Shown here piece after piece: positions 1 through 34,110 of a stretch of 34,110 nucleotides of DNA. The stretch is from NCBI GenBank assembly GCA_012031975.1, contig JAAUSA010000025.1, positions 1 to 34,110 on the forward strand. The letters are read 5' to 3'. A program made the position numbers and the translations under genes. How positions within the stretch are numbered: the first letter of the stretch is position 1; each line of letters opens with the position of its first letter. Source of the DNA: Alkalinema sp. RU_4_3. Lineage in GTDB: Bacteria; Cyanobacteriota; Cyanobacteriia; Leptolyngbyales; Leptolyngbyaceae. The notes under the pieces were generated by a model. That model saw only the letters and a program-made list of their open reading frames with translations, did no database searches and had not been told where the DNA came from.

Positions 1-282
1 CAAACAAATTAATCGTCGAGTCCAAATATCTGGAGCACAGTGGAAACCTGAAAATGTGCCACAAGTCCTTGCCCACAGGGCTGCCTATGTTAGTGGATTA
101 TTCTCCCTAAAAGGATGACATGTTCCCATAGCCTCACAGTTGATCCCTTGTCAAAGTCAACCATAGCTTAGGTTTAGCTATAGGATCGCCGTAATGGCTC
201 GATCGCTAAATCAGATTTGATTTCGATCACATTGATAAGAGCGTTTTCGACGATGTTCATCGGCATACAAGCATCCCACAGG
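1..282. other. Left-edge region without a firm gene
   Basis: No convincing full gene is seen. On the minus strand, directly after the DUF433 gene, an ATG near 268 opens a 30-codon frame running to a stop at 174 (begins MPMNIVENALINVIEIKSD). DUF433 antitoxin genes are often followed by a DUF5615 PIN-like toxin gene. This short frame could be the tail of such a gene after deletion of its middle, but the match is too short to claim. The rest of the stretch shows nothing recognisable. Confidence 0.3.
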
Positions 283-612
283 CTAGGCAGCCTCGTTGTT
301 AGCAAGAATGGCGGTGGCAATTTCTTCAGGATGGGCTTCAGCATAGGCCCAAGCATTGACTAGATCGGCAGCAGCAATGTGGACATAGTCTTGCAAGAGT
401 TGAGATTCAGCGATACCAATCTGTCGAGCTTCGACCAGTAGCCAAACGGCAACTCGGGTTCCGGCAATACAGGCTTCCCCGCCGCAAACACCAGGCGTTT
501 TGGTGATGCCCCTGCCGCCCATACTCAAGGCTTTGGTCAAACCTTGCACAATTTCTGCTTTGTCAGAAAGCGAGAGACTGAGCAGTTGCTGTTCAAGTTC
601 TTGGCGAGTCAT
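283..612 (-). CDS. DUF433 antitoxin-like protein
   Basis: The 109-residue protein has the DUF433 core: a GVCGGEACIAGTRV stretch around residues 41-54 followed by a helical half with a DYVHIAAADLVNAWAYA segment. DUF433 proteins are small winged-helix-like proteins, many of them antitoxins of DUF5615 (PIN-like) toxins. The N-terminal 40 residues (MTRQELEQQLLSLSLSDKAEIVQGL) are a helical extension that also occurs in cyanobacterial antitoxin-like proteins. No intact toxin partner follows on the same strand, so the gene looks orphaned. It diverges from the gene at 838 across a 225-bp gap that contains two direct repeats. Family assignment is firm; antitoxin activity is inferred from the family. 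Confidence 0.85.
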   Translation of the reverse strand: MTRQELEQQLLSLSLSDKAEIVQGLTKALSMGGRGITKTPGVCGGEACIAGTRVAVWLLVEARQIGIAESQLLQDYVHIAAADLVNAWAYAEAHPEEIATAILANNEAA

Positions 613-685
613 GGAGAGTAACCATGGTTGGGAATATGTTTATTGTAATGCCTTCTCTCCCCAATGCCTAACCTATACTCGATGA

Positions 686-756
686 CCTATGGTCAGTCGT
701 AGACCATCGCCTCCCCGAAAGAATCCACACCGCCTATAGTCGGTCGTAGACAATCG
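686..756. repeat. Two 24-bp direct repeats between divergent genes
   Basis: Copies at 686-709 and 733-756 match at 21 of 24 positions and are spaced 47 bp apart. Each carries a GTCGTAGAC core, and the first also contains TGGTC-N7-GACCA, an inverted repeat. They sit between the divergently transcribed DUF433 gene and the gene at 838, the usual place for operator sites of small regulatory or toxin-antitoxin genes. A function as operators is inferred. Confidence 0.5.
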
Positions 757-837
757 ATCTGCCAAAAGCCCCAAGAGATTGTCTATGCTATATTTAATCC
801 AGATATCCTCTAAAACTTCATCCTGGGAGGCATAGCA

Positions 838-1173
838 ATGACCATCCAAGACACTGCGATCGAAAAACTCCGCCAACTCCCAGCCCCCCTCGCCCAACTT
901 GTCAACGACTTCATCGACCTCCTCCTCCAATGGGCTCACCCACCGCAAACCGCCAATCCGCCGATCGCGATCGCCCCGGCTTCCCTAATACTAGTCCCCG
1001 ATTCCCAAACGGCCTGGGACAACGCCATGGCCCAAATTGCCAACCCAGATCCCAATCAACATGCCGCAGTCACCAATCTTTTCGCGACCTGGGCCACAGA
1101 AGACGACGATATAGCTGAACAACAAGAAACCCTTCAATGGCTCGCCCAAGCCCTAGATGACAACACCAAATAG
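838..1173 (+). CDS. Small DUF2281-like hypothetical protein
   Basis: The 111-residue protein begins with a helix of the DUF2281 type (residues about 8-31: EKLRQLPAPLAQLVNDFIDL), a segment common in small antitoxin-like cyanobacterial proteins. The middle is proline/alanine rich, and the C-terminus (TEDDDIAEQQETLQWLAQAL) is an acidic helix. A clear ribosome-binding site GGGAGG lies 9 bases before the ATG. The gene converges with the Uma2 gene, leaving one base between the two stop codons. DUF2281 membership is a pattern judgement; no function is assigned. Confidence 0.65.
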   Translation: MTIQDTAIEKLRQLPAPLAQLVNDFIDLLLQWAHPPQTANPPIAIAPASLILVPDSQTAWDNAMAQIANPDPNQHAAVTNLFATWATEDDDIAEQQETLQWLAQALDDNTK

Positions 1174-1174
1174 C

Positions 1175-1957
1175 TCACACTGCATCCGGATCGATCCCCA
1201 ATTCCCGAAGTTTTGCCGCCAAGCGTTGCGATCGCGCCGTTTCCTCGTCTGCCCGTAGCTTCTCCCGATTTGCTCGTAGATTTTCCTGATCGGCCCGCTC
1301 CTCAGCTGATGGCAGCAGATTTCCCGCGCGATCCCACCACCGCAGCCAAGGCAATGTCTGGCGACTGTACTCCCCTTGCCAAATCCCTAACTCCACATCC
1401 ATCGGCGGAATTTCATAGTGGCCGCGATCGTTCGCCATACATCTCTCATAACACCCATCAATTAACTGATAAACCTCAACAGAAGCCTTCTGCACCTCAT
1501 AAATGGCATAAAAAGGAATCCCAATCGCCTGCTCATAGACCCAGAATTTCCCAACCTTAGCATCCTTATCCTTGGATGGAGCTGTCCGATCGCGCTCCTC
1601 AGCCCCATTATCTGAAACAAACTCGATTGCAATCAAAGGCACCACCTTCTCTTTCCACATCACATAGGAACGCCGCATTTTCCCCTTGAGTAATGGCGGC
1701 ACACCAGGCACATAGAACCAATCTGGCGCTTCTGCCCCTTTTTCTGGAGGTTTGACTAAGCGCCAGTAAATTCCTGAATCTTGGCCGATCGCATATTGCC
1801 CGTCTGGATGAAGCTGATCCAATACGGGAGCGATCGAAGTCGTCAATAAAATACTTTGAGGATGTTCTTGAAAATTCTTCACGAAGGTTCCATCGGACTC
1901 AGGCAATTGAGTGTGGTCCGGGAGGTTGAGGACTGGTTGGGATTGAGCGATTGTCAT
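1175..1957 (-). CDS. Uma2 family (DUF820) endonuclease-fold protein
   Basis: The 260-residue protein has the cyanobacterial Uma2/DUF820 layout, a PD-(D/E)XK-like fold of unproven nuclease activity. Visible landmarks are APDWFYVPGV around residue 77, the strand VVPLIAIEFVSDNGAEERD around 106-124, and KVGKFWVYEQAIGIPFYAIYEV, where the usual K...Y...GIPEY pattern lies. The C-terminus (about 215-260) is a charged helix with repeated ERADQENLRANREKLRADEE and an end, LRELGIDPDAV, typical of the long Uma2 subfamily. A decayed copy of this 3' end lies about 940 bp to the right. Other Uma2 genes in the window are at 18661 and 31534, and belong to shorter subtypes. Confidence 0.9.
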   Translation of the reverse strand: MTIAQSQPVLNLPDHTQLPESDGTFVKNFQEHPQSILLTTSIAPVLDQLHPDGQYAIGQDSGIYWRLVKPPEKGAEAPDWFYVPGVPPLLKGKMRRSYVMWKEKVVPLIAIEFVSDNGAEERDRTAPSKDKDAKVGKFWVYEQAIGIPFYAIYEVQKASVEVYQLIDGCYERCMANDRGHYEIPPMDVELGIWQGEYSRQTLPWLRWWDRAGNLLPSAEERADQENLRANREKLRADEETARSQRLAAKLRELGIDPDAV

Positions 1958-2110
1958 AGGTTTATGTCTTCCCTGAACGCGCTGGCATCAGTCTAACGGA
2001 TTTTGAAGCATGTGGTATCCTCCCTAGGGAAGAAAGTCTCAAGACCTTGGGCTGTTTCCTCAACACCGAAGCCCTAGGCAACACCCGACTGCAAACCAGG
2101 GCGCGGACAG

Positions 2111-2168
2111 TAGCTCATATTGCATCCGGATCGAGCCTAAAGTTTCGTGGCCAACTGTTGCGATCGCC
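2111..2168 (-). pseudogene. Decayed 3' end of a second Uma2 gene
   Basis: This stretch aligns with 1171-1235, the end of the intact Uma2 gene plus the bases just beyond its stop. Both begin with tagctca, share tgcatccggatcga, and end in gttgcgatcgc. Read on the minus strand it encodes RSQQLATKL, then a frame break, then LDPDAI and a stop, against RSQRLAAKL and DPDAV in the intact gene. It is about seven bases shorter than its counterpart. It is best read as the remnant of a duplicated Uma2 gene whose body is gone. Confidence 0.7.
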
Positions 2169-2174
2169 TTTCAT

Positions 2175-2795
2175 CTAATCCACGATCGCATTCAGCAAGA
2201 CTTCTGCCAAACTCATATCCGCCATATCATCCAGCGTTACCGTATCGACAATATCGAATTTCGCACCCACTTGCTCCAATTCATCATCTAGGAGTTTTAG
2301 ATATTTAGTAGCATTGGCATCGCGGCCCGTCTGGATAAACGAGATCGCTAATTCTTCATCGCGATCCATCGATTGGGTGGCCCGGACGATCACCTCAATG
2401 ACGGCTCGCTTGTCATCCGGCTCGCCATCGGTGACCACCAGAATGGTTTCCCCATTCGGCTGACTCTTCCCCTGCTGCTTGCGCTGGAAGTAATCCTGGG
2501 TGGCAGATTGCAATACGTCCGCCAGATCGGTCGATCCCATCGGATCATTCTCCTGGAAAATCTGAGCCACCTTCGCCGCTGTCACATTGTTGTAGCGTTT
2601 GAAGCGGCTGGAGAAGGTGTAGACCGTGATTCCATCGGGATCGAGCTGTTCGCACTTACGGGCCAGGGCCAGGGTGGACTCCTGGGCCTGCTCCCAGCGG
2701 CTGACGCGATCGCCGGGGTCGAGGGTAGACATGCTGCCGCTTTTGTCGAGAATCAGGGTGTAGTCACGATGGGTCAGGAGTTGCTGGGCGTTCAT
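2175..2795 (-). CDS. von Willebrand factor A domain protein
   Basis: The 206-residue protein is a single vWA domain. It has the MIDAS metal site: DKSGSMS near residues 18-24 (DxSxS), a threonine in the GSTDLADVLQ segment, and the aspartate of VVTDGEPDD. The order of strands is complete and there is no signal peptide or membrane segment, so it is probably a cytoplasmic metal-dependent protein-binding module. Similar stand-alone vWA proteins occur with TerD/TerF-type stress genes and MoxR ATPases, but neither is next to it here. The upstream region has repeated AATGAAA motifs and a hairpin that could affect its expression. Domain call firm, role unknown. Confidence 0.9.
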   Translation of the reverse strand: MNAQQLLTHRDYTLILDKSGSMSTLDPGDRVSRWEQAQESTLALARKCEQLDPDGITVYTFSSRFKRYNNVTAAKVAQIFQENDPMGSTDLADVLQSATQDYFQRKQQGKSQPNGETILVVTDGEPDDKRAVIEVIVRATQSMDRDEELAISFIQTGRDANATKYLKLLDDELEQVGAKFDIVDTVTLDDMADMSLAEVLLNAIVD

Positions 2796-2807
2796 GGGTG
2801 CGATCCC

Positions 2808-2883
2808 TCAAAAAATGAAAGAAAAATGAAATCCTCTCTTCACCCTAGCACAGATCCATCAAAAATGAAAGGAAAATGAAAAG
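2808..2883. repeat. Paired AATGAAA-rich direct repeats upstream of the vWA gene
   Basis: Segments 2808-2832 and 2859-2883 are near-identical 25-bp units, each holding two AAAATGAAA copies; they are spaced 51 bp (about five helical turns) apart. They lie 13-88 bp upstream of the minus-strand vWA start codon. The regular spacing suggests binding sites for a regulator, but no known cyanobacterial operator was matched. Confidence 0.45.
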
Positions 2884-2907
2884 CCCCTCAAATTTGATCC
2901 TAGGGGC
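2883..2907 (-). terminator. Hairpin with T-rich tail upstream of the vWA gene
   Basis: GCCCCT (2883-2888) pairs with AGGGGC (2902-2907). Read on the minus strand the stem is followed by TTTTCATTTTCC, as in a Rho-independent terminator. It lies in front of the vWA gene, so it could be the end of a lost upstream gene or a leader attenuator. The stem is only 6 bp. Confidence 0.35.
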
Positions 2908-2908
2908 C

Positions 2909-2975
2909 GATGATTTGACGTTGGCAGTTGAGTTCAGTAATGGCGATCGCAAACAATATAATATTTAACAGTTGT
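2909..2975 (+). pseudogene. 67-bp fragment of a DUF2442 gene
   Basis: This segment matches 8900-8966, the core of the intact DUF2442 gene, with 6 mismatches in 67 bases and no gap. It reads DDLTLAVEFSNGDRKQYNI and then hits a TAA stop where the intact gene continues. Identity ends abruptly on both sides, so only the core was kept or copied. It is not expected to make a product. Confidence 0.8.
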
Positions 2976-3085
2976 CATGGCGATTTGGAGCTTAGTAGCC
3001 CAAAACCCCAAAGAGCGATAGACATGTCTGCCTGAATCAAGGATGAATCGGCGGCAGCCAACCATTACCCCCTTTGAGTACTAAA

Positions 3086-4459
3086 ATGCTTTTCCCCCTT
3101 GCGATCGATCCCCTAGTCAGTCAGCTATCCAGTTATTTTTCGCGATTGCCTCTTTTGACTGCAGCAACGGAAGTTGATGCACCCATTGTGCTGACGGGCG
3201 TTTTACTAAGTTTGGTGGTGATTTACGTTGCCAGCAAGCTCGGCGGTGAGTTATCTAAGCGTTTAGATTTACCCCCAGTACTCGGCGAGTTGATTGCGGG
3301 TGTCGTCGTGGGGGTCTCGGCGCTGCATCTGCTGATATTTCCCGAGGGTAGCTTGCAGGCCTCCGATTCGGTGATCATGAATATACTCCAGCGCATTGAT
3401 CACCTGAGTCCTGCCAGCTTAACGGGGATCTTTCAATCGCAAAGTGAGGCCATTTCAATTCTGGCGGAATTGGGTGTGATCGTCCTCTTGTTTGAAATTG
3501 GGCTGGAATCAGATTTACAGCAGCTCAAGGCCGTGGGTGCCCAGGCCGTCACCGTGGCCTGCGTTGGCGTTGCGGCACCCTTTGTTGCGGGGACAGGGGG
3601 ACTCATGTGGCTGTTCCATGTTCCGGCGATTCCAGCGATTTTTGCCGGGGCAGCGCTCACGGCGACCAGCATTGGCATTACCGCCAAGGTGTTGTCAGAA
3701 TTGGGACAGCTCAAATCGACGGAAGGGCAGATTATTGTCGGTGCAGCCGTCATTGATGATGTGTTGGGCATCTTGGTCTTGGCGGTGGTGGCGAGTTTGG
3801 CTAAAACAGGGACGATCGATATTGTTAATGTTGTTTACCTAATTATTAGTGCTACGGTTTTCCTCATCGGATCGATTCTCCTGGGGAGCTTTTTCAACCA
3901 GAGCTTTGTCGCAATTGTCCAAAAACTGCAAACCCGTGGCAATATTGTCATTCCGGCATTAGCCTTTGCGTTCTTCATGGCATTTTTGGCCAATGCGATT
4001 CATCTAGAAGCAATTTTAGGGGCCTTTGCGGCGGGATTGGTGCTGGATGAAACCGATCAGCGCAAGGAGCTAGATGAGCAGGTGAAGCCGATCGCCGATC
4101 TCCTCGTACCAATTTTCTTTGTTACAGTTGCCGCTAAAGCTGATTTAACGGTGTTTAATCCTATGGTGCCAGAGAATATTCCCGGTCTTACCATTGCCGC
4201 TTTTTTGGTGGCGGTCGCGATCGTCGGCAAGGTGATTACAGGTTGGGTTGTGTTCGGGCAACCGGGCATTAATCGTCTGGCGATCGGGATTGGGATGATT
4301 CCGCGTGGTGAAGTGGGGCTAGTGTTTGCCGGGATTGGTTTAGCCAGTGGTGCCCTTGACAAGCCCTTGGCCGCAGCGATGATTATCATGGTGATCTTGA
4401 CCACGTTTCTCGCACCACCGTTTCTTCGGTTTGCCTTCGGTACTGCCGAATCGGAATAA
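3086..4459 (+). CDS. nhaS3: Cation/proton antiporter, NhaS3-like (CPA2 family)
   Basis: The protein of 457 residues is a polytopic Na+(K+)/H+ exchanger of the CPA2 family. About 11-13 hydrophobic segments are seen, with the family motifs LPPVLGELIAGVVVG in helix 2, ELGVIVLLFEIGLE near residue 130, LTATSIGITAKVL, and AVIDDVLGILVLA, whose Asp pair is the ion-binding site. Length and pattern resemble NhaS3 of Synechocystis, a thylakoid antiporter needed for Na+ tolerance; that role is family knowledge. The ATG at 3086 is chosen; an in-frame TTG at 3074 would add four residues. It converges with ycf20, with a long inverted repeat between the two. Confidence 0.85.
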   Translation: MLFPLAIDPLVSQLSSYFSRLPLLTAATEVDAPIVLTGVLLSLVVIYVASKLGGELSKRLDLPPVLGELIAGVVVGVSALHLLIFPEGSLQASDSVIMNILQRIDHLSPASLTGIFQSQSEAISILAELGVIVLLFEIGLESDLQQLKAVGAQAVTVACVGVAAPFVAGTGGLMWLFHVPAIPAIFAGAALTATSIGITAKVLSELGQLKSTEGQIIVGAAVIDDVLGILVLAVVASLAKTGTIDIVNVVYLIISATVFLIGSILLGSFFNQSFVAIVQKLQTRGNIVIPALAFAFFMAFLANAIHLEAILGAFAAGLVLDETDQRKELDEQVKPIADLLVPIFFVTVAAKADLTVFNPMVPENIPGLTIAAFLVAVAIVGKVITGWVVFGQPGINRLAIGIGMIPRGEVGLVFAGIGLASGALDKPLAAAMIIMVILTTFLAPPFLRFAFGTAESE

Positions 4460-4480
4460 TCAGCAGAGAGATTGGGGCCT

Positions 4481-4546
4481 AAATTCTCTGTAGCAGTGCT
4501 TTTGCCGTGACTAGTGGTCGGCTATCTTCGCGGCTACGGAGAATTT
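4481..4546. repeat. 14-bp inverted repeat between convergent genes
   Basis: AAATTCTCTGTAGC at 4481-4494 pairs with GCTACGGAGAATTT at 4533-4546 (13 of 14 bases), enclosing 38 bases. It lies between the ends of the antiporter gene and ycf20. It could act as a shared terminator for both strands or be a remnant of a small mobile repeat; no clear T-tract follows it. Confidence 0.5.
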
Positions 4547-4574
4547 TCTGGGGTTAATGAAACCATTTCGGAGA

Positions 4575-4937
4575 TTAACTTCCCAACTTAAAGGCTTCAA
4601 CAAATAGACCATAAACAAGACCTAATTTGAGATTATTGAGAAACACGATCCACAGTGGACGCCGCCCAAAAATTGCGACGGACTCAGGCTGAGGGCGACC
4701 AAAGCTGCTGCCATAGGTAACCCGACTAATCACCTCCGTAATTGCCGTCAGGATTGACGCGACCACAATATCTAGCTCGGCTCTTTGGCCCGTAGATGAT
4801 GAAATGACACTGGCGAGAAAATTACCGAATAATAGGCTAATAATCAGCAGCGAAGTTCGCCGCCAGGGATTCTGGCTCCACTGGTCAAATTGCCCAAATA
4901 GTCGATCGAATAGTGTACTAAGCCGAGTCCTTTGCAT
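4575..4937 (-). CDS. ycf20: Ycf20-like protein (DUF565)
   Basis: The 120-residue protein has the DUF565/Ycf20 pattern. A short cytoplasmic N-terminus (TRLSTLFDRLFGQFDQWSQNPWRR) is followed by a membrane helix SLLIISLLFGNFLASVI, a helix with LDIVVASILTAITEVISR, and a conserved end RPLWIVFLNNLKLGLVYGLFVEAFKLGS. Ycf20 is found in cyanobacteria and plastids and in plants has been linked to thermal dissipation of light energy. The gene starts two bases after the DUF3685 stop codon, with AGGA as ribosome-binding site inside the end of that gene, so the two are co-transcribed. Confidence 0.93.
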   Translation of the reverse strand: MQRTRLSTLFDRLFGQFDQWSQNPWRRTSLLIISLLFGNFLASVISSSTGQRAELDIVVASILTAITEVISRVTYGSSFGRPQPESVAIFGRRPLWIVFLNNLKLGLVYGLFVEAFKLGS

Positions 4938-4939
4938 AT

Positions 4940-5971
4940 TTATTCCTGTCGATGACGATTAGTTTCTTGCCAAATATTACCGATACCTTTGATTATACCG
5001 CGACCGATCAAACCAATACCACGACCGATAATTTCGGTCAACAAATAGACCACAGCGCTACCCAGTATTGTAGCCGCAGATTGTAGTCGGGGGGCGAGCG
5101 CATCGCGGGTTTCTAGGGCGAATGTTACGGCTAGGGGAATCCCTGAAAGTTTTGCGAGTTCCTGGGGCCGGGCCGCGTAAATAGTAATGCATTGGATGCC
5201 GTACGTTGTGAAGACAAACAGCCGATATTTGCTTTCAAAGATAGCCTGAGGTTCGGCAAAATAGCGATTAATGCGATAACGCCAGGACAGATCGTTCCGA
5301 AATCGGGCAATCTCGCGGGTGGACAGTAACCGCCGATCGAAAAAGCTGAATTTAATTTCATCTGAGTTACTGAAGTAATTGAGTAACGGTTGAATCGTAG
5401 CATTTGCTAGCTCAATGGTGAGATTTTCGAGTAATTCGCAGGCGCGATCGATGGCTATCTGAGTACCTGCTGCATTGATCCGATTGTCGATCGCCAAGGG
5501 GCTCTGAAAGAGTAGGTAATTTAATAAATCGCTTTTCTGGGGAATTTTATCAAGAATCTCGGCTTCCACCACCGCTCGATCTTGGAGTAGCGTGGGGACA
5601 ATTTCTTCCTGGGCGTCCATCGTTTGATAATACCGACCGAAAAAATCAGTTGTTACTGACGCCCATAGGTCTTGCCAAATCATCGTCTGTTTTGCTGGCA
5701 ATTGAGCCACTGTCATTTGAGAAAAGCGTAATTCATCGAGTAGCCCTTCAAATTGGCGGAGAATCAGATAGAAGAGTTCTCGTTTTTTTTCTGTTTTCAA
5801 TAAATCTATTTCTAGAGGCGTAGGTGTCAGGTTATCTAGATTGAATTGCAATTTAGCGGCGACTTGATCGAATACTCTGGCTTGTAAGTCTCTCGGCGTG
5901 ATTTCTGTCGTGGCGATAGTTTTAAGTTCACTCAATTCAAGGGCACTTTGGGGGCTTTGAATGGGTGGCAA
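4940..5971 (-). CDS. DUF3685 protein, C-terminal part (separated by a frameshift)
   Basis: This frame encodes the conserved C-terminal part of the cyanobacterial DUF3685 family: an FDQVAAKLQFNLDNLTPTPLEID start, the family stretch FFGRYYQTM, and a hydrophobic region near the C-terminus (about residues 270-330) that looks membrane-associated. No good start codon is present; the first usable one is a TTG at 5971. The frame is open further upstream to about 6046, where it reads ELKAARWLVNRLL, continuing the ALDRLMFTGR of the upstream frame. The two frames would join as one protein of about 580 residues if one base (a C after GGACGC on the minus strand) were restored. The function of DUF3685 is not known. 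It is followed two bases later by ycf20. Confidence 0.85.
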   Translation of the reverse strand: MPPIQSPQSALELSELKTIATTEITPRDLQARVFDQVAAKLQFNLDNLTPTPLEIDLLKTEKKRELFYLILRQFEGLLDELRFSQMTVAQLPAKQTMIWQDLWASVTTDFFGRYYQTMDAQEEIVPTLLQDRAVVEAEILDKIPQKSDLLNYLLFQSPLAIDNRINAAGTQIAIDRACELLENLTIELANATIQPLLNYFSNSDEIKFSFFDRRLLSTREIARFRNDLSWRYRINRYFAEPQAIFESKYRLFVFTTYGIQCITIYAARPQELAKLSGIPLAVTFALETRDALAPRLQSAATILGSAVVYLLTEIIGRGIGLIGRGIIKGIGNIWQETNRHRQE

Positions 5972-5998
5972 CTGCGGTGTAGTGGACGGCTGAGCGCC

Positions 5999-6039
5999 AG
6001 CTAAAAGCCGATTGACGAGCCAGCGTGCGGCTTTTAGCT
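5999..6039. repeat. Perfect 12-bp inverted repeat inside the DUF3685 gene
   Basis: AGCTAAAAGCCG (5999-6010) and CGGCTTTTAGCT (6028-6039) are exact complements with a 17-base loop. On the coding strand the stem begins about four bases after the frame break of the DUF3685 gene. The arms encode ELKAA and NRLLA of a conserved segment, so part of the symmetry may come from protein constraint. Confidence 0.7.
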
Positions 6040-6681
6040 CCCGTTGCGTCCCGTGAACATTAAACGATCTAGGGCCGACATTTGTGGGTTAGTCAGCGCA
6101 GTGTTTAGTTCGGCTAGGGCTGTTTCGATCTGCTGTACGCTGGAAGAACGGATACCTTGAAACAGCCTACTTACCGCAGAATCCTGGAATTTTTCGATCG
6201 AATTAGCAGCAGGTGAATCGGCATAGCGCGACGACTGGTACAGGATTTCCGGCACCCAGTTTTCTGTACCCGCCGCGATCTGTCGAATGTATCCCACTAA
6301 ATCTAAGACAGGGCTGCCCCGCAGACAGCAACCTTCAACCCCCATCGATCGCAGTTCCTGCAAATGAGGATCTTGGGGCGTGGCGAGCAACAGCACCGGC
6401 AAATTGGGATAGGCAATTTTAACTTGCCGACAAAACGCGAAGGGAGATAACTGCTGGTTACCGAGGTCTGGAGATAGTCCCAATAGAACTAGGTCGATCG
6501 CATCTGCTGTGCCCATCCGTTCCATTATCGCCAGCAATGCCCTAGAGCTAGCTTCAGTATCCATCGCTACTTGCAAATCTGAGAACTGCCCTAGACAAGC
6601 AACTAAACCCAATCTCACCACAGGGTCGAATTCAACTACCAAAATTTGGATGGGGCGACCTGCCATAGTATTGATGGACAT
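6034..6681 (-). CDS. DUF3685 protein, N-terminal receiver-like part (separated by a frameshift)
   Basis: The 215-residue frame has a receiver-like domain: PIQILVVEFDPVVRLGLVACL at residues 9-29 matches the beta1/alpha1 start of response regulators, AIDLVLLGLSPD fills the position of the phospho-acceptor strand, and LPVLLLATPQD that of beta4. The usual phospho-acceptor Asp is replaced (LGLSPD instead of a D-M-x-M-P motif) and the acidic pair is only partly kept, so it is probably not phosphorylated. A helical part ending in SALDRLMFTGR then runs into a stop after three out-of-frame residues. In relatives this is followed directly by RELKAARWLVNRLL, which is present in the next frame. Start ATG at 6681; a second in-frame ATG is five codons on. 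Confidence 0.85.
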   Translation of the reverse strand: MSINTMAGRPIQILVVEFDPVVRLGLVACLGQFSDLQVAMDTEASSRALLAIMERMGTADAIDLVLLGLSPDLGNQQLSPFAFCRQVKIAYPNLPVLLLATPQDPHLQELRSMGVEGCCLRGSPVLDLVGYIRQIAAGTENWVPEILYQSSRYADSPAANSIEKFQDSAVSRLFQGIRSSSVQQIETALAELNTALTNPQMSALDRLMFTGRNGS

Positions 6682-6784
6682 TGTTGCTATTGGCTATGCA
6701 ATTATGACATAGTTTGGCTCGATCGCCAGCAAGGATTATATTTTCTTAAGAAATAAAAATCTATTGAGATGGGCGATTGGCAGC

Positions 6785-7870
6785 CTAGGGGGCAATCCAA
6801 CGCCCAATAGACGATCGTCGCAGCAGTTGGTGTAGCCCCCAACAGGCGAGCAAATTACCGATCGTCAGCACCGGAATCAACCACAGCGGATTCATGGTTA
6901 GGGTATCAATCCAAAGGGGCCATCGCCCCGATTGCAGGCCGTAGAAGGGTAGCATATGCGCCAAATAAATGGTAAAACTCGCTCCACTGATGCCCCCGAT
7001 CGCCCGGTAAAGCCAAGGATATTGCTGGCTGAGTTGGTGGTTGGGTAGGCTTTTTAGCAGTAGATAGATGCCGATCGACAGCCCCAAGGTCAATGGTGAT
7101 GTGGCGTCATAAATCACAGTGGACGGATTACCCGTTAGCGGATTAATCACCAGCGGCGTGGCCACGGCCACCGATACCCAGCCGCCGATCGCCAACCCTG
7201 CGGCCCATCGTCTTAAGTGCGGGGTCAACGGCAATGTATCGAGGAAATAGCCCAATATAAACATGCCAGCCAAACCATTAATATTAAAGAAATTCGTCAG
7301 ATATACAGTCGGCAACTTCAATACCGCCGTTAAAAACGGCAACATCTGACATAAAATAAACCACAATATTAAGTAATAGCGAAGGGTGGCGCGATCGGCA
7401 TATCGCACAGCCACCCGCAGGACAGGCGTCACCATATACAATCCCAAAATCATATACAAAAACCACAAATGCCCATAGGCGGGTTTTGCTAATAGGCCCA
7501 ATACCTGTTGAAACCAGGGCAATGCTGCGGTTTCTGGGGATTGACAGAAGCATAGATAAACGATCGACCAAAGCCCTCCGGGGATCAGTAATTTCCCCAG
7601 ACGTTTGCGCCAGAAAGTACCCAGGGATTCTACCTTTCCATTTCCTAGCAGCAGTGCTCCACTGAGCAGGATGAATAGGGGTACTGCGCAGCGGGACAGG
7701 CTATGGACGATATTGCCGATCCACCACCAACTGATTGGTACTTGCTGCCAGCGATCGACATACAAAACTGAGGCATGGAGCAGGACGACCGCCAGCGTTG
7801 CCCAGGCTCGAATCACATCGGCATGCAGTAGGCGTTTTGGTAATACGGGTGGAGAGAGAAGAGAAGTCAT
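6785..7870 (-). CDS. Acyltransferase 3 family membrane protein
   Basis: The 361-residue protein belongs to the acyltransferase-3 (OafA/WecH-like) family of membrane O-acyltransferases that modify surface sugars. It opens with the family hallmark LHADVIRAWATLAVVLLHAS (residues 15-34), where the buried His and Arg lie, and then has about ten membrane helices, among them VPLFILLSGALLL and the HLWFLYMILGLYMVTPVL motif. The closing segment GASFTIYLAHMLPFYGL is also typical. There is no extra SGNH domain. The substrate is not evident and no polysaccharide genes flank it. Confidence 0.9.
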   Translation of the reverse strand: MTSLLSPPVLPKRLLHADVIRAWATLAVVLLHASVLYVDRWQQVPISWWWIGNIVHSLSRCAVPLFILLSGALLLGNGKVESLGTFWRKRLGKLLIPGGLWSIVYLCFCQSPETAALPWFQQVLGLLAKPAYGHLWFLYMILGLYMVTPVLRVAVRYADRATLRYYLILWFILCQMLPFLTAVLKLPTVYLTNFFNINGLAGMFILGYFLDTLPLTPHLRRWAAGLAIGGWVSVAVATPLVINPLTGNPSTVIYDATSPLTLGLSIGIYLLLKSLPNHQLSQQYPWLYRAIGGISGASFTIYLAHMLPFYGLQSGRWPLWIDTLTMNPLWLIPVLTIGNLLACWGLHQLLRRSSIGRWIAP

Positions 7871-8187
7871 GTTGTAGAAGGGGCATCCAAAATTTGTCCT
7901 GTAGAGACAAATCGCCCAACATATCTTACGCAGGTAGAATAAGACTTTCCGGACAAAACGTTGAGATCGGCAGTATGTCCCTGGGGATGGCGTCTGGCTC
8001 GGCTTGAAGTAGCCGATCGCGGTGGAGGGGCGATCGGATGGCGACGGTGTCGAGGCGTTTGGGTTGAGGGATCATCATTTGATGCTTGGGTGTCGGTGTT
8101 CTGGGTGATGGTGAGGTCGATTTGGTATTAGACGCAGTACACTAGACTAGGAATCCTTCAATTTGCCGCAATAGAACAACATCAATT
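7871..8187. other. Intergenic region
   Basis: No firm gene. A minus-strand frame of 50 codons at 7926-8078 (begins MMIPQPKRLDTVAIRSPLHR) has a protein-like composition but no recognised family and no clear ribosome-binding site. The stretch 7995-8130 is G-rich on the plus strand. The promoters of the divergent acyltransferase gene and of the gene at 8188 must lie here but are not clear by eye. Confidence 0.4.
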
Positions 8188-8790
8188 ATGGCTTATAGCA
8201 ACTTCACTCTACGCAAGGTAAAGCAAGAATTTGAATTGACAATTCAGGAAAGAGAAAGCTTTTTGCCTGAAATTGAGCCGATTGTCCCTAGCGATTACTT
8301 GACTGAAACCCTACGACGCAATTTGGCATTGGCCCTGGCAGTGGGAACGGAGAAGGCGCGATCGGAGCTACTCATTAGTCCGGTACTCGTGGAAGTTCGT
8401 GAGCGTTCGGGACGGGCCGTCAGTATCTTTTCTGGGACAGATTTTACGGTGGATGAGTCCTTGGGTTTGAATGGAATCTGTGATTTTCTGATTAGTCGCT
8501 CGGAAGAGCAGTTGCTGATTGAAGCGCCTGTGATTGTGATTGTTGAAGCCAAGAAGGATGATCTAAATTCAGGTATGGGTCAATGCATTGCCGAGATGAT
8601 CGCGGCCCAAAAGTTTAATGAGATGAGTGGGAATAGTATTGAAGATATCTATGGAACGGTGACGACGGGGAGCCTTTGGCGGTTTCTGAAGTTGAATGCG
8701 AAGACGGTTTCTGTCGATTTGACTGATTATTCGATTTCTCCGATCGATCGAGTCTTGGGAATTTTAACATTCCTCGTTCAGGCGAATTGA
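8188..8790 (+). CDS. PD-(D/E)XK-like hypothetical protein
   Basis: The 200-residue protein is of a type common in cyanobacteria but without an established name. Residues about 93-125 have the signature of a PD-(D/E)XK nuclease fold: an Asp in GICDFLISRS, then a hydrophobic strand APVIVIVEAKKDD carrying the ExK pair, then a helix with GMGQCIAEMIAAQ, where a conserved Gln is expected. The last part (DIYGTVTTGSLWRFLKL) reads like the substrate-side strands seen in uncharacterised cyanobacterial proteins of this kind. No methyltransferase or other restriction partner is adjacent. Nuclease activity is inferred only from motif spacing. Confidence 0.75.
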   Translation: MAYSNFTLRKVKQEFELTIQERESFLPEIEPIVPSDYLTETLRRNLALALAVGTEKARSELLISPVLVEVRERSGRAVSIFSGTDFTVDESLGLNGICDFLISRSEEQLLIEAPVIVIVEAKKDDLNSGMGQCIAEMIAAQKFNEMSGNSIEDIYGTVTTGSLWRFLKLNAKTVSVDLTDYSISPIDRVLGILTFLVQAN

Positions 8791-8851
8791 AAAAGTATAA
8801 TGTAGCAAATCTGTGGAAAGCCTCCTAAAAGACTATTGGGAATGGTGTCTG

Positions 8852-9148
8852 ATGCGAGTCGAATTTAAGATGCCTACAATTATTTCTGCTCAAACGATCG
8901 ATGATTTGACGTTGGTGGTTGAGTTTAGTAATGGCGATCGCAAACAATATGATATTTCACGGTTGTTAGAAAAGCCGATGTTTTCTCAGTTGAAGAGTCC
9001 TGGTTTCTTTAGGAGTTTTCAAGTTGAGGCTGGTGGATATGGGATCGCTTGGAATGATGAGATTGATTTGAGTGAGTATGAGCTTTGGCAGAATGGGATA
9101 GATGTGGTGGCTGTAGTAGAGGGCGATTGTGCTTCTGTTGTGGGATAG
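8852..9148 (+). CDS. DUF2442 protein
   Basis: The protein of 98 residues has the DUF2442 pattern: TIDDLTLVVEFSNGDRKQYDI, then FSQLKSPGFFRSFQVEAGGYGIAWNDEIDLSEYELW. DUF2442 proteins are small, and many sit beside DUF4160 genes as presumed toxin-antitoxin modules; no DUF4160 gene is seen here. The ATG at 8852 is preferred. An in-frame GTG at 8813 would add 13 residues, and an ATG at 8870 would remove 6 and give the commonest family start (MPTIISA). A 67-bp piece of its core recurs at 2909. Confidence 0.85.
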   Translation: MRVEFKMPTIISAQTIDDLTLVVEFSNGDRKQYDISRLLEKPMFSQLKSPGFFRSFQVEAGGYGIAWNDEIDLSEYELWQNGIDVVAVVEGDCASVVG

Positions 9149-9209
9149 GGCGATCGTGTCTGTTGGTCCATCGATCGTAGTCCTATGATTGCAGTGGTAG
9201 GTAAGACTG

Positions 9210-9329
9210 ATGACACAATTGCATATGGAAGTCGCCTCTGGTGGGACTGTTGTAATTCCTCCCGAGGTCTATGTCAATTCTACAGGAAGCAAGCTGAGCT
9301 CAAAGTCCCTACGGAGAGAGGAACTTTGA
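9210..9329 (+). CDS. Possible truncated AbrB/MazE-like antitoxin
   Basis: A 39-codon frame from ATG 9210 reads MTQLHMEVASGGTVVIPPEV, close to the N-terminal swapped-hairpin strand of AbrB/MazE-type antitoxins (GGxVVIPxEV). It then loses resemblance and stops at 9329. It is either a relic or chance similarity, and no toxin gene follows. Confidence 0.25.
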   Translation: MTQLHMEVASGGTVVIPPEVYVNSTGSKLSSKSLRREEL

Positions 9330-9359
9330 ACTTAGTTAAGTTTTCGCTTGATTCAACAT

Positions 9360-9950
9360 TTAATGTACTGATTGTTGAACGGCGACAGTTCCTAAAAATA
9401 ACATTAGGAGAAAACCTGCGCGCCAGATAATATCCCACATCACAGCCAAGGCTCCATTCTCTGGTGGAATTCCAATGACTGCGGACACACTGATAGATAG
9501 CGCTAGACCGAAGAGCGCTAGGAGATAAAGCTTGATGACACGTGAGGCGATCTTAGGGAGTGTGTTGTTTTGGGGAGAGTGAAAATTTTTCATGGGATAC
9601 TCGCTTGACAGTTGTAGATTAACTGAAGAACTTGAACTTTGAGAACGTTTTTGGAACTGCTCTTGGCGAATGAGTGCTAAACGATTATGTTCTAATTGAC
9701 GAATACGCTGATCAAGATTTTGCATTTGACAGCTCAATTTCTTGATCAGATGATCACTCTGTTGAAGAACATCTAAACCGGGTGCGATCGATCGCAGTTG
9801 AGAAGTAATTTCGCTTAAAGACGGGGCTTGGTCGTGATGCTCACTGGCATCATCAGTTGGAGTAGATGATGGTGCCAGCCGATCCTGTGATGGTGTAAGT
9901 TCTCGCTGATAGCCAGAAAATTTTCGGTAAGTCAGGTTGTTGACAGACAT
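9360..9950 (-). CDS. Coiled-coil protein with two C-terminal membrane helices
   Basis: Function not recognised. The 196-residue protein has a polar, low-complexity N-terminus (residues 1-45), a coiled-coil stretch at about 60-100 (VLQQSDHLIKKLSCQMQNLD and on to RQLEHNRLALIRQEQF), a Ser-rich spacer (SQSSSSSVNLQLSS), and two membrane helices at about 135-160 (LYLLALFGLALSISVSAVIG) and 170-192 (WDIIWRAGFLLMLFLGTVAV). This predicts a tail-anchored hairpin with a cytoplasmic coiled coil. A ribosome-binding site GGAGAG lies 8 bases before the ATG. It follows the 66-residue gene by 37 bases, so both are probably transcribed from the promoter at 10234-10262. Confidence 0.7.
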   Translation of the reverse strand: MSVNNLTYRKFSGYQRELTPSQDRLAPSSTPTDDASEHHDQAPSLSEITSQLRSIAPGLDVLQQSDHLIKKLSCQMQNLDQRIRQLEHNRLALIRQEQFQKRSQSSSSSVNLQLSSEYPMKNFHSPQNNTLPKIASRVIKLYLLALFGLALSISVSAVIGIPPENGALAVMWDIIWRAGFLLMLFLGTVAVQQSVH

Positions 9951-9987
9951 GGGCTTGCTCTCCTAGTTGATGTGAGTGGAGTGATTC

Positions 9988-10188
9988 TTAAGGGCTGTTT
10001 GATACTGTCTCCAGCATGATGAGTCGCTGTTCTACAGCGGTGAGATAGTGCTCTAAGTTTTCAAGTGAGCCATAGTTTCTCTCTACGATTCTGCTGGTGA
10101 ATCTAACTTGTCTCAGTAGTTCAGGTAGATCCTTCAGTTGGGGCTGAGGAGCGAAATCTGTGGTAATGCTGTTTGGTACGGTCTCCAT
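9988..10188 (-). CDS. Small coiled-coil hypothetical protein
   Basis: The 66-residue protein is not recognised. Residues about 18-60 (DLPELLRQVRFTSRIVERNY, then LEHYLTAVEQRLIMLETV) form one amphipathic helix likely to make a coiled coil, matching the coiled-coil region in the protein encoded next. Upstream are, in order from the start codon, a weak TAGGTG ribosome-binding site, two TGATATCA palindromes and a near-consensus promoter. This arrangement makes it likely to be a real, tightly regulated gene despite its size. Confidence 0.65.
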   Translation of the reverse strand: METVPNSITTDFAPQPQLKDLPELLRQVRFTSRIVERNYGSLENLEHYLTAVEQRLIMLETVSNSP

Positions 10189-10203
10189 GGTCTAGCACCT
10201 AAT

Positions 10204-10230
10204 TGATATCACTCGCTTGAATTGATATCA
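10204..10230 (-). promoter_or_regulatory. Two TGATATCA palindromes, likely repressor operators
   Basis: TGATATCA occurs at 10204-10211 and 10223-10230, within a longer direct repeat AATTGATATCA, 19 bp apart (about two helical turns). They lie just downstream of the -10 box, covering the expected transcription start and leader, where a bound protein would block transcription. The adjacent ribbon-helix-helix gene is the obvious candidate regulator. Confidence 0.6.
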
Positions 10231-10233
10231 AAC

Positions 10234-10262
10234 AGTATACTTCTCTGAATGTATGATGTCAA
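10234..10262 (-). promoter_or_regulatory. Near-consensus sigma-70 promoter of the 66-residue gene
   Basis: On the minus strand TTGACA (10257-10262) is followed by a 17-base spacer and TATACT (10234-10239). The predicted start of transcription near 10227 gives a leader of about 40 bases to the ATG at 10188. The -35 is the exact consensus and the -10 is one base off. Confidence 0.75.
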
Positions 10263-10288
10263 TCGATTCCCCGTCTACTGTTTAAAAG

Positions 10289-10331
10289 TATAGAAGGCTC
10301 GCAAGATGATCGTCTTGCAAGCCCTTCTATA
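10289..10331 (-). terminator. Terminator after the RHH gene
   Basis: An 18-bp stem with one bulged base (arms 10289-10306 and 10313-10331; core GCAAGA/TCTTGC and TATAGAAGG/CCTTCTATA) encloses a 6-base loop. Read on the minus strand it is followed by CTTTTAAAC. It lies between the RHH gene and the promoter of the next gene, so it probably ends RHH transcription. A weaker stem (CTGAAGC/GCTTCAG near 10357-10384) lies just before it. Confidence 0.65.
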
Positions 10332-10413
10332 ATGGGAGGTCTTAGCCCTTGTTCCCTGAAGCCCAGTTTTGGCCTCAGCTTCAGTAAATATGATATCAGA
10401 CAAGACCGAGGTC

Positions 10414-11124
10414 CTAGGAGGACAGATGTCGAATGACATTCTGAGCCACTACCAGGGTATTTTCCAAGCTATTGTCCTTCAGATACAGCCGAATTGTAGC
10501 GACTCCCGCTAAAAACTGACCTAGAGCTTGGATGCATTCTAGGATGCTGGCCACGTCTTGTTGTTTCAAGCGAGGGGCTATGGTGGCTTCGATCGCAGTA
10601 ACGCAAGTGCCAATATCCTGTCCAATATCCTCCGCTTGAGTATTTTTTAGTAAGGGGTGAATGGCTGAGTTAAGAAGATTGGCAGTGCTCTGGGCATCTC
10701 CCCTATTCACCTGGGCACGAATCAGCTCATAACTGGCAACAAGTCGCTCAACTTCCCCCATCAAACTGACGGTGTCGCGAGTTTTATGGCTTTTTAGCTC
10801 TGGTTTAATTGTATCGATCAGTTCAAAGACAGTATCCGGCTGTTCTTGGAATAACTTCTGTAGGGAATGTGAAGGAGGAGCAGAGGGTTGTTCCGGGGCT
10901 TCTCGCTTTTGCTTTGCGGCGTCTTTAAGTATTTCTTCCATCCACGCATTAATAGACTTGCCTGACTGTTTAGCGGCAAAGAAGATGTCTTCGTGAATGT
11001 CTGGGGTGGTCCGGAAGGGTAACTTGCCAGAGAAGGTTTTGGATGGCCCCCGGTCCTCTTGTGTAGACATAGGTTCCTTTGGGGAGATCGGCTTGTAGTT
11101 ATTATCCGAGGGAGAGATTTGCAT
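10414..11124 (-). CDS. Ribbon-helix-helix protein with helical C-terminal domain
   Basis: The 236-residue protein has a polar N-terminus (1-33), then a ribbon-helix-helix domain at about 34-72: the strand KLPFRTTPDIHEDIFFAAKQ, the turn SGKSINAW, and the helix MEEILKDAAK. This is the pattern of HicB C-terminal and CopG-type DNA-binding domains. Residues about 85-236 are all helical (FELIDTIKPELKSH..., VERLVASYELIRAQ, AIHPLLKN, VASILECIQALGQFLAGVA) and match no family I recognise. A strong ribosome-binding site GAGGAGAG 6-8 bases upstream fixes the ATG at 11124. GATATC palindromes flank the gene on both sides, which suggests that it regulates itself and both neighbours. The C-terminal domain may sense a ligand or partner; that is speculative. 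Confidence 0.75.
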   Translation of the reverse strand: MQISPSDNNYKPISPKEPMSTQEDRGPSKTFSGKLPFRTTPDIHEDIFFAAKQSGKSINAWMEEILKDAAKQKREAPEQPSAPPSHSLQKLFQEQPDTVFELIDTIKPELKSHKTRDTVSLMGEVERLVASYELIRAQVNRGDAQSTANLLNSAIHPLLKNTQAEDIGQDIGTCVTAIEATIAPRLKQQDVASILECIQALGQFLAGVATIRLYLKDNSLENTLVVAQNVIRHLSS

Positions 11125-11624
11125 GGTTTATCTCTCCTCGGAGACTGATACGAGTAGAGCTATATGAGGCCTTACAGAGCAATCGTTTCCGAATTGTTCA
11201 CGTGGAGACACATCCAATAACGGATTGACCTTGTAGGCCGTAATAGTCGATATCATTGCAGGAATTTATCGGGTAGAAGAACATCACAGAACTGTATTCA
11301 CTGGCAACAATTGCGAATCGGGTAGATATCAACAATTTTAATTCAGGATTACGGACTTTAACATAAACATTGACAAATTGTAAATTTTAATTACAAAAAT
11401 CAGATCTCTTACAGTCTCTTTGACACTTATGCTTAATCAGTTTAACACATAAGATATCATTTATGATACCATAAAGCATGAATTTGCCAAAAAATATGCT
11501 CCAGGTAAGAAAAATTGCTTGAGCTTTATACTAATGTCTAGTACTGACTATCTGATATCTAGAGTGATTTCACTAGGCAGATACAGAGTTGAGGTCTCGT
11601 CCTTCTACGCTAGGTAGCCTGAAC
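11125..11624. promoter_or_regulatory. 500-bp divergent control region with repeated GATATC palindromes
   Basis: This AT-rich region lies between the RHH gene and the large plus-strand gene. It holds CGATATCA at 11249-11256, AGATATCA at 11324-11331 and 11452-11459, and TGATATCT at 11553-11560. It also contains TTGTAA-N7-TTACAA (11378-11396) and TATCATTTATGATA (11455-11468). A possible plus-strand promoter is TTGCTT (11515-11520), 18 bases, TAGTAC (11539-11544), with the last GATATC just downstream, but it is weak. No gene is seen inside it. Confidence 0.55.
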
Positions 11625-14600
11625 ATGTTGGACAACCCCTACCCAAGGCAAGACGAAGAACAAGCCGTCTTGATACATTTTTCACTAATCAAGCCCTATG
11701 CTGGCTCGATCGGTGATCAGGAAGTTGCGTGGGCTTATGTGGAAGATCTTCTTAAGCAACTTAGTAGGGGTGTCCGCCTTTTTTGCTCTGAACATTATTT
11801 GAAGCATTTTTTAGTTGAGGTAATAGGAGTGGATCCGCAAGACCTGGATCCATGGCTTCAAGAGTGGGTTGATATGGGCGTTGAGCTACTGCCCGATCGA
11901 GATTTTTCCTTTTTCAGAATTATTTCGAATAATCAAGAATGGGATGATCACCTATGGGACCCTTACTTTGCTAATCTTTGCCTCTCTAAAGGTTGGATGC
12001 TAATGACCATCGATAATCCAGCGGTTTTCCGGCAACAGGGAATTTCGGTCGTTACACCTAATTGCTTCAGACTAGAGATCATCAGAGGCCAGTTAGAGAA
12101 GCTGTTGTGCTTGGAGTTCGTAGGCGAAAACTGTGATGCTGGTGAACCCCAAGCGATCCGATACCGATGGTTAATATGGATCGCAGCCCTTCTTTTGCTC
12201 TTGATGCGGTTGGGTGTTCGCCAAGGGGAGACGTTAGAAACCGTCGTAGGGAGCGAATCTTCTTCAGATCTAGAGCCGAACGTTAGCACAGGGGCCGAGG
12301 ATAGGCCTGCGATCGGAAACAGTCCAGCCCAGCCAAATGGCGGAAATGATGAAGAGCCGCCATCGGCGTCTAAAATGGTCCGGCCGAGGCGCCCCGCTCC
12401 AGGCTCGCCACCCAGTGGCATGAAAGATGCTGTTGTTGCATGCACAGAAAATTCATGCCCAGGAGATCCAGGCCAAGAAAATCTAGACCAAGAAGATGAC
12501 CTAGCGTCAATAGCTGCCGCCACCGCTATACGCAATTTAATCACCGAGTTGTTGTACCGAACAGGACAGCAGATCTTCGTTGAAGAGAATCTAAGAAATA
12601 TTGCACTCCAAGCCGTGGTTTGGAGTCTGATTCTAGAGGCCAAGCGAGCTTTAGCTGGGAGCGTCTTTGGGTCTTCCCCGCAATCTGACAGTTCTAGATT
12701 AGAATCTAAAACTACAGTAGATCGCCACGATACTCGATCGCTCCACTACGTAGCTCCTTCAGCAGATGGTGACGTTGGATCTCGTCCCTTGCAGAATGAT
12801 GCTTCTTATACATTCAAGTTCATTGGATCAGAAAAGCGCCTTGAACCATCTAAGTTGAATGAGCTGCATAGGCAGGTCGAACTAGAGAGAGAGGTGCTAG
12901 TTACCCAGGTTGTTGCAGCGGATACAAGACCGATCGTCAATGACCCTTCAAAGCAACTAGTCCTAGAAGACCAAATCGATCGGCTCGATCGCCTTCCCTT
13001 AACGGGTGACGTACCCATCCTACCGAAGGCCCCTGACAGCCCATCAGATTCTACTGGTGTCACAACCAACAATCCAACGAATGATGCGCCGAGCCTGCCA
13101 CCATCTAATCCCCCCCTGTCTCCCCAACCTGAGATCGAGCCGTTAGAAATTCTACGCCCTCGGGTATGGTCAGCGTTTAATGGCGTATACACAGTGGATG
13201 CTGGGGGGCAGATTTCGATCGACTATCTCATCGACGGTGGCTTCAATGAAGACTCTGTCGGAATCTTTGATTTGAGTCAGATGGATTTATTGCTCTTTGA
13301 TCCCCAGGCGTTTGCTCAAGAGGCGATTCGTCGGGTGCTGAGCAATTCGAGCCTGGGTCATGTGATCCTGTCCGATCAAACTGAGGGTGCCAAGTTCAGC
13401 GGCAAACTGCTCTATGAGGACACCGATCATAATCATGGTCCCTATGCTGGGATAAAAACCTTTGAGATGAATCCTGGTAGCCAGTTTGGAATCATTATGA
13501 TTCCTCAAGGTTCATTTCAATTGGGTTTGAATCAACCCGATCCCCAAGGTCCAATCTTCTCATTGGTAAATCCTGCTGGTAACTCGCCTTTCAGTAATGT
13601 GCAGATGGTTTCACTGTCTGGGGATTTGACTGTGGTTGGTATTGAAGACAGTTTACGGGCTGACAACTTAGACAAAGACTACAACGATGTAGTGATTCAG
13701 CTCAAGGGTGCAACGGGTTACCTACCAATACAGAACCTACAAGAAAATGATCGAAAATTCTTACCAGTATCGGAGAATATCGATCGCAAAGGTTCTGAAA
13801 GCCCTATTATACAACCGTCTCAAGGGATAGCTAAACTGGCGAACGACATGGTCATTAAATCCCTGAACCCTGTGAATGAGGATCCATCTGTCCAGTCGCT
13901 AGAATTTCAGCGGACTCGGGTATGGTCGGAATTTGATGGTGTATATACTGTGGGGGCAAGTGGGCAGATTTCGATCGACTACCTAGTAGATGGTGGCTTC
14001 TACGAAGGCTCTGTCGGAATATTTGATTTGAGTCAGATGGATTCTTTGCTTACTGATTCTCGGGCATTTGCTCAAGAGGCGATTCGCCGTGTGCTTAGCA
14101 ATTCAAGTTTGGGTCATGTTGTTCTTTCTGATCAGACTGAGGGAGCAAAGTTTAGTGGAAAATTACTCAATGAAGATGCTGATCATAATCATGGTCGTTA
14201 TGCTGGAGTCAAGACTTTCGAGATGAACCCTGGTAGTCAGTTCGGTCTCATTATGATTCCTCAAGGTCTATTTTCCCTTGGCTCGAATCAGCTTGATCCG
14301 CAACGACCTATTTTCTCTTTGGTCAATGCCAGTGGGAACTCGCTTTTCCGCAATGTGCAGATGATCTCATCGCCGGAAGACTCTTCTGTGATTGCGATCG
14401 AAGATATTCCATTAGATGAGAATTCCGATAAGGATTATAATGACATAATCATTCGACTTGAGGGCGCAAAAGGTCATTTGCCAACCCAAGGACTACAGGC
14501 AAGTCCTGATAGCATTGATTGTAAAGGTTCGACAAAATGGCTAAATAATGAAGATCCCTTCAAAAGACCTGCTCTTAAAACCACTGAACTGCCTCCAAAC

Positions 14601-14642
14601 CAATTATTGACTTCGCCACATGAAAACCTTGAGCTACGGTAA
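11625..14642 (+). CDS. Membrane protein with PIN-like N-terminus and two DUF4114 domains
   Basis: The 1005-residue protein has an unusual domain order. Residues 14-165 look like a PIN-type fold: WDDHLWDPYFANLCLSKGWM, then LMTIDNPAVFRQQGISVVTP fits the C-terminal half with its TxD motif, but the first acidic residue of active PINs is replaced by LIHFSLIKP. One membrane helix (WLIWIAALLLLLMRLGV) lies at about 182-198, followed by a Pro/Ser-rich linker, a helical patch at 293-347, and another linker. Two DUF4114 domains follow at about 507-705 and 760-955, each with the GxSVGIFDLSQMD start, SDQTEGAKFSG, and a DKDYND motif probably binding calcium. DUF4114 is known from large secreted cyanobacterial proteins. 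ATG 11625 has a TAGGT ribosome-binding site; a TTG at 11589 is the alternative. The orientation (N-terminus inside, DUF4114 outside) is inferred. Confidence 0.75.
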   Translation: MLDNPYPRQDEEQAVLIHFSLIKPYAGSIGDQEVAWAYVEDLLKQLSRGVRLFCSEHYLKHFLVEVIGVDPQDLDPWLQEWVDMGVELLPDRDFSFFRIISNNQEWDDHLWDPYFANLCLSKGWMLMTIDNPAVFRQQGISVVTPNCFRLEIIRGQLEKLLCLEFVGENCDAGEPQAIRYRWLIWIAALLLLLMRLGVRQGETLETVVGSESSSDLEPNVSTGAEDRPAIGNSPAQPNGGNDEEPPSASKMVRPRRPAPGSPPSGMKDAVVACTENSCPGDPGQENLDQEDDLASIAAATAIRNLITELLYRTGQQIFVEENLRNIALQAVVWSLILEAKRALAGSVFGSSPQSDSSRLESKTTVDRHDTRSLHYVAPSADGDVGSRPLQNDASYTFKFIGSEKRLEPSKLNELHRQVELEREVLVTQVVAADTRPIVNDPSKQLVLEDQIDRLDRLPLTGDVPILPKAPDSPSDSTGVTTNNPTNDAPSLPPSNPPLSPQPEIEPLEILRPRVWSAFNGVYTVDAGGQISIDYLIDGGFNEDSVGIFDLSQMDLLLFDPQAFAQEAIRRVLSNSSLGHVILSDQTEGAKFSGKLLYEDTDHNHGPYAGIKTFEMNPGSQFGIIMIPQGSFQLGLNQPDPQGPIFSLVNPAGNSPFSNVQMVSLSGDLTVVGIEDSLRADNLDKDYNDVVIQLKGATGYLPIQNLQENDRKFLPVSENIDRKGSESPIIQPSQGIAKLANDMVIKSLNPVNEDPSVQSLEFQRTRVWSEFDGVYTVGASGQISIDYLVDGGFYEGSVGIFDLSQMDSLLTDSRAFAQEAIRRVLSNSSLGHVVLSDQTEGAKFSGKLLNEDADHNHGRYAGVKTFEMNPGSQFGLIMIPQGLFSLGSNQLDPQRPIFSLVNASGNSLFRNVQMISSPEDSSVIAIEDIPLDENSDKDYNDIIIRLEGAKGHLPTQGLQASPDSIDCKGSTKWLNNEDPFKRPALKTTELPPNQLLTSPHENLELR
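13164..14476 (+). repeat. Tandem duplication of the DUF4114 segment
   Basis: The stretch starting at 13164 recurs from 13920 with a period of 756 bp (252 codons). At protein level the copies agree over about 190 residues, with long identical runs such as AFAQEAIRRVLSNSSLGHV and FEMNPGSQFG. The linker between the copies is not repeated. The copies differ mainly at third codon positions, so the duplication is old enough to have diverged silently while the protein was kept. Confidence 0.85.
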
Positions 14643-14685
14643 CAACGCGCCAAGGATGAAAGATTCCTGAGAGTAGTGGTTTCAG

Positions 14686-16083
14686 CTAGTTTTCTAGTTC
14701 TTGCAACCGCCTTTCTGCTTTGCCGATCAGGTACTTTCGGGTTATTTCATCCTCAACGCCTCGTGCCAGATTGATTCCATTAATAAGCATCTTTTTCTCT
14801 TCAGTTAGTTGACCCAGTCTGCGATAAATAGGAGCGATATAATCAATGAGATTTTCACTCTGGTTACAAGTATCATGTTCTTGTTCATAAAATGTATTTG
14901 CTTGGGACAAGTACTTGAGCGCTTCATAGGGGTCTGATTCCATTTGACCAAATCGTTGATAGGCATTTGCCTGACCTAAAATATCGTCTGGCTCAATCAG
15001 CTCTAAAGCTTCACGATAAAATGCCTTTGCTAAATCATTCAATGTCATAATGCGCCAGATTTCACCTATCCCGAAAAGGATCTCAGCTTTCCCTGAACGA
15101 CTTGAAACCTTCTCTCTTGCTTGCTCATAGTATTCTAAAGCTTCGTCGTAGCACTCTTTCTTTTTTAGGACATCACCTTTGCCCTTTAAAGCTCTTGACT
15201 CACATTCAGTATCATTAACCTGACGAGATCTTTGAATCGATTGATCATATGCCTCTATAGCTTCATCTAGTCTATCTAGTTTCTCTAAAATATCCCCAAT
15301 ATTTTCCAAGGATTTCGCTATCCCTTGAATGTGATTGTTTTGTTTATATAAGTCAACAGCCCTCTTTAGATGAGATAAACGTTCTTCTAGCGTACAATTT
15401 GGGTAATTATTCCAACCTAACCAATGATAGATAGCTGCTTGAATATCTTGCCTGACAAGATTTGTGGATATTTGCTCAGTTAAGTTTTTGGCAAATAAGT
15501 TCAATCCGAGATCTGGAAGATCATAACTATTCCCATCAAGAAATGTATAAAAATCTTCCTGATAGTTTTCTCCTATACTAAATAATCCCTCGTGAGTGTC
15601 ATCTATGCCTGTCAAGACTGAATGATAAATCCATTCAATTTTATCAAACTGGTTTTGTTGAGCTTTTTCCTCAAAATAACTAGCAGCATTTTTCGATAAT
15701 CGATAAAATTCTTCGCGATCGCGCTCCCCTAGATTCTCTAACATTTTTCTTCGAGTTAATTCATGAATATTAAAATTTTCTCTACTGTGAAGACATGATT
15801 CTGAATTAGCTTCCAAATATTCTTCTGGCCCTTGCCAATAACCTCGAAATGATTCTACAAAAGGTAGGTTGTTCAGTTGTAAGTAGAGGTCCCCAATCTG
15901 GTTATCTAGTTCTGGCAATATAGCTTTCAGAACTTCTTCATTGAACCAATGTGGGATTGCAGCAGCCCAAACCAACGAAGCTAAATTATTAGGCAAAGTG
16001 GAAAGCAAAGATTCTGTGACGATCCAAGAACGATCCTCATCTGTTCGGGCATTTTCTAGCCGAGACCAAAGTGCTGGATCCAT
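14686..16083 (-). CDS. TPR protein with winged-helix-like N-terminus (STAND partner)
   Basis: The 465-residue protein begins with a region (about 20-150) that resembles the winged-helix part of STAND ATPases: NNLASLVWAAAIPHWFNEEV, LYLQLNNLPFVESF, and NFNIHELTRRKMLENL. From about residue 205 there are at least six tetratricopeptide repeats, for example SLENIGDILEKLDRLDEAIE, ALKGKGDVLKKKECYDEALE, and EILFGIGEIWRIMTLNDLAK. It starts one base after the ATPase stop, with GGAGG as ribosome-binding site inside the end of the ATPase gene. In typical STAND proteins ATPase, winged helix and TPRs form one chain; here they are on two. It probably senses a trigger or partner through the TPRs (inference). 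Confidence 0.8.
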   Translation of the reverse strand: MDPALWSRLENARTDEDRSWIVTESLLSTLPNNLASLVWAAAIPHWFNEEVLKAILPELDNQIGDLYLQLNNLPFVESFRGYWQGPEEYLEANSESCLHSRENFNIHELTRRKMLENLGERDREEFYRLSKNAASYFEEKAQQNQFDKIEWIYHSVLTGIDDTHEGLFSIGENYQEDFYTFLDGNSYDLPDLGLNLFAKNLTEQISTNLVRQDIQAAIYHWLGWNNYPNCTLEERLSHLKRAVDLYKQNNHIQGIAKSLENIGDILEKLDRLDEAIEAYDQSIQRSRQVNDTECESRALKGKGDVLKKKECYDEALEYYEQAREKVSSRSGKAEILFGIGEIWRIMTLNDLAKAFYREALELIEPDDILGQANAYQRFGQMESDPYEALKYLSQANTFYEQEHDTCNQSENLIDYIAPIYRRLGQLTEEKKMLINGINLARGVEDEITRKYLIGKAERRLQELEN

Positions 16084-16084
16084 C

Positions 16085-16870
16085 TTATTTCATCCTCCGT
16101 TCAGCGTCTTGGTGAAAATGATATCCCAATGCTTGGGGAGAGCCTTTAATAATTCTTACTAAGCCTTCTACATGCGCTGAACTATGTTCAAGTCCTAGTT
16201 CCTTGGTAAAGTTCTCCCATTTCTGCGGATCATGAATCGCGTCTAAATGAAATCGTTTGCAATGGCGTTCCCATTGAGAATTTTCTTCCAGGGATTTTTG
16301 TCCTGATAATATGAGTCGGACATTATTGCTGCGTTTAATTTCCGGGAGCCATCCTCCATCTAACCAAGACACAATATCGCTTTGAGAATCATTGAATTTA
16401 TCGATCGCTAATATTAGAAGCTTTTCTACATGCTCTAAATACTCACATAGATCTTGAAAAAAGAAATTTAGAGTGCGAGAAAGTATATACGGAGAGGCGC
16501 TATTTGTTGGCATTACTATGTTTGCGTCTAAACTCCCTGATATATAGTTGTTGCTAATTGCTACTTGGGGGGATGCGAGTTCTTGCGCTTTTTCAAAACG
16601 ATTAAATTCGCACATGTCTTGGTGCTGTGACTTGCTGAATACTTGCAACTCACGAATGATTTGACTAAACAAATAGTCTGGCGCAATTATTGACTGTAGG
16701 TCCAAACGGATTACTAATGCATTACTAGGGCATTGGCTTTCAAAGTGATCTAGTAGAAAAGTTTTCCCAATTCCTGAGGAACCAGAAATTAAAACAATAC
16801 AGTAATCTGTAGATTGTTGAGCCAAATTCAAACAGGCTTTAAGCTCATGATCTCGATTTGCTAATGCCAT
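16085..16870 (-). CDS. P-loop ATPase, STAND-like
   Basis: The 261-residue protein has a Walker A motif GSSGIGKT at about residues 30-37, a likely Walker B strand KLLILAIDKFND near 149-160 (the aspartate lies in the strand; no acidic pair follows), and an arginine-bearing strand NVRLILSGQKS like sensor 1. A helical lid follows (WENFTKELGLEHSSAHVEGL, then RIIKGSPQALGYHF), which includes the G-x-P motif of STAND/AP-ATPases. There is no N-terminal effector domain, so any effector must be a partner; the membrane protein encoded just upstream is the candidate. An insertion with NNYISGSLDANIVMP between Walker A and B is unusual. The start ATG is at 16870, preceded by AGGA. Confidence 0.8.
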   Translation of the reverse strand: MALANRDHELKACLNLAQQSTDYCIVLISGSSGIGKTFLLDHFESQCPSNALVIRLDLQSIIAPDYLFSQIIRELQVFSKSQHQDMCEFNRFEKAQELASPQVAISNNYISGSLDANIVMPTNSASPYILSRTLNFFFQDLCEYLEHVEKLLILAIDKFNDSQSDIVSWLDGGWLPEIKRSNNVRLILSGQKSLEENSQWERHCKRFHLDAIHDPQKWENFTKELGLEHSSAHVEGLVRIIKGSPQALGYHFHQDAERRMK

Positions 16871-16890
16871 CTGCTATATTTCCTGATGCT

Positions 16891-17030
16891 CTAACCCTGT
16901 TCTATATTTGGCTGTCTCATGGAATCCATTGCAACCTCTGGGGTGTTAGCAGGAGTCAATACATTTTGAAATCTTTCCCCTATCTGAATCATTGGAAGTT
17001 TTTCATCGGCCTCATCAGAACCATTTGGCC
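16891..17030 (-). other. Open frame that may be the shifted tail of the upstream membrane protein
   Basis: After the stop of the membrane protein (17031-17033), the frame one base back stays open to a TAG at 16891-16893, 20 bases from the ATPase start. It reads EFKLRPNGSDEADEKLPMI and on to PNIEQG, with a protein-like composition and no good start of its own. It would extend the upstream protein by about 50 residues if one base were missing from the sequence. It is equally possible that this is ordinary spacer DNA. Confidence 0.3.
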
Positions 17031-17414
17031 TCAATTTGAATTCAGATTTATGATAGTTTCCTCTCCAAACATATCATTTGAAACAACATTAATTTCTTTT
17101 CCTTCTAATTTCACGCTACTTATCTGCGCAGTCGTATTCTGGTCAAAGTGTAAGTCAGCCCCTTTCATTTCCAATGAGGTTTTCCCACCAAATTCATTGC
17201 CCGCAACTGTGATACCTGCATTTATTTGTGATTTTTTCACTTGTGAAAATTGATTTTCTGATGGAGAATTTCGGAATAAACTTCTCAATTCACCTGAGAG
17301 CTTATCTCCTACCCGAGTTAACTTAATGGAAAGAAACTTTATTTTGCTTCGAAAAATAATTGCTAGCGCGACTAAAGCTAAGCTTATGACAATAGCCAAA
17401 TAAACCGATTCCAT
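17031..17414 (-). CDS. Membrane-anchored small protein heading the STAND-like operon
   Basis: Not a named family. The 127-residue protein has one N-terminal membrane helix (YLAIVISLALVALAIIF, residues 5-21) followed by a basic stretch (RSKIKFLSIKLTRVGDKL), which predicts a cytoplasmic C-terminus. From about residue 62 the sequence alternates short strands and turns (SQINAGITVAGNEFGGKTS, ADLHFDQNTTAQISSVKLEG) like the small beta-rich modules that accompany cyanobacterial STAND ATPases. GAGG lies five bases before the ATG. It is first in the operon, and may serve as membrane anchor or membrane-acting effector for the ATPase and TPR proteins; this is inference. Confidence 0.7.
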   Translation of the reverse strand: MESVYLAIVISLALVALAIIFRSKIKFLSIKLTRVGDKLSGELRSLFRNSPSENQFSQVKKSQINAGITVAGNEFGGKTSLEMKGADLHFDQNTTAQISSVKLEGKEINVVSNDMFGEETIINLNSN

Positions 17415-17820
17415 AAGAACCTCACAGGGATTAGTATCATCTGTTGTATCGTATTTGCCAGAAATTGTAAACTCGAAATCGTCAGCAGCTCTCGCGGCTC
17501 CTTCCCTATACCCACCTTTACCTACCCATAAACCCGGTTCAAATCCCCGTCCGCTACCTCATACCCAAACAATCATACTCCAAATGCTACCCGACCCCGA
17601 ACAGGCCCCCTCTCCCACTCGCATCCCCTCCACAGCCAAACACCAGCCAACGATCGCCACCTCCTGAGAAAACCAATCGGGCGATCGCCTTCATAAGCTC
17701 CAAAACAGTAAGCCAGATCTATCTCAAGAGAGAGGCAGCCTGTGCGATCGACGCGCTAGAATCGAACCAGTTAACAGCATTCTCCTATGCAAACCACCAC
17801 TATCCCATTCGGAGTGTTGG
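17415..17820. other. Intergenic region with a tRNA-like 3' piece
   Basis: No gene is supported; the plus-strand frame at 17455-17667 is a low-complexity, Pro-rich frame without a ribosome-binding site. At 17536-17558 GGTTCAAATCCCCG followed by TCCGCTACC resembles the T-loop and 3' acceptor of a tRNA, but the T-stem does not pair and no 5' part is seen. A GGAG ribosome-binding site for the gene at 17821 ends the region. Confidence 0.4.
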
Positions 17821-18603
17821 ATGGAAACCGATTCCCTGTTTTACCGCCTGTTCAAAGAAAAACCGAAGTTGGTCTTCGAGCTGCTAGGCGAGAAACCACC
17901 CAAGACAACCTACACCTTCGGCAGCCATGAGATAAAGCAAACCAGCCTCCGGGCCGATGGCATCCTCGAACCCAAGTCCCCTAAAAGCCCGATCGTCTTC
18001 GTCGAAGCCCAGGGCTATCTCGATCGAGAAAACAAGGTATACCCTAGCTTCTTCGCCAAGATCTTCATGTACCTGCGCGACGAAACCCCCGTTAACGACT
18101 GGCGAGCGGTGATGGTATTCACCCAACGCAAGTACGATCCAGGGGTACCCATCCACTACCAGGACTTTCTGGTCACCAAATGGCTTCGGTTGGTCTACTT
18201 GGACGAACTTAATGAGATGACCGACCAATCCCTAGAAGTCAGCCTGGTTCAGCTCATTGGCCTGAATAAACGATCGGCCTTCGAACGCGCCAAAACCCTC
18301 TTGGAACAAACCCAGCAACAAACTTCGGATGCCATAGAACAGCAACGGGTCTTAGAATGGGTAGTAACAGTCTTCGTTCACAAATTTCCCAAACTCAGCC
18401 GCGAGGAGATCAGAACCATGTTGGGCACCAAGGCAGAACTGAAGAAAACCCGCTTCTACCAGGAGATTCAGGACGAATTTCTGGTGGAAGCGATTCCCAT
18501 GGGTCTTCAAGCAGGACTATCGGTCGCAGAAATTGCCAAGCGATTCAAAGTCCCAGTCAAACGGATTAAGGACATCGCTAAGAGTCATGGAATAGAGCTT
18601 TAG
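17821..18603 (+). CDS. DUF2887 / Rpn-like PD-(D/E)XK nuclease-family protein
   Basis: The 260-residue protein starts with the DUF2887 signature TDSLFYRLFKEKPKLVFELL and then has the catalytic-core pattern: LRADGILEPKS with the Asp (about residue 44) and PIVFVEAQGYLDRE with the E-x-Q pair (about 59-61). This is the recombination-promoting nuclease (Rpn)-related superfamily, many members of which lie in accessory DNA. The last 30 residues (AGLSVAEIAKRFKVPVKRIK) form a helix-turn-helix tail that these proteins often carry. GGAG seven bases upstream supports ATG 17821. Nuclease activity is expected from the family, not shown here. Confidence 0.9.
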   Translation: METDSLFYRLFKEKPKLVFELLGEKPPKTTYTFGSHEIKQTSLRADGILEPKSPKSPIVFVEAQGYLDRENKVYPSFFAKIFMYLRDETPVNDWRAVMVFTQRKYDPGVPIHYQDFLVTKWLRLVYLDELNEMTDQSLEVSLVQLIGLNKRSAFERAKTLLEQTQQQTSDAIEQQRVLEWVVTVFVHKFPKLSREEIRTMLGTKAELKKTRFYQEIQDEFLVEAIPMGLQAGLSVAEIAKRFKVPVKRIKDIAKSHGIEL

Positions 18604-18660
18604 GCTGTAGATCGATTGTTTAGCTACCAACAGTACGTCGTTTTTACATTTGGTAGCCTC

Positions 18661-19221
18661 TCAAATCGGTGCAAGTAAGCTATCCACCTCGATCGCCACC
18701 TCCGAAAACGCGATCGGCGACACGCGATCGCCCCCTCTCAAAACAATCTCCTGGTCATAACCATCCCCATTCGGTTGTCGCAACACATAGAGGTTGCGCC
18801 CCGCCACATCAATCACCCAATATTCGAGAATTCCTGCCTTGCCGTAGGTCTGGGCCTTGGTTGTGCGATCAAAATCCAACGTAGAATCCGAAACCTCGAC
18901 AATCAATAAAATGTCGTCCGGATAGGGATGGGCCGTCGAATAGGCATCAGTCCTCCGTTTCACAATTGCCAAATCAGGTTCCGGCTCAGAGGTCGCCAAG
19001 GTAATCGGCAACTGAACCCTAACCGTCACCTGCGACCCCAAGCTCTGCTTCAGGGATTCATCGGATTGCTGGGTTGTACTCGCGTGGGGTGGGCCTTGGG
19101 GTGACATACGAATAATTTCGCCATTGATTAATTCCACGCGATCGTTCGCCGTCAAAATTTCCGTTTCAATGAGACGATGGTATTCCGCAACTGTCCAGCG
19201 ACGAAGTTCAACAGCAGTCAT
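18661..19221 (-). CDS. Uma2 family endonuclease-fold protein
   Basis: The 186-residue protein is a short-form Uma2. RRWTVAEYHRLIETEILTAN and DRVELINGEIIRMSPQGPPH mark the N-terminal half. The active-site-like residues lie in EPEPDLAIVKRR and DDILLIVEVSDSTLDFDRTT (the D...ExE/K pattern), with KAQTYGKAGILEYWVIDV after them. It is adjacent to, but divergent in type from, the DUF2887 gene, and converges with it. Such genes are numerous in cyanobacterial genomes. Role unknown. Confidence 0.92.
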   Translation of the reverse strand: MTAVELRRWTVAEYHRLIETEILTANDRVELINGEIIRMSPQGPPHASTTQQSDESLKQSLGSQVTVRVQLPITLATSEPEPDLAIVKRRTDAYSTAHPYPDDILLIVEVSDSTLDFDRTTKAQTYGKAGILEYWVIDVAGRNLYVLRQPNGDGYDQEIVLRGGDRVSPIAFSEVAIEVDSLLAPI

Positions 19222-19274
19222 GGCATCAGAACCAGCTATGGGATTGACATCTCCCGATTATAGCATTGGGATTC

Positions 19275-20123
19275 TTACTCCACAGGCGGCAATTCCAGCG
19301 CGATCGGCCCCAATTTCCCAATCCGAAAATCATTCAGCAAAGTCTTCACCGCCCGATCGATATTCCCCTGAAACCGCTCATCCGCCAGTAGCTTCACATA
19401 ACTCTCCCCCGTCACACCCAGCTCTACCACACCATAGCGATCGGCCAACGGCCCCCCCTGATTCAAACCCTTCAGCAAATCAACCAATTCCGCCGCCACA
19501 ATTTGATATTCATAGCTCGCCTCACCAATGTCATCACAGATCGCCAGCTTAAGCGCCGCATGCTGATTATCCAAACGATTCGGCAGGACACCGGGCGCAT
19601 CCAACAGCTCAATTTGGTCATTGATTCTGATCCAGCGTAGCGATCGCGTCACCCCGGCCTTGCGCGCACTATCCACCACCCGCTTCCCCAGCAGCCGATT
19701 AATCAGCGCCGACTTCCCCACATTCGGAAACCCAATCACCACCGCCCGCACCGGCCTCGGCAGCATCCCCCGCTCCTTCCGCCGCTCATTCACCGCCTTG
19801 CCCGCCCGCTGAATCGCCGCCGACAACTCCTTAATCCCCCGCCCACTCTGCCCATCCGTAAACTGCGGAAACATATCATGGACCTTAAACCACTCGATCC
19901 ATTCCTGCTGTACGGCCTCCGGGATCATATCCATCCGGTTCATCACCAGCACCCGCCCCTTCGTGCCAATCCATTTCTGCACATTCGGATGGTGCGTCGC
20001 CAGAGGAATCCTAGCGTCGCGCACCTCCAGCACCACATCCACTTTTTTCAGCTGATCCGCCAGACGACGCTCAGCCTTGGCAATATGCCCCGGATACCAT
20101 TGAATGGGCGGCGTACCTGACAT
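19275..20123 (-). CDS. rbgA: Ribosome biogenesis GTPase RbgA/YlqF
   Basis: The 282-residue protein is a circularly permuted GTPase that acts in assembly of the large ribosomal subunit. The start PPIQWYPGHIAKAERRLADQ is typical. The G4 motif comes first (VLVMNRMDMI near residue 65, NRMD in place of the usual NKxD), then G1 GFPNVGKSALINRLLG near 131, and G3 DAPGVL near 176. The C-terminal domain is helical (VKTLLNDFRIGKLGPIALE). It lies 30 bases downstream of sufE on the same strand and is probably in one operon with it. Confidence 0.95.
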   Translation of the reverse strand: MSGTPPIQWYPGHIAKAERRLADQLKKVDVVLEVRDARIPLATHHPNVQKWIGTKGRVLVMNRMDMIPEAVQQEWIEWFKVHDMFPQFTDGQSGRGIKELSAAIQRAGKAVNERRKERGMLPRPVRAVVIGFPNVGKSALINRLLGKRVVDSARKAGVTRSLRWIRINDQIELLDAPGVLPNRLDNQHAALKLAICDDIGEASYEYQIVAAELVDLLKGLNQGGPLADRYGVVELGVTGESYVKLLADERFQGNIDRAVKTLLNDFRIGKLGPIALELPPVE

Positions 20124-20153
20124 ATTAATCCCTTCTCAAAAATCACACCCAGC

Positions 20154-20582
20154 CTACATCAACCCCAGGGCCTTCTGCTGCATCACCTTCAAAATATTGT
20201 AAAACCCATTCACCCGCGACGGCGTCAAACTCACATTCAGCCCCGTCATCGTAATGAAATCCGGCTTCAACTGGACAATCTCATCGGGCGTCGCCCCACT
20301 CAGCCCCTCCACCAGCACCGCCGCTAACCCCTTCGTCAACTGCGAATCCGAATCCGCCTGGTACACCACTGCCCCATCAACGATCTCCGCCGTAATAAAC
20401 ACCTGGGACGCACAGCCCGGCACCTTATTGGCCTCAATCTTCCCCGCTTCAGGAAATGCCCCCAACCGATTGGCAAACCACAGCAGCAGCTCATACTTAC
20501 GCTTCGGGTCCGTATACTTCGCGAACCGCTGAAGCACCTTATCCAAAGAGGCAGGAATCGTGGCAGAACCAGTCATTGGCAT
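20154..20582 (-). CDS. sufE: Cysteine desulfuration protein SufE
   Basis: The 142-residue protein has the SufE pattern. KYELLLWFANRLGAFPE is followed by NKVPGCASQVFITAE, where Cys57 is the residue that accepts sulfur from the SufS cysteine desulfurase, and then LTKGLAAVLVEGLSGATPDE. The protein serves iron-sulfur cluster assembly by the SUF system. Its length is as expected. A second in-frame ATG two codons downstream is a possible start. rbgA follows after 30 bases. Confidence 0.95.
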   Translation of the reverse strand: MPMTGSATIPASLDKVLQRFAKYTDPKRKYELLLWFANRLGAFPEAGKIEANKVPGCASQVFITAEIVDGAVVYQADSDSQLTKGLAAVLVEGLSGATPDEIVQLKPDFITMTGLNVSLTPSRVNGFYNILKVMQQKALGLM

Positions 20583-20638
20583 CTCAACAAAGAATGCCTC
20601 TATCCTAAAGTTTTGTTTCCCCTCCGGTCAACCCCAGA

Positions 20639-23101
20639 TTACGCCAAGGTTCCCACCGCCTCAGCCTTGGCGATCATTGCCTTGAGTTTTGCGCGATCGA
20701 GCACCGCTGGCTGAAAATCAGGCCGAATCACCAGGGCCTGGTCAAAGGACACCACCGCCTCGGGAAACCGTTTCAGTTCGCACAGCACCCGCCCCCGCCA
20801 GTACCAAGGCGTATGGCTCGTCGGATCGAGCTGGGCCGCCCGCTCAAAGCAGGACACCGCCTCCCGGTAGCGCTTCAGCTTCACCAGCGCCCCCGCCAGA
20901 CAGCACCAGAGCGTCGGATTCTGGGGTTTGCCCTGGATGGCCCGATCGTAGGCACCGATCGCCTCCTCATAGCGCCCTAGGGCCACCAGCAGATTCCCCC
21001 GCCACTGGGACACAGCGGGATCATCGGGATTATTCTGAATCGCCCGGTTGTAGGCCGCCACCGTCTCACGATGACTGCGCAGTTTTTCCAAAATCTTGCC
21101 CTGGAGTCCCGCCGCTCGCGGCCCGCTCGCCGCCGTCAGCCGCACCCCCGAGACCATCATCACCGACTGTGCCTCCAGGCCATCGCCATCCATCTGGGTC
21201 AGGGGCTCATCCATGGCCTCAATGGCATCCTCCCCATCCACCAAACTCGGCTCCGCCAAACTCGCCAGCTCCCCGTAGGGAATCGCCACAGGCGCCGAAG
21301 GTCCAAGCACCGTGCTGTCATCCTCATCAATGGCCTCCGCCTCCTGCCATTCTGCCGCCGTCTGGAGCTGCAGACATCTCAGGGTCCGCTCCCGGCCCTT
21401 CACCGCCACCTGCAGGGTGCTATCGAACTCCATCACCTGGTTGTAGGACAGCATCGCCGCCTCATACTGCTGCAACTGCTCCAGCGCGATCGCCCGTTTC
21501 AGCCAAGCCTCCAGGTTATCCCCCTGCAGGGCGATCGCCTCGTCATAGGCCATGACCGCCTCTGGATAGCGCTTCAGCGCCTGCAACACCTGCCCCCGCT
21601 CCAGCCAGCCCGCCAGACTCTTGCCCAAAATGGCCAGGGCCACATCCAAGGCCGTGAGGGCTGCCTCATAGCGCTGCTGTTTGGACAGGGCGATCCCCTG
21701 GGCTAGCCAGGCGGTGCCATCGTCGGGCTTCTCCTTCAAAATTAAGTCCGCCACCGTCAGCGCTTCATCATAATGCTGTAGCTCCAACAGCAAATCTAAG
21801 CGTCGCATGCCGCTCAGGAGTCGCTTGCGGCTTTCCACGGCCAACTGGAAATCGGGCTTAATCGCGATCGCCTTCTTATAGGCCACCAAAGCCGCATCCA
21901 TCTGACCCAACTGCTCCAGAACCTTGCCATGGTCATGCCAGGCCCAATAGTCCCGAGGCTGTAATTCCACCACCCGACGGTAGCTGGCCAGGGCCTCCTC
22001 GTAGCGCAGGAGATTCTCCAGGACCACGCCGCGCTTGGACCAAACGCTATGGTTGTTGGGCTCAAATTGCAGGACGCGATCGTAGCAGGTCAAGGCCGCC
22101 GAAAATTGCTGCAGCATCTCTAACACCAACCCCCGCTTCAGCCAGGCCATGGGACTTAAGGGGTTGGCTTGGACCGCCTCATCAAAGGCCGCCAGGGCCT
22201 CCCTATAGGAATTTTGCTGGTAGAAGGATTCGCCCCGCTCAATCCAGGCTAGGCTACCATCCTCTGACTGCTGGCGGCTAATTTGGCTGCGATCGAGGCG
22301 CTCCAGATCCGCCGCCACCTCCTCCACCGTGCGATAGCGCTGCCGGAAGTCATAGCGCACCATGCGATCGAGGATATCCGCCAACCCGTCACTCACGGTG
22401 GCCCGGTCCCGCCACTGCAACTCATGGCTGTCGGGATCAATAATTAAGTTCTTGGGGGCGATCCCCGTGAGGGCCTGGATGGCGATCACACCGATCGCAT
22501 ACAAGTCACTGCCAAAACAGGCCCGCCCCGCCAACTGCTCCGACGGCGAATATCCTGTTGAACCCACCACCACCGTCAGGGGATTGCTGCCGCCGGGTTC
22601 GATGGCCACCTGTTTCACCGCCCCAAAATCAATCATCACGATTTTGCCATCGGCCTGGCGACGAATCAGGTTGGCGGGCTTCAAGTCCCGATGAATCACC
22701 TGATGTCCATGGACAAAGGCCAGCACCGCCAAGATCTCCGTCAGCAGGTCCAGCACCTCCAGCTCAGAAAAGGTCTTGCGCTGCTTAAATTCCTGGTTCA
22801 GCACCGTCCCTTGCACAAATTCCTGCACCAGATAAAACTCATGGTCCTCCTGGAAATGCGCCGTCAGCCTGGGAATCTGTGGATGGTGCCCCAAGGCATG
22901 CAGCACCTCCGCCTCGGTGTCAAACAGTCGCCTTGCCGCCTGCAGGGCCTCCGGCTGGGTCACCTTCGGCTGGAGCTGTTTGACCACACAGAATGGCTTG
23001 CCTGGCAGATGTTGGTCCTCCGCCAGGTAGGTGCGCCCAAATCCCCCACCGCCGAGTTGGCGGATGATCTGGTAGCGACCTCCTAAGATTTGGTGTGACA
23101 T
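20639..23101 (-). CDS. Serine/threonine protein kinase with TPR repeats
   Basis: The protein of 820 residues joins a Hanks-type kinase domain (about 4-270) with a long TPR array. Kinase motifs are GGGGFGRTYLAED (glycine loop), CVVKQLQP (catalytic Lys), HRDLKPANLIRR (catalytic loop), MIDFGAVK (DFG), and GSTGYSPSEQL (activation segment). About eleven TPRs follow in two blocks, separated by an acidic, low-complexity spacer near residues 600-660. There is no membrane segment, unlike many Pkn proteins. ATG 23101 (MSHQILGGRYQII) gives the usual family start; a GTG six codons earlier is an alternative. This kind of kinase-TPR fusion is frequent in cyanobacteria; targets are unknown. Confidence 0.93.
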   Translation of the reverse strand: MSHQILGGRYQIIRQLGGGGFGRTYLAEDQHLPGKPFCVVKQLQPKVTQPEALQAARRLFDTEAEVLHALGHHPQIPRLTAHFQEDHEFYLVQEFVQGTVLNQEFKQRKTFSELEVLDLLTEILAVLAFVHGHQVIHRDLKPANLIRRQADGKIVMIDFGAVKQVAIEPGGSNPLTVVVGSTGYSPSEQLAGRACFGSDLYAIGVIAIQALTGIAPKNLIIDPDSHELQWRDRATVSDGLADILDRMVRYDFRQRYRTVEEVAADLERLDRSQISRQQSEDGSLAWIERGESFYQQNSYREALAAFDEAVQANPLSPMAWLKRGLVLEMLQQFSAALTCYDRVLQFEPNNHSVWSKRGVVLENLLRYEEALASYRRVVELQPRDYWAWHDHGKVLEQLGQMDAALVAYKKAIAIKPDFQLAVESRKRLLSGMRRLDLLLELQHYDEALTVADLILKEKPDDGTAWLAQGIALSKQQRYEAALTALDVALAILGKSLAGWLERGQVLQALKRYPEAVMAYDEAIALQGDNLEAWLKRAIALEQLQQYEAAMLSYNQVMEFDSTLQVAVKGRERTLRCLQLQTAAEWQEAEAIDEDDSTVLGPSAPVAIPYGELASLAEPSLVDGEDAIEAMDEPLTQMDGDGLEAQSVMMVSGVRLTAASGPRAAGLQGKILEKLRSHRETVAAYNRAIQNNPDDPAVSQWRGNLLVALGRYEEAIGAYDRAIQGKPQNPTLWCCLAGALVKLKRYREAVSCFERAAQLDPTSHTPWYWRGRVLCELKRFPEAVVSFDQALVIRPDFQPAVLDRAKLKAMIAKAEAVGTLA

Positions 23102-23261
23102 GGTCAAAGATGCTGACACAAGGGCGATCGCAAAAGATGCGAGAGAAGATAGGAACTATTGTTAGATTTCCCCAGGGCTAACTTAAATTAGCGCGCCTCC
23201 CAGACTTCATCCGGTATTTACGTAGCCAGAGCCAAAACCTCACCCCCCGGACCTATGCTTG

Positions 23262-23732
23262 CTAATAGGCCTTCATAGCCCGCTGCATCTCCCGCTGATC
23301 GTCCCGGCGCTTGGAGGACTCCCGCTTGTCGTGGAGTTTCTTACCGCGCACCAGGGCCATATCGACCTTGACGATCCCGCGTTTCAGGTACATTTTCAGG
23401 GGCACCAAGGTCAGCCCCTGTTGCTCGACCTGACCCGTGAGCTTGCGGATTTCCTTGCGATGGAGCAGGAGCTTGCGGGTGCGTCTGGGTTCGTGGTTGA
23501 AGAGCTGGCTGGCCGTAGAATGGGGCGACACATGCACATTCATCAAAAACATCTCCCCATTGCGCAACAGGGCAAAACCGTCCCGCAGATTCAGCTTCCC
23601 CGCCCGAATCGATTTGATCTCCGTGCCTACCAGGACGATCCCCGCCTCAAAGGTCTCTAATATCTCGTATAGGTAACGGGCCTGGCGATTGTCCGCCACA
23701 ATTTTGAAGCCTTCTGAAGGATTACTGCTCAT
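23262..23732 (-). CDS. smpB: SsrA-binding protein SmpB
   Basis: The protein of 156 residues works with tmRNA in rescue of stalled ribosomes. The beta-barrel core is clear: VADNRQARYLYEILETFEAG, LVGTEIKSIRAGKLNLRDGF, and FLMNVHVSPHSTAS. It is followed by RRTRKLLLHRKEIRKL, LVPLKMYLKRGIVKVDMALV, and the basic tail GKKLHDKRESSKRRDDQREM that enters the mRNA channel. The ATG at 23732 is chosen; a TTG at 23756 would add eight residues without family support. Confidence 0.95.
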   Translation of the reverse strand: MSSNPSEGFKIVADNRQARYLYEILETFEAGIVLVGTEIKSIRAGKLNLRDGFALLRNGEMFLMNVHVSPHSTASQLFNHEPRRTRKLLLHRKEIRKLTGQVEQQGLTLVPLKMYLKRGIVKVDMALVRGKKLHDKRESSKRRDDQREMQRAMKAY

Positions 23733-23756
23733 CTCAAACGCTGCTCGCCTGCTCAA

Positions 23757-24099
23757 ATCGGTCTATCTCTACCAATGTAGCAGCTTCATTCTCGCCCGAT
23801 CGTTCGGGTTTAACGCCAGGCAGACCCCAGGATGCATAGAAGATTTACATCATGCAATAAAAAGTTATCTATGCCAAGAACCTCGAACAGTACTGGGCGA
23901 TCGGGTAGGGCCAGTGTTAGATATTTAACCAGGAAAGCGGCAAAATGTATCTTCAGATACAGAATGTCAAGCTCAAAATTGATGGAATTCAATCCATAGG
24001 TGATCTACGTCAATCTCCTTATGCCAGTTGGAACTCTATGGGTCTCAAGCGGACATGTAGGCGGATTGCATAGATCCTCTTTTAAGTCCTTCGGTTGTG
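23757..24099. other. Divergent intergenic region between smpB and amt
   Basis: No gene is seen here. The region must hold the smpB promoter on one side and the amt promoter on the other, with an NtcA-type box at 23947-23960. Short frames in it lack ribosome-binding sites and family resemblance. Confidence 0.5.
23947..23960 (+). promoter_or_regulatory. NtcA-type binding site upstream of amt
   Basis: GTATCTTCAGATAC fits the NtcA consensus GTA-N8-TAC exactly and has extended symmetry (GTATCT/AGATAC). NtcA activates nitrogen-assimilation genes, amt among them, in response to 2-oxoglutarate. The box lies 140 bases upstream of the amt start. A good TAN3T -10 box about 22 bases downstream is not clear, which lowers certainty. 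Confidence 0.65.
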
Positions 24100-25599
24100 A
24101 TGGTCGAGAGTTCAGTGTACAAACAAATTTTCCAAGTTGGTCTCGGAGCGACTTTGCTCGCGTCCCTGCCTATGAGTATGGCTCTTGCGGCAGATGATCC
24201 TGTGGCGAAGGCCCAGGCTGCCGCAGATATTGCATTATCGAATGCAGATACTGCGTTTATGTTGGTGGCGGCGGCCCTAGTGCTGCTGATGACGCCGGGA
24301 TTGGCATTTTTCTACGGTGGTTTTGTTCGGTCTCGGAATGTTCTGAACACCATGATGATGAGTCTCATCCTCATGGGCGTCGTGGGTGTGACCTGGGTGC
24401 TCTGGGGCTATAGCCTTTCCTTTGCACCGGGCAACAAGTTTATCGGCGGCCTGCAATGGCTGTTTATGAACAATGTTGATACCGCAGCGGGCTACTACAT
24501 TCCCAAGGATGCTCTGCCAGCCGGAAATTTGGGTGCTTTCTTTGTAGATGCGGTAAAAGGAGATGGTTCCTATTCTCCGACGATTCCTCACCAACTGTTT
24601 GCAATGTTCCAGATGATGTTTGCCATCATCACGCCGGCGCTGATCTCTGGGGCGATCGTCGAGCGGACAAGCTTCAAAATTTATTTCTGGTTTATTGTGC
24701 TCTGGTCTGGCCTGTTCTATCCTTTCCTCGCCCATATGGTTTGGGGTGTGGGTGGCTTCTTGGGTGTTAATGGTGGCATCGGTGCCCTGGACTTCGCGGG
24801 TGGTACGGTTGTGCATATTAGCTCCGGTGTCTCGGCACTGGTGGCGGCTTGGATGATCGGTCCTCGGAAGACCTATCCGAACCAGCCTGCTGCGCCCCAC
24901 AATGTGGCCTATATCCTCTTGGGTGCAGGTCTATTGTGGTTCGGTTGGTTTGGTTTCAATGGCGGTAGTGCGCTAGCCTCCGGTGGCTTGGCGACGGCTG
25001 CTTCCTTCACGACGACGACTTCGGCCTCGGCGGCGGCGCTGGTCTGGGTGATCCTGGAGTGGGTGCTGCGCGGTAAGCCGACGGCGGTGGGTATTGCTAC
25101 GGGGGCTGTGGCAGGCCTGGTGGGGATTACGCCCGCTGCGGGCTTTGTCTCGCCTGTGTCGGCCTTGCTGATTGGGGCGCTCACCTCCACGGCCTGCTTC
25201 TTTGCGGTCAGCTTGAAGGCGAAGATGCAGTTTGATGATTCCTTGGATACCTTCCCGGTCCATGGTGTGGGCGGGACGATCGGGGCGATTCTGACCGGGG
25301 TGTTTGCCCAGGGTAAGATCAACCCAATCCTCGGTAAGACTGGCGATGTGGCTAATCCTGTGGGTCTGTTGGAGGGCCATGCTGCCCAGCTTGGCACCCA
25401 GATCGTGGCAGTGTTGATCACCTATGTGCTATCTGCCTTGGCGACCTTTGTGATTCTGAAGGTGCTAGAACTGGTCTTTGGTGGCCTGCGCGTCAAGCAG
25501 GAATCCGAGTACCAGGGCCTGGATATCAACGAGCACGGCGAAGAAGCCTACGGCGAAGAGCTGGCTTCGGGTCTGAGCTATTCCAGCAGCAACAAGTAA
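24100..25599 (+). CDS. amt: Ammonium transporter Amt
   Basis: The protein of 499 residues belongs to the Amt/MEP/Rh family of ammonium channels. A signal peptide with cleavage after SMALA is predicted at residues 1-32. Then come eleven hydrophobic helices, with LMTPGLAFFYGGFVRSRNVL in the first, the family signature DFAGGTVVHISSGVSALVAA, and the pore histidines in VHISSG and FPVHGVGGTIG. The C-terminal tail (ELVFGGLRVKQESEYQGLDI and on) is the cytoplasmic part where a PII (GlnK/GlnB) protein docks in relatives. ATG 24100 is preferred over a GTG directly before it. An NtcA box lies upstream and a strong terminator follows. Confidence 0.96.
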   Translation: MVESSVYKQIFQVGLGATLLASLPMSMALAADDPVAKAQAAADIALSNADTAFMLVAAALVLLMTPGLAFFYGGFVRSRNVLNTMMMSLILMGVVGVTWVLWGYSLSFAPGNKFIGGLQWLFMNNVDTAAGYYIPKDALPAGNLGAFFVDAVKGDGSYSPTIPHQLFAMFQMMFAIITPALISGAIVERTSFKIYFWFIVLWSGLFYPFLAHMVWGVGGFLGVNGGIGALDFAGGTVVHISSGVSALVAAWMIGPRKTYPNQPAAPHNVAYILLGAGLLWFGWFGFNGGSALASGGLATAASFTTTTSASAAALVWVILEWVLRGKPTAVGIATGAVAGLVGITPAAGFVSPVSALLIGALTSTACFFAVSLKAKMQFDDSLDTFPVHGVGGTIGAILTGVFAQGKINPILGKTGDVANPVGLLEGHAAQLGTQIVAVLITYVLSALATFVILKVLELVFGGLRVKQESEYQGLDINEHGEEAYGEELASGLSYSSSNK

Positions 25600-25618
25600 C
25601 GGTTCTGTGGGATTAAGC

Positions 25619-25654
25619 AAAAGGGGCGGTTTCCTGAAGGAAACCGCCCCTTTT
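25619..25654. terminator. Strong bidirectional terminator
   Basis: A perfect 16-bp stem (AAAAGGGGCGGTTTCC at 25619-25634 and its complement at 25639-25654) has a TGAA loop and A/T tracts on both sides. It ends amt on the plus strand and the small membrane gene on the minus strand. Confidence 0.92.
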
Positions 25655-25664
25655 GTATTGGGGT

Positions 25665-25805
25665 TTAACGCTTGGTCTTCGAGACGTCATCACGCATTCG
25701 ACGATCGCGCCATTCCGCCCAGGTGAGATAGCTCACACCCAGGGTGACCGCCACTAGAAGGACGATCGTTGCGACGACCAAACCACTGACAAGATTCATT
25801 TCCAT
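25665..25805 (-). CDS. Small single-helix membrane protein downstream of petN
   Basis: The 46-residue protein has one membrane helix (LVSGLVVATIVLLVAVTLGV, residues 5-24) and then YLTWAEWRDRRMRDD with a basic-acidic tail. It is not a recognised photosystem or b6f subunit (it does not match PetG, PetL, PetM, PsbX or PsaM). It starts eight bases after the petN stop on the same strand and ends just before the shared terminator, so it is co-transcribed with petN. An internal ATG at codon 3 could also be the start. Its position suggests a thylakoid role, which is inference. Confidence 0.7.
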   Translation of the reverse strand: MEMNLVSGLVVATIVLLVAVTLGVSYLTWAEWRDRRMRDDVSKTKR

Positions 25806-25813
25806 GGCAGGCT

Positions 25814-25903
25814 TTAGAGCGCGTTACGGCCCCAGATCACCATGGCGATCGAGAACGTCAGTACAGTCAGGAGTCCAGCCCAGCCCAGCGACAAAATATC
25901 CAT
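25814..25903 (-). CDS. petN: Cytochrome b6f complex subunit VIII (PetN)
   Basis: The 29-residue protein [20 protein letters not shown] followed by MVIWGRNAL is PetN, a single-helix subunit of the cytochrome b6f complex of the thylakoid membrane needed for complex stability. The length of 29 and the WGRNAL end are diagnostic. It is followed by a small membrane gene after eight bases. Confidence 0.96.
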
Positions 25904-25971
25904 ATTGAAGTCAAACAGTTTTACGAAACAATGCTTCCTCCATCATAGGCCAAAACCCAACCCAAAATTGA

Positions 25972-26004
25972 CCCAAAAAAATGCAGGTGGGAACCCCACC
26001 TGCA
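25972..26004 (-). terminator. Rho-independent terminator of the PTPS gene
   Basis: A perfect 10-bp stem TGCAGGTGGG (25982-25991) / CCCACCTGCA (25995-26004) with a 3-base loop is followed on the minus strand by seven T residues. It lies 33 bases after the PTPS stop. Confidence 0.92.
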
Positions 26005-26036
26005 CCTCACTTGACCTTTGAAACCTTGTAGAGGTT

Positions 26037-26906
26037 CTACACCGCCGCGAGGGCGGGTTCCCGATTTTGCCTAGACAAATTATCAAGGTTGCCGCTGGCA
26101 TAGACTTCGCAGGCATTGTTGGGGCTTTCGCGCAGGTTCACCTTGTGGAGTCTAGCGCCCAGGTTGCGCACCGGAGTCTCTAGGACCTGGCAGATGTAGA
26201 AGGCGATGTTTTCGGCGGTGGGGACGACTTTTTCGAAGTAGGAGACGTCCTTGTTGAGGAAGGAATGGTCCATGGGCTCGATTACATGCTGGGCGATCGC
26301 CTCATTCAGCTTGCCCAGATCGATCAGCATGCCCGTGCGCGGATCGATCTGTCCCGTAACGGTGACTTCTAGGTGATAGTTATGGCCATGGCCGTGGGGC
26401 CGGGCACATTTGCCGTAGATTTCATTGTTCTCCTCAAAGCTGAGATCCGGACGGGCCAAACGGTGGGCGGCGCTGAAGTGGGTGCTGACGGTGAGAGTGG
26501 CTTCCATGGTATTTCCTTTGTAGTCGGCCCAGAGTTCTGGGTGCTCGTATAGACGGATATTAACGATCGGCAGGTGAGGCGCTAGCTTCTGCCAGATCAC
26601 CCGCGCCATGTTTTCGGTGGTGGGCAAGGTCTGCTGAAATTCGGGCCAAGTGTCATTCAGAAAAGAAAAGTCCAGGGGACCTGTAACTTCCTCCCGAATG
26701 GTGTGCTTGACATCGGAGAGATTGAGTACCATGCCGTACTCATCGAGCTCCCCAAGCATGGACACATGTAAAACGTAGTTGTGGCCATGGCCCGGATAGT
26801 TGGCGCAAGCCCCGAACTGCAACCGGTTCTCAGCTTCGCTAAGTTCTGGCAGCCAGTAACGGTGGCTCGCCGAGAACTGAGCACGGCGATCGATGACACA
26901 TTTCAT
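26037..26906 (-). CDS. Double-domain 6-pyruvoyl/6-carboxy-tetrahydropterin synthase homologue
   Basis: The 289-residue protein consists of two PTPS/QueD domains in one chain (about 1-130 and 133-280), against about 120-140 residues for single-domain enzymes. Each has the zinc ligands: His15, His40 and His42 in the first (SASHRYW, GHGHNY), and FSAAHR plus HGHGHNY in the second. The pattern GACANYPGHGH has the catalytic Cys34, and GKCARPHGHGH that of the second domain, so both may be active. The family makes queuosine precursors or pterins; which applies here is not decided. A strong terminator follows and petN is downstream. Confidence 0.88.
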   Translation of the reverse strand: MKCVIDRRAQFSASHRYWLPELSEAENRLQFGACANYPGHGHNYVLHVSMLGELDEYGMVLNLSDVKHTIREEVTGPLDFSFLNDTWPEFQQTLPTTENMARVIWQKLAPHLPIVNIRLYEHPELWADYKGNTMEATLTVSTHFSAAHRLARPDLSFEENNEIYGKCARPHGHGHNYHLEVTVTGQIDPRTGMLIDLGKLNEAIAQHVIEPMDHSFLNKDVSYFEKVVPTAENIAFYICQVLETPVRNLGARLHKVNLRESPNNACEVYASGNLDNLSRQNREPALAAV

Positions 26907-27093
26907 AGATGAGAGACAAGTAAGAAGATTGTAAATTTTCGTAAACTTCTTGCTCTATTTAGAATAACGAATTGCGGGAGCAATGGTGGGCCGATCGTAA
27001 CGAATTCTCCTGAATGTCTTTATATTTGTGGCATCTTGGCGCAAAACTTAACCTAAAAATAACCAAAAGGCTTAAAACCAGCGCACCTGGGGC

Positions 27094-27468
27094 CTATCGC
27101 ATCACCAAATCGGGCCGGAGCAGTTTTGCGCCGCGTAGGTAGATATGGTTGAGATGGGTTGAGGGCTGTTCGGTCTGCACGAGGATCATGAAGCGGATGC
27201 ATTGGGGCAGGCTGCCGACGACATGCATCTGTTGAACATCGATGAAGGGGACGCCTTCCCAGCCTTTGCGGGCACGGGCAATGGCGGCGGGGAAGATGGC
27301 ATCTAGGTCCTTGGTGACGGAAAAGGTGACACTGACAATGTCATCTAGGTTCAGCTTGTTTTGCGCCTCAAGGGCATCGATCATCTCCGTCACCGCTGCG
27401 GTGATCGCTTCCTTGGTATTGAATTCTACTGTTGTCGCGCCTCGAATTGCTTGAAATCGCCAACCCAC
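27094..27468 (-). CDS. aroH: Chorismate mutase, AroH type
   Basis: The protein of 124 residues matches the trimeric AroH class of chorismate mutase, which turns chorismate into prephenate for Phe/Tyr synthesis. AIRGATTVEFNTKEAI carries the substrate Arg, DIVSVTFSVTKDLDAIFPA and FIDVQQMHVVGSLPQCIRFM form the core, and the HIYLRGAKLLRPDL tail carries the second active-site Arg. GTG at 27468 is chosen as start because AGGAG lies seven bases upstream and the protein then begins GWRFQAIRG. The open frame extends further upstream to 27534 but without family support. It follows sppA on the same strand. Confidence 0.93.
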   Translation of the reverse strand: MGWRFQAIRGATTVEFNTKEAITAAVTEMIDALEAQNKLNLDDIVSVTFSVTKDLDAIFPAAIARARKGWEGVPFIDVQQMHVVGSLPQCIRFMILVQTEQPSTHLNHIYLRGAKLLRPDLVMR

Positions 27469-27564
27469 AAGCCTACTCCTTAAAAATAAAATGATTCTAA
27501 AAATTGGAATCAAACATCTGTCGCATTGTAGCAACGCGACAGGCGTTTGTTGCTTTGGGGGTGA

Positions 27565-28407
27565 CTAGGGTCGATAGAGCCAGAGGGGTAGCCCACTGGT
27601 TTCGACTTCAAAGGAGAGCCATTCCAGTCCGGCCCCAATCCCCGGATGGGCATTCACCCAGGACTGGGCCAGTCGGCTATCGCCGCCGCTGACTCGGCTC
27701 AGCAGGGACTTTGGCTCATCGAAGTTGTAGAGTTTGGTTTTGTCGGGGTCGAGGCCCGCCAGCTCGGCCAGCCACAGCCGGGCATCTTCCTCGGTGCCCA
27801 GGCGATCGACCGTGCCCAGTTCCAGGGCCTGTTCTCCGGTGAAGATCCGCCCATCGGCGAAGCTGCGGACAGTTTCGATGGGCAGCTTGCGGTTCTCGGC
27901 GATGATGCTGGTGAATTGGTTGTAGCTGTTGTCGATCAGAGCCTGGAGGATCTGCTCTTCCTCGGGGGTGAGCTGGCGATCGAAGGACAGAATGTCCTTG
28001 TAGGGACCGGACTTAATCACTTTGAAGGAAACGCCGACCTTGTCGAGGAGCTTTTCAATGTTGTTGCCCCGCAGAATGACGCCGACGCTGCCCGTGATGG
28101 TGCCGGGGTTGGACATAATGTGAGGCGCGCCCATGCTGATGTAGACGCCCCCTGAGGCCGAGATATTACCGAAGCTAGCGACGATCTTCACCTTGTCCTG
28201 GAGCCGTTTCAAGGCGTGGTAGATCTCATGGGAGTCGGCCACCGTGCCACCGGGACTGTCAATCCGCAGCAGGAGGGCCGGAAACTTCTTTTCTTCCACC
28301 TGCTTGAGCACTTCCAGCAGCCGTTTTCGGGTGCCTGGACCGATGGCGCCTTTGACTTCCACTCGGGCAATCTGTTTAGAAGGTTTGGGCTTAAAGGGCC
28401 AGATCAT
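27565..28407 (-). CDS. sppA: Signal peptide peptidase SppA, short form
   Basis: The protein of 280 residues is the short SppA type, which degrades cleaved signal peptides or acts as a light-stress protease in cyanobacteria. Landmarks are LLLRIDSPGGTVADSHEIYH, then FGNISASGGVYISMGA with the catalytic Ser, GTITGSVGVI, and VIKSGPYKDILSFDRQLTPE with the catalytic Lys. No clear N-terminal membrane helix is present, as in other cyanobacterial short forms. ATG 28407 (MIWPFKPKPSK) is chosen; the frame extends to 28458 with a less typical start. aroH lies about 97 bases downstream. Confidence 0.93.
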   Translation of the reverse strand: MIWPFKPKPSKQIARVEVKGAIGPGTRKRLLEVLKQVEEKKFPALLLRIDSPGGTVADSHEIYHALKRLQDKVKIVASFGNISASGGVYISMGAPHIMSNPGTITGSVGVILRGNNIEKLLDKVGVSFKVIKSGPYKDILSFDRQLTPEEEQILQALIDNSYNQFTSIIAENRKLPIETVRSFADGRIFTGEQALELGTVDRLGTEEDARLWLAELAGLDPDKTKLYNFDEPKSLLSRVSGGDSRLAQSWVNAHPGIGAGLEWLSFEVETSGLPLWLYRP

Positions 28408-28488
28408 GGGCGGAACCAATTTGTTTGCAAGGGAGCTTGGGAGCCATGGAGACTCCAAACCTATAGGGTAACCTGAATTGTTTAGACC

Positions 28489-29151
28489 TCAAACCAAGCC
28501 CGTTCGGAGGGCCACGACGGCCGCTTGGACGCGATCGTCCACGGACAGCTTGTTCATGATGCCCCGAATATGGGTCTTGATCGTGTTCGGACTCAAGAAC
28601 AGTTCTGAGGCGATCTCCGGGTTGCTAAAGCCCCGGACAATCAGCCGCAGCACATCGGTTTCCCGCTGGGAGAGGGGCGACAAGGGCAGGTCCGAGGACT
28701 CGCGGGGAATCGGCGGCTTAAGATGCTCTAGGACGCGGCGGGCAATCTGAGGATCCAAATAGACGGCCCCATCCTGGGCGGCCTCGATGGCGGCGACTAG
28801 GCGATCGACATTGACGCCCTTAATGCAGTAGGCATCGGCCCCGCTGGCCAGAGCGGCTAGTATTTCTGTCTCTGCCGTATGGGAGGTCAGCATCACAATG
28901 CGGACCTGGGGTAGGGCGGCTTTGATCCGTTCCGTGGCGGCAATGCCATCGAGTCTGGGGAGGCCAATATCCATGACCACCACATCCGGCTTAAGACTCA
29001 GGGCCATCTCAACCCCGCTTAAGCCATTGTCTGTCCGGCCAATCACAGAAAACTGTGCATAGTCCCCCAGGGCTTGTTCTAGGCCAAGCTGCATCATGGG
29101 GTCATCCTCAACTAGGAGGAGCGTCGAAGGCGAATTTAGAGTACTTACCAT
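28489..29151 (-). CDS. NarL/FixJ-type response regulator
   Basis: The protein of 220 residues has a receiver domain (LLLVEDDPMMQLGLEQAL; phospho-acceptor Asp in VVVMDIGLPRLDG; Lys in DAYCIKGVN) and a C-terminal LuxR-type helix-turn-helix (PLSQRETDVLRLIVRGFSNP, then EIASELFLSPNTIKTHI). It is a DNA-binding transcription regulator whose kinase is not adjacent. ATG 29151 has a GAAGG ribosome-binding site four bases away; a TTG at 29166 is the alternative. The target cannot be told from the sequence. Confidence 0.93.
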   Translation of the reverse strand: MVSTLNSPSTLLLVEDDPMMQLGLEQALGDYAQFSVIGRTDNGLSGVEMALSLKPDVVVMDIGLPRLDGIAATERIKAALPQVRIVMLTSHTAETEILAALASGADAYCIKGVNVDRLVAAIEAAQDGAVYLDPQIARRVLEHLKPPIPRESSDLPLSPLSQRETDVLRLIVRGFSNPEIASELFLSPNTIKTHIRGIMNKLSVDDRVQAAVVALRTGLV

Positions 29152-29366
29152 GGAACCTTCAGTCAAAGCACAGAGCTATTCTTATCATAGGTAGGAAACC
29201 CTTGTTTAGAAAATGGGCCAAGGGAATGATTTTTCTAGCAACCTGGGCATTTCGTATGTTGTGTTACGAAATTTATGGATTTTACCGTTGATGGACAGTT
29301 GTCTTCGCGCTTAGAGAAAGGCCGTCTTAGAATGACCATGAAGACTCTCTGAGGCACCCTTGACCC

Positions 29367-29933
29367 ATGCTCGATCGCGAAGAAACCGTTTCCCCTAACC
29401 TGCGCCAAATTTCAAAGGTCTTCCGTAGGACTGGCTGGATCAGCTTTTGGGCACAGCTCCTGTTGGCGATTGTCTCTAGCTTGATTTTTATCTTTGGGGG
29501 CTTTGCGACGCTGGCGAAGAATAATGTCACGGGCAACAATGCCCCCAATGGCGGCGGCTTGTTCCTGGCGGTCCTGAGTTTGGCAGTGTTGCTTTATGGC
29601 ATCTACCAGTCCTTTCAATACGTCCAGATTGGTCGCAAACTCAAGAGCGAGAATCCCGAGGTGCGGCCCAAAAAAGCCGACACGATTCAGTTTCTTTGGA
29701 CGAGTCTATTGATTCGAGGCGTCGGGATGGCGCTGGCGATCTTTTCGGCGGAGGCGATCGCCGGGGTTTTGCTCGGTAAAGCCTTGACTTCCCTGGGGGG
29801 CCTTCTGAGTCCCATGAATCAGATTGTCCAACCCCTGGATTTATTCTTGCTCCTGGGAAACACCCACACGATTACGGCCCAGTTCGTGGGGATTGTGGCG
29901 GCGATGTTTTTGCTCAATCGGATCAATCGCTAG
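29367..29933 (+). CDS. DUF3611 family protein (Tic21-like)
   Basis: The 188-residue protein has the DUF3611 pattern of cyanobacteria and chloroplasts. SPNLRQISKVFRRTGWISFW starts the domain, then there are about four membrane helices (LLLAIVSSLIFIFGGF, LFLAVLSLAVLLYGIY, GVGMALAIFSAEAIAGVLLG, TAQFVGIVAAMFLLNRI), with KADTIQFLWTSLLIRGVG between. The plant protein Tic21/PIC1 belongs to this family, with proposed roles in protein import or iron transport. Its last 11 bases overlap the end of mazG on the opposite strand. Confidence 0.9.
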   Translation: MLDREETVSPNLRQISKVFRRTGWISFWAQLLLAIVSSLIFIFGGFATLAKNNVTGNNAPNGGGLFLAVLSLAVLLYGIYQSFQYVQIGRKLKSENPEVRPKKADTIQFLWTSLLIRGVGMALAIFSAEAIAGVLLGKALTSLGGLLSPMNQIVQPLDLFLLLGNTHTITAQFVGIVAAMFLLNRINR

Positions 29934-30525
29934 ATCGCCCTTGACCGAGTTTTTGCTTCGCCTGTTGCCAGAGGGCTTCGAGTTCTTCGAGGCTGTAGTC
30001 ACTCAGGGGACGATCGCTCACGCCCTCCATTTTCTCCAACCGCGCCACAAACCGCCCATTGGTGCTCGCTAGGGCCTCCGACGGGTCAATCCCATGCCAC
30101 CGCGCCACTTGGATCAAACTAAACAGCAGATCCCCGAACTCCCCAGTCTGCGCCACCCTATCCTCATGGGCCAGCGCATGCCGAAACTCCCCCATTTCTT
30201 CCTCGACCTTGGCCCAGACATCCTCGATGTTTTCCCACTCGAAGCCGATTTTGGCGGCCTTTTTGGAGATTTTGAAGGCGGCTTCTAGGGGGGGGAGCGA
30301 TCGCCCAATCCGGCCCAGCTTGTAGCTCAGGGAATCGGCGTTTTGCTCCGGGTTTTCGCGCTGCTTGATGGCGTCCCAATTCCGCCGTACGGCTTCACTG
30401 TCGTTCGCTTCCACATCACCAAACACATGGGGATGGCGACGGATCAGTTTTTCGGTAATCCCCTGGGCCACGACGCCTAGGTCAAACGCTTGCTGGTCCT
30501 GGGCGACCTGGGATTGGAGCACCAC
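29923..30525 (-). CDS. mazG: MazG, C-terminal part (separated by a frameshift)
   Basis: This frame holds most of MazG, a nucleoside triphosphate pyrophosphohydrolase that removes unwanted NTPs. It has ITEKLIRRHPHVFGDVEAND, NWDAIKQREN, and the second catalytic helix pattern WENIEDVWAKVEEEMGEFRH with the EExxE metal ligands, then EFGDLLFSLIQVARWHGIDP. The same frame is open upstream and reads GAIAAELGDLLLQ from about 30566, where it should continue the N-terminal frame. One G missing from the run at 30561-30564 (four C on the plus strand) explains the break. The full protein would be 268 residues, the usual family size. Confidence 0.9.
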   Translation of the reverse strand: MVLQSQVAQDQQAFDLGVVAQGITEKLIRRHPHVFGDVEANDSEAVRRNWDAIKQRENPEQNADSLSYKLGRIGRSLPPLEAAFKISKKAAKIGFEWENIEDVWAKVEEEMGEFRHALAHEDRVAQTGEFGDLLFSLIQVARWHGIDPSEALASTNGRFVARLEKMEGVSDRPLSDYSLEELEALWQQAKQKLGQGRSSD

Positions 30526-30728
30526 TTGCAGGAGTAGGTCCCCGAGTTCGGCGGCGATCGCCCCTGGTCCCCGCTGCGAATCGCATCCACGGTTTCGTAG
30601 GCTTCTTCAATGATGTAGGGCACCAGAGAGTCTTGGGTCTGTTCTAGATCCCAGGGACAGCCGCCTTCGGGGTTGCGCAGTCGGGCGACGACATCGATTA
30701 GGGCTTGGAGCTGTTGGAGCGTGGACAT
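30477..30728 (-). CDS. mazG: MazG, N-terminal part (separated by a frameshift)
   Basis: The first 55 or so residues are MazG: VARLRNPEGGCPWDLEQTQD, then SLVPYIIEEAYETVDAIRSG, with the first EExxE-type metal site. After GDQG the frame reads RSPPNSGTYSCKW, which is unlike MazG and ends at 30477. The true continuation (AIAAELGDLLLQVVLQ) lies in the neighbouring frame. It is the same gene as the entry at 29923-30525. Confidence 0.9.
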   Translation of the reverse strand: MSTLQQLQALIDVVARLRNPEGGCPWDLEQTQDSLVPYIIEEAYETVDAIRSGDQGRSPPNSGTYSCKWCSNPRSPRTSKRLT

Positions 30729-30758
30729 GGGCAGGACCTAGGGAGCAAAACGCTTCCA

Positions 30759-31310
30759 TTATCGCCTAGCCCGTTTGCGTTGTTGGCGCTTGATCCAGGA
30801 GCCGAGTAGATCGCTGATGCTGTGGCTCATGGCCCCCATTTCTAAACCCAGGAAGGCGGCGATCCAAAGTCCAGGGTGGCTCTTGAGACTATGGGCGATC
30901 GCCCTCACCCACTGATCGATCCAGGGAAACACTAGGCTAGACCATTGCAGGTCGGGGTTGCGCATATTCTGGCCGATCGCCCAGCCCAACCGAATCGTAA
31001 TGGCAAGGGTAGCAACCAGGGTAAACAGGTAGCCGACGCGTAGGGCAGTGCCGATGATCGGGCCGTGGGAGAGGCTCGATCGGTGGCTCATGCTGTGGCG
31101 GTAGGGGAGCCAGATCGATCGCAAGGGTCCCCAACGCTTGTACTGCTGGGAGTGGATGTCGAGATCTGGGCCGAACATCAGGCCACTGAACAGGAAGCAG
31201 GCACAGAGAACAAGGACGATCGTGCCGTTTTGGGTCAGGGCAAAGCCCAGCACCGACAGGGGCACCAGACACCAGAGGGTAATACTATCGTGGGTTCGAC
31301 CGGAGGGCAT
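30759..31310 (-). CDS. DUF2227 membrane protein, putative metal-binding
   Basis: The 183-residue protein has the DUF2227 pattern of cyanobacterial putative metal-binding membrane proteins. It begins MPSGRTHDSITLW and has SGLMFGPDLDIHSQQYKRWG, then YRHSMSHRSSLSHGPIIGT, with clusters of His and Asp that are the presumed metal ligands. Three or four hydrophobic helices are seen, and another His-containing stretch (EMGAMSHSISDLLGSWI) near the end. Its function is not known. It precedes the mazG gene on the same strand by about 30 bases. Confidence 0.88.
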   Translation of the reverse strand: MPSGRTHDSITLWCLVPLSVLGFALTQNGTIVLVLCACFLFSGLMFGPDLDIHSQQYKRWGPLRSIWLPYRHSMSHRSSLSHGPIIGTALRVGYLFTLVATLAITIRLGWAIGQNMRNPDLQWSSLVFPWIDQWVRAIAHSLKSHPGLWIAAFLGLEMGAMSHSISDLLGSWIKRQQRKRARR

Positions 31311-31383
31311 GAATTGAATCGATTGTAGAATCGCACCAGGAATGGCTAGTACATCAGTCTTGCGTTTCTATCCTAGCGGAGGT

Positions 31384-31411
31384 TTGAAAAAATGTGACAT
31401 TGTGTTAGGCT
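31384..31411 (+). promoter_or_regulatory. Probable promoter of tRNA-Val
   Basis: TTGAAA (31384-31389), 16 bases, then TAGGCT (31406-31411) lies 13 bases before the tRNA. The -35 fits well and the -10 moderately. Confidence 0.4.
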
Positions 31412-31424
31412 TTAGGGTAGTTAG

Positions 31425-31496
31425 GGGCGGTTAACTCAGTGGTAGAGTGTCTGCTTTACACGCAGAAGGTCGCGGGTTCGAATCCCTCACCGCCCA
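31425..31496 (+). tRNA. trnV: tRNA-Val (anticodon UAC)
   Basis: A complete 72-nt cloverleaf: acceptor GGGCGGT/ACCGCCC, D-loop with AGTGGTAGA, anticodon stem TCTGC/GCAGA with loop TTTACAC (anticodon TAC at 31458-31460), T-arm GCGGG-TTCGAAT-CCCTC (one G-T-type mispair), and discriminator A. No CCA is encoded, as usual in cyanobacteria. Confidence 0.95.
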
Positions 31497-31533
31497 TGTT
31501 GAGTGAATTGAAGTTTTTAGTAAAGTTAAGTCT

Positions 31534-32226
31534 ATGGTTCAGACTTTGTCGGGGCGATCAAGCTTGTTTGTCATTCCGCCTTTGGAGAATGGCGATCGCC
31601 TATCGCGGATCGAGTTTGAGCGGCGTTATGTTGCGATGCCAGAGGGTACTAAAGCCGAGTTAATTGAAGGAATTGTCTATATGGCCGCCGCGCTACGCTA
31701 TCGCAGTCATGGCAAACCCCACAGTCAGCTCAATGGCTGGCTATTCAATTACCAAGTGGCGACGCCCGGTGTAGAAACGGCAGATGCGATCACGGTGCGG
31801 CTTGATGATCAGAATGAACCTCAGCCGGATATTGCCCTACTGATCTCCCCGGAGGCGGGGGGCCAGACGGTGGTGAGTGCGGATGACTATATTGAGGGTG
31901 CGCCGGAGCTGGTGGCGGAGATTTCGGCCAGTACTGTCTCGATCGATCTTGGGGCGAAGAAGACTGCCTATCAGCGCAGTGGCGTTCAGGAATATATTGT
32001 TTGGCGGGTGCTGGATCAGGCGGTGGATTGGTTTTACTTGGAGGATGGTCAATATTGCGATCTGCTGCCGGATAATGATGGGATTACTCGCAGTCGGCGG
32101 TTTCCAGGCCTATGGCTAGACCAGTCGGCGTTGCTTAATGGCGATCTAGCCCAGGTTTTGGCAGTGCTTCAGAGCGGGTTGGCCTCGCCGGAGCATCGGA
32201 CTTTTTGCGAGTCCTTAGAAAGTTAG
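31534..32226 (+). CDS. Uma2 family endonuclease-fold protein
   Basis: The 230-residue protein is a Uma2 protein with MEN-type start (VIPPLENGDRLSRIEFERRY). EGTKAELIEGIVYMAAALRY, NEPQPDIALLISPEAGGQTV, APELVAEISASTVSIDLGAK and YQRSGVQEYIVWRVLDQAVD supply the family motifs, including the D and ExS residues of the PD-(D/E)XK-like site. It lies 37 bases after the tRNA. It is a different subtype from the copies at 1175 and 18661. Confidence 0.93.
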   Translation: MVQTLSGRSSLFVIPPLENGDRLSRIEFERRYVAMPEGTKAELIEGIVYMAAALRYRSHGKPHSQLNGWLFNYQVATPGVETADAITVRLDDQNEPQPDIALLISPEAGGQTVVSADDYIEGAPELVAEISASTVSIDLGAKKTAYQRSGVQEYIVWRVLDQAVDWFYLEDGQYCDLLPDNDGITRSRRFPGLWLDQSALLNGDLAQVLAVLQSGLASPEHRTFCESLES

Positions 32227-32403
32227 GGACGACAACTTAATTCGATCGGAGCAATTCCATGACTCTGTTCGAGGATCCAGTGCTTTTGGCGGTGATTCTA
32301 CTCTATGGTCACTACAGTCCATGGGGTGCATTTACTGTTGCTTATTCGGTCAAAAATGGGCATCTTCGATAGAGAGGTTCTGATTGATCGAGAAGTCCCG
32401 CTT

Positions 32404-33285
32404 ATGCGACAAATATTCTATAGAAGTCTGGTATTGAGTGCGATCGCCCTACTCGGCGTCTCGGGCTGCACTTCAGATCGCCCGACCGCTCCCTCAAAGA
32501 ACAATCAGATTCAATCCCAACAGGCCCCCCTCAAAATTGCTGGATCCAGCGGTGCCGCCGATTCCCTAAAGATCCTCAAATCTGGCTATGAGACTAGCAC
32601 CCCTGGTGTACAACTGACCCTTTTGGATTCGATGCAATCTGAAAACGTCATCACAGGCGTCAAGCAGGGTCTAGTGGACCTGGGCTGTATTTCCCGCACC
32701 TTAAAGCCCGAAGAAGCTGACAGCACCATTGAATTTCGGGCCATTGCCCAGGATGCCCTATTGGTGGCCACCCATTCCTCGGTGACTGGGGTGAAGAACT
32801 TGAGTACGGACGATCTCAAGGCGATCTACAGTGGCAGTGCCACCAACTGGAAGCAATTTGGGGGGCCGGATGCTGACATCGTGCTGCTCGATCGCCCCGA
32901 AGACGAATCCGCAAAACGCCTGCTGCGTAAACATTACCTAGGAGACGATCTATCCAAGGCTCCCACCGCCGTCGTACTGCGCAAGGAAAGTGAATTAGTG
33001 CAGATGCTTCAGAGCACGCCCAACAGCATCGGCGCCTTTTCCCTAGCCAATGCGGTGCACAACAAATTAGGCGTCAATCGTCTCAGTTTGAATCAAATCG
33101 AACCCACGACAGAACACCTCAAGAGCGGTCAGTATCCCATGGCCCGGACGATCGGCGTTCTATGGCGCAAGAACTCCAGCGCAGAAACCATGGCCAGCTA
33201 CATTACCAGTGATGTTGCAGGTAAAGTCCTAGAACAAGCTGGGTTTGCTGTTACGCCCAACGTCGCAACATCGATCGCCAAGTAG
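32404..33285 (+). CDS. PstS-like phosphate-type substrate-binding lipoprotein
   Basis: The protein of 293 residues has a lipoprotein signal (RQIFYRSLVLSAIALLGVSG before Cys22), then a type-II periplasmic binding domain of the PstS family: LKIAGSSGAADSLKILKSGY, then VKQGLVDLGCISRTLKPEEA, LLVATHSSVTGVKNLSTDDL, and AIYSGSATNWKQFGG. The last motif (IYSGxxxNW) is diagnostic of PstS-type proteins. ATG 32404 is chosen since it gives a proper lipoprotein signal; the open frame extends upstream to 32305 with unlikely sequence. No permease genes follow; a sensor gene does, 14 bases downstream, suggesting a sensing rather than transport role. Confidence 0.88.
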   Translation: MRQIFYRSLVLSAIALLGVSGCTSDRPTAPSKNNQIQSQQAPLKIAGSSGAADSLKILKSGYETSTPGVQLTLLDSMQSENVITGVKQGLVDLGCISRTLKPEEADSTIEFRAIAQDALLVATHSSVTGVKNLSTDDLKAIYSGSATNWKQFGGPDADIVLLDRPEDESAKRLLRKHYLGDDLSKAPTAVVLRKESELVQMLQSTPNSIGAFSLANAVHNKLGVNRLSLNQIEPTTEHLKSGQYPMARTIGVLWRKNSSAETMASYITSDVAGKVLEQAGFAVTPNVATSIAK

Positions 33286-33299
33286 GGCGATATTCATTC

Positions 33300-34040
33300 A
33301 TGTTCCTGCGATCAAAATATAGACAGCTCTCGGTGTCTGTCAAATTATTATCGTTGCCGTTAATTCTGTTCCTCAGTCTCTGGACTACGGGAACAGTTTT
33401 GTTTGGCATGTTGGCGAGGCATAATTTAGAGCAGACGGTGCGGAAGGAGACCCTGGATTTAGCCACGCTACTCCAGCAGGATTTGCAGCAAAAGCGAAGT
33501 TTACTCGGTCTCAAAACGCGCTGGGTGAGTGAAGAAAGTACCCTTGTAGCAGCGGTGGAGAAGGGCGATCGGTCATTGCTCCTACGTCAGGTATTGCCGC
33601 TACAGGTGGCCCTGGAACTTGACTTGATCCGGATCGTCAAACCCGATGGCGAGTCATTACTATCCTCCCAGCAGCGATCGCTTCAGCAGGCAATCTTTCG
33701 AGAATCCAGCATCACCAAGATTGCCCGAACCGGTATCGAAGTCTCTAGTGTCTTGGAGGCGGAAAATGCTGCGCCGTCAGCGATGACCAGCTTTATTACC
33801 ATTAAATCTTCCGAGTCGATCCTGGCGACGCTGGTCCTGGGCGTGGCGATCGACGATACCCTCCTCCAGCAAATCCGAGGTGAAACCTCCATGCATCTGG
33901 TCGCATTGGAGGGCGATCGCGTCAGTGCGGCTACCTTGCCCTTGGACCGCAGTAAACCCTGGCAACTGTCCGAGAGTGAGGCTCCAGTGCGCTTGCAGGG
34001 TACCAACTTAAGACGGAATATAACCTTGCAGTCAATGTAG
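33300..34040 (+). CDS. Sensor protein, N-terminal part only
   Basis: The 246-residue product has a membrane helix at about 15-38 (LLSLPLILFLSLWTTGTVLF) and a periplasmic Cache-like sensing region (HNLEQTVRKETLDLATLLQQ, LDLIRIVKPDGESLLSSQQR, LVLGVAIDDTLLQQIRGETS). In relatives a second membrane helix, a HAMP and a histidine kinase or similar module would follow. Here the frame ends at 34040 after LRRNITLQSM, and all frames are closed in the next 60 bases, so the gene is cut short. It lies 14 bases after the PstS-like gene and probably forms a phosphate-type sensing pair with it. Confidence 0.75.
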   Translation: MFLRSKYRQLSVSVKLLSLPLILFLSLWTTGTVLFGMLARHNLEQTVRKETLDLATLLQQDLQQKRSLLGLKTRWVSEESTLVAAVEKGDRSLLLRQVLPLQVALELDLIRIVKPDGESLLSSQQRSLQQAIFRESSITKIARTGIEVSSVLEAENAAPSAMTSFITIKSSESILATLVLGVAIDDTLLQQIRGETSMHLVALEGDRVSAATLPLDRSKPWQLSESEAPVRLQGTNLRRNITLQSM

Positions 34041-34110
34041 TAATAAGCACATAAGACGGGCCAAAAAATAGCTCCGTGGCATTGCCCAGAGCTAAATAAT
34101 CGTACCCTAA
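34041..34110. other. Non-coding right edge with a hairpin, possible mobile-element end
   Basis: TAGCTC (34069-34074) and GAGCTA (34089-34094) form a stem with an inner GGC/GCC pair. The DNA directly follows the truncated sensor gene and is rich in stops in all frames. A hairpin near an end is a feature of IS200/IS605-type elements, but no transposase is within view. Confidence 0.35.

Follow-up and report, generated by a model that had tools for sequence, protein, structure and literature searches.

A predicted PIN-fold domain joined to calcium-binding modules and linked to an RHH gene in cyanobacteria: a possible signalling device derived from a toxin-antitoxin pair

The window analyzed here, the whole stretch of 34,110 nucleotides from contig JAAUSA010000025.1 of Alkalinema sp. 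RU_4_3, contains an open reading frame for a protein of 1005 amino acids (11625..14642, + strand). The frame runs from an ATG at 11625 to 14642 and has no internal stops; an in-frame TTG at 11589 is a possible alternative start, less likely than the ATG. Four kinds of element follow one another in the protein: a probable pseudo-PIN domain, a hydrophobic helix, a linker and two DUF4114 modules. A gene for a 236-residue HicB-family RHH protein (10414..11124, - strand) was identified beside it by Pfam (PF05534, E 9.6e-10) and by its linkage in relatives, and the sequence between the two divergent genes (11125..11624) is an upstream region common to both. Two genes elsewhere on the - strand, one for an AAA/STAND-like ATPase and one for a TPR protein, abut each other at 14686-16870 and may be one split protein. 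The - strand also encodes, at 20639-23119, an 826-residue protein in which a protein kinase domain precedes a long array of TPRs.

The presence of two DUF4114 domains, proposed in an earlier sequence-only reading of this DNA, was confirmed by Pfam (PF13448, E 8.7e-24, 84.7 bits against a curated cut-off of 27, in two stretches) and by a genome scan, which placed the Pfam core at 13467-13709 and 14223-14465. The repeated unit is larger than this core. Comparison of the modules delimited two units of about 194 residues each, 75% identical and both with the motif DKDYND, at residues 513-706 (13161..13742, + strand) and 765-958 (13917..14498, + strand). Between them dN is 0.14 and dS is 1.8, which indicates purifying selection on both copies. 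The modules are preceded by a linker recognized by its composition, rich in Pro, Ser, Thr, Asn, Gln and Gly with acidic residues (residues 199-512, 12219..13160, + strand). Upstream of the linker, hydropathy analysis located the hydrophobicity peak of the whole protein in the segment YRWLIWIAALLLLLMRLGV (residues 180-198, 12162..12218, + strand), with a mean Kyte-Doolittle value of 1.73. This segment is a probable membrane helix. It is a marginal one, because its uncharged core, flanked by two Arg, comprises just 13 residues. Corresponding helices of the protein family described below have values from 1.1 to 2.3 and are weak in many relatives too, and charge bias did not fix the direction of the helix. 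Of the membrane helix proposed earlier, the hydrophobic segment is therefore present, while its hydrophobicity is marginal.

The RHH protein has its RHH at residues ~24-66, followed by a helical C-terminal extension; it lacks the HicB N-terminal fold that is present in most relatives. The two window genes are divergent and so have a promoter region in common rather than an operon; elsewhere in the family they are in tandem. No RHH operator or inverted repeat above a Markov null was detected in 11125-11624, and no HicA-like gene of at least 90 aa was found between or beside the two window genes. Defence-system models gave no fit to these two genes, and a search of viral contigs with the RHH alignment gave no relative. 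The sequence-only reading had included neither the adjacent RHH gene nor the wider family carrying RTX repeats.

Entry to this family was gained by a DUF4114 search, which led to a genome (G007) of the same taxonomic family as the window organism. It encodes an 884-residue protein with an N-domain, a hydrophobic helix, a proline-rich linker and a C-terminal DUF4114, as in the window protein, and the gene next to it encodes an RHH protein related to that of the window. Relatives of the extended RHH gene were gathered from 20 regions and from the genome_contigs set. Nearly all of those with a readable 3' side precede, on the same strand, a gene for a pseudo-PIN/helix/linker/calcium-binding protein. 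These partners have 600 to 900 residues, or fewer at contig ends and in broken frames. A ~150-residue N-domain leads into a hydrophobic helix and a low-complexity linker, and most of the partners also carry RTX repeats (Pfam E 1e-10 to 1e-20).

Within genome_contigs the linkage could be counted: ten extended RHH genes (L171-178, L248, L250) have a PIN-like gene next to them on the same strand, and the ~68 short HicB genes were all without an RTX or DUF4114 neighbour. A doubtful exception is L208, a 343-aa frame with a weak match and without a PIN-like partner. Named family members include those of Elainella, Pegethrix, Phormidium tenue and Drouetiella. The same linkage was present at L153, L158, L163, L168, L169 and L101, and with a larger gap at L165 and L167. 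At one locus (L170, genome G177) the RHH match lies in a 313-codon frame with no PIN-like or calcium-binding neighbour, and another (L166, genome G266) is cut at a contig end. Distances between RHH proteins and distances between N-domains were correlated over 16 loci (r 0.81, with 0 of 2000 permutations as high), a correlation which common descent of neighbouring genes also predicts.

A class-wide search with the family profile found 18 places in 16 genomes at E < 1e-11. Fourteen of these genomes belong to one taxonomic family and two to that of the window organism, to which the window and G007 contribute a further two. Most members have RTX repeats as their calcium module, whose place is taken by DUF4114 in the window and G007. 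In genome G008 (L169, 7188-9803) the PIN-like protein is a strong family match and its C-terminal region is neither RTX nor DUF4114 and is beta-rich. The partners at L151 to L164 also have a conserved region of ~150 residues before the RTX repeats (NFGGVGRG...VDTLKF...DLLITFE), which has no Pfam name.

The RHH-type partner varies as well. In the window and in G007 the HicB fold has been lost, RHH and extension being retained; in G187 the PIN-RTX gene comes after one that encodes the HicB fold and the extension, and the RHH is missing. Judged from these sequences, what stays constant in the RHH-type partner is the extension, which always goes with the PIN-like protein. At the G187 locus (L281, 3530-6425) the PIN-like RTX gene is preceded by the gene for the HicB-fold and extension protein and followed by one for a short HicB with RHH, so that two halves of a HicB-family protein are divided between genes. 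In the genome of the window organism another RHH gene encodes both the HicB fold and the extension (L282, 3-593, contig C268), and the contig end cuts this locus where the partner gene would be.

To place the window N-domain relative to the others, a profile of 15 family N-domains was used, from which the window and G007 were excluded. Residues 15-94 of the window domain were aligned by hhalign on profile positions 4-88 with a score of 31.3 (P 1.4e-4). When 600 N-termini from the same loci served as decoys, this score was reached only by the second copy of the window, so that it exceeded all 599 distinct decoys; 0 of 300 shuffles reached it. HMMER alone gave E 5.4 for the window domain, which is not significant. 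The N-domain of G007 scored 24.2, a high rank although one unrelated decoy beat it, and when it was aligned directly with the window N-domain the result was not above chance. Given the profile score and the linked extended RHH gene, the window N-domain likely belongs to the pseudo-PIN/RHH family, whose sequences are far apart.

Searched alone, the N-domain had no significant homologue in Pfam, NCBIfam, PDB sequences, 388 genomes of the class, genome_contigs, viral contigs or plasmids. Its single-sequence AlphaFold model was poor (pLDDT 43), and a fold search with that model returned nothing significant; the order of helices and strands was still PIN-like. When 10 family homologues were included, AlphaFold produced a model of ~155 residues with a mean pLDDT of 75, a pTM of 0.69 and PIN topology, in which the predicted elements follow the PIN alpha/beta/alpha order b-a-a-b-a-a-b-a-b-a-b. 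Foldseek placed PIN structures on top (7vwo_A with probability 1.00; no E < 0.001). VIA-align gave Z 9.8 against RNase P HARP and 8 to 9 against VapC proteins, and its best 50 rows were almost entirely of the PIN superfamily or PIN-like. This model is not independent of the family, because family homologues in the alignment helped to build it.

The tie between the family and PIN_3 is supported by sequence as well as by the model. In the class-wide search the next matches of the family profile, after its members, were stand-alone proteins of ~140 aa (E 1e-4 to 1e-7), and all seven tested were PIN_3 (E 1e-22 to 1e-26). Weaker matches were obtained between the L152 partner and PIN_3 (Pfam E 0.086) and between the family profile and six PIN proteins of the window organism's own genome (P 0.025). 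Together, the AlphaFold model, fold searches, profile match and PIN_3 alignment place the PIN-fold domain at residues 12-157 (11658..12095, + strand). The sequence-only reading had recognized only the C-terminal half of a PIN fold and had advised comparing a predicted structure with PIN folds. In that comparison the model built with homologues had PIN topology, and its nearest solved folds were almost all PIN; the proposed fold stands, and its extent has to be enlarged to a whole domain of residues ~12-157.

Alignment with active PIN_3 proteins showed which residues of the window domain occupy the canonical acid positions: His18, His61, Asp112 and Asp130, the last being one column off owing to a gap. 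His18 agrees with the earlier suggestion that the first acidic PIN residue was lost. This loss is general, as the first catalytic Asp (DTN motif) is absent from 19 of the 19 family members with a residue there, being replaced by Ala, Ser, Gly, Val or His. The remaining catalytic acids are not conserved as a set across the family. At the position of a Gln in active PIN proteins, Glu is found in 18 of 20 members, although not in the window protein. The description of the domain as RNase-like is thus unsupported. With no first Asp in any of these 19 members, we regard the domain as a probable pseudo-PIN rather than an RNase, and a binding role as more likely than catalysis.

The same data bear on a working toxin-antitoxin pair, in which a membrane-tethered PIN ribonuclease would be restrained by the RHH protein. 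Such a pair would be in keeping with a fold closest to VapC and RNase P-type structures, with the RHH gene first and its partner second in relatives, and with the retention of Asp112 and Asp130 in the window protein. We consider it very improbable: besides the loss of the first catalytic Asp throughout, the second is His in the window, and type II toxins do not resemble proteins that are 600 to 1000 aa long and have a hydrophobic helix.

Apparent signal peptides are present at the N-termini of two further DUF4114 proteins of the window organism (L061, L062), in favour of an outside position for DUF4114. The RTX calcium-binding repeats of the sibling proteins likewise suggest an outer module of an exported kind. 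Alternatively, the whole protein might be exported, for example by type I secretion as for many RTX proteins; the PIN-like domain would then be extracellular, and the RHH protein would only regulate expression. The C-terminal RTX repeats of the sibling proteins and the weak membrane helix agree with whole-protein export. It is nevertheless improbable, as a nuclease effector would not be expected to lack the first catalytic Asp, which is gone from every member, and the partner is of a DNA-binding type and of no known immunity family. A further explanation, unlikely though less so, is that these are mainly surface or adhesion proteins in which the PIN-like domain serves as an inert anchor or in autoregulation, the RHH protein senses the level of its partner and no outside signal is transmitted. 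Large surface proteins of these bacteria do typically contain DUF4114 and RTX modules, and no active site is conserved in the PIN domain. What this explanation fails to account for is that the PIN fold and the specific RHH extension stay together despite the exchange of the outer module.

Because the inner pair persists through exchanges of the outer module, and because an outside position of DUF4114 is favoured, we propose a membrane-sensor model. It builds on the computed domain order, the predicted PIN fold, the loss of the first Asp, the RHH linkage and the exchange of outer modules. We give a probability of roughly 45% to a two-gene module derived from a toxin-antitoxin pair, in which a cytoplasmic pseudo-PIN binds the RHH extension and an outer calcium module switches the regulated genes. 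The binding of the pseudo-PIN to the RHH protein, the topology, the calcium response and the gene regulation are inferred as follows. The module would descend from a type II pair, whose PIN toxin fold, its active site lost, would have been reused in the cytoplasm to bind the RHH protein by its C-terminal extension. The hydrophobic helix and the long linker would join this domain to a calcium-binding module beyond the inner membrane, namely DUF4114 in the window protein and RTX in most relatives. Folding of the outer module with calcium, or its binding of a ligand, would alter the grip of the pseudo-PIN on the RHH protein, and the changed grip would switch RHH-controlled genes in the manner of RsgI-type anti-sigma factors. 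The pseudo-PIN would thereby retain the RHH regulator in the cytoplasm, with the exported calcium module gating its release.

Overall, the data suggest that a toxin-antitoxin pair was converted into a surface-to-gene signalling device. More tentative is its description as a transmembrane calcium-gated regulator in which an inactivated PIN captures or releases a former RHH antitoxin and RTX and DUF4114 are interchangeable outer sensors. If the proposal is true, the pseudo-PIN should be bound by the RHH extension and transcription should be altered by external calcium. It would also reveal a route by which a toxin-antitoxin pair turns into a membrane signalling system, and would assign a function to one class of cyanobacterial calcium-binding proteins.

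The N-domain resembles PIN_3 (PF13470), known from stand-alone VapC-like cyanobacterial proteins, in predicted fold order, in length and, at the level of the family profile, in sequence; it differs from them as a probable pseudo-PIN without a conserved set of catalytic acids and in its long C-terminal part with a helix and calcium-binding modules. With type II toxin-antitoxin systems such as VapBC and HicAB the module shares adjacent genes for an RHH/HicB-family protein and a PIN-fold protein, the antitoxin-like gene being first in relatives. Its disabled active site, large size, hydrophobic helix and outer module set it apart. A 2009 survey stated that membrane components were unknown among type II systems and described HicB as strictly paired with HicA (PMC2701414), whereas here the partner of a HicB-family protein is a PIN-like protein. 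In their C-terminal modules the proteins are like cyanobacterial DUF4114 and RTX surface proteins, but those examined in detail mostly combine such modules with subtilase-like or other secreted domains, and none of them outside the family has a PIN fold fused to DUF4114 or RTX. The architecture had been put forward as undescribed, and indeed no description of it, of a membrane- or calcium-linked PIN/antitoxin pair or of a pseudo-PIN/RHH module was found in the open literature. There is a real chance that this pair of probable toxin-antitoxin origin, its toxin fold disabled and an outer module added, represents a new kind of signalling system. RsgI-type membrane anti-sigma factors have an N-terminal cytoplasmic binding domain, one membrane helix and an exchangeable outer sensor. 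The likeness lies in the proposed logic only, that of an inner binding domain, a helix and an exchangeable outer module; the sequences are unrelated, and the partner is an RHH protein here and a sigma factor there.
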